DNA from: Candidatus Doudnabacteria bacterium RIFCSPHIGHO2_01_48_18
GTDB taxonomy: Bacteria > Patescibacteriota > Doudnabacteria > UBA920 > 2-01-FULL-46-14
DNA length: 34,672 nucleotides
Reading direction: 5' to 3'
Assembly: GCA_001777515.1 (NCBI GenBank)
Contig: MFEF01000008.1
Coordinates: forward strand, 1-34,672
Below, piece after piece: positions 1-34,672 of the stretch (its first letter is position 1; every line of letters begins with the position of its first letter). The translations under genes were made by a program, and so were the position numbers. A model generated the notes under the pieces. That model did not search any database, was not told the DNA's origin, and saw only the letters and a program-made list of their open reading frames with translations.

Positions 1-2
1 TC

Positions 3-581
3 GGCGAAACAGAATGGGTTTATTTCTCGTCGATGGCAGAAAACACGTTGCCGTTTCACCAAAAGCTAGCGGCGTATCTTGAAAAGCGCCCAACCATCAA
101 AATGGGTTTCAACCCTGGGACATTTCAGCTCAAACTTGGCACCCAAAAACTTCGCAATATTTACCGGAACACTCACGTGTTGTTTGTGAACCGCGAAGAA
201 GCGCAAAAAATCTTGTCTGAGAAATCACGCGACCCCAAAACACTGTTTGCGGGTCTTCACAAGCTGGGACCGAAAATAATTTTAATTACCGATGGCCCAG
301 ACGGATCGTTTGTATCTGACGGCGCAAATCAATATTCTATGCCGATTTATCCTGATCCGGCTCCGCCGTTTGAGCGCACTGGAGCAGGGGATGCTTCGTC
401 CACTGGATTTATGGCCGCGCTGATATATGGCTTGCCTGTTACCGAGGCAGCTCGCTGGGCACCGATAGAATCGATGTCTGTCGTGCAGTACACCGGCGCG
501 CAAAAAGGATTGCTTACAAAAAAACAGCTGTTAGATTTGTTAAAAAAGGCTCCAAAAAATTATCAGCCTAAAAGGATATAA
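3..581 (+). CDS. PfkB-family carbohydrate kinase, C-terminal part
   Basis: The reading frame is open to the left edge of the window, so this is the 3' part of a longer gene. It encodes the C-terminal half of a PfkB/ribokinase-type sugar or nucleoside kinase. The family signature near the C-terminus is visible as ERTGAGDASSTGF, where the Asp of GAGD is the catalytic base in this family and the glycines form the anion hole. An upstream segment VLFVNREEAQ fits the conserved N-x-x-E-A element and LITDGPDGSF is the usual strand before the nucleotide site. The exact sugar substrate cannot be read from this fragment. The stop codon lies 3 bases before the ATG of gap, so both genes are probably co-transcribed. 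Confidence 0.85.
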   Translation, partial: GETEWVYFSSMAENTLPFHQKLAAYLEKRPTIKMGFNPGTFQLKLGTQKLRNIYRNTHVLFVNREEAQKILSEKSRDPKTLFAGLHKLGPKIILITDGPDGSFVSDGANQYSMPIYPDPAPPFERTGAGDASSTGFMAALIYGLPVTEAARWAPIESMSVVQYTGAQKGLLTKKQLLDLLKKAPKNYQPKRI

Positions 582-584
582 TTG

Positions 585-1589
585 ATGTCTAAAATAAGAG
601 TGGCAATAAATGGATTTGGTCGAATCGGAAGATCAGCTTTCAAGATCGCGTCCGAATCAAAACACATTGATATTGTCGCGGTTAATGACCTGACTGATTC
701 CAAAACCCTTGCGCACCTCCTCAAATACGACACGGCTTACGGCGTGTACGACAAAGACGTAAAATCTGAACCAGGTTTTTTGATTGTGGACAAAAAAGTC
801 ATCCCGGTTCTGGCGGAAAAAGATCCATCCAAACTGCCATGGAAAGAAAAAAAGATTGACGTCGTGCTGGAATGTACTGGCTTTTTCGTCAAGGACGGGG
901 CCGCCAAAATGCATCTGGCAGCTGGAGCGAGGCGCGTCATCGTATCCGCGCCAACCCAAGGGACAGGCGGCATCCAGACCTATCTGCTGGGCGTGAACGA
1001 TGTTAACTATGCGGAGGACAGCGTGATCTCCAACGCGTCCTGCACCACCAACTGCCTTGGCCCGGTGGCGCAAATCATCCTTGATAATTTCGGCATCAAG
1101 AAAGCGATGATGACCACGATCCACAGCTATACCCAGGACCAGAATCTGCAGGATGGCCCGCACAAAGATTTAAGGCGCGCGCGCGCCGCCGCCAGCAACA
1201 TTGTGCCGACAACTACGGGAGCCGCAGTTTCAGTAACCGAGGTGATCAAGGAACTCAAGGGCAAATTTGATGGGCTAGCCATCAGGGTGCCGACCATCAC
1301 TGGCTCGCTCACGGATTTTACTTTTCTTGTGGGCCGCAAGGTTACTGTCGAAGAAATAAATAAAGCTTTCAGAGAAGAAGCGGGCAAGCCTCGCTACAAA
1401 GGCGTGCTCGAGGCCACTGACGACCCAATTGTTTCTTCTGATATCATTGGCAATTCACATTCCGCGATCATGGATCTCGGTCTTACCAAAGTTGTGGACG
1501 GCGATCTCGTAAAGGTTATGGCCTGGTATGACAACGAATGGGGCTACGCGAACCGTCTCGTTGAACAAATTTCCGTGGTTACTGAATAA
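585..1589 (+). CDS. gap: Type I glyceraldehyde-3-phosphate dehydrogenase
   Basis: Cytosolic glycolytic enzyme that converts glyceraldehyde 3-phosphate, NAD and phosphate to 1,3-bisphosphoglycerate. The 334-residue product has the normal family length. The N-terminal Rossmann motif INGFGRIGR is present and the catalytic cysteine is in SNASCTTNCLGP, at about residue 153. An aspartate in VAVNDLTD at the end of the second strand suggests NAD rather than NADP preference. The C-terminal WYDNEWGYANR motif is complete. I chose the ATG at 585 rather than a TTG three bases upstream because an AAAGGA ribosome-binding site at 570-575 is well spaced from it. It follows the PfkB kinase directly. Confidence 0.97.
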   Translation: MSKIRVAINGFGRIGRSAFKIASESKHIDIVAVNDLTDSKTLAHLLKYDTAYGVYDKDVKSEPGFLIVDKKVIPVLAEKDPSKLPWKEKKIDVVLECTGFFVKDGAAKMHLAAGARRVIVSAPTQGTGGIQTYLLGVNDVNYAEDSVISNASCTTNCLGPVAQIILDNFGIKKAMMTTIHSYTQDQNLQDGPHKDLRRARAAASNIVPTTTGAAVSVTEVIKELKGKFDGLAIRVPTITGSLTDFTFLVGRKVTVEEINKAFREEAGKPRYKGVLEATDDPIVSSDIIGNSHSAIMDLGLTKVVDGDLVKVMAWYDNEWGYANRLVEQISVVTE

Positions 1590-1602
1590 AATACATTATT
1601 TT

Positions 1603-1623
1603 CTCCCCCTTAACATGGGGGAG
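1603..1623. repeat. Short GC-rich palindrome between gap and the next gene
   Basis: Perfect 7-base arms, CTCCCCC and GGGGGAG, enclose the loop TTAACAT. There is no T-run after it on either side, so it is not a good intrinsic terminator. It resembles the other small palindromes in this window (in recJ, in folD and after the tRNA) and may belong to a class of dispersed palindromic elements. Confidence 0.6.
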
Positions 1624-1639
1624 GGCATGAAAGGAAAAT

Positions 1640-2602
1640 ATGCAAAACAAAAAAGGGCATTTTCATCTCCATATCCGCGCCGTGCCAGCGCTGGCGTTCA
1701 TCGTCGCCGTCGCCACAGCTGTCGGATACACTGTTTGGTCAAAAAGCTATAATTATGATGACGCGTACTATCCGTACCAGGGAAGCAAAGCGCAAAAATC
1801 TTTGGTGGATATTTCGGATTGGAAAGCGTACCGCAATGAAGAACTCGGATTTGCGCTGGAATATCCCAGCGAATTTACCGCGGCCTTCAACATTACCTCC
1901 AAAACATTGCAGCTCACGCCGGTTGCAAAATCCAAGGACTTTGCCGGCATGACTCTATCCATTCAGGACAATCCGCAGTCTCTGAGCATGACCAATTGGT
2001 GGAAGACAAGCTCCAATTACAAAAGTAATTTCTTGGTTGAGGAAGTGCCCGGCGGCGGAATAAAAATCTACAGCTCAGATAAAAGAGTATTTGATAGTTA
2101 TGTGTTTTTGGGCCGCGACAAAGCAGTTTATCAGTTCTACTGGAGCACGCTTGCCGAAAAAGTTGCGGATCAGATTCTTTACTCATTCAATTTCTTCACG
2201 CCAAAAGATACGGTTTCCGAGTGGAAAACTTATAGCAGCGGGCAACATGGATTCTCCGTAAAATATCCGGAAGACGTTCTCGTCACCGTGCAGCCTGACG
2301 CTGTGGTGAAATTTACCCAGAAAGGGGCCGCCACAAATACCCCCCCCGTCGTCCTTATCCATTCCATGGAAGTCTCTAGCGTGAGCCAGCAGTGGCTCAA
2401 CGATGTTTTGCCAAACTATGTGCTTGTCCCAGAAAAGCCAGTACTCGATGGCAAGATTGTTTCGACGGCCGCTGGCAGAGGAGAGTACAAAAACCACACT
2501 CTGTACATGATCCCCAAAGATTCCGGAACGATGGCGCTAGTTGAAATCGCCAATAGTGATCTTGGCAAAAAAATCCTGGCTTCATTCAAACTCACGAAAT
2601 AG
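1640..2602 (+). CDS. Membrane-anchored protein with two PsbP-like domains
   Basis: Function unknown. The 320-residue protein has a short basic N-terminus and one membrane segment at about residues 14-32 (ALAFIVAVATAVGYTVW), so most of it should lie outside the membrane. Two homologous extracellular repeats follow, opening with DWKAYRNEELGFALEYPSEF near residue 53 and EWKTYSSGQHGFSVKYPEDV near residue 195. This W-x-x-Y-x-x-x-x-x-GF-x-x-x-YP pattern is typical of PsbP-like domains often seen in candidate-phyla proteins. It is a paralogue of the protein at 3625-4815. An AAAGGA site at 1629-1634 supports the ATG start. It lies 6 bases upstream of the next membrane protein and is probably in its operon. 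Confidence 0.8.
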   Translation: MQNKKGHFHLHIRAVPALAFIVAVATAVGYTVWSKSYNYDDAYYPYQGSKAQKSLVDISDWKAYRNEELGFALEYPSEFTAAFNITSKTLQLTPVAKSKDFAGMTLSIQDNPQSLSMTNWWKTSSNYKSNFLVEEVPGGGIKIYSSDKRVFDSYVFLGRDKAVYQFYWSTLAEKVADQILYSFNFFTPKDTVSEWKTYSSGQHGFSVKYPEDVLVTVQPDAVVKFTQKGAATNTPPVVLIHSMEVSSVSQQWLNDVLPNYVLVPEKPVLDGKIVSTAAGRGEYKNHTLYMIPKDSGTMALVEIANSDLGKKILASFKLTK

Positions 2603-2608
2603 AATTTA

Positions 2609-3058
2609 ATGCCGCAACCAATTCCCCCACAATACGCAAAAGAGCTGGGCCGGATCAATCCCTACCATCAGGTACATCCGATCATTGCGCTATTCTTTAT
2701 TTCTTCGGTTGTTCTTGGCGTTGGGAATTATGTTTGGTATCAGGCTATTCAAAAGCCTTTGGATGAATACCGGGGTGGAATGTGCACGCTTGAGGCAAAG
2801 GTCTGTCCAGACGGCAGTCAGGTTGGCCGTACTGGACCGTCCTGTCAATTCGCCAAATGTCCCAGCGAGAGTGTCGTAAAAGCTCTTATTAAAGCCTGCC
2901 CTGAAAAATGGTACAATAACGCAATGCCAGGACCCATTGGATCAGATGATGTTCCACGGCAGTATTACGTTTACCAAAACCAGCGCCGCGAGCTCGCAGA
3001 GTTTGACCGCGGCTGGATCTCGCAAAACTGCAGTCTACAAATGGAAACCGTGTATTAA
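2609..3058 (+). CDS. Small membrane-anchored cysteine-rich protein
   Basis: Function unknown; 149 residues. One membrane segment at about residues 27-47 (IALFFISSVVLGVGNYVWYQ) follows a short cytoplasmic tail with the sequence YHQVH. The external part contains the cysteine-rich motif CTLEAKVCPDGSQVGRTGP followed by SCQFAKCP, four cysteines in a small fold that looks like a disulfide-bonded knob, and a further pair of cysteines near the C-terminus. Its N-terminal anchor resembles those of the proteins at 1640-2602 and 3625-4815, so the three form a family set. No clear ribosome-binding site is seen; translation may be coupled to the upstream gene, which ends 6 bases before. The next gene is a TrpR-family regulator with its own operator-like palindrome. 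Confidence 0.75.
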   Translation: MPQPIPPQYAKELGRINPYHQVHPIIALFFISSVVLGVGNYVWYQAIQKPLDEYRGGMCTLEAKVCPDGSQVGRTGPSCQFAKCPSESVVKALIKACPEKWYNNAMPGPIGSDDVPRQYYVYQNQRRELAEFDRGWISQNCSLQMETVY

Positions 3059-3065
3059 ATCAATG

Positions 3066-3097
3066 CGGAGTATACTGGACTACTCCAGTATACTCCG
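3066..3097. promoter_or_regulatory. Operator-like palindrome 1, before the TrpR-like gene
   Basis: Two perfect 14-base arms, CGGAGTATACTGGA and TCCAGTATACTCCG, flank the 4-base centre CTAC. The left arm contains TATACT (3071-3076), a five-of-six match to a -10 box. The regulator's ATG is 33 bases after that hexamer, so a bound protein would cover the promoter. There is no T-run, which argues against a terminator. Related palindromes lie at 3587-3614 and 4858-4887. Confidence 0.75.
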
Positions 3098-3109
3098 GCA
3101 AAAAACAAA

Positions 3110-3589
3110 ATGGCGAAAGTCTCACAGTATAGTCTTGATGATAAGCGGACCAAAGAACTAATTGGCCAGTTGTGGAATGCGTTCACTTTGCTTGAAGATC
3201 GCAATGAAATAAAAAGGTTTCTGTCGAAATTTTTGACACCTACTGAGATACTGATGTTAGCAAAGCGTCTCGAGCTGTTGAAACTCGCTGACAGCGATTT
3301 GGAAATCATCCAACTAGTCAGGCTGAATGCCGTGTCAAAAAAGACTGTATATGATTGGATAGAAACCTATGACGGCTACGAGGATAACTTCAAATTTTTA
3401 ATCGAAAAGTTAAAAGAGATAGATAAAAAATATCTGGAACGGCTGAAAGAAAGAATTGGTATAGCAGAGCGCACACAGCTTACTAAGAGGACTCTGATTG
3501 GCGCAGAGTTGATAAAATTCGGAGCTTTGACTGCCTACAAAGGTTACAAGAAAAGACAGAAAAGAAAATCAGTATTATTAAACACATAG
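3110..3589 (+). CDS. TrpR/YerC-family DNA-binding regulator
   Basis: Predicted transcription factor of the TrpR superfamily, 159 residues. The family core is at about residues 40-85: FLSKFLTPTEILMLAKRLEL is the first helical part, and LEIIQLVRLNAVSKKTVYDW is the helix-turn-helix with VSKKTVYDW as recognition helix. The C-terminal third is lysine- and arginine-rich and unlike TrpR itself, so it may add a DNA or membrane contact. The gene is bracketed by two palindromes, 13 bases before its ATG and overlapping its stop codon, with a third before the PGK-like gene. Autoregulation is a reasonable inference. The ligand, if any, is unknown; nothing nearby concerns tryptophan. No good ribosome-binding site is visible. 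Confidence 0.8.
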   Translation: MAKVSQYSLDDKRTKELIGQLWNAFTLLEDRNEIKRFLSKFLTPTEILMLAKRLELLKLADSDLEIIQLVRLNAVSKKTVYDWIETYDGYEDNFKFLIEKLKEIDKKYLERLKERIGIAERTQLTKRTLIGAELIKFGALTAYKGYKKRQKRKSVLLNT

Positions 3590-3614
3590 TATACTGGAGT
3601 AGTCCAGGAAACTA
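3587..3614. promoter_or_regulatory. Operator-like palindrome 2, before the second PsbP-like gene
   Basis: Arms TAGTATACTGGA and TCCAGGAAACTA pair at 10 of 12 positions around the centre GTAG. The left arm shares 11 consecutive bases with palindrome 1, and TATACT occurs at 3590-3595, 29 bases before the ATG at 3625. The first three bases are the stop codon of the TrpR-like gene. Confidence 0.7.
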
Positions 3615-3624
3615 CGCATGGAAT

Positions 3625-4815
3625 ATGGAGCAGGAAACAGAGAAATTCGATCAGACGATTAATGTAGGTCCGCCGAAGCTTGATCCGCATCATAAGATTC
3701 ATACGGCTGTAGGGATGGCGATTATTCTTGTTTTTTTAAGTGTGGCCGGATATGGCACTTGGGCTAAAGTTAATCAATCTTGGCCGTTTGAGAGAAATTT
3801 GTCAGGGACACGATGCGACTCGGGGGAGCGATGTGAAGTGCGAACAGACCAAACTGCTGATTGGAAAACTTACCGCAATGAGGAGTATGGATTTGAGATA
3901 AAATACCCAAAAACTTTGATAGGCGAAATTCACAATAGGCCCGATACTATTTTTGCAATTCGCGGAGAAGGCCATTACATGGAATTAACATTGTCTGTGG
4001 AAAAATCTGATAAATCCTTGGATGAAGCATATAAAGACACATGGACATATAAGCTTGATCCAGGTGCGGTAATGGGGGTTTATAGAGAGGATGTTGGCAA
4101 TATGCCTATTCAAGTTACGCAATATTGCATTTTCGGACACAAAAATCTGCAGGATTGCTACAATTCATTGAATGGAGATAAAAGTTCAGTCAGTTTCCAG
4201 AAAATCTTAAAAAAAGATAATACAATTTTTATCTTCACTTTTATCGGCAACTATGAAAACAATTTTGTCCCAGTTATCACCACTTTTAAATTTGTTGAAC
4301 CCGGAACAGAAGCTTCGGAACCGTTGGCAAAAACACGAATAACAGTTCCAAAATTTGATTTCTCAGAATGGAGGATTTATCAGAATGATAATTATGGATT
4401 CGAATTTAGATATCCACGGTTTGATTTCGGGCCATCATCTCATGGGACAGGTACTAATGCGAAAGGCACATTTGATAGCGTATATTTCGACAATTTTTAT
4501 GTAACGATTGGAAAAAATCCGGACAACTTGTCTCTGCGCGATTGGTACAAAAAGTATATTGATGATAGTTCTGTAAGATTGTACCAAATCGGCCTTATAA
4601 ATGATATTGAGATAATGTTTCCCATAAATGGTCCCCAGAGATATGGCGGGTTAGGAAATTTAACTTCACTGATGGAACCTTCCAAAAAATTTGTTATGGT
4701 TTTTGGATTAAATGACCGAGAGACCAGTGATTTAAGTTCCAATGGATATAGTGGTTTTGATGGTCAGGATTTATACATAAGACAAATTATATCCACTCTA
4801 AAATTTACCAAATGA
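3625..4815 (+). CDS. Membrane-anchored protein with two PsbP-like domains, regulated paralogue
   Basis: Function unknown; 396 residues and a paralogue of 1640-2602. A cytoplasmic tail of about 30 residues ending DPHHKIHT precedes one membrane segment (VGMAIILVFLSVAGYGTWAK, about residues 29-50). A small CxxxxxC element follows (RCDSGERC), then two PsbP-like repeats opening DWKTYRNEEYGFEIKYPK and EWRIYQNDNYGFEFRYPR. The first repeat contains an extra cysteine pair (QYCIFGHKNLQDCY). The stretch is visibly richer in A and T than gap or the PGK-like gene, a mild hint of a different history. An operator-like palindrome lies 10 bases upstream of the start, so control by the TrpR-like protein encoded just before it is likely. 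An AGGAA upstream is too distant to be a strong ribosome-binding site. Confidence 0.8.
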   Translation: MEQETEKFDQTINVGPPKLDPHHKIHTAVGMAIILVFLSVAGYGTWAKVNQSWPFERNLSGTRCDSGERCEVRTDQTADWKTYRNEEYGFEIKYPKTLIGEIHNRPDTIFAIRGEGHYMELTLSVEKSDKSLDEAYKDTWTYKLDPGAVMGVYREDVGNMPIQVTQYCIFGHKNLQDCYNSLNGDKSSVSFQKILKKDNTIFIFTFIGNYENNFVPVITTFKFVEPGTEASEPLAKTRITVPKFDFSEWRIYQNDNYGFEFRYPRFDFGPSSHGTGTNAKGTFDSVYFDNFYVTIGKNPDNLSLRDWYKKYIDDSSVRLYQIGLINDIEIMFPINGPQRYGGLGNLTSLMEPSKKFVMVFGLNDRETSDLSSNGYSGFDGQDLYIRQIISTLKFTK

Positions 4816-4857
4816 ATTTAAAAGTAGATGAAATTCGTAATTCGTATTATCAACCTC

Positions 4858-4887
4858 GTAGTATGATAGACTAGTCTATCATACTAC
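4858..4887. promoter_or_regulatory. Operator-like palindrome 3, before the PGK-like gene
   Basis: A perfect 30-base palindrome without spacer: half-site GTAGTATGATAGACT followed by its exact reverse complement. TATGAT at 4862-4867 is a -10-like hexamer 29 bases before the ATG at 4897, the same spacing as in palindrome 2. Eight of 11 bases of the arm match palindromes 1 and 2. Confidence 0.75.
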
Positions 4888-4896
4888 ACTAGGAAC

Positions 4897-5991
4897 ATGA
4901 CGAAGACAGTTACAAGAAAGCTTAATATTTCAAACAAAAGAGTTTTGGTGCTGGTGGATTTTTTGCTGCCGATAGAGAATATGTTGCCGACTCTGGAGTC
5001 GCTGGCAAGCAGCAAAAACAAAGTTATTGCTGTGTCCTTTTTCGACAAGATAAGCCTTGCTAACCATGCCGGCCTGTTGGCAGAAGCCATGCGCCGCAAA
5101 TTCATTCTGCTGCATGACGATGTCCCAAAGCTTCCAGAGTACGACGTTCCACATTTATATTTTGCGCCAAGCGGAAAGCTGCTTGCGCAAATGCGAGCAG
5201 GGGATATTGCTGTCGTTGAAAATCTCAATTTGCTGTCCAAAGAGCAAATCAGCACGATTGTGAAGCTCGGAGAAGAATTTGTTAACGATGATTTTGGCAG
5301 TGATGAAGACGCGACCCATGCGATTGCCGGCAGTATGCATTCCCAAAATGGCCTTGAGTACAACCGGACCAAGAAAAATATTGATTCATTTTTGAGTAGA
5401 GAAAAAAAACCACTGGTGCTGATTCTTGGGGGTACTAAAATCGCGGGCAAAGAAGCCGCACTTGAGAAGCTGATCCCGAGAGCCAGCGTTGTCCTGGTTG
5501 GCGGCGGTATTGCTAATCTGTTTTTTAAGCTGCGCGGATTCGAGATCGGTAAATCTATCGTTGACCCCAAGGCTAACTCTGCCACGATCAAAAAACTGTG
5601 GCGTGATTATAAATCTAAAATCCAGCTGCCGATCGACGTGGTTGTTTCTTCTGACCCTTCAGGAAACGCTGAATGCGTGAAGCCCGACAAGGTCAAATCG
5701 CATCAAATGATCCTCGACATCGGTCCGCAGACAACACTGGAATACAGTAAATACATAAAGAAAGGAGTGGCGTTGGTATGGAGCGGCGCGCTGGGACATG
5801 TGCAGCAGCAGAAATTCAAACATGGCACCAGCGCGTTGCTGCGGCTCTTTGCTTCTCGATCCCAAAACCACGTGAACGCGGCCGCGAGCGGTGAAAGCAT
5901 CATGCCTATCCTGCAGTCTGCCGGATTTCTCCCGCAGCTCGACATCGCGGTACCGAGCAGCATAGGACTTTTAAACGCTTTGGCAAAATGA
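4897..5991 (+). CDS. Divergent phosphoglycerate kinase homologue
   Basis: The 364-residue protein aligns by eye along the phosphoglycerate kinase fold but is shorter than the usual 390-400 residues and much altered. Kept are the nucleotide-side motifs: LILGGTKIAGKEA (about 175-187, with the lysine that contacts ATP), VGGGIANLFF (201-210), DIGP (274-277) and VWSGALG (294-300, normally VWNGPMG). Lost are substrate-side residues: VDFLLP (20-25) replaces VDFNVP, the SHLGRP loop is SFFDKI, LENLRF is VENLNLL, and the arginine of the AHRAHAS motif is missing in SDEDATHAIA. So the 3-phosphoglycerate basic patch seems gone. Position between gap and phosphoglycerate mutase fits glycolysis, but catalysis is doubtful. 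A palindromic operator lies 9 bases upstream; the stop overlaps the next start by ATGA. Confidence 0.75.
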   Translation: MTKTVTRKLNISNKRVLVLVDFLLPIENMLPTLESLASSKNKVIAVSFFDKISLANHAGLLAEAMRRKFILLHDDVPKLPEYDVPHLYFAPSGKLLAQMRAGDIAVVENLNLLSKEQISTIVKLGEEFVNDDFGSDEDATHAIAGSMHSQNGLEYNRTKKNIDSFLSREKKPLVLILGGTKIAGKEAALEKLIPRASVVLVGGGIANLFFKLRGFEIGKSIVDPKANSATIKKLWRDYKSKIQLPIDVVVSSDPSGNAECVKPDKVKSHQMILDIGPQTTLEYSKYIKKGVALVWSGALGHVQQQKFKHGTSALLRLFASRSQNHVNAAASGESIMPILQSAGFLPQLDIAVPSSIGLLNALAK

Positions 5992-7598
5992 CTACGTTCA
6001 AACAGATTATTCTTTTGGTATTAGACGGTTTTGGCGTTGCCTCTTCTTCGGAAGGCAATGCGGTAACAGGCGTAGTGACAAGGAATCTCAATTATCTCAT
6101 CAACAATTTTCCCGCTACCACTCTTCAGGCCTCGGGTCCATCAGTGGGTCTTCCCTGGGGAGAGCGCGGCAATTCTGAGGTTGGGCATTTGAACCTCGGT
6201 GCGGGGCGCATTGTCAGTCAGGATTTGCCGCGGATCAGCAAGGCGATTACAATGGGAGATTTTTTTCAGAACACAGTGCTTATGGGCGCCATGGAGCATG
6301 TCAAGAAAAATAAATCAAAACTCCACCTAGCGGGACTGGTTAGCAATGGCGGAGTGCATAGCTCAGAAGATCATTTGTACGCACTGCTTGCCATGGCTGC
6401 CGATAATGGAATCAAAGACGCATTCGTGCACATGTTTACGGATGGACGCGACACAGCACCCAAAATCGCGATTGAAAGTCTGGACCGGCTATCAAAAAAA
6501 TTCATGCAACTGGGTTTAGGAAAAGTCGCAACGATCGTCGGCAGATTTTATGCGATGGATCGCGGCGGTCACTGGGAGGTGACAGAGCGAACTTATAAAT
6601 CCATGGTCTTTGGGGAAGGAGAAAAAGCTGCTGGCGCGAGGGAAGCGATCTCTGCCTATTATGAGAAGCAGATTTTTGACGAAACGTTTCCGCCAACCGT
6701 GATCACTGCCCCCGACGGCAAACCGGTAACTACAGTGCAGGAGGGCGACGCCGTAATTTTTTTCAATTTCCGTTCAGACCGCGCACTGCAGCTCACGAAG
6801 GCGTTTTCCGATCCCAATTTCAATAAATTTTCCAAAAAATATCCGTTTTTGCAAAACATGTATTACGCAACCCTCACCGCGTACGAAAAAGATTTGCCTG
6901 TATCAGTGGCTTTCCCGCCGATGGAAATCAAGCGAGGCCTGAGCGAAGTCATCAGCGAGCAGAGTTGGCAGCAGTTTCATATTGCGGAGAGTGAAAAATA
7001 CGCACATGTCACGTCATTTTTCAACGGAGGGCGTGAAGCGCCGTTTCCCCTGGAAGAGCGAGAGATCGTAACCTCACCCGGGTCTTATGAGCAGCGCTAT
7101 TCCAATGTTCCGGAAATGAGCGCTGGGAAAATTTCTGAAAAGATAATTGAAAAACTCAATGCCGGTGTGCCATTTGTGATGGCCAATTTTGCCAATGCTG
7201 ACATGGTCGGTCATACTGGGGTGAAAGATGCCTGCCTCAAGGCAGTAAAAGCCATAGATGATTGCATTGGGAAAATCGCGGAAGTAGCGCTTCCCGCTGG
7301 TGCTTGTTTTATCGTCACCGCTGACCACGGAAACATTGAAGAAATTGTTGATCCGAGGTCGGGCATGATTGATAAAGAGCATTCTATGAATCCGGTGCCT
7401 TTTATCGTCGCGGGCAGAGGTTTGGCGTTAAAACAGGTTCGTTCGCGCGGTTATTTGGAACTAGCAAGCATGGTTCCAGAAGGTGTCCTCTCTGACCTGT
7501 CGCCGACGATTCTTGATCTGTATGGCATACCGAAGCCTACTGAGATGACGGCAGTGTCTCTGTTGCCCTTTCTTCTAAAGCAAACCACAGATGGCTAA
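5988..7598 (+). CDS. gpmI: 2,3-bisphosphoglycerate-independent phosphoglycerate mutase
   Basis: Interconverts 3- and 2-phosphoglycerate in lower glycolysis. The 536-residue protein is slightly longer than the usual 510. It belongs to the alkaline phosphatase superfamily: VLDGFG near the N-terminus provides the first metal ligand, GNSEVGHLNLGAGR carries the serine that is phosphorylated (about residue 63), and TDGRDTAP, GRFYAMDR, NFRSDRA, ANADMVGHTG and TADHGNIEE are all present and supply metal and substrate ligands. It starts within the stop codon of the PGK-like gene (ATGA) and overlaps recJ by 8 bases, so translation is probably coupled. If palindrome 3 is an operator, this gene would be controlled by the TrpR-like protein too. 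Confidence 0.96.
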   Translation: MTTFKQIILLVLDGFGVASSSEGNAVTGVVTRNLNYLINNFPATTLQASGPSVGLPWGERGNSEVGHLNLGAGRIVSQDLPRISKAITMGDFFQNTVLMGAMEHVKKNKSKLHLAGLVSNGGVHSSEDHLYALLAMAADNGIKDAFVHMFTDGRDTAPKIAIESLDRLSKKFMQLGLGKVATIVGRFYAMDRGGHWEVTERTYKSMVFGEGEKAAGAREAISAYYEKQIFDETFPPTVITAPDGKPVTTVQEGDAVIFFNFRSDRALQLTKAFSDPNFNKFSKKYPFLQNMYYATLTAYEKDLPVSVAFPPMEIKRGLSEVISEQSWQQFHIAESEKYAHVTSFFNGGREAPFPLEEREIVTSPGSYEQRYSNVPEMSAGKISEKIIEKLNAGVPFVMANFANADMVGHTGVKDACLKAVKAIDDCIGKIAEVALPAGACFIVTADHGNIEEIVDPRSGMIDKEHSMNPVPFIVAGRGLALKQVRSRGYLELASMVPEGVLSDLSPTILDLYGIPKPTEMTAVSLLPFLLKQTTDG

Positions 7599-9291
7599 GC
7601 GTGTTTGGAAAATACGGCTGAATACTAAAAGCGAATCCATTCTCGGTTCGCTATTTGAGGCGCGCGGCCTTGCCTCCGACGAACAAATAAAATTTTTTTT
7701 CGATCCGCAGTATCAAGATCACCATGATCCATTTATGATAAAAGATATGGAAAAAGCCGTGACACGCATCAAAAAAGTTTGCGAGGAAAACAAAAAAATC
7801 ACAATCTATGCGGATTATGATGCTGACGCGGTTACCGCAGCTGCGGTACTTCTCAGATTTTTTAAACAGTGTGGCTATCAGAACATCAATTACTATATTC
7901 CTGATCGATTTACCGAAGGATATGGCATGAATCAGGACGCGATTACTGTTTTAAAAGAGCGCGGAACAAATCTCATTATTACTGTAGACTGCGGCATCAA
8001 CGCGTTTGAGTCAGTTTTAAAAGCAAATGAATTGGGCATAGATGTCGTTATCACCGACCACCACCAGCTCACCCCTCACCCTTTGAAGGGTGAGGGGGCA
8101 TTGCCGGAAGCGGCCGCTGTCGTGAATCCGCACCGGCCAGATGATCCCTACCCATTCAAGGGCCTGACTGGTGTTGGTGTTGCATTTAAACTGGTGCAAG
8201 GACTTCTCAAGGCAGGAGTGTTTACTGTTCCGCCCGGCTGGGAAAAATGGCTGCTTGATTTTGTGGCGATTGGCACGGTCGCGGATTGCCAAAGCGTTCT
8301 GGGTGAAAATCGGATTTTCGTCAAATGGGGACTTTACGTTTTGGGTAAAAGCCGCTGGATCGGTTTGAAAAAGCTTTTGCAGATGGCTGGCATAGATCGG
8401 AGCGAAATGGATACCTACAAAATCGGCTATATCATCGCGCCGCGAATCAACGCCGCAGGACGCATGGAGCACGCGGACGCAGCGCTCAAGCTGTTGCTGA
8501 CTGATGATGAAATGGAAGCAGAAGCTTTAGCGCAAAACCTTGAGCGGCTCAACCGAACGCGCCAGGAACAAACCCAGCGCATCCTCAGCGAAGCTCGCGA
8601 GCAAATGATACTCCTGGGGGATCAGAAGATTCTGCTTGCAGCGGGCGAAGGTTGGCACAAAGGCATTGTCGGGCTCGTTGCCGGGAAGCTCACCGAAGAG
8701 TTTTATCGGCCAGTGTTGGTTATGGATAAAACCGCTGAAGAAGCGACCGGGTCCGCAAGAAGCATAGGCAACTTCAACATCATCGAAGCCATCGGTCATA
8801 GCAAAGAGATATTGGTCAAATACGGCGGGCATCCGCAGGCAGCTGGTTTTACTTTGCGATCGGAGCATATCGAGACATTCCGGCGCAACTTGCTTGAATA
8901 CGCGGAAACATCGCTCACTGACGAGGATTTGTTTCAAGTGCTGCACTATGACGCGCTCGTGAGGCTAGAGCAGGTAACTCCGGAGTTCATAGAATTTATT
9001 TGTAAATTTGAGCCGACAGGCCAAGGCAATCCCAAACCAAGATTTCTACTTTCTGGTTTGAAAGTTCAAAAAATTTCAGCAATCGGCCAGGATGGAAAAC
9101 ATTTGCGTTTGCATGTGAGTTCGGAAAAGCAGACAATCGGCTGCATTGGGTTTGGCATGGGTCACCTAGCCGCAAAATTTGCCGAAGGAAGCCTGGTTGA
9201 CGTGATTTGTGAACCGCAGTTTAATGAATGGAACGGGCAGCGCAGTATTCAACTTAGACTAGTAGATATGGATTTACATGAACCCTGTTAG
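7591..9291 (+). CDS. recJ: Single-stranded-DNA-specific 5'-3' exonuclease RecJ
   Basis: DHH/DHHA1-family exonuclease used in recombination and mismatch repair. The 566-residue length is normal for RecJ. Metal-binding motifs appear in order: IYADYDADAVTAAAVL (about 70-85; the usual DxDGxT glycine is alanine here), TVDCGI, TDHHQL and the RINAAGRMEHADAAL motif in the middle of the protein. A DHHA1 domain with KYGGHPQAAGF and a C-terminal OB-like part follow. Between DHH and the LPEA segment there is an extra peptide of about nine residues (TPHPLKGEG, from residue 161) that is encoded exactly by a palindromic DNA element. The gene starts 8 bases inside gpmI. Confidence 0.95.
   Translation: MAKRVWKIRLNTKSESILGSLFEARGLASDEQIKFFFDPQYQDHHDPFMIKDMEKAVTRIKKVCEENKKITIYADYDADAVTAAAVLLRFFKQCGYQNINYYIPDRFTEGYGMNQDAITVLKERGTNLIITVDCGINAFESVLKANELGIDVVITDHHQLTPHPLKGEGALPEAAAVVNPHRPDDPYPFKGLTGVGVAFKLVQGLLKAGVFTVPPGWEKWLLDFVAIGTVADCQSVLGENRIFVKWGLYVLGKSRWIGLKKLLQMAGIDRSEMDTYKIGYIIAPRINAAGRMEHADAALKLLLTDDEMEAEALAQNLERLNRTRQEQTQRILSEAREQMILLGDQKILLAAGEGWHKGIVGLVAGKLTEEFYRPVLVMDKTAEEATGSARSIGNFNIIEAIGHSKEILVKYGGHPQAAGFTLRSEHIETFRRNLLEYAETSLTDEDLFQVLHYDALVRLEQVTPEFIEFICKFEPTGQGNPKPRFLLSGLKVQKISAIGQDGKHLRLHVSSEKQTIGCIGFGMGHLAAKFAEGSLVDVICEPQFNEWNGQRSIQLRLVDMDLHEPC
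8072..8097. repeat. Palindromic element inserted in frame in recJ
   Basis: 12-base arms CCCCTCACCCTT and AAGGGTGAGGGG flank the centre TG. The element encodes most of the residues TPHPLKGEG, which have no counterpart in the usual spacing between the DHH motif and the following LPEA segment of RecJ. Confidence 0.75.
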
Positions 9292-9345
9292 AAATGTCTT
9301 GTATTTCAACGGTCGGCGTGTGTTAACAATTAATTTCTAACGGGG
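9283..9345. repeat. Inverted repeat joining recJ stop and RNase H start
   Basis: CCCTGTTAGAAAT (9283-9295) pairs with ATTTCTAACGGGG (9333-9345) over 13 positions, one of them G-U. The loop is 37 bases. The left arm includes the recJ stop codon and the right arm ends on the first base of the GTG start of the RNase H gene, so in the RNA the start could be masked. It may instead be a dispersed repeat. Confidence 0.65.
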
Positions 9346-9755
9346 TGAAGCTAACAATCAATACTGACGGGGGAGCCAGGGGCAATCCAGGACAGGCAGG
9401 TATCGGGGTGGTTATCAAGGACGAGAGCGGCAAGGTCGTAGAAAAATTTGGCCGTTACCTCGGAGACAACTCGACCAATAATCAAGCCGAGTATGAGGCT
9501 GTGGTCGCAGCCCTGCAGGCAGCCAAAAAATTGGGTGGAACAGTACTCGAATTTCACATGGACAGCGAGCTCGCTGTGCGCCAGCTCAATCACATTTATA
9601 AGGTCAAAAACGCGGAACTGCAGGCTCTGTTTCTCAAAGCAAAAAATCTGCAGGCCGGATTCTCAAAAGTGACTTTTACCCATGTTCCGCGCGTCGAAAA
9701 CAGAGAAGCCGACACCCTGGTTAACGAGGCTATTGATAACAATTTAAAACAGTAA
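9345..9755 (+). CDS. RNase HI-family ribonuclease
   Basis: Degrades the RNA strand of RNA-DNA hybrids. The 136-residue protein has the four acidic residues of the RNase H fold: Asp in NTDGGARGNPG near the N-terminus, Glu in NNQAEYEAV (about 49), Asp in HMDSELAVRQL (about 72) and Asp in NREADTLVNEA near the C-terminus. The glycine-rich ARGNPG start is typical of the short, archaeal-like or RVT_3-type subgroup rather than of E. coli RNase HI. Translation most likely begins at GTG 9345, since an in-frame stop lies immediately upstream at 9339-9341. The start codon touches an inverted repeat. It follows recJ and precedes a YbaB-like gene. Confidence 0.92.
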   Translation: MKLTINTDGGARGNPGQAGIGVVIKDESGKVVEKFGRYLGDNSTNNQAEYEAVVAALQAAKKLGGTVLEFHMDSELAVRQLNHIYKVKNAELQALFLKAKNLQAGFSKVTFTHVPRVENREADTLVNEAIDNNLKQ

Positions 9756-9766
9756 TATAAAAAATT

Positions 9767-10012
9767 ATGTTTGAGAAATTCAAAGAACTCGCGAAACTGC
9801 GAGAAATGCAAAAAACCATTCAGAGCCAAAAGGTTGAGGTCGAACGCGAAGGCATCAAAATCGTGCTGAATGGGAATATGAAAGTCGAACAGCTGCAGCT
9901 AAACCCAAGCCTCAATCACGCCACAACCGCGCGCGTATTAAAGGATCTCGTGAATGAGGCCGTGGATAAACTGCAAAAAACTTTGGCAGGCCTGATGTCC
10001 GGCCAGATGTAA
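9767..10012 (+). CDS. YbaB/EbfC-like nucleoid-associated protein, short form
   Basis: Small basic protein of 81 residues that matches the YbaB/EbfC family pattern: an N-terminal helix rich in K, E, M and Q (FKELAKLREMQKTIQSQKVEVER), a short beta sheet around GIKIVLNGNMKVEQLQLNP, and a C-terminal helix (LVNEAVDKLQKTLAGLM). Family members are usually about 100 residues and bind DNA as dimers. This form is trimmed at both ends. It lies 11 bases after the RNase H gene and ends 1 base before the stop of the convergent PEGA gene. TATAAA just upstream is too close to the start to be its promoter. Confidence 0.8.
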   Translation: MFEKFKELAKLREMQKTIQSQKVEVEREGIKIVLNGNMKVEQLQLNPSLNHATTARVLKDLVNEAVDKLQKTLAGLMSGQM

Positions 10013-10013
10013 T

Positions 10014-11300
10014 CTAGCGAATCAAAACAAGCTTCAGGCTTTGACCATCAAGAACAGCGAGCACATCTCCATCTTCATTAAGGGAGATTTTTTTTAGAAC
10101 TTCACTGGTAAGAAGCGAATAAATATTTGGCTGGCCAGAACTGTCCCCCTCCACAGCTTTGATTTCATTGCCCTCGACAAGAAACGCGTAAGCTATGCCT
10201 TTGTGATAGAAAGGACTCAGGGTTTGGACAGTAGAGCGCAACAGCAGCCGGTTGGGAATATTTGCCAGAGATTCGTAAGCCCAGGTTTCATGACTATTGC
10301 CGTAAAGCAAAAAGTGACCGTGAATATCCCAATAGGCTGAATCGACGTTGCTATTGATCCCCGCAAGGTTGTCTTTTACTTCATAGAGCTCTCGGTCCAG
10401 CAGCAGAAAAACCTGGTTGTCAGTGGAGAGAACAATCGAGCCGTTTGCGAATGACGGTATATCCATAACCTTATCACTTCGTGTCCCGTCTACCGTCCGC
10501 ATCAGCGCGAACTGGCCAGCGGGAAGCTTTGTCAGATAATAAATCTGTTCCCCGTTTTTTTTGAAGGCCAGGACGTCATTGGCGATTACTGACACAGAAG
10601 TGCGCTCAATCCGCAACAAATCGTTTTTGCTGTTGATTCCAAGTACTGTGCCCGCATCTCCGGCAAACTGATGGCCAGTGACCGAGGGGAGCATGTAGCG
10701 AATATCGCCTGAGACATACCAATAATTTTCGCGGGATTTCAAGATGAACTCTGGCCCGCCGCCACCAAATCTTGCGTCAATAAAACGCGCTTCAGGAAGC
10801 GCTAACGTTGATGAGGCGACCACGCGCGAGACGCTTGTGTCAAAAGATGTTTGAAAAATTTTCGTCCCGGGAACATTCAAAAAGAAAATGGAATCTTCAA
10901 AAGCAAAGATGTCGCCAACATTGTCTTCGGTTTTGAGCGCGCGCGCCTCTGACAGGAGAAGACTGATCTTTTCATTTTGGCTTGGGAGGAAAGTAACCTG
11001 CCGTTCGTAGATATTCACGCGCTTGCGCCAAGTGCGATAGCCATTTTTTGTTATTTCCACCTCATATTTGTCAGGAGTAAGGAACCGCTTGGTCACCGGA
11101 GTATCGTTGAGCTTGGTATCGTTAAGCTCTACCGTCGCGCCGCGGGGTTCGGTTTTTATAACAAGCGTTCCGGTAACAACGAGATTGCCGTCATCAAAAT
11201 CGTAACGATAACCATGCGCCATGAGCACTATCAATGGTCCAAGCGCGGTAAATACCGCGATTCCGCTGATAATGAGCATGATTCTTCTACGGAGAGTCAT
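10014..11300 (-). CDS. Membrane-anchored PEGA-domain protein
   Basis: Surface or periplasm-facing protein of 428 residues; exact role unknown. One N-terminal membrane segment (IMLIISGIAVFTALGPLIVLMAHG, about residues 7-30) is followed by a PEGA domain at about 43-105: GTLVIKTEPRGATVELND and TPVTKRFLTPDKYEVEITKNGYRTWRKRV, with the typical P-x-G-A and LxPGxY-like elements. The rest has repeated beta-rich segments (for example DNVGDIFAFEDSIFFLNV, GTVLGINSKNDLLRIERT) that could form a beta-propeller, but I see no clear repeat unit. The gene is divergent from murA. An extended -10 box on its strand lies only 9 bases before the ATG. Confidence 0.82.
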   Translation of the reverse strand: MTLRRRIMLIISGIAVFTALGPLIVLMAHGYRYDFDDGNLVVTGTLVIKTEPRGATVELNDTKLNDTPVTKRFLTPDKYEVEITKNGYRTWRKRVNIYERQVTFLPSQNEKISLLLSEARALKTEDNVGDIFAFEDSIFFLNVPGTKIFQTSFDTSVSRVVASSTLALPEARFIDARFGGGGPEFILKSRENYWYVSGDIRYMLPSVTGHQFAGDAGTVLGINSKNDLLRIERTSVSVIANDVLAFKKNGEQIYYLTKLPAGQFALMRTVDGTRSDKVMDIPSFANGSIVLSTDNQVFLLLDRELYEVKDNLAGINSNVDSAYWDIHGHFLLYGNSHETWAYESLANIPNRLLLRSTVQTLSPFYHKGIAYAFLVEGNEIKAVEGDSSGQPNIYSLLTSEVLKKISLNEDGDVLAVLDGQSLKLVLIR

Positions 11301-11309
11301 TTGATGTTT

Positions 11310-11318
11310 ATTTTACCA
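11310..11318 (-). promoter_or_regulatory. Extended -10 promoter for the PEGA-domain gene
   Basis: On the minus strand TGG followed by TAAAAT (11315 down to 11310) lies 9 bases before the ATG. The predicted start of transcription would be within about 3 bases of the start codon. No good -35 box is visible. Confidence 0.55.
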
Positions 11319-11323
11319 GAAAA

Positions 11324-11332
11324 TGATATAAT
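11324..11332 (+). promoter_or_regulatory. Extended -10 promoter for murA
   Basis: TGA followed by a perfect TATAAT (11327-11332), 23 bases before the murA ATG. Spacing to any -35-like sequence is poor (TTGATG is 20 bases upstream), which the extended -10 can compensate. It overlaps head-on with the divergent PEGA gene promoter. Confidence 0.65.
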
Positions 11333-11355
11333 TTCCTAGCCTTAATGAATATCAA

Positions 11356-12624
11356 ATGAGCAAATTTATTGTCGCTGGCGCACGCGCTCTTTCAGGCGAG
11401 ATCGCGGTTAATGGGTCAAAAAACGCGGCGCTTGCGGTTCTAGCGGCTACGCTTCTTGGCAAGGGGCAGTCCCAGATTGAGAACGTTCCTGAGATTTCCG
11501 ATGTCAGGGTTTTTTTGGAGATTTTAAAATATCTCGGCGCAAAAGTAGATTTTTCGAACCGAGTCGTAACAGTCGACGCTACCGCGGCTGAGAGCAGACA
11601 AGTGAGCTCTGAGCTTGCTGGTCAACTGCGAGGTTCGGTTTTGCTTGCGGGGGCTCTTCTTGGGAGATTTGGACGAGTGGGTTTGCAAAAACCGGGTGGG
11701 GACGCGATCGGCTCGCGGCCGATTGACGTGCACCTTGATGGCTTCAAAAAACTTGGCGCCACAATCAGAGAAAACGATTTAATCGAGATTGAAGGCAAGC
11801 TTGAGGGAACCAAGATCAGCCTGCCGATCTCGTCGGTCACCGGCACGGAAAATCTGATCATGGCCGCGGTGCTTGCGCAGGGCGTAACAGAAATCCGGAT
11901 GGCCGCGACAGAACCCCATGTTCAGGACCTATGTGATTTTCTTATCGCGATGGGCGCGAAGATTTCCGGCGTGGGAACACCGACACTGCGTATCACCGGC
12001 GTGCGCTTCCTCACCGGGGCGAGATTTCGAATCTGTTCTGATGAGATAGAAACTGTTACGTTCGCGGTGGCGGCAGCGGTAACCCGGGGACAGGTGACGA
12101 TTCATAATGTAAATGTTGAAAATCTGGACGCGCCGCTCGCCGCGTTTGATCGTATGGGCGTGAAATTCATCTTGCAGGGCGGCAAAAACAAAGACAGCGG
12201 CCGTTTGCAGATTCTCAAATCAGATGAACCTTATCGGGCAGCGAAAATTGTTACCGGGGTTTTTCCGCAGCTCCTCACTGATGAGCAGCCGCTGCTTGGG
12301 GTTTTGGCCACGCAGGCCGAAGGCGAAACTCTGATCCATGACTGGATTTATGAAGGCCGGCAAGGATATTTGCGCGTCCTGGTGGAGATGGGCGCCAAGG
12401 TGGTTTTTGACGATGTTCACCGCGCCCGGATCACAGGGCCTGTAAAGCTGAAGGCGGCGGAGATTCGCACGCCAGACCTGCGAGCTGGCGCTTCCATATT
12501 GATTGCGTCGCTGGTTGCTGATGGTCAGAGCATTATTTATAATGCAGAGATAATTGACAGAGGATATGAGAGGCTCGATGAGAGATTGAATCAATTGGGC
12601 GCGAAAATAGAACGCACAGAATAA
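11356..12624 (+). CDS. murA: UDP-N-acetylglucosamine 1-carboxyvinyltransferase, Asp-type active site
   Basis: First committed step of peptidoglycan synthesis: transfer of enolpyruvate from PEP to UDP-GlcNAc in the cytosol. The 422-residue length and the two inside-out alpha/beta domains agree with the family. The substrate lysine is in GSKNAAL (Lys22, Asn23). The loop that normally reads PGGCAIGxRP reads KPGGDAIGSRPIDVHLDGF here, so the general acid Cys115 of E. coli is an aspartate (about residue 116, codon 11701-11703). Asp is known at this position in mycobacterial and chlamydial MurA, which are active but resistant to fosfomycin. The C-terminus has the usual DLRAGASILIA motif. It has its own promoter and is followed by mreB. 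Confidence 0.96.
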   Translation: MSKFIVAGARALSGEIAVNGSKNAALAVLAATLLGKGQSQIENVPEISDVRVFLEILKYLGAKVDFSNRVVTVDATAAESRQVSSELAGQLRGSVLLAGALLGRFGRVGLQKPGGDAIGSRPIDVHLDGFKKLGATIRENDLIEIEGKLEGTKISLPISSVTGTENLIMAAVLAQGVTEIRMAATEPHVQDLCDFLIAMGAKISGVGTPTLRITGVRFLTGARFRICSDEIETVTFAVAAAVTRGQVTIHNVNVENLDAPLAAFDRMGVKFILQGGKNKDSGRLQILKSDEPYRAAKIVTGVFPQLLTDEQPLLGVLATQAEGETLIHDWIYEGRQGYLRVLVEMGAKVVFDDVHRARITGPVKLKAAEIRTPDLRAGASILIASLVADGQSIIYNAEIIDRGYERLDERLNQLGAKIERTE

Positions 12625-12651
12625 TGAAATTTGATTTTTTAATTTTAAATT

Positions 12652-13665
12652 ATGTCACTTTTTGTTAAAAAGATAGGTATAGATTTGGGGACAGCCAACA
12701 CCTTGGTGTTTGTGCCGAAAAAAGGAATCGTTATCAATGAGCCGACAGTGGTGGCCATGGGTGTGGATGATAACGCGGTTTTGGCGGTAGGATCGGAAGC
12801 CAAAGAAATGCTTGGCCGAACGCCGGAAACCATCATCGCGCACCGGCCGATGAAGGATGGCGTGATTGCTGATTACCGAGTGACCAGAGCCATGCTTAAA
12901 TATTTCATCACCAAGGCGATTGGCAATGTTTGGTTTTTCCGGCCTGAGGTCATGATTTCCGTACCCGGCGGGATAACCTCCACTGAGAAACGCGCAGTCG
13001 TGGATGCCGCGCAAAGCGCGGGTGCGAAAGCCGCTTACGTCATCAAAGAAACCGTCGCCGCCGCGATTGGCGCAGGGATTGACATCAGTACGCCATCAGG
13101 GAATTTAGTAATTGACATCGGCGGTGGCACGACTGATGTTGCGGTCTTGTCGCTTGGCGGCATTGTAACCTCAACCTCAGTGCGGATGGCCGGCAACAAA
13201 ATGGATAACGCGATCGCCGAATACATTCGAAAAAAACACGGGCTCGCCGTCGGTGACCGGACAGCGGAAGAAATAAAAATGGAGATCGGTTCAGCTCTGC
13301 CGCTCGAAGATGAAATGGAACTGGAGATTCGCGGCCGCGATCTGGTGCAGGGATTGCCGAAAACTATCGTAGTTCGCACCAACGAGGTCGTGGAAGCGAT
13401 CCAGGAACCGCTGCGTGAGATTGTTCAGGCTGTAAGAGCTGTTCTACAAGAAACCCCGCCCGAGCTGGCCTCTGACGTGATCGATAAAGGCATGATTCTG
13501 ACGGGCGGCGGCGCTCTGCTTCGCAACCTCGATCGGCTGGTAGCGCAGGCCACGGGCGTACCATGCTACGTGGCTGACCAGCCAGAGCTATGTGTGGCCA
13601 AGGGGACCGGCGTGGCGCTCGAAAACCTCGAGTCATACAAACGCAGCATTCTCGCAACAAAATAG
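12652..13665 (+). CDS. mreB: Rod-shape actin-like protein MreB, first copy
   Basis: Bacterial actin homologue that organises cell-wall synthesis at the inner membrane. The 337-residue product has all nucleotide-binding elements: phosphate 1 [15 protein letters not shown], phosphate 2 [18 protein letters not shown] (about 146-163) and the adenosine motif [16 protein letters not shown] (about 279-294). The start MSLFVKKIG includes hydrophobic residues that may provide a short membrane-contacting N-terminus. It stands apart from mreC and mreD, downstream of murA, and a second MreB copy lies at 20442-21500. No ribosome-binding site is obvious in the very AT-rich 27-base spacer before it. Confidence 0.93.
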
Positions 13666-13702
13666 CAGAAGACCCAAGCTTCCGCTTTAGCCTCTCGATT
13701 CG

Positions 13703-13708
13703 TATAAT
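13703..13708 (+). promoter_or_regulatory. -10 box for the glycosyltransferase gene, near-leaderless
   Basis: A perfect TATAAT ends 6 bases before the ATG at 13715. Normal spacing would put the transcription start on the start codon itself. No ribosome-binding site exists between them. The -35 region shows no consensus. Confidence 0.6.
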
Positions 13709-13714
13709 GATACT

Positions 13715-14836
13715 ATGCTTCTAGGTATAGACGCTTCCCAGGCAAACCGCAAGAACCGCACGGGAACCGAGTGGTATGCTTTTTATTTGCTGGAAGAATT
13801 CAAACATATCCTGGGAGGCAAAGAAGGGATAAGAGTCAGGCTCTACACGCGCGACGCCCTTCAGTCAGACATTGCCAATAACCTGCCGGACAATTTCGAG
13901 GTGCACATTCTCAGGTGGCCGTTTCGTTTTTTTTGGGGACAGCTGCGCTTGTCCGCGGAGATGCTGGCGCTTCCTCCCGATGTTTTATTTTGCCCGGCGC
14001 ACACCATCCCGCTTGTGCATCCTGGGAAAACCTATACTACGCTACACGATGTGGGATTCAAAGACTACCCAGAGCTGTATGACAAGCCTTCTCTGTGGTA
14101 TCACCAATTTTCTGCGAAGCTAGCCGTAAAAAAAGCGGTAAAAATTTTTACGGTTTCTGACTTTTCCAAGAATCGCATTATGCAAAACTATTCAGTGCCA
14201 GCTGAGCGAATTACCGTAACCTATCTTGGGTTTGATCAGTCAAAATACCATACTTTGGAGCGGCAGGTCTCAGAAAAAACAGCAGCAGAGTTTGGTTTGA
14301 AATACAAACAATTTTTTCTCTATGTGGGCAGGATCGAACCGAAGAAAAATTTGTTGCGGCAGATCGAAGGTTATGAAATGTCTGGCACAAATTTTCCCTT
14401 TGTGATCGCCGGCCGGAAGGTTGATACGCGCGACGTTGACTCATATCTGGAAAAAAGGCCAGAGCTCAAAGCCAAGATAAGGTTCCTGGATTATATTTCC
14501 GAGCAGGATAAAATCGCGCTTTACTGCAGCGCGTCTGCTTTACTTTTTGCCACGCTTTACGAGGGGTTTGGTTTGCCTATTGTTGAGGCGCAAGCCTGCG
14601 GCACGCCGGTCATAACCTCAAATACCGCAAGCAACGCGGAAATTGCCGGGCAAGGAGCGCTGATTGTTCATCCAGACAGTCCACATGAAATTGGCCAGGC
14701 GATATCAAAGGTTATCAGCGACAATAACCTCCGCGAGCAGCTCATCAGTTTTGGTTTTGAAAATAATCGCCGGTTCAACTGGCGTCAAACCGCTTTGCTG
14801 ACCCTGGAGCAACTATTGACTGGCGTGAAAAATTGA
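13715..14836 (+). CDS. GT4-family glycosyltransferase
   Basis: GT-B fold glycosyltransferase of 373 residues, probably cytosolic or peripheral to the membrane, acting in cell-surface glycan assembly. The N-terminal domain starts LLGIDASQANRKNRTGTEWY, with the glycine-containing loop that contacts the acceptor. The donor domain starts at about residue 200 with LYVGRIEPKKNLLRQIEGYE. The family's E-x7-E signature is in TLYEGFGLPIVEAQACGTPVI, followed by SNAEIAGQGALIVHPDSP. The sugar and acceptor cannot be told from sequence. It follows mreB but has its own -10 box almost touching its start codon. The stop overlaps no downstream start of confidence. Confidence 0.9.
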   Translation: MLLGIDASQANRKNRTGTEWYAFYLLEEFKHILGGKEGIRVRLYTRDALQSDIANNLPDNFEVHILRWPFRFFWGQLRLSAEMLALPPDVLFCPAHTIPLVHPGKTYTTLHDVGFKDYPELYDKPSLWYHQFSAKLAVKKAVKIFTVSDFSKNRIMQNYSVPAERITVTYLGFDQSKYHTLERQVSEKTAAEFGLKYKQFFLYVGRIEPKKNLLRQIEGYEMSGTNFPFVIAGRKVDTRDVDSYLEKRPELKAKIRFLDYISEQDKIALYCSASALLFATLYEGFGLPIVEAQACGTPVITSNTASNAEIAGQGALIVHPDSPHEIGQAISKVISDNNLREQLISFGFENNRRFNWRQTALLTLEQLLTGVKN

Positions 14837-14877
14837 GCTACAGTACTTTCTTATTTGCATTAATTACAATTTTTCCT

Positions 14878-14886
14878 GAGGAGGAG
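14878..14886 (+). promoter_or_regulatory. Strong Shine-Dalgarno that sets the start at 14890
   Basis: GAGGAGGAG with GGAGG at 14880-14884 is 5 bases before ATG 14890. This is one of the best ribosome-binding sites in the window and argues against a TTG start at 14833 that would overlap the glycosyltransferase stop. Confidence 0.8.
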
Positions 14887-14889
14887 TGT

Positions 14890-15582
14890 ATGATCAGAGC
14901 AGCAGTGAAACCGGATGCTGTGATAGAAGAAGTCGATTTGCGTTACGTTGATTACCGGCGGTTCTCCGCAAACGGCGATTGGATTGGCGGTTCGATCCAG
15001 GAAGTGTTCGCCAATAGGCCTGATGCCGCGCGTCTCACGAACATAGTGAATAATACCAGGCCGACTTGGTATGGTATCGAAAACTTTGTCACCGCTGACA
15101 TAACGATTGGCGGCCTGAAGACCGGCGATTTCGTAGTCTTGCGAATTGGTCGCAGGAGCTCGCACCGGTGCGGGAAAGGTGGAGTATTTCATCGTGATAG
15201 ATTTGTCTTTGTTCGCGGGAAGCAACAGCCCTGGATGAACGGCGGCCTCATTTGGTCGCAGTGGGCAAACAATCCGGAGGTGAGGGAAAGCGCGCTCGAT
15301 TTCCTCGCAAAGCGCGTTGGCCGTTCCCTCCTGACTCGGCGGTTTGATGACGAGACGGAAGCTTTTGAACATTGGCTTTTGATCGCCAAGAACCAGCTTT
15401 TCGAGAACGAATTGAATAAACTTGTTTGCGCGACGCATTGCCGGGGCATGGGACCAGGAACCATCGGTTCTATGCCGGTGAGAATCGCGAGCCACTCGCC
15501 GCATTTCGATCCCCCCATACCTGAACCGCACTTTATGCGAGCGCCGGACAATCTGTGCAAAGTTCCACTGCCGTTGGAGTAG
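14890..15582 (+). CDS. Protein of unknown function
   Basis: I do not recognise this 230-residue protein. It has no signal peptide or membrane segment. Composition is rich in R, W, F and H; the middle holds TADITIGGLKTGDFVVLRIGRR and RDRFVFVRGKQQPWMNGGLIW, beta-rich segments around several tryptophans. The C-terminal quarter has CATHCRGMGPG and a proline-rich tail. The two cysteines of CATHC with nearby histidines could bind metal, but this is only a possibility. It has an excellent Shine-Dalgarno site, unlike most genes here, and is followed by a strong terminator, so it seems to be a single-gene unit. The absence of similarity to neighbours and the different ribosome-binding style suggest an accessory gene. 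Confidence 0.7.
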   Translation: MIRAAVKPDAVIEEVDLRYVDYRRFSANGDWIGGSIQEVFANRPDAARLTNIVNNTRPTWYGIENFVTADITIGGLKTGDFVVLRIGRRSSHRCGKGGVFHRDRFVFVRGKQQPWMNGGLIWSQWANNPEVRESALDFLAKRVGRSLLTRRFDDETEAFEHWLLIAKNQLFENELNKLVCATHCRGMGPGTIGSMPVRIASHSPHFDPPIPEPHFMRAPDNLCKVPLPLE

Positions 15583-15589
15583 ATACAGA

Positions 15590-15631
15590 AGAGACAGAAT
15601 TTGGTAATTCCAGATTCTGTCTCTTTGGCTT
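15590..15631 (+). terminator. Intrinsic terminator after the unknown gene
   Basis: Stem arms AGAGACAGAAT (15590-15600) and ATTCTGTCTCT (15614-15624), extended inward by TGG pairing with CCA, followed by TTTGGCTTT. The T-run is interrupted. The holB promoter starts directly after it. Confidence 0.75.
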
Positions 15632-15635
15632 TATG

Positions 15636-15644
15636 TGGTATAAT
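15636..15644 (+). promoter_or_regulatory. Extended -10 promoter for holB, near-leaderless
   Basis: TGG followed by a perfect TATAAT (15639-15644), 7 bases before ATG 15652. The predicted transcript would start at or within a base of the start codon. No consensus -35. Confidence 0.65.
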
Positions 15645-15651
15645 TAACCAC

Positions 15652-16461
15652 ATGAGTTTTGTGAAAACCATCGGCCATGAGAAACAAAAACGTCTATTTT
15701 TGCGAAGCATGCAAAACAATAGTCTGGCTCATGCTTACGCTTTGGCCGGAGAAGAAAATATTGGGAAAACCACGTTCGCTCTGGAGCTGGCATCCATGCT
15801 GGGAGCGGATCCGGTTTTTGATGTGTTTGTGATAGATCAGGATGAGCTGATCACGGCGGAAGAAGCGCGGAGTCTACAGTCCAGATTGGCGCTTGCTCCC
15901 GCAGGCAAGCACAAAGTCGCAGTGATAAAAGCTGACCTCCTGACCGAGGAAGCATCCTCGAGCCTGCTTAAAACGCTGGAGGAGCCACCAGCCCACAGCG
16001 TGATTTTTTTGACTACCTCCAATTTTTATAGCCTGCTTTCGACGATTGCCTCGCGAGTACAAAAAATCATGTTCAGTCGCGGCACTGACGATGACGTGAA
16101 AGTTGCTTTAGCGCCGACAGGTACCAGTCAGGAAAAAACAGAAAAAATTGTGAAGCTGGCCGGCGGCCGGGTTGGTTTTGCCCTCCGTCTCGCGATTGAC
16201 GATTTTTTTTTGGAGCTGGTAGAAAACAGCCAGCAGAATTATGAACTATTGATCTCAAAAAGCCTGGTGGAGCGCCTGAAGATCGCGGAAAAAATTGCTT
16301 CCCAGGAGACACCGGAGGTAAGATTTTTTTTGAACTATAGTCTCAAACGCTTTGCTGACAGCCTTGCCCCGAAAGATCTGGGAAAAAAACTGTACCAGGC
16401 ATTATCTGATTTGGAGAGCAATGTAAACATTAAGCTCGCTATGGATAATTTATTTTTGTGA
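15652..16461 (+). CDS. holB: DNA polymerase III delta prime subunit (clamp-loader ATPase-like)
   Basis: Clamp-loader subunit of the replicative polymerase; AAA+ family. The 269-residue protein starts MSFVKTIGHEKQKRLFLRSM, the usual opening of delta prime. A Walker A-like GEENIGKTT is at about residues 33-41. The sensor and exchange segments are LTEEASSSLLKTLEEPPAHSVIFLTTS and LLSTIASRVQKIMF, where the family's SRC motif reads SRV. No zinc-binding cysteine module is seen, so it is delta prime rather than DnaX. I chose ATG 15652 because a promoter lies between it and the more upstream in-frame TTG. The stop overlaps the GTG of the next gene by 4 bases. Confidence 0.85.
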   Translation: MSFVKTIGHEKQKRLFLRSMQNNSLAHAYALAGEENIGKTTFALELASMLGADPVFDVFVIDQDELITAEEARSLQSRLALAPAGKHKVAVIKADLLTEEASSSLLKTLEEPPAHSVIFLTTSNFYSLLSTIASRVQKIMFSRGTDDDVKVALAPTGTSQEKTEKIVKLAGGRVGFALRLAIDDFFLELVENSQQNYELLISKSLVERLKIAEKIASQETPEVRFFLNYSLKRFADSLAPKDLGKKLYQALSDLESNVNIKLAMDNLFL

Positions 16462-17477
16462 GACGCGTTAAATTCATTTTAACTTTTCTGCCGATAATTT
16501 TTACGGCGCAGGCCTGCGATCTGCTTCTGGGAGGCTCCGACAGCAGCGGTATCCAAGGAGTGTTTTTCAGCGTTGACAGCGGCGACAGCTGGCAAGCCGG
16601 CAAGCCAAAAGGCGAGGTCAATCTCAGCGGCGCGTCAGTCTGGCGTTTGTTTGTGGAGGGCAGCAAGCCGCAAAATATTATCGCAGCAAGCGCCAACCAA
16701 GGCCTTTTGGGATCGGATGATCACGGCGCTACCTGGCTGCGTCTGCTGCCGGATTTTACCGCATATGACGCGTTTATAAATCCGTTTAATGATCGGGAAA
16801 TATTTGCTGCCGGTTCGAAGCGACGCCTTGCCACGATATACAAGAGTCCGGATCGCGGCGCTACCTGGCTGCAGGTCTACAATGAGCCGACCGGCAAAAT
16901 TTCCGTGACGGTCCTGGCTTTTGATCGCAGTGATTCAGAAACTATGTATGCCGGGCTATCCACTGGAACGATTTTGAAGAGTGTTGATAGGGGCGATACC
17001 TGGAATTCCTTGATGGCCGATTTTGACGACCGGGTGGTGGATTTGGCGGCGACCAGGAATGTAGTATATAGTTTAAATTTGCAGTCTGGTTTGCATCGTT
17101 CCGTTGACGGGGGCAGGACCTGGACTGATGTCGATTTTGACGAGGCTGCAAATTCCTTTAATGATCTATATGTGGACCCTGCGTCGGAGCAGACGCTGTA
17201 CCTTGCGACAAACGAAGGCCTTTATCGTTCCACTGACAGCGGCCAGAATTGGAGTAAACTGCCTTTGCCCGCGTCTCCTGAGGTAACCAATGTTACGGCC
17301 GTTGATGTGAATCCATCAAGAAAGTCACAAATTTTTGCGGGCATCAAATCCACAGTTTACCGCAGCGATGACAACGGAGCGAACTGGCGAACGATTCAGT
17401 TGCCGACCAACCGTACCATATCCTCGATTGTCATTGACCCGTTTGAACCAAACAGAATTTACACAGGATTAAGATAA
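16458..17477 (+). CDS. Asp-box (BNR/sortilin-like) repeat protein, probable lipoprotein
   Basis: Exported 339-residue protein of unknown substrate. The start RRVKFILTFLPIIFTAQAC looks like a lipoprotein signal, with the cysteine at about residue 20; the lipobox is not ideal. Seven Asp-box motifs follow at intervals of 40-45 residues: SVDSGDSW, SDDHGATW, SPDRGATW, SVDRGDTW, SVDGGRTW, STDSGQNW and SDDNGANW. This pattern predicts a beta-propeller like those of sialidase-type, sortilin or YCF48 proteins. Those families bind carbohydrate or help assemble complexes; neither can be chosen here. It starts with GTG inside the holB stop codon and is 2 bases before frr, so it is part of the holB to proS operon. 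Confidence 0.82.
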   Translation: MRRVKFILTFLPIIFTAQACDLLLGGSDSSGIQGVFFSVDSGDSWQAGKPKGEVNLSGASVWRLFVEGSKPQNIIAASANQGLLGSDDHGATWLRLLPDFTAYDAFINPFNDREIFAAGSKRRLATIYKSPDRGATWLQVYNEPTGKISVTVLAFDRSDSETMYAGLSTGTILKSVDRGDTWNSLMADFDDRVVDLAATRNVVYSLNLQSGLHRSVDGGRTWTDVDFDEAANSFNDLYVDPASEQTLYLATNEGLYRSTDSGQNWSKLPLPASPEVTNVTAVDVNPSRKSQIFAGIKSTVYRSDDNGANWRTIQLPTNRTISSIVIDPFEPNRIYTGLR

Positions 17478-17479
17478 CT

Positions 17480-18028
17480 ATGAATATTACGCAAAAAAAA
17501 CCTGATTTCGAAAAAGTTCTTGATCAGTTGATGGCGGAGCTGTCGAAGCTGCGCACTGGTCGGGCCAACCCAGCCATGATTGAGGATGTGCGCGTTGATT
17601 ATTACGGAACGCCAACACCGGTAAAACAGCTCGCGAACATCACTGTTCCGGAACCGCGGCAGCTCGTGGTCCAGACTTGGGACAAAAATGCCTTGGCTCC
17701 GGCAGAAAAAGCCATCAGAGACGCCGGCCTGGGGCTCAACCCGACCAACGAGGGCGACAAGCTACGCATAACTATTCCGCAGCTTACCGAAGAGCGCAGG
17801 CGGGAGCTCCTCAAAATCGTGGGCAAAGAAGCGGAAGAAGCAAAAATTCGCATCCGCGGTATCCGAGAGGATATATTGAAAGAGCTTAAAAAACAGCAGG
17901 AGAGCAATCAGATTTCCGAAGACGAAAAGTTTCGCCTTCAGGACGCTTTGCAAAAAATGGTTGATGAGTTCAATGCTAAAATAAAAGAGATCGCGGAAAG
18001 CAAAGAAAAGGATATGATGACCATATGA
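17480..18028 (+). CDS. frr: Ribosome recycling factor
   Basis: Releases mRNA and tRNA from the post-termination ribosome together with EF-G. The 182-residue length is usual. Typical segments are LSKLRTGRANPAMIEDVRVDYYGTP, LANITVPEPRQLVVQTWDK, LRITIPQLTEERRRELLK and the long C-terminal helix RGIREDILKELKKQQ. The two-domain, tRNA-like structure of the family should be intact. Its stop codon overlaps the rseP start by 4 bases. In many bacteria frr is followed by uppS, cdsA, dxr and rseP; here it is followed directly by rseP. Confidence 0.97.
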   Translation: MNITQKKPDFEKVLDQLMAELSKLRTGRANPAMIEDVRVDYYGTPTPVKQLANITVPEPRQLVVQTWDKNALAPAEKAIRDAGLGLNPTNEGDKLRITIPQLTEERRRELLKIVGKEAEEAKIRIRGIREDILKELKKQQESNQISEDEKFRLQDALQKMVDEFNAKIKEIAESKEKDMMTI

Positions 18029-19140
18029 GCATTATTTTAACTATTATCGCGTTTATTTTCATATTAGGCATCCTTGTGTTTGTGCACGAGCTTGGGCATT
18101 TTTTGGCAGCCCGCCGGGCAGGCATGAAGGTTGAAGAGTTCGGGTTTGGTTTTCCGCCGCGCCTTTTTGGCGTGCGAAGAGGGGAGACGCTTTATTCTAT
18201 AAACCTCATTCCCCTGGGCGGTTTCGTAAAAATTACTGGTGAAGAAGGGGTTTCTGATGATCCGCGGTCGTTTGCCAATGGAAGTTTCGGACATCGTCTG
18301 TTCGTGCTCTTGGCCGGCGTGCTGATGAATTTTGTCTTGGGTTGGTTTTTATTGTTTCTAGGGTTTTGTCTTGTCGGTACCCCTATAGAAATAGGCGAAG
18401 GAACACATCTTGGCAATGCGCGTCTCTCCCAGGAAAAACTCACGATCATTGCTGTTGAGCCGAACTCGCCAGCGGAAATCGCCGGGTTCAAACACGGCGA
18501 TCTGATCTTGTCTGTCGATGATAAAAAATTTACCAATATAGATGAGCTGATCGCATATACTAAATCTCGCGCTGAAAACCCGGTAATCTATGAGCTGCAG
18601 CGCGGCACAGAAACGCTGGAGCGAAGCGCGACGCCGCGAGCCAATCCGCCTGAAGGTTCAGGACCAGTCGGCTTTGCGCCGGCCATGATCGCTGTCGCGA
18701 AATATCCTATTTTTGACGCTCTCAAAATGTCTTTTGTTTCTTTTTACTACAAAACTACTGGCGTTTTTGGCGCGTTTGGCCAGCTTATCGGCAAGCTGTT
18801 CTCATCCGGCAAGCTTGCTGAGGGTCTGGCGGGACCGGTCGGCATCGCGGTTCTGACCAAGGATTTTCTAGCCTTGGGTATTGTCTATCTCGTGCAGTTT
18901 ACCGCGGTGCTGTCAATCAACCTTGGCATCATCAACGCGTTTCCTTTTCCAGCGCTCGATGGCGGGCGAGTTTTGTTTCTGCTCATCGAAAAAATCCGCG
19001 GCGTCAAAAGCGTGAAAATAGAGCAAACCGCGAATATTGTCGGGTTTTTGCTACTGATGCTGCTCATGGTCGCGGTAAGCTTCCGCGATTTCGGACGCTA
19101 TTCTGACGAATTTCGCAGGTTATTTGATCGAATATTATAG
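18025..19140 (+). CDS. rseP: Site-2 intramembrane zinc metalloprotease
   Basis: Membrane protease that cuts transmembrane anti-sigma factors or remnant signal peptides. The 371-residue protein has the zinc site HELGH at residues 21-25 within the first membrane helix, a PDZ domain in the middle (about 140-205, with LTIIAVEPNSPAEIAGFKHGD), and the second active-site motif NAFPFPALDGGR in the third membrane helix, whose aspartate is the last zinc ligand. Additional helices are at about 90-115, 280-300 and 335-355. It overlaps frr and is 2 bases before proS. No anti-sigma factor is visible in the window. Confidence 0.95.
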   Translation: MSIILTIIAFIFILGILVFVHELGHFLAARRAGMKVEEFGFGFPPRLFGVRRGETLYSINLIPLGGFVKITGEEGVSDDPRSFANGSFGHRLFVLLAGVLMNFVLGWFLLFLGFCLVGTPIEIGEGTHLGNARLSQEKLTIIAVEPNSPAEIAGFKHGDLILSVDDKKFTNIDELIAYTKSRAENPVIYELQRGTETLERSATPRANPPEGSGPVGFAPAMIAVAKYPIFDALKMSFVSFYYKTTGVFGAFGQLIGKLFSSGKLAEGLAGPVGIAVLTKDFLALGIVYLVQFTAVLSINLGIINAFPFPALDGGRVLFLLIEKIRGVKSVKIEQTANIVGFLLLMLLMVAVSFRDFGRYSDEFRRLFDRIL

Positions 19141-19142
19141 CC

Positions 19143-20393
19143 ATGAGACAGTCGCAGCTATTTAGCAAAACTTTAAAGAACGTTGCCAAGGAAGATCAAA
19201 GCATAAACGCACAGCTGCTCGAGCGCGGCGGTTTTGTTTATAAAAATATGGCCGGGGTTTACAGCTTTTTGCCGCTGGGACTGCGAGTGTTGCAGAAGAT
19301 TATTCAAATCATTCGTGAAGAAATGAACGCCATCGGTGGTCAGGAAGTAACCCTTAACTCTCTCCAGGATCCGGAAATCTGGAAAAAGACTGACCGCTGG
19401 AATGATGAAAAGGTTGACATTTGGTTTAAAACGAAACTGAAAAATAACGCAGATTTGGGCTTGGGCTACACTCACGAAGAACCGCTCACAGAACTGATGA
19501 GTCACTACATATCATCTCACAAAGATTTGCCAGCTTATGTCTATCAGTTCCAGACCAAATTCCGCAATGAATTGCGTGCAAAATCCGGCTTGCTCAGGGT
19601 CCGCGAGTTTGTAATGAAAGATCTGTATTCGTTTACAAAAACACCGGAAGAATTAGAGGCTTTTTATGAGAAAGCAGCGGAGGCATACTTGAATGTGTTC
19701 CGCCGGGCAGGGATCGGCGATGTGACTTATCGGACATTTGCCTCAGGAGGCGTATTTAGTAAATTTAGCGACGAATTCCAAACTGTCTGCAAGGCAGGGG
19801 AGGATGTTGTTTATTTGGATCGCAAGAAGAAAATCGCTGTTAACAAGGAGGTTTACGAGGACGATATTTTAGAAGAACTGGGATTGAATAAAAAAGATCT
19901 AGAAGAGGCCAAAGCCATAGAGGTTGGGAATATTTTTAAGCTTGGGACAAGATTTTCAGAGCCGCTGGGGCTGCTCTACACTGACGAGCAAGGTAAAAGG
20001 CATCCGGTAGTTATGGGCAGTTATGGCATTGGGCCGGGAAGAGTTATGGCGACCATTGTTGAGGTGCGCAGCGATGAAAAAGGCATTGTCTGGCCGGAAA
20101 GCGTGGCGCCGTTCCAGGTGCATTTGCTGGGACTAACCGGAAAAGACGACCAAGCAGTTGGAAAAGAGTCTGAAAAGGTTTATAAAACTTTACTCGATTC
20201 AGGAATCGAGGTACTCTATGATGACAGGCAGGCGAGTGCCGGCGAGAAATTTGCGGACAGTGATTTGATTGGCATCCCCTGGCGCGCTGTAGTCTCCAAA
20301 AAGACCGATGGCAAGATCGAGCTCAAGAAGCGAAACACAGACAAAACCAAACTCGTCAGCACACAAGAGCTAGTCAAAACGCTCAAAAAGTAA
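19143..20393 (+). CDS. proS: Prolyl-tRNA synthetase without insertion (editing) domain
   Basis: Class II synthetase that charges tRNA-Pro. The product is 416 residues; the usual bacterial form is about 570. Motif 1 region GVYSFLPLGLRVLQKI, motif 2 KFRNELRAKSGLLRVREFVMKDLYSF and motif 3 SYGIGPGRVMATIVE are intact, and the C-terminal anticodon-binding domain (VHLLGLTGKD to the end) is present. What is missing is the roughly 180-residue INS domain between motifs 2 and 3: after TFASGGVFSKFSDEFQTVCKAGED the chain goes almost at once to the GTRF and GSYGIG part. INS removes alanine wrongly attached to tRNA-Pro, so cis editing should be absent. Ends at a terminator-like hairpin. Confidence 0.93.
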   Translation: MRQSQLFSKTLKNVAKEDQSINAQLLERGGFVYKNMAGVYSFLPLGLRVLQKIIQIIREEMNAIGGQEVTLNSLQDPEIWKKTDRWNDEKVDIWFKTKLKNNADLGLGYTHEEPLTELMSHYISSHKDLPAYVYQFQTKFRNELRAKSGLLRVREFVMKDLYSFTKTPEELEAFYEKAAEAYLNVFRRAGIGDVTYRTFASGGVFSKFSDEFQTVCKAGEDVVYLDRKKKIAVNKEVYEDDILEELGLNKKDLEEAKAIEVGNIFKLGTRFSEPLGLLYTDEQGKRHPVVMGSYGIGPGRVMATIVEVRSDEKGIVWPESVAPFQVHLLGLTGKDDQAVGKESEKVYKTLLDSGIEVLYDDRQASAGEKFADSDLIGIPWRAVVSKKTDGKIELKKRNTDKTKLVSTQELVKTLKK

Positions 20394-20441
20394 CCTAAAA
20401 ACAAAAACCAAAACGGTCAAAATTAGTTTTTAGGTTTTTTT
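20392..20441 (+). terminator. Terminator or attenuator just before the second mreB
   Basis: AACCTAAAAAC (20392-20402) pairs with GTTTTTAGGTT (20426-20436), followed by TTTTT. The left arm includes the last two bases of the proS stop and the T-run ends at the base before the mreB ATG. I see no separate promoter after the hairpin, so transcription of mreB may depend on read-through. Confidence 0.7.
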
Positions 20442-21500
20442 ATGTCTATCAGCGATAAAGTATTCGGAAAATTTTCAAAAGATATTGGTATTGACCTGGG
20501 GACAGCCAATACCTTGGTGTATGTGCGCGGGAAGGGGATCATGATAAACGAGCCGTCTGTTGTGGCGCTCAATACCAAAACCAAGCAGATCCTGGCGATC
20601 GGCAATGAAGCCAAGCGCATGGTTGGGCGTACCCCCGGTCACATTGTCGCCACCCGCCCGCTCGTTGACGGCGTTATCTCCGATTTTGAGGTTACAGAGC
20701 AGATGCTCCGTTATTTTATTGACAAGGTGCATCAGCAGATGTTCAATTTTTTAGCGAGGCCGAGAGTAGTGATTGGTATTCCCTCAGGTGTGACTGAGGT
20801 GGAAAAGCGCGCTGTGCAGGATGCCACGCTTAACGCGGGCGCGCGCATGGCCTTTCTCATCGAAGAACCAATGGCCGCCGCAATCGGCTCTCGCCTTCCG
20901 GTCCAGGATCCGTCAGGTTCCATGATTGTCGACATCGGCGGCGGGACAGCTGAAATTGCTGTAATTTCTCTTGGCGGTATTGTGGTTTCCAAAAGCATTC
21001 GCATCGCCGGCGATGAAATGAATGAAAATATTATCCAGTTTGCCAGGGATGAGTTCAACCTGATGCTCGGCGAACGCACCGCCGAAGATGTAAAAATCAA
21101 AATTGGTTCTGCTTTTCCTCTCAAAGACCGCTTAGAGACGAAAATGCGCGGTCGCGACCTCGTCACCGGCCTTCCCAAAGAGGTTGGAGTCAATGACGAG
21201 CAGATTCGCATAGCGTTGTCACGGTCTATAAGGACCATTGTCAATTCCATCAGACAGACTATTGAAGAAACCCCGCCCGAACTCGTCGCGGATATTATGC
21301 AGAGAGGAATTATCCTGGCTGGCGGTGGCGCGCTTCTTAGGGGAATCGATGAGCTGATACACAGAGAGACCCAGATTCCGGTTCATATCACCGATGATCC
21401 GCTGACAGCTGTGGTGCGCGGGGCTGGCATAGTGCTCGAAGATCTTGAATCCCTTAAAGAGGTTTTGGTCTTAACTGAATTTGAGCAAGTTCCAAGATAA
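20442..21500 (+). CDS. mreB: Rod-shape actin-like protein MreB, second copy in a mreBCD-PBP2 operon
   Basis: Actin homologue of 352 residues. Motifs are [19 protein letters not shown] (phosphate 1), IVDIGGGTAEIAVISLGG (phosphate 2) and GIILAGGGALLRGIDELI (adenosine). It is about as close to generic MreB as the first copy at 12652-13665 but has an N-terminal extension (SISDKVFGKFSK) that could form an amphipathic helix for membrane binding, and a longer C-terminal tail ending EFEQVPR. It stands first in the order mreB, mreC, mreD and PBP2, so it is the one most likely to work with the elongation complex. Its start codon directly follows a terminator-like hairpin. Confidence 0.95.
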   Translation: MSISDKVFGKFSKDIGIDLGTANTLVYVRGKGIMINEPSVVALNTKTKQILAIGNEAKRMVGRTPGHIVATRPLVDGVISDFEVTEQMLRYFIDKVHQQMFNFLARPRVVIGIPSGVTEVEKRAVQDATLNAGARMAFLIEEPMAAAIGSRLPVQDPSGSMIVDIGGGTAEIAVISLGGIVVSKSIRIAGDEMNENIIQFARDEFNLMLGERTAEDVKIKIGSAFPLKDRLETKMRGRDLVTGLPKEVGVNDEQIRIALSRSIRTIVNSIRQTIEETPPELVADIMQRGIILAGGGALLRGIDELIHRETQIPVHITDDPLTAVVRGAGIVLEDLESLKEVLVLTEFEQVPR

Positions 21501-21517
21501 GGTAATAAGCAATCCTA

Positions 21518-22312
21518 ATGCCGCATAACCTTACGCAAATTTCCGTCGCCGTGGCGCTTTTGATTGTGCTGATGTTTCTGAATGGCTTGGGACTGCTCTC
21601 GTCCCTCATTGACGGCGGCCGGCTAAGCATCGGGGTTTTGAATGAACCAGCGGTGTTTATTCTGGAACGAGTCCGCGATTTTGGAAAGGCGTTTTTTTCT
21701 GTCCGCGAGCTGGTCGGGCAAAATGAAATCTTGACGAAACAAATCGAGGCTTTGACTGCCGAGCTGGCTCAAACTGAAAAAACTTCCCAAGAGAACAAAG
21801 TTTTGCGCGAGGCTCTCGGTTTTCTTTCCAAAAGCAATTTTGATCTCGTTGCCGCGGAGGTTATCAGCTATGATTATTTGAATTTCGATCAGAAGGCCGT
21901 GCTGAACCGCGGCGGCGAACACGGGCTGAAGACAGGAGACAATGTCATTGCTGCTGGCGGGATTCTCGTCGGCATACTTACTGACGTGTCGAGCCGGACC
22001 AGCCAAATGGAGCTGATTACTTCTTCCAATATGGTAGTAAACGTGCGCACCGCTGACGGCAGCGCTGCCGGCATCATGAAAGGCGAGCATGGGCTGGGCT
22101 TGCTTTTTGACCAGGTCTCGAGAAGCGAGGTGCTCAAGGCAGGTGACAATGTCATTACTTCGGGTTTGGGGGGCAAATTTGCCGGCAATCTGTTCGTAGG
22201 AAAAATCGCGGAGATTCGTGGCGGCTCGAGTGAACTATTTAAATCCGCTAGTGTTATTCCGGCTACGGATTTTCGCACAATGCAGGCAGTATTTGTGATA
22301 AAGAGCCAGTGA
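21518..22312 (+). CDS. mreC: Rod-shape-determining protein MreC
   Basis: Single-pass protein of the elongasome that connects MreB with PBP2 in the extracytoplasmic space. The 264-residue sequence has an N-terminal membrane helix (ISVAVALLIVLMFLNGLGLL, about 7-27), a coiled coil from about 65 to 100 (LVGQNEILTKQIEALTAELA and following), and then the two beta-barrels of the family with GLKTGDNVIAAGGILVGILTD and KAGDNVITSGLGGKFAGNLFVGKI. Length is close to the usual 270-300. It lies 17 bases after mreB; the stop codon is followed at once by the left arm of a long inverted repeat that reaches the mreD start. Confidence 0.94.
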   Translation: MPHNLTQISVAVALLIVLMFLNGLGLLSSLIDGGRLSIGVLNEPAVFILERVRDFGKAFFSVRELVGQNEILTKQIEALTAELAQTEKTSQENKVLREALGFLSKSNFDLVAAEVISYDYLNFDQKAVLNRGGEHGLKTGDNVIAAGGILVGILTDVSSRTSQMELITSSNMVVNVRTADGSAAGIMKGEHGLGLLFDQVSRSEVLKAGDNVITSGLGGKFAGNLFVGKIAEIRGGSSELFKSASVIPATDFRTMQAVFVIKSQ

Positions 22313-22413
22313 ATCCCGCACCGCTTTTCCTCCTTATTTCTCTAAAAGTCCGATCGTCTAATTTGCTTAAAAAACGAACATGGCAATTTTATTAACAGAA
22401 AGCGGTGCGGGAT
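22313..22413. repeat. Long-loop inverted repeat covering the mreD start codon
   Basis: Perfect 15-base arms ATCCCGCACCGCTTT (22313-22327) and AAAGCGGTGCGGGAT (22399-22413). The loop is 71 bases. The left arm begins just after the mreC stop and the right arm ends on the A and T of the mreD ATG, so in RNA the start codon would sit in a stable stem. A TTGCTT with an 18-base spacing to TTTTAT (22387-22392) inside the loop may be a weak promoter. Confidence 0.8.
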
Positions 22414-22912
22414 GAAGAAGTATTTTTATTTATTTATTTATGCCTTTGTGCTCTTTTGGCTGGAGAGCGCATTCCAGCAAGTTTTTCCCAGATCATATTT
22501 TATTCCTCAGCTGCTGATCCTGTTTATTACCGCAGCCGCGATTTCACGGGATCTAAAAGAAGTAGTATGGCTGAGCTTCCTGATTGGTTTTTTAGGTGAA
22601 CTTTTTTCCGGTTTGTATTTCGGAACTTTTATTTCCTCAACCCTGCTCGCGGCTGCGATTACGTATTTTATGACCCGAAACATAACGTCTCAGGACATCT
22701 CTTTTGGCACGGCTATTGCGTTGATTTCCGCGCAGGCTATTCTGCTCCCGCTCTGGGCTTGGATATTCAATCTTATCATTGCTGGCTTGGGGCTAGTGGT
22801 ACCGCCACCGTTTTCAGAATTTTATTCCTGGGGTATTTTATGGCGCATAGTTGTCAATATGGTTTGCTTTTTGCCAATAAACCGGTTATTTAGAATATTT
22901 TTCAATGAGTAG
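22412..22912 (+). CDS. mreD: Rod-shape-determining membrane protein MreD
   Basis: Integral membrane protein of 166 residues, almost entirely hydrophobic, with about five membrane helices (YFYLFIYAFVLFWLESAF, QLLILFITAAAI, VVWLSFLIGFLGELF, TAIALISAQAILLPLWAWIF, LWRIVVNMVCFLPINRLF). The identification rests on position between mreC and PBP2 and on size and hydrophobicity; sequence motifs in this family are weak, although the FLGELFSGLYFGTF segment is typical. It overlaps the PBP2 gene by 8 bases. Its start codon lies in the right arm of an inverted repeat and has no clear ribosome-binding site. Confidence 0.85.
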   Translation: MKKYFYLFIYAFVLFWLESAFQQVFPRSYFIPQLLILFITAAAISRDLKEVVWLSFLIGFLGELFSGLYFGTFISSTLLAAAITYFMTRNITSQDISFGTAIALISAQAILLPLWAWIFNLIIAGLGLVVPPPFSEFYSWGILWRIVVNMVCFLPINRLFRIFFNE

Positions 22913-24884
22913 AAGGCATCCATTTGATCTGAACGACTCGCTTGAAGATTCTGGTATTCTCGTCAATCCTGGCGAGGATCGTCTTGATTTTGAAGAAAGC
23001 TTCATGGACGGCGACGCAGTAGCGAGACTGGAGCGGGCGAGCACGGGCCGCCCTTACCCGAAATCGATCACCTTGCTGACAATCACTCTTTTTGTTTTTC
23101 TTGTCGGCAGGCTTTATTATCTGACTGTGAGCAAGTACGATGATTATAGAGCCATTGCGGAAGGAAACAGGCTGCGGATCGAATATGTTCCAGCTCCGCG
23201 CGGAACGGCTTTTGACAGCAGGGGAGAGATTTTGGCGTCTAACAAACCAAGTTTTGAAATCGTCGCCATTCCTCTTGATTTGCCAAAAGATGACGCTCAG
23301 CGGCAAAAAGTAATTGCCGGGGCATCGCAGATTCTGCAAATGCCCAGCGACGAAATCACCAAAATTATCGCTAATGGGGAAGGGCAGGTTTTTCAATCAG
23401 TGCTCGTCAAGCAGAATATTCAAAGAGAGCAAGCTTTGATCTTCCAGGAGCGCGAGGGCGAACTGCCGGGGTTTCGCATCGTGAATACCCCAATTCGCGA
23501 TTACAATAGAACTCCGGCTGCGCTTGCTCATCTCCTGGGATATGTCGGCAAGCTAAACCCTGACGAATATAAAGAAAAACGAGACCTGGGATATTTGTTC
23601 AATGACTCGATAGGAAAAACCGGCCTCGAGTTCATGTATGAAAACGACCTTCGCGGCCAGTTTGGCGAGCGCCAGGTTGAGGTCGACGCCAGGGGTATCG
23701 TAAAAAGGATTTTTGGAGAAAAGAAAGCTGTCCCAGGCGACAACATCATCCTCAACATAGACGCACAGCTGCAGGACAAAGCGTACGAGCTGATGGCAAA
23801 GCGGCTACGCGCCTTAAACCGAAGCAAGGCAGCGGTGATCGCCATGGATCCAAGAAGCGGACGCATTTTGTCTTATATAAGTCTGCCTGGATTTGATAAC
23901 AATGTTTTTGCGGAAGGAATTTCTTCAAGCGATTACGCCGCTCTTGCTGAGGATGAAGACCAGCCATTGTTTAACCGCGCGATCGGCGGCATCTATCCGC
24001 CTGGGTCAACTGTAAAGCCTATGGTTTCGATAGCCGCTCTCGAAGAACAAATCATTACTCAGAATACGATCATCAGAGACGAAGGAGCGATAGTAATTGA
24101 AAACATTTATGGTGGCCCAGATTCGATTTTTATCGGGTATGGCCGCAAAGCCTTAGGGCTTTTGGACGTGCGCAAAGCAATCGCTCTCTCGTCTGACATT
24201 TTTTACTATATCGTGAGCGGAGGGTTTGGTCCGGCAAATATTGAAGGAATGGGCATAAACAAGCTGGCGCGCTGGTACCGCGAGTTTAAGATTGGCGAGA
24301 AGCTCGGCATAGACCTCCCGGGGGAGCAGGCCGGACTTGTGCCAGATCCAGAGTGGAAGCAAAATTATTTTGAAGGTGACGAGTTTTCCGGCAAATGGTA
24401 TCTCGGAGATACGTATCACGCCGCGATCGGCCAAGGTGATCTTCTGGCTTCGCCATTGCACGTTTTGTCATGGACAGCGACCATCGCCAATGGCGGTAAA
24501 ATCTGGAGGCCTTTTATCGTGGACCGCGTGGAAAGTGAAGGGCGGGTAGTTAAACGAAACGAACCGCATCTCCTGGGCGAGCTTCCGGCTTCTGCTGAAA
24601 ATATAAAAATTGCCCAGGAAGGCATGCGCATGGCCGCCACAGGCGGAACCGCGATAACACTCTCGCGGCTTCCCATAACCTCGGCGGCGAAAACCGGTAC
24701 CGCGCAGTTTGACGCAAGAAACAGAAACAGGTCACACGCCTGGTTTACCGCGTACGCGCCATACGAAGATCCGCAAATCGCGATCACCGCGATCATTGAG
24801 GACGGGGGAGAGGGAGGCATCAATACCGCTCCCGTAGTTAGAGAAATACTCGATTGGTGGGCGAAAAACAGATACCAAAAATGA
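22905..24884 (+). CDS. mrdA: Penicillin-binding protein 2 (peptidoglycan transpeptidase)
   Basis: Class B penicillin-binding protein of the elongation complex, 659 residues. A cytoplasmic tail of about 60 residues is followed by one membrane helix (SITLLTITLFVFLVGRLYYL, about 58-78). The dimerisation/pedestal domain contains RIEYVPAPRGTAFDSRGEILA. In the transpeptidase domain the active-site serine is in YPPGSTVKPM (Ser368), the second motif is LSSDIFYY and the third is AAKTGTAQ. All three catalytic motifs are intact. Together with the preceding mreB, mreC and mreD it forms a complete lateral-wall growth operon, but there is no RodA in the window. A strong hairpin follows. Confidence 0.95.
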   Translation: MSRRHPFDLNDSLEDSGILVNPGEDRLDFEESFMDGDAVARLERASTGRPYPKSITLLTITLFVFLVGRLYYLTVSKYDDYRAIAEGNRLRIEYVPAPRGTAFDSRGEILASNKPSFEIVAIPLDLPKDDAQRQKVIAGASQILQMPSDEITKIIANGEGQVFQSVLVKQNIQREQALIFQEREGELPGFRIVNTPIRDYNRTPAALAHLLGYVGKLNPDEYKEKRDLGYLFNDSIGKTGLEFMYENDLRGQFGERQVEVDARGIVKRIFGEKKAVPGDNIILNIDAQLQDKAYELMAKRLRALNRSKAAVIAMDPRSGRILSYISLPGFDNNVFAEGISSSDYAALAEDEDQPLFNRAIGGIYPPGSTVKPMVSIAALEEQIITQNTIIRDEGAIVIENIYGGPDSIFIGYGRKALGLLDVRKAIALSSDIFYYIVSGGFGPANIEGMGINKLARWYREFKIGEKLGIDLPGEQAGLVPDPEWKQNYFEGDEFSGKWYLGDTYHAAIGQGDLLASPLHVLSWTATIANGGKIWRPFIVDRVESEGRVVKRNEPHLLGELPASAENIKIAQEGMRMAATGGTAITLSRLPITSAAKTGTAQFDARNRNRSHAWFTAYAPYEDPQIAITAIIEDGGEGGINTAPVVREILDWWAKNRYQK

Positions 24885-24885
24885 G

Positions 24886-24917
24886 AACAGGGCATCCACT
24901 ACGGTGGATGCCCTGTT
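24886..24917. terminator. Bidirectional hairpin between convergent genes
   Basis: Perfect 14-base arms AACAGGGCATCCAC and GTGGATGCCCTGTT with a TACG loop, one base after the stop codon of the PBP2 gene and 15 bases from the end of the convergent gene. The following T-run is short (TTATT). Confidence 0.75.
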
Positions 24918-24932
24918 ATTAGTGAGTTTCAT

Positions 24933-25442
24933 TTACCCAGCTACGGTGGACACGATTCTGTGCCGCCGAGCATGGCACACGCCGCCGATTTGATCCGCTA
25001 TGTGATCGGCGACGCGTTTGAGGTCAGCGCTTTTTATGTTCGCGTTGGAAAGCCTTGTCCTGACGGCGCGCCGGAGATCATAGATCAAAGGATCCCGGGC
25101 ATAAACGAGAGCAGCTTCGAGAATACTCTCGGTGCATTCGCTCATTCGCTTGGCAGGCATTGTTGGCGCAGCTTCGCGAATCGCAGCTGCGCATCGGAGC
25201 CGCAATGAATTGAGCTCCGCTTGCACTGCGGCAGTCATGAGCCTTTGGTCTTGTAGCCCCCTTCCTTTGCGAGTCAGGCTCACATTCTTTTCATTAACCA
25301 CTGTGAGTCCCTCTTGCTTGAGTTTTAATGCTAGCGCGCGTATTGCGCATTCGTCCTCATCAAACAATGAGGCGATACCATCCGTGGTCCTGAGTCGGCC
25401 GCTGATTACATCTAGAAGGTCGTATCTGTCTAGTTTCCTCAT
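24933..25442 (-). CDS. Winged-helix-like protein of unknown function
   Basis: 169 residues, no membrane segment. Residues 1-65 look like a winged helix: RYDLLDVISGRLRTTDGIASLF and CAIRALALKLKQEGL for the helices and a wing LTVVNEKNVSLTRKGRGLQDQR, similar to small MarR- or archaeal-type DNA-binding domains. The rest is mainly helical and rich in arginine and alanine, with CAAAIREAAPTMPAKRMSEC in the middle. So a DNA-binding role is likely but not proven. The start is fixed by a GGAGG site 8 bases before the ATG on the minus strand. It is convergent with the PBP2 gene and shares a hairpin with it. Different ribosome-binding style from the housekeeping genes. Confidence 0.65.
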   Translation of the reverse strand: MRKLDRYDLLDVISGRLRTTDGIASLFDEDECAIRALALKLKQEGLTVVNEKNVSLTRKGRGLQDQRLMTAAVQAELNSLRLRCAAAIREAAPTMPAKRMSECTESILEAALVYARDPLIYDLRRAVRTRLSNANIKSADLKRVADHIADQIGGVCHARRHRIVSTVAG

Positions 25443-25591
25443 CGTGTATCCTCCGGTAGGTTGTTAGGACCCGTACATAGGGTAGCGTAGCATACCTGGC
25501 TAGAGTATACCTTAAGCTGTAAGAGGTGGCGAGAGGCCACCGTTTATCAACGGGTAATCTACAGTTTATTGACAGTTTATTAACAATTGAA
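25443..25591. other. Gene-free upstream region of the winged-helix gene
   Basis: No open frame that I can support. It holds the GGAGG site of the winged-helix gene, two small hairpins that share two bases (GGTGGC with GCCACC at 25525-25541; CCGTT with AACGG at 25540-25553), and two tandem copies of an 11-base unit, ACAGTTTATT plus G or A, at 25561-25582. A TATACT on the minus strand (25509 down to 25504) could be a -10 box for the winged-helix gene. Confidence 0.5.
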
Positions 25592-25623
25592 AATATTTTT
25601 GGCTAACATAAGCCAAAAATATT
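25592..25623 (-). terminator. Hairpin at the end of the broken minus-strand gene
   Basis: Arms AATATTTTTGGCT (25592-25604) and AGCCAAAAATATT (25611-25623), 13 perfect pairs around AACATA. On the minus strand the stop codon TAA overlaps the first arm by two bases and TTTTC follows the second arm, so it fits a terminator on that strand. Confidence 0.7.
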
Positions 25624-25827
25624 ATTTATTGACGTTAATCGCAGCCGCAAGTAAGATTAGTTCGTGGGGGATATCTCTTTGAAAATCGAAGTCAAAAGTG
25701 GCGGTAGGAAAGCTGCCGTTGCTTGTGGTCTCTAGATCGGACACCGCAAGTTTTGATGCCGGAGCTGTTTTGAGGGGCAACCTGATGAACAGTCGGATAA
25801 AAAGCTGAAGATTTCGTTTTCAATCAC
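25622..25827 (-). pseudogene. Short gene split by one base, or a frameshifted peptide
   Basis: On the minus strand a GGAGG site (25837 down to 25833) is 5 bases before GTG at 25827. The frame reads VIENEIFSFLSD and stops early. In the -1 frame, entered at the T-run of AGC TTT TTA, the reading continues IRLFIRLPLKTAP, SKLAVSDLETTSNGSFPTAT and FDFDFQRDIPHELILLAAAI, ending NVNK and TAA, directly at a terminator hairpin. With one extra T the whole is an unbroken 68-residue protein. I cannot tell a decayed gene, a sequencing error in the T-run, and -1 frameshifting apart. No family is recognised. Its frame is also open upstream of the GTG to about 25880, except for another one-base break. Confidence 0.5.
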
Positions 25828-25893
25828 GATAGCCTCCACAATGAAATCAGGATTCGGTACTTGTACGGGATCCTTTTTTCATTTGTGCGGAAA

Positions 25894-25902
25894 TGCTAGT
25901 AT
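25894..25902 (+). promoter_or_regulatory. Extended -10 promoter for folD, near-leaderless
   Basis: TGC followed by TAGTAT (25897-25902), ending 7 bases before ATG 25910. Same geometry as for holB. No -35 consensus. Confidence 0.5.
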
Positions 25903-25909
25903 TGATCCC

Positions 25910-26737
25910 ATGACACAGTTTGTTGATGGAAAAAAAATCGCGGATGATATCCTGAAAGTTTTAGCCCTTCGACTTCGCTCAGGGCAAAAATTCCAACCAA
26001 AATTGGTAGTGATTTTTGTTGGTGAAAATCGCGCATCTGCCTCGTATGTGAAAATGAAACAGAGAAGGGGAGAGGAGATAGGCGTTGCCGTCGATGTTAG
26101 AAATTTCCCGAATACGATCACCCAGGAAGATTTGATTACGCAGGTCAAGAATGCCAATTCCGAGTCGGACGTGCGAGGAATCATCGTCCAGCTGCCGCTG
26201 CCAAAGCACATTGATCGTGATCTTGTTTTAGATTCGGTAGATCCGAGACTTGATGTTGATTGTCTGACAAGCGAGAATAAAAAGCGTTTAATCGATGGCA
26301 AAGCGCTGTTCGTTCCGCCCGCGGCTGCTGCTGTGATCAAAATATTGGAATACTACAACGTTCATCTCGAAGGAAAAAACATCCTTATTGTTGGATCCGG
26401 AGACCTCATCGGCAAACCACTGGCGGCAATTCTTTTGAGTAAACAAATCGCATTTGAGCTGGCAAATAGCCAAACCGAGAACCTGTCAGAGCTGGTTACC
26501 AAGGCAGATATCATCATCACTGGCGTTGGCAAGGCTGGGTTGATCTCGGGCAGCATGATCAAGGACGGCGCGATCATCATTGATGCTGGCACGACAGGTT
26601 CTGACGAGGGGGAGATTGTTGGCGACGCGGATCAGGAAAGCGTCATGGGCAAAGCCTCACTGCTCGCGCCCGTCCCAGGAGGAGTTGGCCCGGTTACGGT
26701 TGCCATGCTTTTGCAGAATGTGGTACGTTTGGCTTAG
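25910..26737 (+). CDS. folD: Methylenetetrahydrofolate dehydrogenase/cyclohydrolase
   Basis: Bifunctional enzyme of one-carbon metabolism, supplying formyl-THF for purines and initiator tRNA. The 275-residue protein has the catalytic lysine in SYVKMKQRRGEEIG, the QLPLPKHID loop, a Rossmann motif NILIVGSGDLIGKPLAAILL (normally VGRS-x-x-VGKP, so the Arg-Ser pair is replaced) and the GGVGPVTVAMLLQN C-terminal motif. The PCTP segment reads PPAA. Residues 19-26 (ALRLRSGQ) are encoded by a palindromic DNA element and have no counterpart in most FolD proteins. I use ATG 25910: the sequence after it is the family's usual start and a -10 box is placed just before it, inside a longer possible frame from 25841. 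Confidence 0.93.
   Translation: MTQFVDGKKIADDILKVLALRLRSGQKFQPKLVVIFVGENRASASYVKMKQRRGEEIGVAVDVRNFPNTITQEDLITQVKNANSESDVRGIIVQLPLPKHIDRDLVLDSVDPRLDVDCLTSENKKRLIDGKALFVPPAAAAVIKILEYYNVHLEGKNILIVGSGDLIGKPLAAILLSKQIAFELANSQTENLSELVTKADIIITGVGKAGLISGSMIKDGAIIIDAGTTGSDEGEIVGDADQESVMGKASLLAPVPGGVGPVTVAMLLQNVVRLA
25964..25985. repeat. Palindromic element inserted in frame in folD
   Basis: The element begins GCCCT and ends AGGGC with a centre TCGACTTCGCTC. It encodes ALRLRSGQ near the folD N-terminus. From general knowledge, palindromes of the CCCTTCGACTTCGCTCAGGG type are dispersed in many bacterial genomes. Confidence 0.75.
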
Positions 26738-26937
26738 AAAAAGTCAAAGAGGAATAGCGGGACATTGCAGGAATGCGATGAGGGAGGATTGCTGGCGAGC
26801 AACGTAGGTGAATACACCACAGGGTACAGACAACTACGCGATGGCTAAGGCGCATGTTGAATCGCGTTAGGAACAGCCACACATACCAGCAGTGGCATGC
26901 GTGGAAATACTGCACCCTCTCCCCTCGCATAGAACCC
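26738..26937 (+). other. Gene-free stretch with potential RNA structure
   Basis: About 200 bases between folD and a terminator with no credible gene. It can form several local hairpins, for example TTGCT with AGCAA around GGCG, CGCGAT with ATCGCG, CCAC with GTGG and GCAGT with ACTGC. A purine-rich 5' part (GATGAGGGAGG) faces a pyrimidine-rich 3' part (CACCCTCTCCCCTC). The stretch ends at a good terminator, so it may be a small RNA or a long 3' untranslated region. It does not show the core sequences of tmRNA, RNase P RNA or SRP RNA. Confidence 0.4.
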
Positions 26938-26961
26938 AAGAGCAGTTATACTGCTCTTTTT
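26938..26961 (+). terminator. Intrinsic terminator
   Basis: Arms AAGAGCAGT and ACTGCTCTT with the loop TAT, followed by TTT. It ends the folD transcript or the possible small RNA before it. Confidence 0.75.
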
Positions 26962-26977
26962 GTTCGCGCTCTAACAG

Positions 26978-27008
26978 TTGACATTTTGTGCAAAATCGAT
27001 TTCATAAA
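26978..27008 (+). promoter_or_regulatory. Possible promoter of the 61-residue basic protein
   Basis: A perfect -35 box TTGACA (26978-26983) with CATAAA (27003-27008) at a 19-base spacing. The spacing is long and the -10 imperfect, so this is tentative. Confidence 0.45.
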
Positions 27009-27021
27009 AGGGGGAACATCA

Positions 27022-27207
27022 ATGCCGAAAAAAGGGACAAAACTTAGTGCGGCCGCACGTAAGAAGATAAGTCGAAGTGTCAGAGCAGCGCTTCGTGCCA
27101 AAGGGGCCAACGCTTCGGAAATGAGGAAACTCGCGAAGGCGCGGCGGCAGATCGTCAAGGCGCACAAGCTCGATCAAAAAGCCTGGAACGAAGTCTCTGG
27201 AGAGTAG
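27022..27207 (+). CDS. Small, very basic protein, possible nucleic-acid binder
   Basis: 61 residues with about one lysine or arginine in every three: it starts MPKKGTKLSAAARKKISRSV, continues RAALRAKGANASEMRKLAKA and ends with an acidic tail EVSGE. The KLSAAARKKISRSVRAAL segment recalls NUMOD3-like modules that bind DNA and histone-like or ribosome-associated small proteins, but I cannot assign a family. No membrane segment. AAAGGGGGAAC a few bases before the ATG is a good ribosome-binding site; a longer frame from 26854 would run through a terminator and the promoter. A strong terminator follows, so it is a single-gene unit. Confidence 0.7.
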   Translation: MPKKGTKLSAAARKKISRSVRAALRAKGANASEMRKLAKARRQIVKAHKLDQKAWNEVSGE

Positions 27208-27220
27208 TTTCACAGTCCAT

Positions 27221-27256
27221 CGTCCGGAAGTCACAAAAATACGTGACTTCCGGGCG
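27221..27256 (+). terminator. Terminator after the basic protein gene
   Basis: 11-base arms CCGGAAGTCAC (27224-27234) and GTGACTTCCGG (27243-27253), extended by three further pairs (one G-U), followed by ATTTGTTTG. Confidence 0.75.
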
Positions 27257-27288
27257 ATTTGTTTGTCGAAAGCACTCATTTGTCGTAC

Positions 27289-27294
27289 TATAAA
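27289..27294 (+). promoter_or_regulatory. Possible -10 box of purL
   Basis: TATAAA, about 58 bases before the ATG, so purL would have a normal leader with a Shine-Dalgarno site. Two copies of TTTGTCG (27262-27268 and 27279-27285) stand just upstream and could be a binding site or chance. Confidence 0.4.
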
Positions 27295-27340
27295 AGGCTA
27301 AAACAAAACGCACTAAAAATTCAAAAATCTTTCCATGCCC

Positions 27341-27347
27341 AAGGAGG
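27341..27347 (+). promoter_or_regulatory. Strong Shine-Dalgarno that sets the purL start
   Basis: AAGGAGG ends 5 bases before ATG 27353. It supports this start over the ATG at 27335, whose reading would make the site part of the coding sequence. Confidence 0.85.
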
Positions 27348-27352
27348 CACAT

Positions 27353-30300
27353 ATGTTGTTACGAGTATGTAAAGCTGCGCAGATTGCAGTAAGAAACCTT
27401 TCACTGGTGACCGCAAAGCTCGCAAAACTTGGCCTCACCGTAAACGACTTGGCGGTTGAGAACAATTACTACATTCAAACTACGGAGGCTCTTGATCGGC
27501 GCGAACTTCAAATCATTAGATGGATTGTCAGGTTCGACGAGCAGACTTGGTTCTATGACTATCCGACGTGGCTCGAAGTTGGCCCTCGTCTGAATTTCGA
27601 GACATCGCATTCCTCAACAGCGATCGACATTTTTCGAAAATGCGGGGTCAACAAGGTTATTCGAATCGAACGGTCAACAAGTTATGGATTTCCAATTCCG
27701 CTATCCGAAGAACAAGGCAATGAGTTTCTTGAATCGCTATATGACCGGATGACGGAAATGCCGTACTCTCGTGATCTGACGAGTTTTGCGTCAGATGTTA
27801 AACCGCAATCGGTTACCATCATTCCGCTTCTTGAAAAAGGTCGCGAAGCACTGGAAACATTCAATATTGAGCGCAAACTGGGAATGGATACGCAGGATTT
27901 GGATTTCTATTGCGAGTTATTTTTTGGACTCGGCCGAAAGCCTACTTCTGTCGAAATTGTCGGGCTCACGACATGCAACTCGGACCACTCCCGGCATCGC
28001 CAGTTCGGAGGCATCTACATCCGAGACGGCATTAGGCTACCCTACAGCTGCATGGAGCTCGTCAAAGAAACATGGAAGCGCAATCCTGGTAATTCGGTCG
28101 TAGCATTTTCTGACAACGCCTCTGCGATTCGTGGCGGACAAGTGTCGGTATTACAGCCTGAGCATCCGGGACAGCCTTCACGTTATGTGGTAAAAATCAG
28201 AATCATTCACAACTCGATCAAAGTCGAAACGCACAATCACCCGACTTTTATCGAACCCTTTCAAGGTGCTTCAACAGGGGTCGGCGGTATTTTGCGGGAT
28301 CTTTTTACCATCGGACGCGGCGGACTCATGGGCGTGCTGGGTGCGATGTACAGCGTCGGCAATCTCAATATCCCGGGTTATGTTTTGCCTTGGGAAGATG
28401 ACGGCTGGAAACATTCGGGGCACGGAGAATCCCCGCTCAACATCCTCATTCAGGCAAGCGACGGCGGATCATTCTATGGAAACTGCGTCGGAAGTCCCGT
28501 TGTTTTTGGCTCCGCCAGGACTTTTGGTATGTCTTTGCCCGAGGGCTATCGAAGCTATCTAAAACCGATCATGTTGGCGGCTGCGGCAGGATTTGTGGAT
28601 GACAACCATCTGAAAAAGAATTCACCGGCAGCTGGAATGCTGGTCGTGCAAATCGGGACGCCCGCACATCGGATCGGTGTTGGCGGGGCCTCTGGAAGTT
28701 CATTTGACGCAGGCCAGAGAAGCGCAGATTTGGATTGGAACTCAGTACAGCGCGGGGATCCAGAAATGGGTCAACGCGGCTGTCGTGTTGTGCGGGCTTG
28801 CGTGGAACTGGGCGACGAGAATCCGATCGAAAACTGCAACGATCTCGGCGGGGGCGGAGAAGATGTGTCCTTGACTGAGCTGTGTTCGCCGGCGGGCGCG
28901 AGATTGCGCTTGCGTTCTATACCTGTAGCTGACCCGACTCTGTCTACTGAAGAGATTTGGGTTAACGAAGATCAGGAACGTGACGCATTTCTCATTCGTC
29001 CAGAAAACTTCGAACGGTTCGCCAAGATCTGCGATCGGGAGAATTGCCCATATGCAATAGTCGGTGAAATCACCGGTGATGGCTGGTTGGTTCTGCACGA
29101 CGCGGTTGACAACACCGAGCCGATAAATCTTCCGTTGGAAAAAATCCTCGGCAATTTGCCTCGGAAAGTTTTCGAATGGAATACTGAGTCGTTGCAAAGG
29201 ACTCCGCTTGAGCTTCCCGCTGACCTCACGCTCATGCAGGCTCTGGACAGGGTTCTACGGCTCGTTTCGGTCGGTTCAAAGAAATTCCTTACCAACAAGG
29301 TCGATCGCAGCGTGACTGGCCTTGTTGCCCAGCAGCAATGCGTAGGACCTAACCATTTGCCGCTGTCAGACTACGCGGTGATGGCCAACAGCTACTTTGA
29401 TTTAACCGGTGTCGCGCTCAGTATGGCAGAACAGCCGGTAAAAGGACTCGTTGATCACAAGGCGATGGCAAGGTTAACTGTTGCAGAAGCGCTGCTGAAT
29501 ATGGGCGGAGCCCTAATCACCGACGCTTCCGACATCAAGCTCTCAGCTAACTGGATGTGGGCACCGAGGCACCCTGGCGAAGGCGCGCGCTTGTACGAAA
29601 CCGCTCTCGCTTTGCGAGACTTTGTCATTGAGGTTGAAAGCGCAATCCATGGAGGCAAGGATAGTCTATCCATGGCAGGGTCAGCGATAGCGCCGAACGG
29701 AGCAGTCAGCACTTCAAAAGCCCCGGGAACGCTCGTCATTACCGCCAGTGCGCCGATGAAGGATATAACGCGTAAGGTTACTTGCGATCTCAAACAAACA
29801 GGTAACTTTTTGGTATACGTGGATCTTTCGGACGGGCAGGCTCGTTTGGGCGGATCAGCTTTGGCTCAAGTATACAAGCAGGTTGGTAATGACTGTCCGG
29901 ATATTGAAGCCAAGGCGCTGGTCAAGGGTATGCGTGTTGAGATTGAACTACTCGCGCATAAACTGATAACAGCGTGTCATGATGTCAGCGACGGCGGACT
30001 TGTCACCACTCTTCTGGAAATGGCTTTTGGCGGTAACGTCGGGATCAATGTTGATTTCAGCGGCCGTCATTCTGCCATTCGGAGATTGTTCAGCGAATCA
30101 CCGGGTTATGTATTTGAGACACCGGACGCCGCTGCTGTGATTTCAGTTCTAGAGAAATTTGGATTAACTGGTGTGCTGCTTGGCAAGGTCAGCGAAAACG
30201 ATGGCGATATTGTCATCAGATACAACGGTGATATTGTCCTATCGGAAGCGATGATCAAGCTGCGCCACATTTGGAACAGTACCAGCACTGAATTGGAAAA

Positions 30301-31225
30301 GCTCCAAGCCGATCCGCGTCTGGTCAGGCAAGAGGAAGTCGTGGATTTTGTTACCAGGGCTCCTCCATACCAGTTATCCTTCAAACCAAGCCTGACTGCG
30401 CCGGCGATTCTCGGTTCATCTGTGAAGCCCCGCGTCGCGATTCTTCGCGAAGAAGGGAACAACTCTGATCGGGAAATGGCGGCGGTGACGAAGATGGCAG
30501 GGTTCGACTCCTGGGATGTAAATATGGACGACCTCGCCAAAGGATTTTCCCTCAAGGATTTCCAAATGGTGATCGCGGTCGGAGGTTTTTCGTTTCGGGA
30601 CGAGTTCGGCGCAGGCCGCGGGCAGGCTGCTGTCATCCGTTTCAATCCGAGAATAATGGATGAGTTCTCCGAGTTCATGGCGCGGAAAGGGACGGCTAGT
30701 CTTGGTGTTTGCAATGGATGTCAAGCTTCGGCAATCATGGGCTGGCCGACCACGGGTTATGAGTATCCGGACGGGGATGAGCCGATAGCCTTTGGCGAGA
30801 ACCTCTCCGGACGCTTCGAGTCGAGATTTTCCACGGTGAGAGTTTTTCCAAGCCCTGCTTCAGAAGTATATTTTCACGGAATGGAAAGATCGGCTCTCGG
30901 TATCTGGGTTGCTCACGGAGAAGGCAGGCCTGTTGTTTCTCGGGAGATGCTGCAGTGGATCGAGAACAATAACCTCGCCCCACTGCGGTATGTGGATTGC
31001 AACGGGGAAGTGACTGAATACTATCCCTACAATCCAGCAACCAGTCCTCGTGGAATCGCTGCCATTTGTTCCCTGGATGGACGGCATTTGGCCATGATGC
31101 CGCATCCGGAGCGCACGTTCCTTAAATGGCAGTGGCCGTGGATGCCAAAGGAATGGAATGAGTTGGTGGCCAGTCCATGGCTGCGAATGTTTCAAAATGC
31201 TCGTAACTGGTGCGATGAGGCCTAG
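27353..31225 (+). CDS. purL: Phosphoribosylformylglycinamidine synthase, single-chain large PurL
   Basis: Fourth step of de novo purine synthesis: FGAR, glutamine and ATP to FGAM. The 1290-residue chain has the size of the gammaproteobacterial and eukaryotic single-chain enzyme, unlike the three-subunit PurS-PurL-PurQ type. Order: PurS-like N-terminus, a linker, first AIRS-type domain with [20 protein letters not shown] and GVGGILRD, second AIRS-type domain with [12 protein letters not shown], then a glutaminase domain from about residue 1025 with [14 protein letters not shown], the nucleophile in GVCNGCQ (Cys1120) and MPHPERT near the C-terminus. It looks complete. No other purine gene is in the window except folD, which provides the one-carbon donor. 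It has its own leader and a long terminator, so it is a single-gene unit. Confidence 0.96.
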
Positions 31226-31240
31226 CCTCTAGCACTTTGA

Positions 31241-31296
31241 AAGGCCCAGGGTTCGTTTTTTGTCAAAGAATGACAAATGCGAATCCGGGCCTTTTC
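31241..31296 (+). terminator. Terminator between purL and lepA
   Basis: Outer stem AAGGCCC (31241-31247) with GGGCCTT (31287-31293), a TTCG/CGAA step, and an inner stem TTTGTCA with TGACAAA around AAGAA (31259-31277). TTTTC follows the outer stem. The lepA -10 box starts immediately after. Confidence 0.75.
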
Positions 31297-31305
31297 TGTT
31301 ATAAT
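31297..31305 (+). promoter_or_regulatory. Extended -10 promoter for lepA, near-leaderless
   Basis: TGT followed by a perfect TATAAT (31300-31305), 9 bases before ATG 31315. A transcript from here would have a leader of about three bases. No -35 consensus. Confidence 0.65.
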
Positions 31306-31314
31306 TAATTCCTC

Positions 31315-33093
31315 ATGGATCAAAGTAAAATTCGAAATTTTTGCATAATCGCGCATATAGACCACGGCAAATCGACCCTTGCGGATCGGTTTTTAGAGGT
31401 AACCGGAACAGTAGAGAAGCGCAAGATGAAAGAACAGCTGCTCGATCAGATGGATCTGGAGCGAGAGCGGGGGATCACCATCAAGCTGCAGCCAGTGCGC
31501 ATGGATTACAATGGCTATGAGTTGAATCTCATTGATACCCCAGGGCACGTGGATTTTGCCTACGAGGTCTCGAGATCTCTGGCTGCCTGCGAAGGCGCGA
31601 TTCTCGTAGTGGACGCAACCCAGGGCATCCAGGCGCAGACACTGGCGAATGTAAAGCTCGCGATGGAGCATGATCTGGTGCTTATTCCCGTCATCAATAA
31701 GATAGACCTGCCCAACGCGTCGCCAGAAGAGATTGCGATACAGGTCAAAGACGCGTTTGGTTTTGCTGACGATGAGATTATTTTTGCTTCCGGAAAAACT
31801 GGCGAAAACGTAGACAAGATCATTGAAGCAGTAATCGCAAGAGTACCAGCACCAAAAGGCCAAGCTGATGCTCCGCTCCAGGCCCTGATTTTTGATTCCA
31901 AATACGACAAGCATCAGGGTGTAATTGCGTATGTCCGCATAGTCAGTGGCGGCATCGGTACCAATGAAGGCATTAAATTTATCAACACGAGCACGCAGGC
32001 CAGCTCGATCGAGGTTGGATATTTTACGCCGCAGTTCAAGAAGGACCTGCGTCTCGAAACCGGCGAGGTCGGCTACATTGTCACCGGCCTTCGCGAGGTC
32101 AGCAAAGCACGCGTTGGTGATACTATTACATCAACAGCGAGGCCATCGCTCGAGCCGTTGCCAGGTTATAAAGATATCAAGCCGATGGTGTTTGCCTCGA
32201 TTTTTCCCGAGTCTGGCGATGATTATCCAACGCTCCGTGATGCCATGGATAAGCTGAAACTCAATGACGCGTCATTGAGTTTTGAACCAGAGAGTATCCC
32301 TTCGCTGGGGTTTGGCTTTCGAACTGGATTTTTAGGATTACTGCATATGGATATCATCCGCGAACGGCTAACGCGAGAGTTTAACCTTGATCTCGTTCTA
32401 ACCGCGCCATCTGTCGCCTACGTGGTGCACAAACGAGACCACGAAGAAACTACTGTTTATAACCCCTCGCAGCTTCCTGACCCCGCGCACGTAGAAGCGC
32501 TCCTTGAGCCATGGGTAACCCTCGACATTATCACACCCGAGAAATATCTGGGCGGCGTAATGTCGCTCGTCACGGGACGACGCGGAATCTACAAAGATAC
32601 GACCTATCTTGGTCCAGGGCGCCTCAATCTGCATTTTGAGATTCCACTTGCTAACATTGTCAGTGATTTTTACGATAAATTAAAAAGCATTTCCTCTGGG
32701 TATGCTTCGATGAATTATGATTTTTTGGAATATCGCGCGGGCGATCTCGTGAAGCTTGATGTTTTGGTGGCTGAGGACCGGGTGGACGCGCTCGCGCTCA
32801 TCGTCCACCGCAGCATTGCTGAGAGTGAAGGACGCAGGATCGTGGAGAAGCTCAAAACACTCATTCCCAAACAACAGTTCCCGGTCGCGCTGCAGGCCGC
32901 TATTGGCGGCAAAATAGTCGCGAGAGAAACGATTCCTGCCATGCGCAAGGACGTTACCGCGGGGCTCTACGGCGGCGACGTTACTCGAAAGCAGAAGGTC
33001 CTCAAGAAACAGAAAAAAGGAAAAGCCCGCCTCAAGGCATCAGGGCGGGTGGAGATTCCGCAAGAAGCGTTTATTTCGTTAATGAAGCGCTGA
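31315..33093 (+). CDS. lepA: Elongation factor 4 (LepA)
   Basis: Ribosome-associated GTPase that acts in translation under stress and initiation. The 592-residue length is normal. GTPase motifs: G1 AHIDHGKSTLADRF (about 13-26), RERGITIK switch I, DTPGHVDF switch II, NKIDLP G4 and SGK G5. Domains II, III, IV (V-like) and the LepA-specific C-terminal domain (KVLKKQKKGKARLKASGRVE) follow; there is no EF-G domain IV, as expected. The gene starts three or so bases after its predicted transcription start. Its stop codon borders a tiny convergent reading frame. Confidence 0.97.
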   Translation: MDQSKIRNFCIIAHIDHGKSTLADRFLEVTGTVEKRKMKEQLLDQMDLERERGITIKLQPVRMDYNGYELNLIDTPGHVDFAYEVSRSLAACEGAILVVDATQGIQAQTLANVKLAMEHDLVLIPVINKIDLPNASPEEIAIQVKDAFGFADDEIIFASGKTGENVDKIIEAVIARVPAPKGQADAPLQALIFDSKYDKHQGVIAYVRIVSGGIGTNEGIKFINTSTQASSIEVGYFTPQFKKDLRLETGEVGYIVTGLREVSKARVGDTITSTARPSLEPLPGYKDIKPMVFASIFPESGDDYPTLRDAMDKLKLNDASLSFEPESIPSLGFGFRTGFLGLLHMDIIRERLTREFNLDLVLTAPSVAYVVHKRDHEETTVYNPSQLPDPAHVEALLEPWVTLDIITPEKYLGGVMSLVTGRRGIYKDTTYLGPGRLNLHFEIPLANIVSDFYDKLKSISSGYASMNYDFLEYRAGDLVKLDVLVAEDRVDALALIVHRSIAESEGRRIVEKLKTLIPKQQFPVALQAAIGGKIVARETIPAMRKDVTAGLYGGDVTRKQKVLKKQKKGKARLKASGRVEIPQEAFISLMKR

Positions 33094-33189
33094 TCAGTAG
33101 AGCAGTGGCAGCACAGACAACAGCAGCATTGCCGCGACGGTAATAGTTGCCACAATAATCGTGATTGTTCTGATGAGTTTTTTATTCAC
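33094..33189 (-). CDS. Possible 31-residue membrane peptide
   Basis: On the minus strand a GTG-started frame reads a basic start (NKKLIRT) and then one hydrophobic helix ITIIVATITVAAMLLLSVLP and LLY, then TGA. The charge and hydrophobic pattern is that of a real single-pass peptide. There is no good Shine-Dalgarno; a 12-base palindrome TTAGATATCTAA stands just upstream. It fills the gap of 141 bases between lepA and ftsB and ends next to the lepA stop. I cannot exclude a chance frame. Confidence 0.4.
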   Translation of the reverse strand: MNKKLIRTITIIVATITVAAMLLLSVLPLLY

Positions 33190-33234
33190 CCGTTAGATAT
33201 CTAATTGTAAGATCTCACGAAATAATCTTATCAT

Positions 33235-33606
33235 ATGTTTTACCGATTGCTAAAATCCAGGCTCGGGATCGTAGTGGGGATACTGCTTCTCATGGCGATC
33301 ATTTTCTATTTGGCAAAGGAAACATATAAGAAGAGGCAGATTGACCAGGTTATTGCCGGGCTAGAAGATGAAATCGCGGCAGCAGAAGGCCGTAACAAAG
33401 AGATCCTGGAGCTGATCAGCTATTACAAAACTACGGAATACAAAGAAAGGCAGGCTCGCTCGCTTTTGGGATTGCAAAAGGAGGGAGAATTCGCCGTAGC
33501 GTTGCCACAGTCGCAATCGGCGAAACCTTCCGAAACTGCCGGAGCAAACGCTGATAATCGGGCGAATTATCAAAAATGGTGGGATTATTTTTTTGGAGCA
33601 AGATGA
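33235..33606 (+). CDS. FtsB/DivIC-type septum formation initiator protein
   Basis: Small division protein of 123 residues. One membrane helix (IVVGILLLMAIIFYLAKETY, about 11-30) is followed by a coiled coil (KKRQIDQVIAGLEDEIAAAE and following). The C-terminal part has TTEYKERQARSLLGLQKEGEF, the signature seen in DivIC/FtsB proteins, then a proline- and serine-containing tail. It would sit in the divisome with FtsL and FtsQ, none of which are in the window. Its stop codon overlaps the next ATG by four bases. Confidence 0.85.
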   Translation: MFYRLLKSRLGIVVGILLLMAIIFYLAKETYKKRQIDQVIAGLEDEIAAAEGRNKEILELISYYKTTEYKERQARSLLGLQKEGEFAVALPQSQSAKPSETAGANADNRANYQKWWDYFFGAR

Positions 33607-34460
33607 ACCGAAGAATCCTGTTAATCATATTGACAGCAGCCGTCGTAGTAGTCGCGATTTTTAGCCTCGCGATTTACGGTTTTGGCGTAAACAATAAAAT
33701 TACGGCGACATTCAACGATATTTTTCCGTTCCTGCCTGCGGCGCTCGTGAATGGACGGGTTGTTTTTCTTGATGAGGTTGATGATAGACTATGGCTGCAC
33801 GAGCAGGCTGTCATGCATCAATCGCTGATCATGTCCGCTACCGGCAATCAGCAGCAAATATTGGAAGCGCTCATTAGACAGGAGATTATTTCTGATCTTT
33901 TGGAAAAACGAAATATTGGCATCCTTTCAGCAGAGCTGGAAGAATATTACACGCATTTGAAAAGCAATTTCACAGGGGATGTTGGCAAAGAGATTGTGGA
34001 AGTTTTTCACATCAGTGAGGAGCGGTTCAAAGTTTTGATCGTCCGGCCCGATTTGCAAGAGAAAATTTTGAAATTAGAAATCAACAGTCAGGCCTCGGGT
34101 GATAAAGGGTATGAGCGAGCCAGGAAAATCAAGACCCTGCTCAACGAGGGGATGTCCTTCGTGGAAGCGGCGAGATTTTACAGCGAAGACGAAAGCAGTA
34201 AATACAACGGCGGTGATTTAGGGTTTTTTACGCGTACCGAGGTTAATCCTTGGCTAAAGCGCGCTTTTGACCTCACCGCGAGCAGCACCAGCGATGTTAT
34301 AGTTTCTCCTGATGGATACCACATTCTTATGGTTACCAATAAGGATGAGGCAGGAGAAGAAAAAATCCAGTTGCAGCATATATTTATCCGCGGCCCGGAT
34401 TTTGAAGAGTACTTGGAAAGACAGCAGAAAAGTTATAGAATCTATACGTTCGTGAAGTAA
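33603..34460 (+). CDS. Membrane-anchored parvulin-type peptidyl-prolyl isomerase
   Basis: Extracytoplasmic foldase of the PrsA/SurA type, 285 residues. An N-terminal membrane anchor (ILLIILTAAVVVVAIFSLAI, about 5-24) is followed by a helical SurA-N-like chaperone part (QQQILEALIRQEIISDLLEK). The parvulin domain is at about 178-265, with the marks SFVEAARFYSEDESSKYNGG, DLGFFTRTEV, and SDVIVSPDGYHILMVTNK. The start is the ATG at 33603, which overlaps the stop codon of the FtsB-like gene. An alternative frame start at 33576 would only add residues before the membrane anchor. Confidence 0.88.
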   Translation: MNRRILLIILTAAVVVVAIFSLAIYGFGVNNKITATFNDIFPFLPAALVNGRVVFLDEVDDRLWLHEQAVMHQSLIMSATGNQQQILEALIRQEIISDLLEKRNIGILSAELEEYYTHLKSNFTGDVGKEIVEVFHISEERFKVLIVRPDLQEKILKLEINSQASGDKGYERARKIKTLLNEGMSFVEAARFYSEDESSKYNGGDLGFFTRTEVNPWLKRAFDLTASSTSDVIVSPDGYHILMVTNKDEAGEEKIQLQHIFIRGPDFEEYLERQQKSYRIYTFVK

Positions 34461-34465
34461 TGCTC

Positions 34466-34536
34466 GCGGGATTCGTATAGTGGTAGTACGCGACCTTCCC
34501 AAGGTTGTGGCACGGGTTCGATTCCCGTATCCCGCT
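34466..34536 (+). tRNA. tRNA-Gly, anticodon CCC
   Basis: Cloverleaf of 71 bases: acceptor stem GCGGGAT (34466-34472) with ATCCCGC (34529-34535), discriminator T, anticodon stem CGACC with GGTTG around TTCCCAA, and a T arm with GGTTCGATTCC. The anticodon is CCC, reading GGG. CCA is not encoded. A terminator follows at once. Confidence 0.95.
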
Positions 34537-34539
34537 TTT

Positions 34540-34569
34540 CAAAACCCCCTCCGTATGGAGGGGGTTTTG
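34540..34569 (+). terminator. Terminator after tRNA-Gly
   Basis: 13-base arms CAAAACCCCCTCC and GGAGGGGGTTTTG around GTAT. The T-run lies inside the second arm. Confidence 0.8.
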
Positions 34570-34584
34570 ATTACAGGATTAAAC

Positions 34585-34602
34585 CCCCAGCTTTAGCTGG
34601 GG
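34585..34602. repeat. Palindrome after the tRNA terminator
   Basis: Arms CCCCAGCT and AGCTGGGG around TT. No gene is seen from 34570 to the window end; the stretch consists mainly of this and the next palindrome. Confidence 0.6.
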
Positions 34603-34626
34603 TGTACGTTTGAAGGCGACGCCGTA

Positions 34627-34658
34627 TACTAAAGCCACCCGGCAGGGTGGCTTTAGTA
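34627..34658. repeat. Second palindrome at the window end
   Basis: 14-base arms TACTAAAGCCACCC and GGGTGGCTTTAGTA around GGCA. No T-run follows, so it is more likely a dispersed element than a terminator. Confidence 0.65.
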
Positions 34659-34672
34659 ACATCTATGAATCA

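Follow-up and report, generated by a model that had tools for sequence, protein, structure and literature searches.

Candidatus Doudnabacteria bacterium RIFCSPHIGHO2_01_48_18, an uncultured ultra-small (CPR) bacterium, probably encodes an autoregulating TrpR-like repressor with a small regulon, in which 26-bp palindromes are the predicted operators and the bracketed gene appears to form a module that has occasionally changed place. The gene lies between two of these palindromes in the window, a stretch of 34,672 nucleotides that makes up the complete contig C8 of this genome (G000). Comparison across genomes, all of them assemblies and nearly all from uncultured organisms, supports the fold of the regulator, its bracketing, the co-variation of palindrome and recognition helix, the recurrence of PsbP-like neighbours and the gain of the segment that carries the unit.

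The regulator and its palindromes

The assignment of the regulator to the TrpR/YerC type of helix-turn-helix (HTH) proteins, made in an earlier note on this DNA, was upheld by profile and fold comparisons. The family profile A2 (52 homologues) matched the solved TrpR-like structures 3kor, 3frw and 3g1c at 3e-17, 3e-16 and 5e-16, respectively, and a Foldseek search with the AlphaFold model (mean pLDDT 86.6) retrieved the same three at prob 1.00 with target-normalised TM scores of 0.76-0.84; the predicted fold gave a TM by target of 0.66-0.67 to E. coli TrpR (1trr/1jhg). The window protein itself scored below the Pfam Trp_repressor gathering cut-off (23.7 vs 27 bits, E 5e-5) and is therefore not filed as a member of that Pfam family, only as sharing its fold and superfamily. 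NCBIfam gave no match for the regulator and Pfam no Y1 transposase match for the bracketed protein, in which no nuclease-like motif was seen beside the plain HTH. A long basic C-terminal helix extends past the TrpR core, as in the homologues, which are 126-165 aa long. By its predicted six-helix fold and its family profile homology, the regulator is a TrpR-superfamily HTH protein.

All three palindromes were confirmed (Table 1), together with the shared 11-mer AGTATACTGGA and the hexamers TATACT, TATACT and TATGAT within the arms, 33, 29 and 29 nt from the respective ATG. The hexamers had been taken for -10 elements; they are present as described, but a plain sigma-70 scan of the + strand at all three palindromes gave no -35 partner, and searches for sigma-70 promoters and Rfam families at the palindrome sites returned nothing. 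A single 26-bp pattern, of the AGTATNNTNGANTANTCNANNATACT type, fits the three with 0-1 mismatches where shuffles predict 0 matches. Across the whole 919-kb genome it occurs at five sites only, the two outside the window being C20:25371-25396 and C31:6970-6995, and its reversed control gave 0 matches. In four of the five (regulator, PsbP-like, PGK-like and C20 PsbP-like genes) a start codon follows 11-15 bp past the end of the site; the C31 site lies directly after a gene, the gene to its right being on the opposite strand.

Table 1. Features of the window around the regulator gene (positions in nucleotides of the window).
Feature	Position	Strand	Remark
Segment absent from G001 and G002	1590..4896	+	gap and pgk adjacent in G001/G002
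First PsbP_2-like membrane protein	1640..2602	+	Left part of gained segment; no palindrome ahead
Small predicted membrane protein, 149 aa	2609..3058	+	No family match
Palindrome 1, upstream bracket (predicted operator)	3066..3097	.	Arms of 14; 26-bp core 3069-3094; regulator ATG 12 bp on
TrpR/YerC-like HTH protein, 159 aa	3110..3589	+	Recognition helix about 77-87; long C-terminal helix 91-158
Palindrome 2, downstream bracket	3587..3614	.	Located at 3588-3613 on re-analysis; imperfect right arm; covers the regulator's TAG stop; next ATG 10 bp on
PsbP_2-like membrane protein, two WxxYxNxxYGF repeats	3625..4815	+	Gene behind palindrome 2
Palindrome 3, solitary copy	4858..4887	.	Perfect arms of 15; PGK-like ATG 9 bp on; right edge of gained segment
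Degenerate phosphoglycerate-kinase (PGK) paralogue	4897..5991	+	Behind palindrome 3
gpmI, cofactor-independent phosphoglycerate mutase	5988..7598	+	Above equivalog cut-off
recJ	7591..9291	+	Above equivalog cut-off

Bracketing and co-variation across CPR lineages

A TrpR/YerC-like gene was present in 125 of 380 sampled genomes, about one third. A single-protein scan of the genome contigs for homologues gave no match; an alignment scan succeeded and yielded 53 loci. In these relatives the gene nearly always has a palindrome a short way ahead of its start codon and a second copy at or just past its stop codon; the named loci belong to Doudna-, Shapiro-, Gottesman-, Curtiss-, Roizman-, Woese-, Zambryski-, Wolfe- and Giovannonibacteria. 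Conservation of the palindromes beside related regulators, a check proposed in the earlier note, was found beside orthologues and paralogues alike: an 11-mer common to both 100-bp flanks was seen at 41 of 50 TrpR-like loci against 5 of 164 control genes from the same loci, and the fractions with a long palindrome were 0.66 upstream and 0.54 downstream against 0.04 and 0.06 in the controls, flank length and palindrome score being the analyst's choice. Clear sites were seen in four of the first 98 genomes searched (G000, G003, G061 and G019), and each of the four has such a site right next to a TrpR-like gene. The downstream copy is kept even at loci whose next gene runs convergently (L134, L135 and L040), so it cannot always be the operator of that gene. 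Palindromes 1 and 2 of the window are thus this family-wide bracket and palindrome 3 a solitary copy, rather than three isolated operators. Palindromes also occur without a detectable TrpR-like gene in G117 and G258 (L181-L184), where they are of the GACTAGTC type and possibly belong to another regulator.

The sequence of the palindrome differs from homologue to homologue, each subfamily having its own. Co-variation with the recognition helix, likewise proposed as a check, was found: once the distance of the remaining protein was removed, palindrome distance still tracked recognition-helix distance (partial r 0.32, p 0.0005), although that remainder correlates with it too. At the 32 loci with alignable half-sites, operator position 6 was C in 9/10 cases where Lys or Arg precedes the invariant Thr of the helix and in 0/22 others (p 3.6e-7), the Lys/Arg proteins being spread over several tree branches and the loci not fully independent, so that p values overstate; a His in the helix went with GCA at operator positions 4-6 (5/5 vs 0/27). 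Both rules were noticed in these same data and are hence descriptive, and the single Lys/Arg exception is the window protein, which has Lys and an operator A. Together, the TrpR fold, the conserved palindromes and the co-variation make operators of an autoregulator the best reading of the sites.

Among characterised systems, HisR (YerC), known from Firmicutes and other groups, belongs to the TrpR family, is a protein of <100 aa, controls his genes from ~20-bp palindromic operators with a lineage-specific consensus (cacTTTAnnnnnnTAAAgtg or TGTAnTArnnnnyTnTTACA), is autoregulated in about half of genomes and has its site reported upstream only (PMC9413887). The CPR regulators share with it the TrpR-superfamily HTH and palindromic sites of lineage-specific sequence, but are longer, with a C-terminal helix, and their gene is bracketed by two predicted operators. 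Neither the HisR consensus nor his genes were found at the sites read, those of the own genome lying at the genes for the regulator, PsbP-like proteins and the PGK-like protein and, in one case, after a further gene. With E. coli TrpR, for which the same study quotes the trp operator motif (PMC9413887), the family shares the fold and, in part of it, ACTAGT-containing palindromes, but neither the operator layout nor trp genes at the sites read. A search of open-licence papers found none that deals with TrpR-like regulators, or with palindromes bracketing a gene, in CPR bacteria.

Dispersed copies and mobility

Genes with palindromes on either side, further copies of which are scattered through the genome, are known from RAYTs, which are Y1 HUH transposases typically accompanied by >100 REPs (PMC2817692, PMC3116915, PMC3733652). 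It is conceivable, if unlikely, that the CPR palindromes are likewise primarily spreading repeats of a REP/REPIN-like mobile module, with the TrpR-like gene as helper or passenger. The bracket does stand on both sides whatever the orientation of the next gene. A second subfamily palindrome has solitary copies in G013 and G031 (8 places in each, bracket included), and these dispersed copies are identical even in the non-palindromic centre. One of those in G013 (L167, about 1480-1526) appears, by eye from the sequence, to lie directly upstream of a tRNA gene. Copies also fall within coding sequences in G003, G031, G039 and others, those in prmC of G003 and G039 near alignment gaps. The two prmC genes hold different TrpR-type palindromes, in frame, in variable loops and at different positions (L071 2981-3006 in G003; L160 1501-1526 in G039). 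The 9-residue insertion in the G003 PrmC looks clean against 1nv8/1sg9 but is weak evidence, as close relatives show the same loop to be variable.

The unit itself also occupies different places. Within one operon it has one position in G000 and another in G003, and G001 and G002 lack it there; three units found between metG and tatD belong to different, non-sister branches of the tree, metG standing directly before tatD in many genomes; no palindrome 'scars' of lost units matching any known operator were recognised between these two genes in relatives. In G061 (L060-L069), doublets of ATGATAGACTAGTCTATCAT occur at a constant spacing of 74-76 bp in at least 11 places, although their spacers are of about six unrelated sequences; one doublet stands on each side of the TrpR-like gene and the others lie elsewhere. 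REPINs are doublets too, but constant spacing across unrelated spacers suggests interacting dimers about 7 helical turns apart, and doublets at a fixed distance, as expected of such dimers, count for the operator reading.

Against a mobile module of this kind stand the plain HTH protein without a nuclease motif, the low copy numbers (5-16 palindromes), the fixation of several subfamilies at one locus across genera and the fact that near-identical second copies of the gene were not seen. A Y1 transposase as the general mover of the palindromes was rejected, PF01797 having no match in G000, G003 or G013. Xer/pdif gene modules do not fit either, since palindrome sequence follows the TrpR-like subfamily and not the genome. 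The mobility data are read here as traces of the occasional relocation of a regulatory module. More speculatively, and with similarly modest chances, CPR bacteria could possess a transposase-free analogue of the REPIN-RAYT system, in which the gene of a TrpR-like HTH protein, together with the palindromes around it, would move slowly as a unit and leave cognate sites about the genome; if true, repressor and regulon would spread together while recognition helix and palindrome co-diversify.

Neighbouring genes and a proposed mechanism

The own genome has two palindrome sites with a PsbP-like gene behind them, palindrome 2 and the C20 site, the gene at the latter being cut off by the contig end and assigned from its WKTYRNEEYG motif. 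A PsbP_2-like gene follows the regulator unit in G013, and a similar one in G005 is probably PsbP-like, assigned from a WQTY motif with no Pfam match; G031 has three sites, two of them with a clear PsbP_2-like gene and one followed by a gene for a short lipoprotein that has the same leader. Genes of this kind, which encode membrane or lipoproteins, are thus found downstream of two operator types unrelated in sequence, and this difference between genomes argues for a conserved regulatory link. The recurrence is in line with the proposed repression of the second PsbP-like gene, but palindrome 2 may be part of the bracket instead of an operator dedicated to that gene.

In G001, of the same genus, and G002, of the same family, tkt, pfkB, gap, pgk and gpmI form one cluster in which gap and pgk are 3-13 bp apart. 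At this point the window has a 3.3-kb segment that comprises the two PsbP-like genes, the gene of the small membrane protein, the regulator gene and the palindromes. The bracketed regulator of G003 is found in this operon too, but after tkt and ahead of pfkB (tkt-[pal-regulator-pal]-pfkB-gap-pgk). The absence of the unit from G001 and G002 and its different placement in G000 and G003 indicate a gain or a move within the family. Behind palindrome 3, the PGK-like gene lacks intact signature motifs (VLVDFLLP for RVDFNVP, ASGES for GGGDT, STGGGA absent at the C-terminus), a fuller PGK is encoded elsewhere in the genome (G000:C12:11815-12588), and the window copy may be a pseudo-enzyme or have changed function. 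Two PGK-family genes are also present in G001 and G002. Elsewhere in the window, a 1296-aa ORF (27335-31225) presumably encodes a full-length phosphoribosylformylglycinamidine synthase, which we take to be large for a reduced CPR genome.

The earlier note had read this arrangement as lower glycolysis being tied to a family of envelope proteins through a dedicated regulator. Palindrome 3 ahead of the PGK-like gene, the G003 operon and a pgk adjoining palindrome and regulator in G043 all point that way, but with a divergent PGK paralogue and a segment gained within a conserved operon, which brought gap, pgk and gpmI into juxtaposition with it, the link is weak; most homologues, moreover, sit in unrelated operons (metG-tatD, rfb, glycosyltransferases) and the glycolytic operon is kept in relatives without the regulator, so that the coupling appears distinctly improbable. 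It is very improbable that the palindromes act as mRNA terminators, processing sites or stability elements: all five own-genome copies begin within ~45 bp after a stop codon, the stems are perfect and 20 positions differ in a compensatory manner between upstream and downstream copies, but 101 differences are one-sided, which does not favour strict hairpin selection, no U tract was found on the coding strand, and a stem leaves the co-variation with the recognition helix unexplained.

On the preferred reading, an autoregulating repressor, a TrpR-superfamily dimer would bind each 26-bp palindrome, with operator 1 between the preceding gene and the regulator start codon and operator 2 starting at the regulator stop codon. 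TATACT or TATGAT within the arm would place the transcription start inside the palindrome, where bound repressor would block initiation. By stopping transcription that begins in or close to a palindrome, occupied operators would make the regulator repress its own gene as well as the one that follows operator 2, in the window a gene for a PsbP-like envelope protein, and solitary copies at the PGK-like and C20 PsbP-like genes would widen the regulon to about 4-5 sites. The two-sided bracket may serve looping, a roadblock or insulation of the unit, and the bracketed gene would be the unit that occasionally changed place. We infer binding, repression, promoter overlap and an effector; the missing -35, the position of the C31 site, the solitary copies in coding sequences, the G117 and G258 palindromes and the off-code window protein count against operators.

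To our knowledge, hardly any work has addressed how CPR bacteria control transcription, and genetics is absent for most of them. At the loci examined, the predicted operator can be read straight from the flanks of the gene, giving many protein-site pairs in which a recognition code is visible and which are testable in vitro without growing the organism. The family thereby poses the question of why a repressor gene sits between two copies of its own operator.
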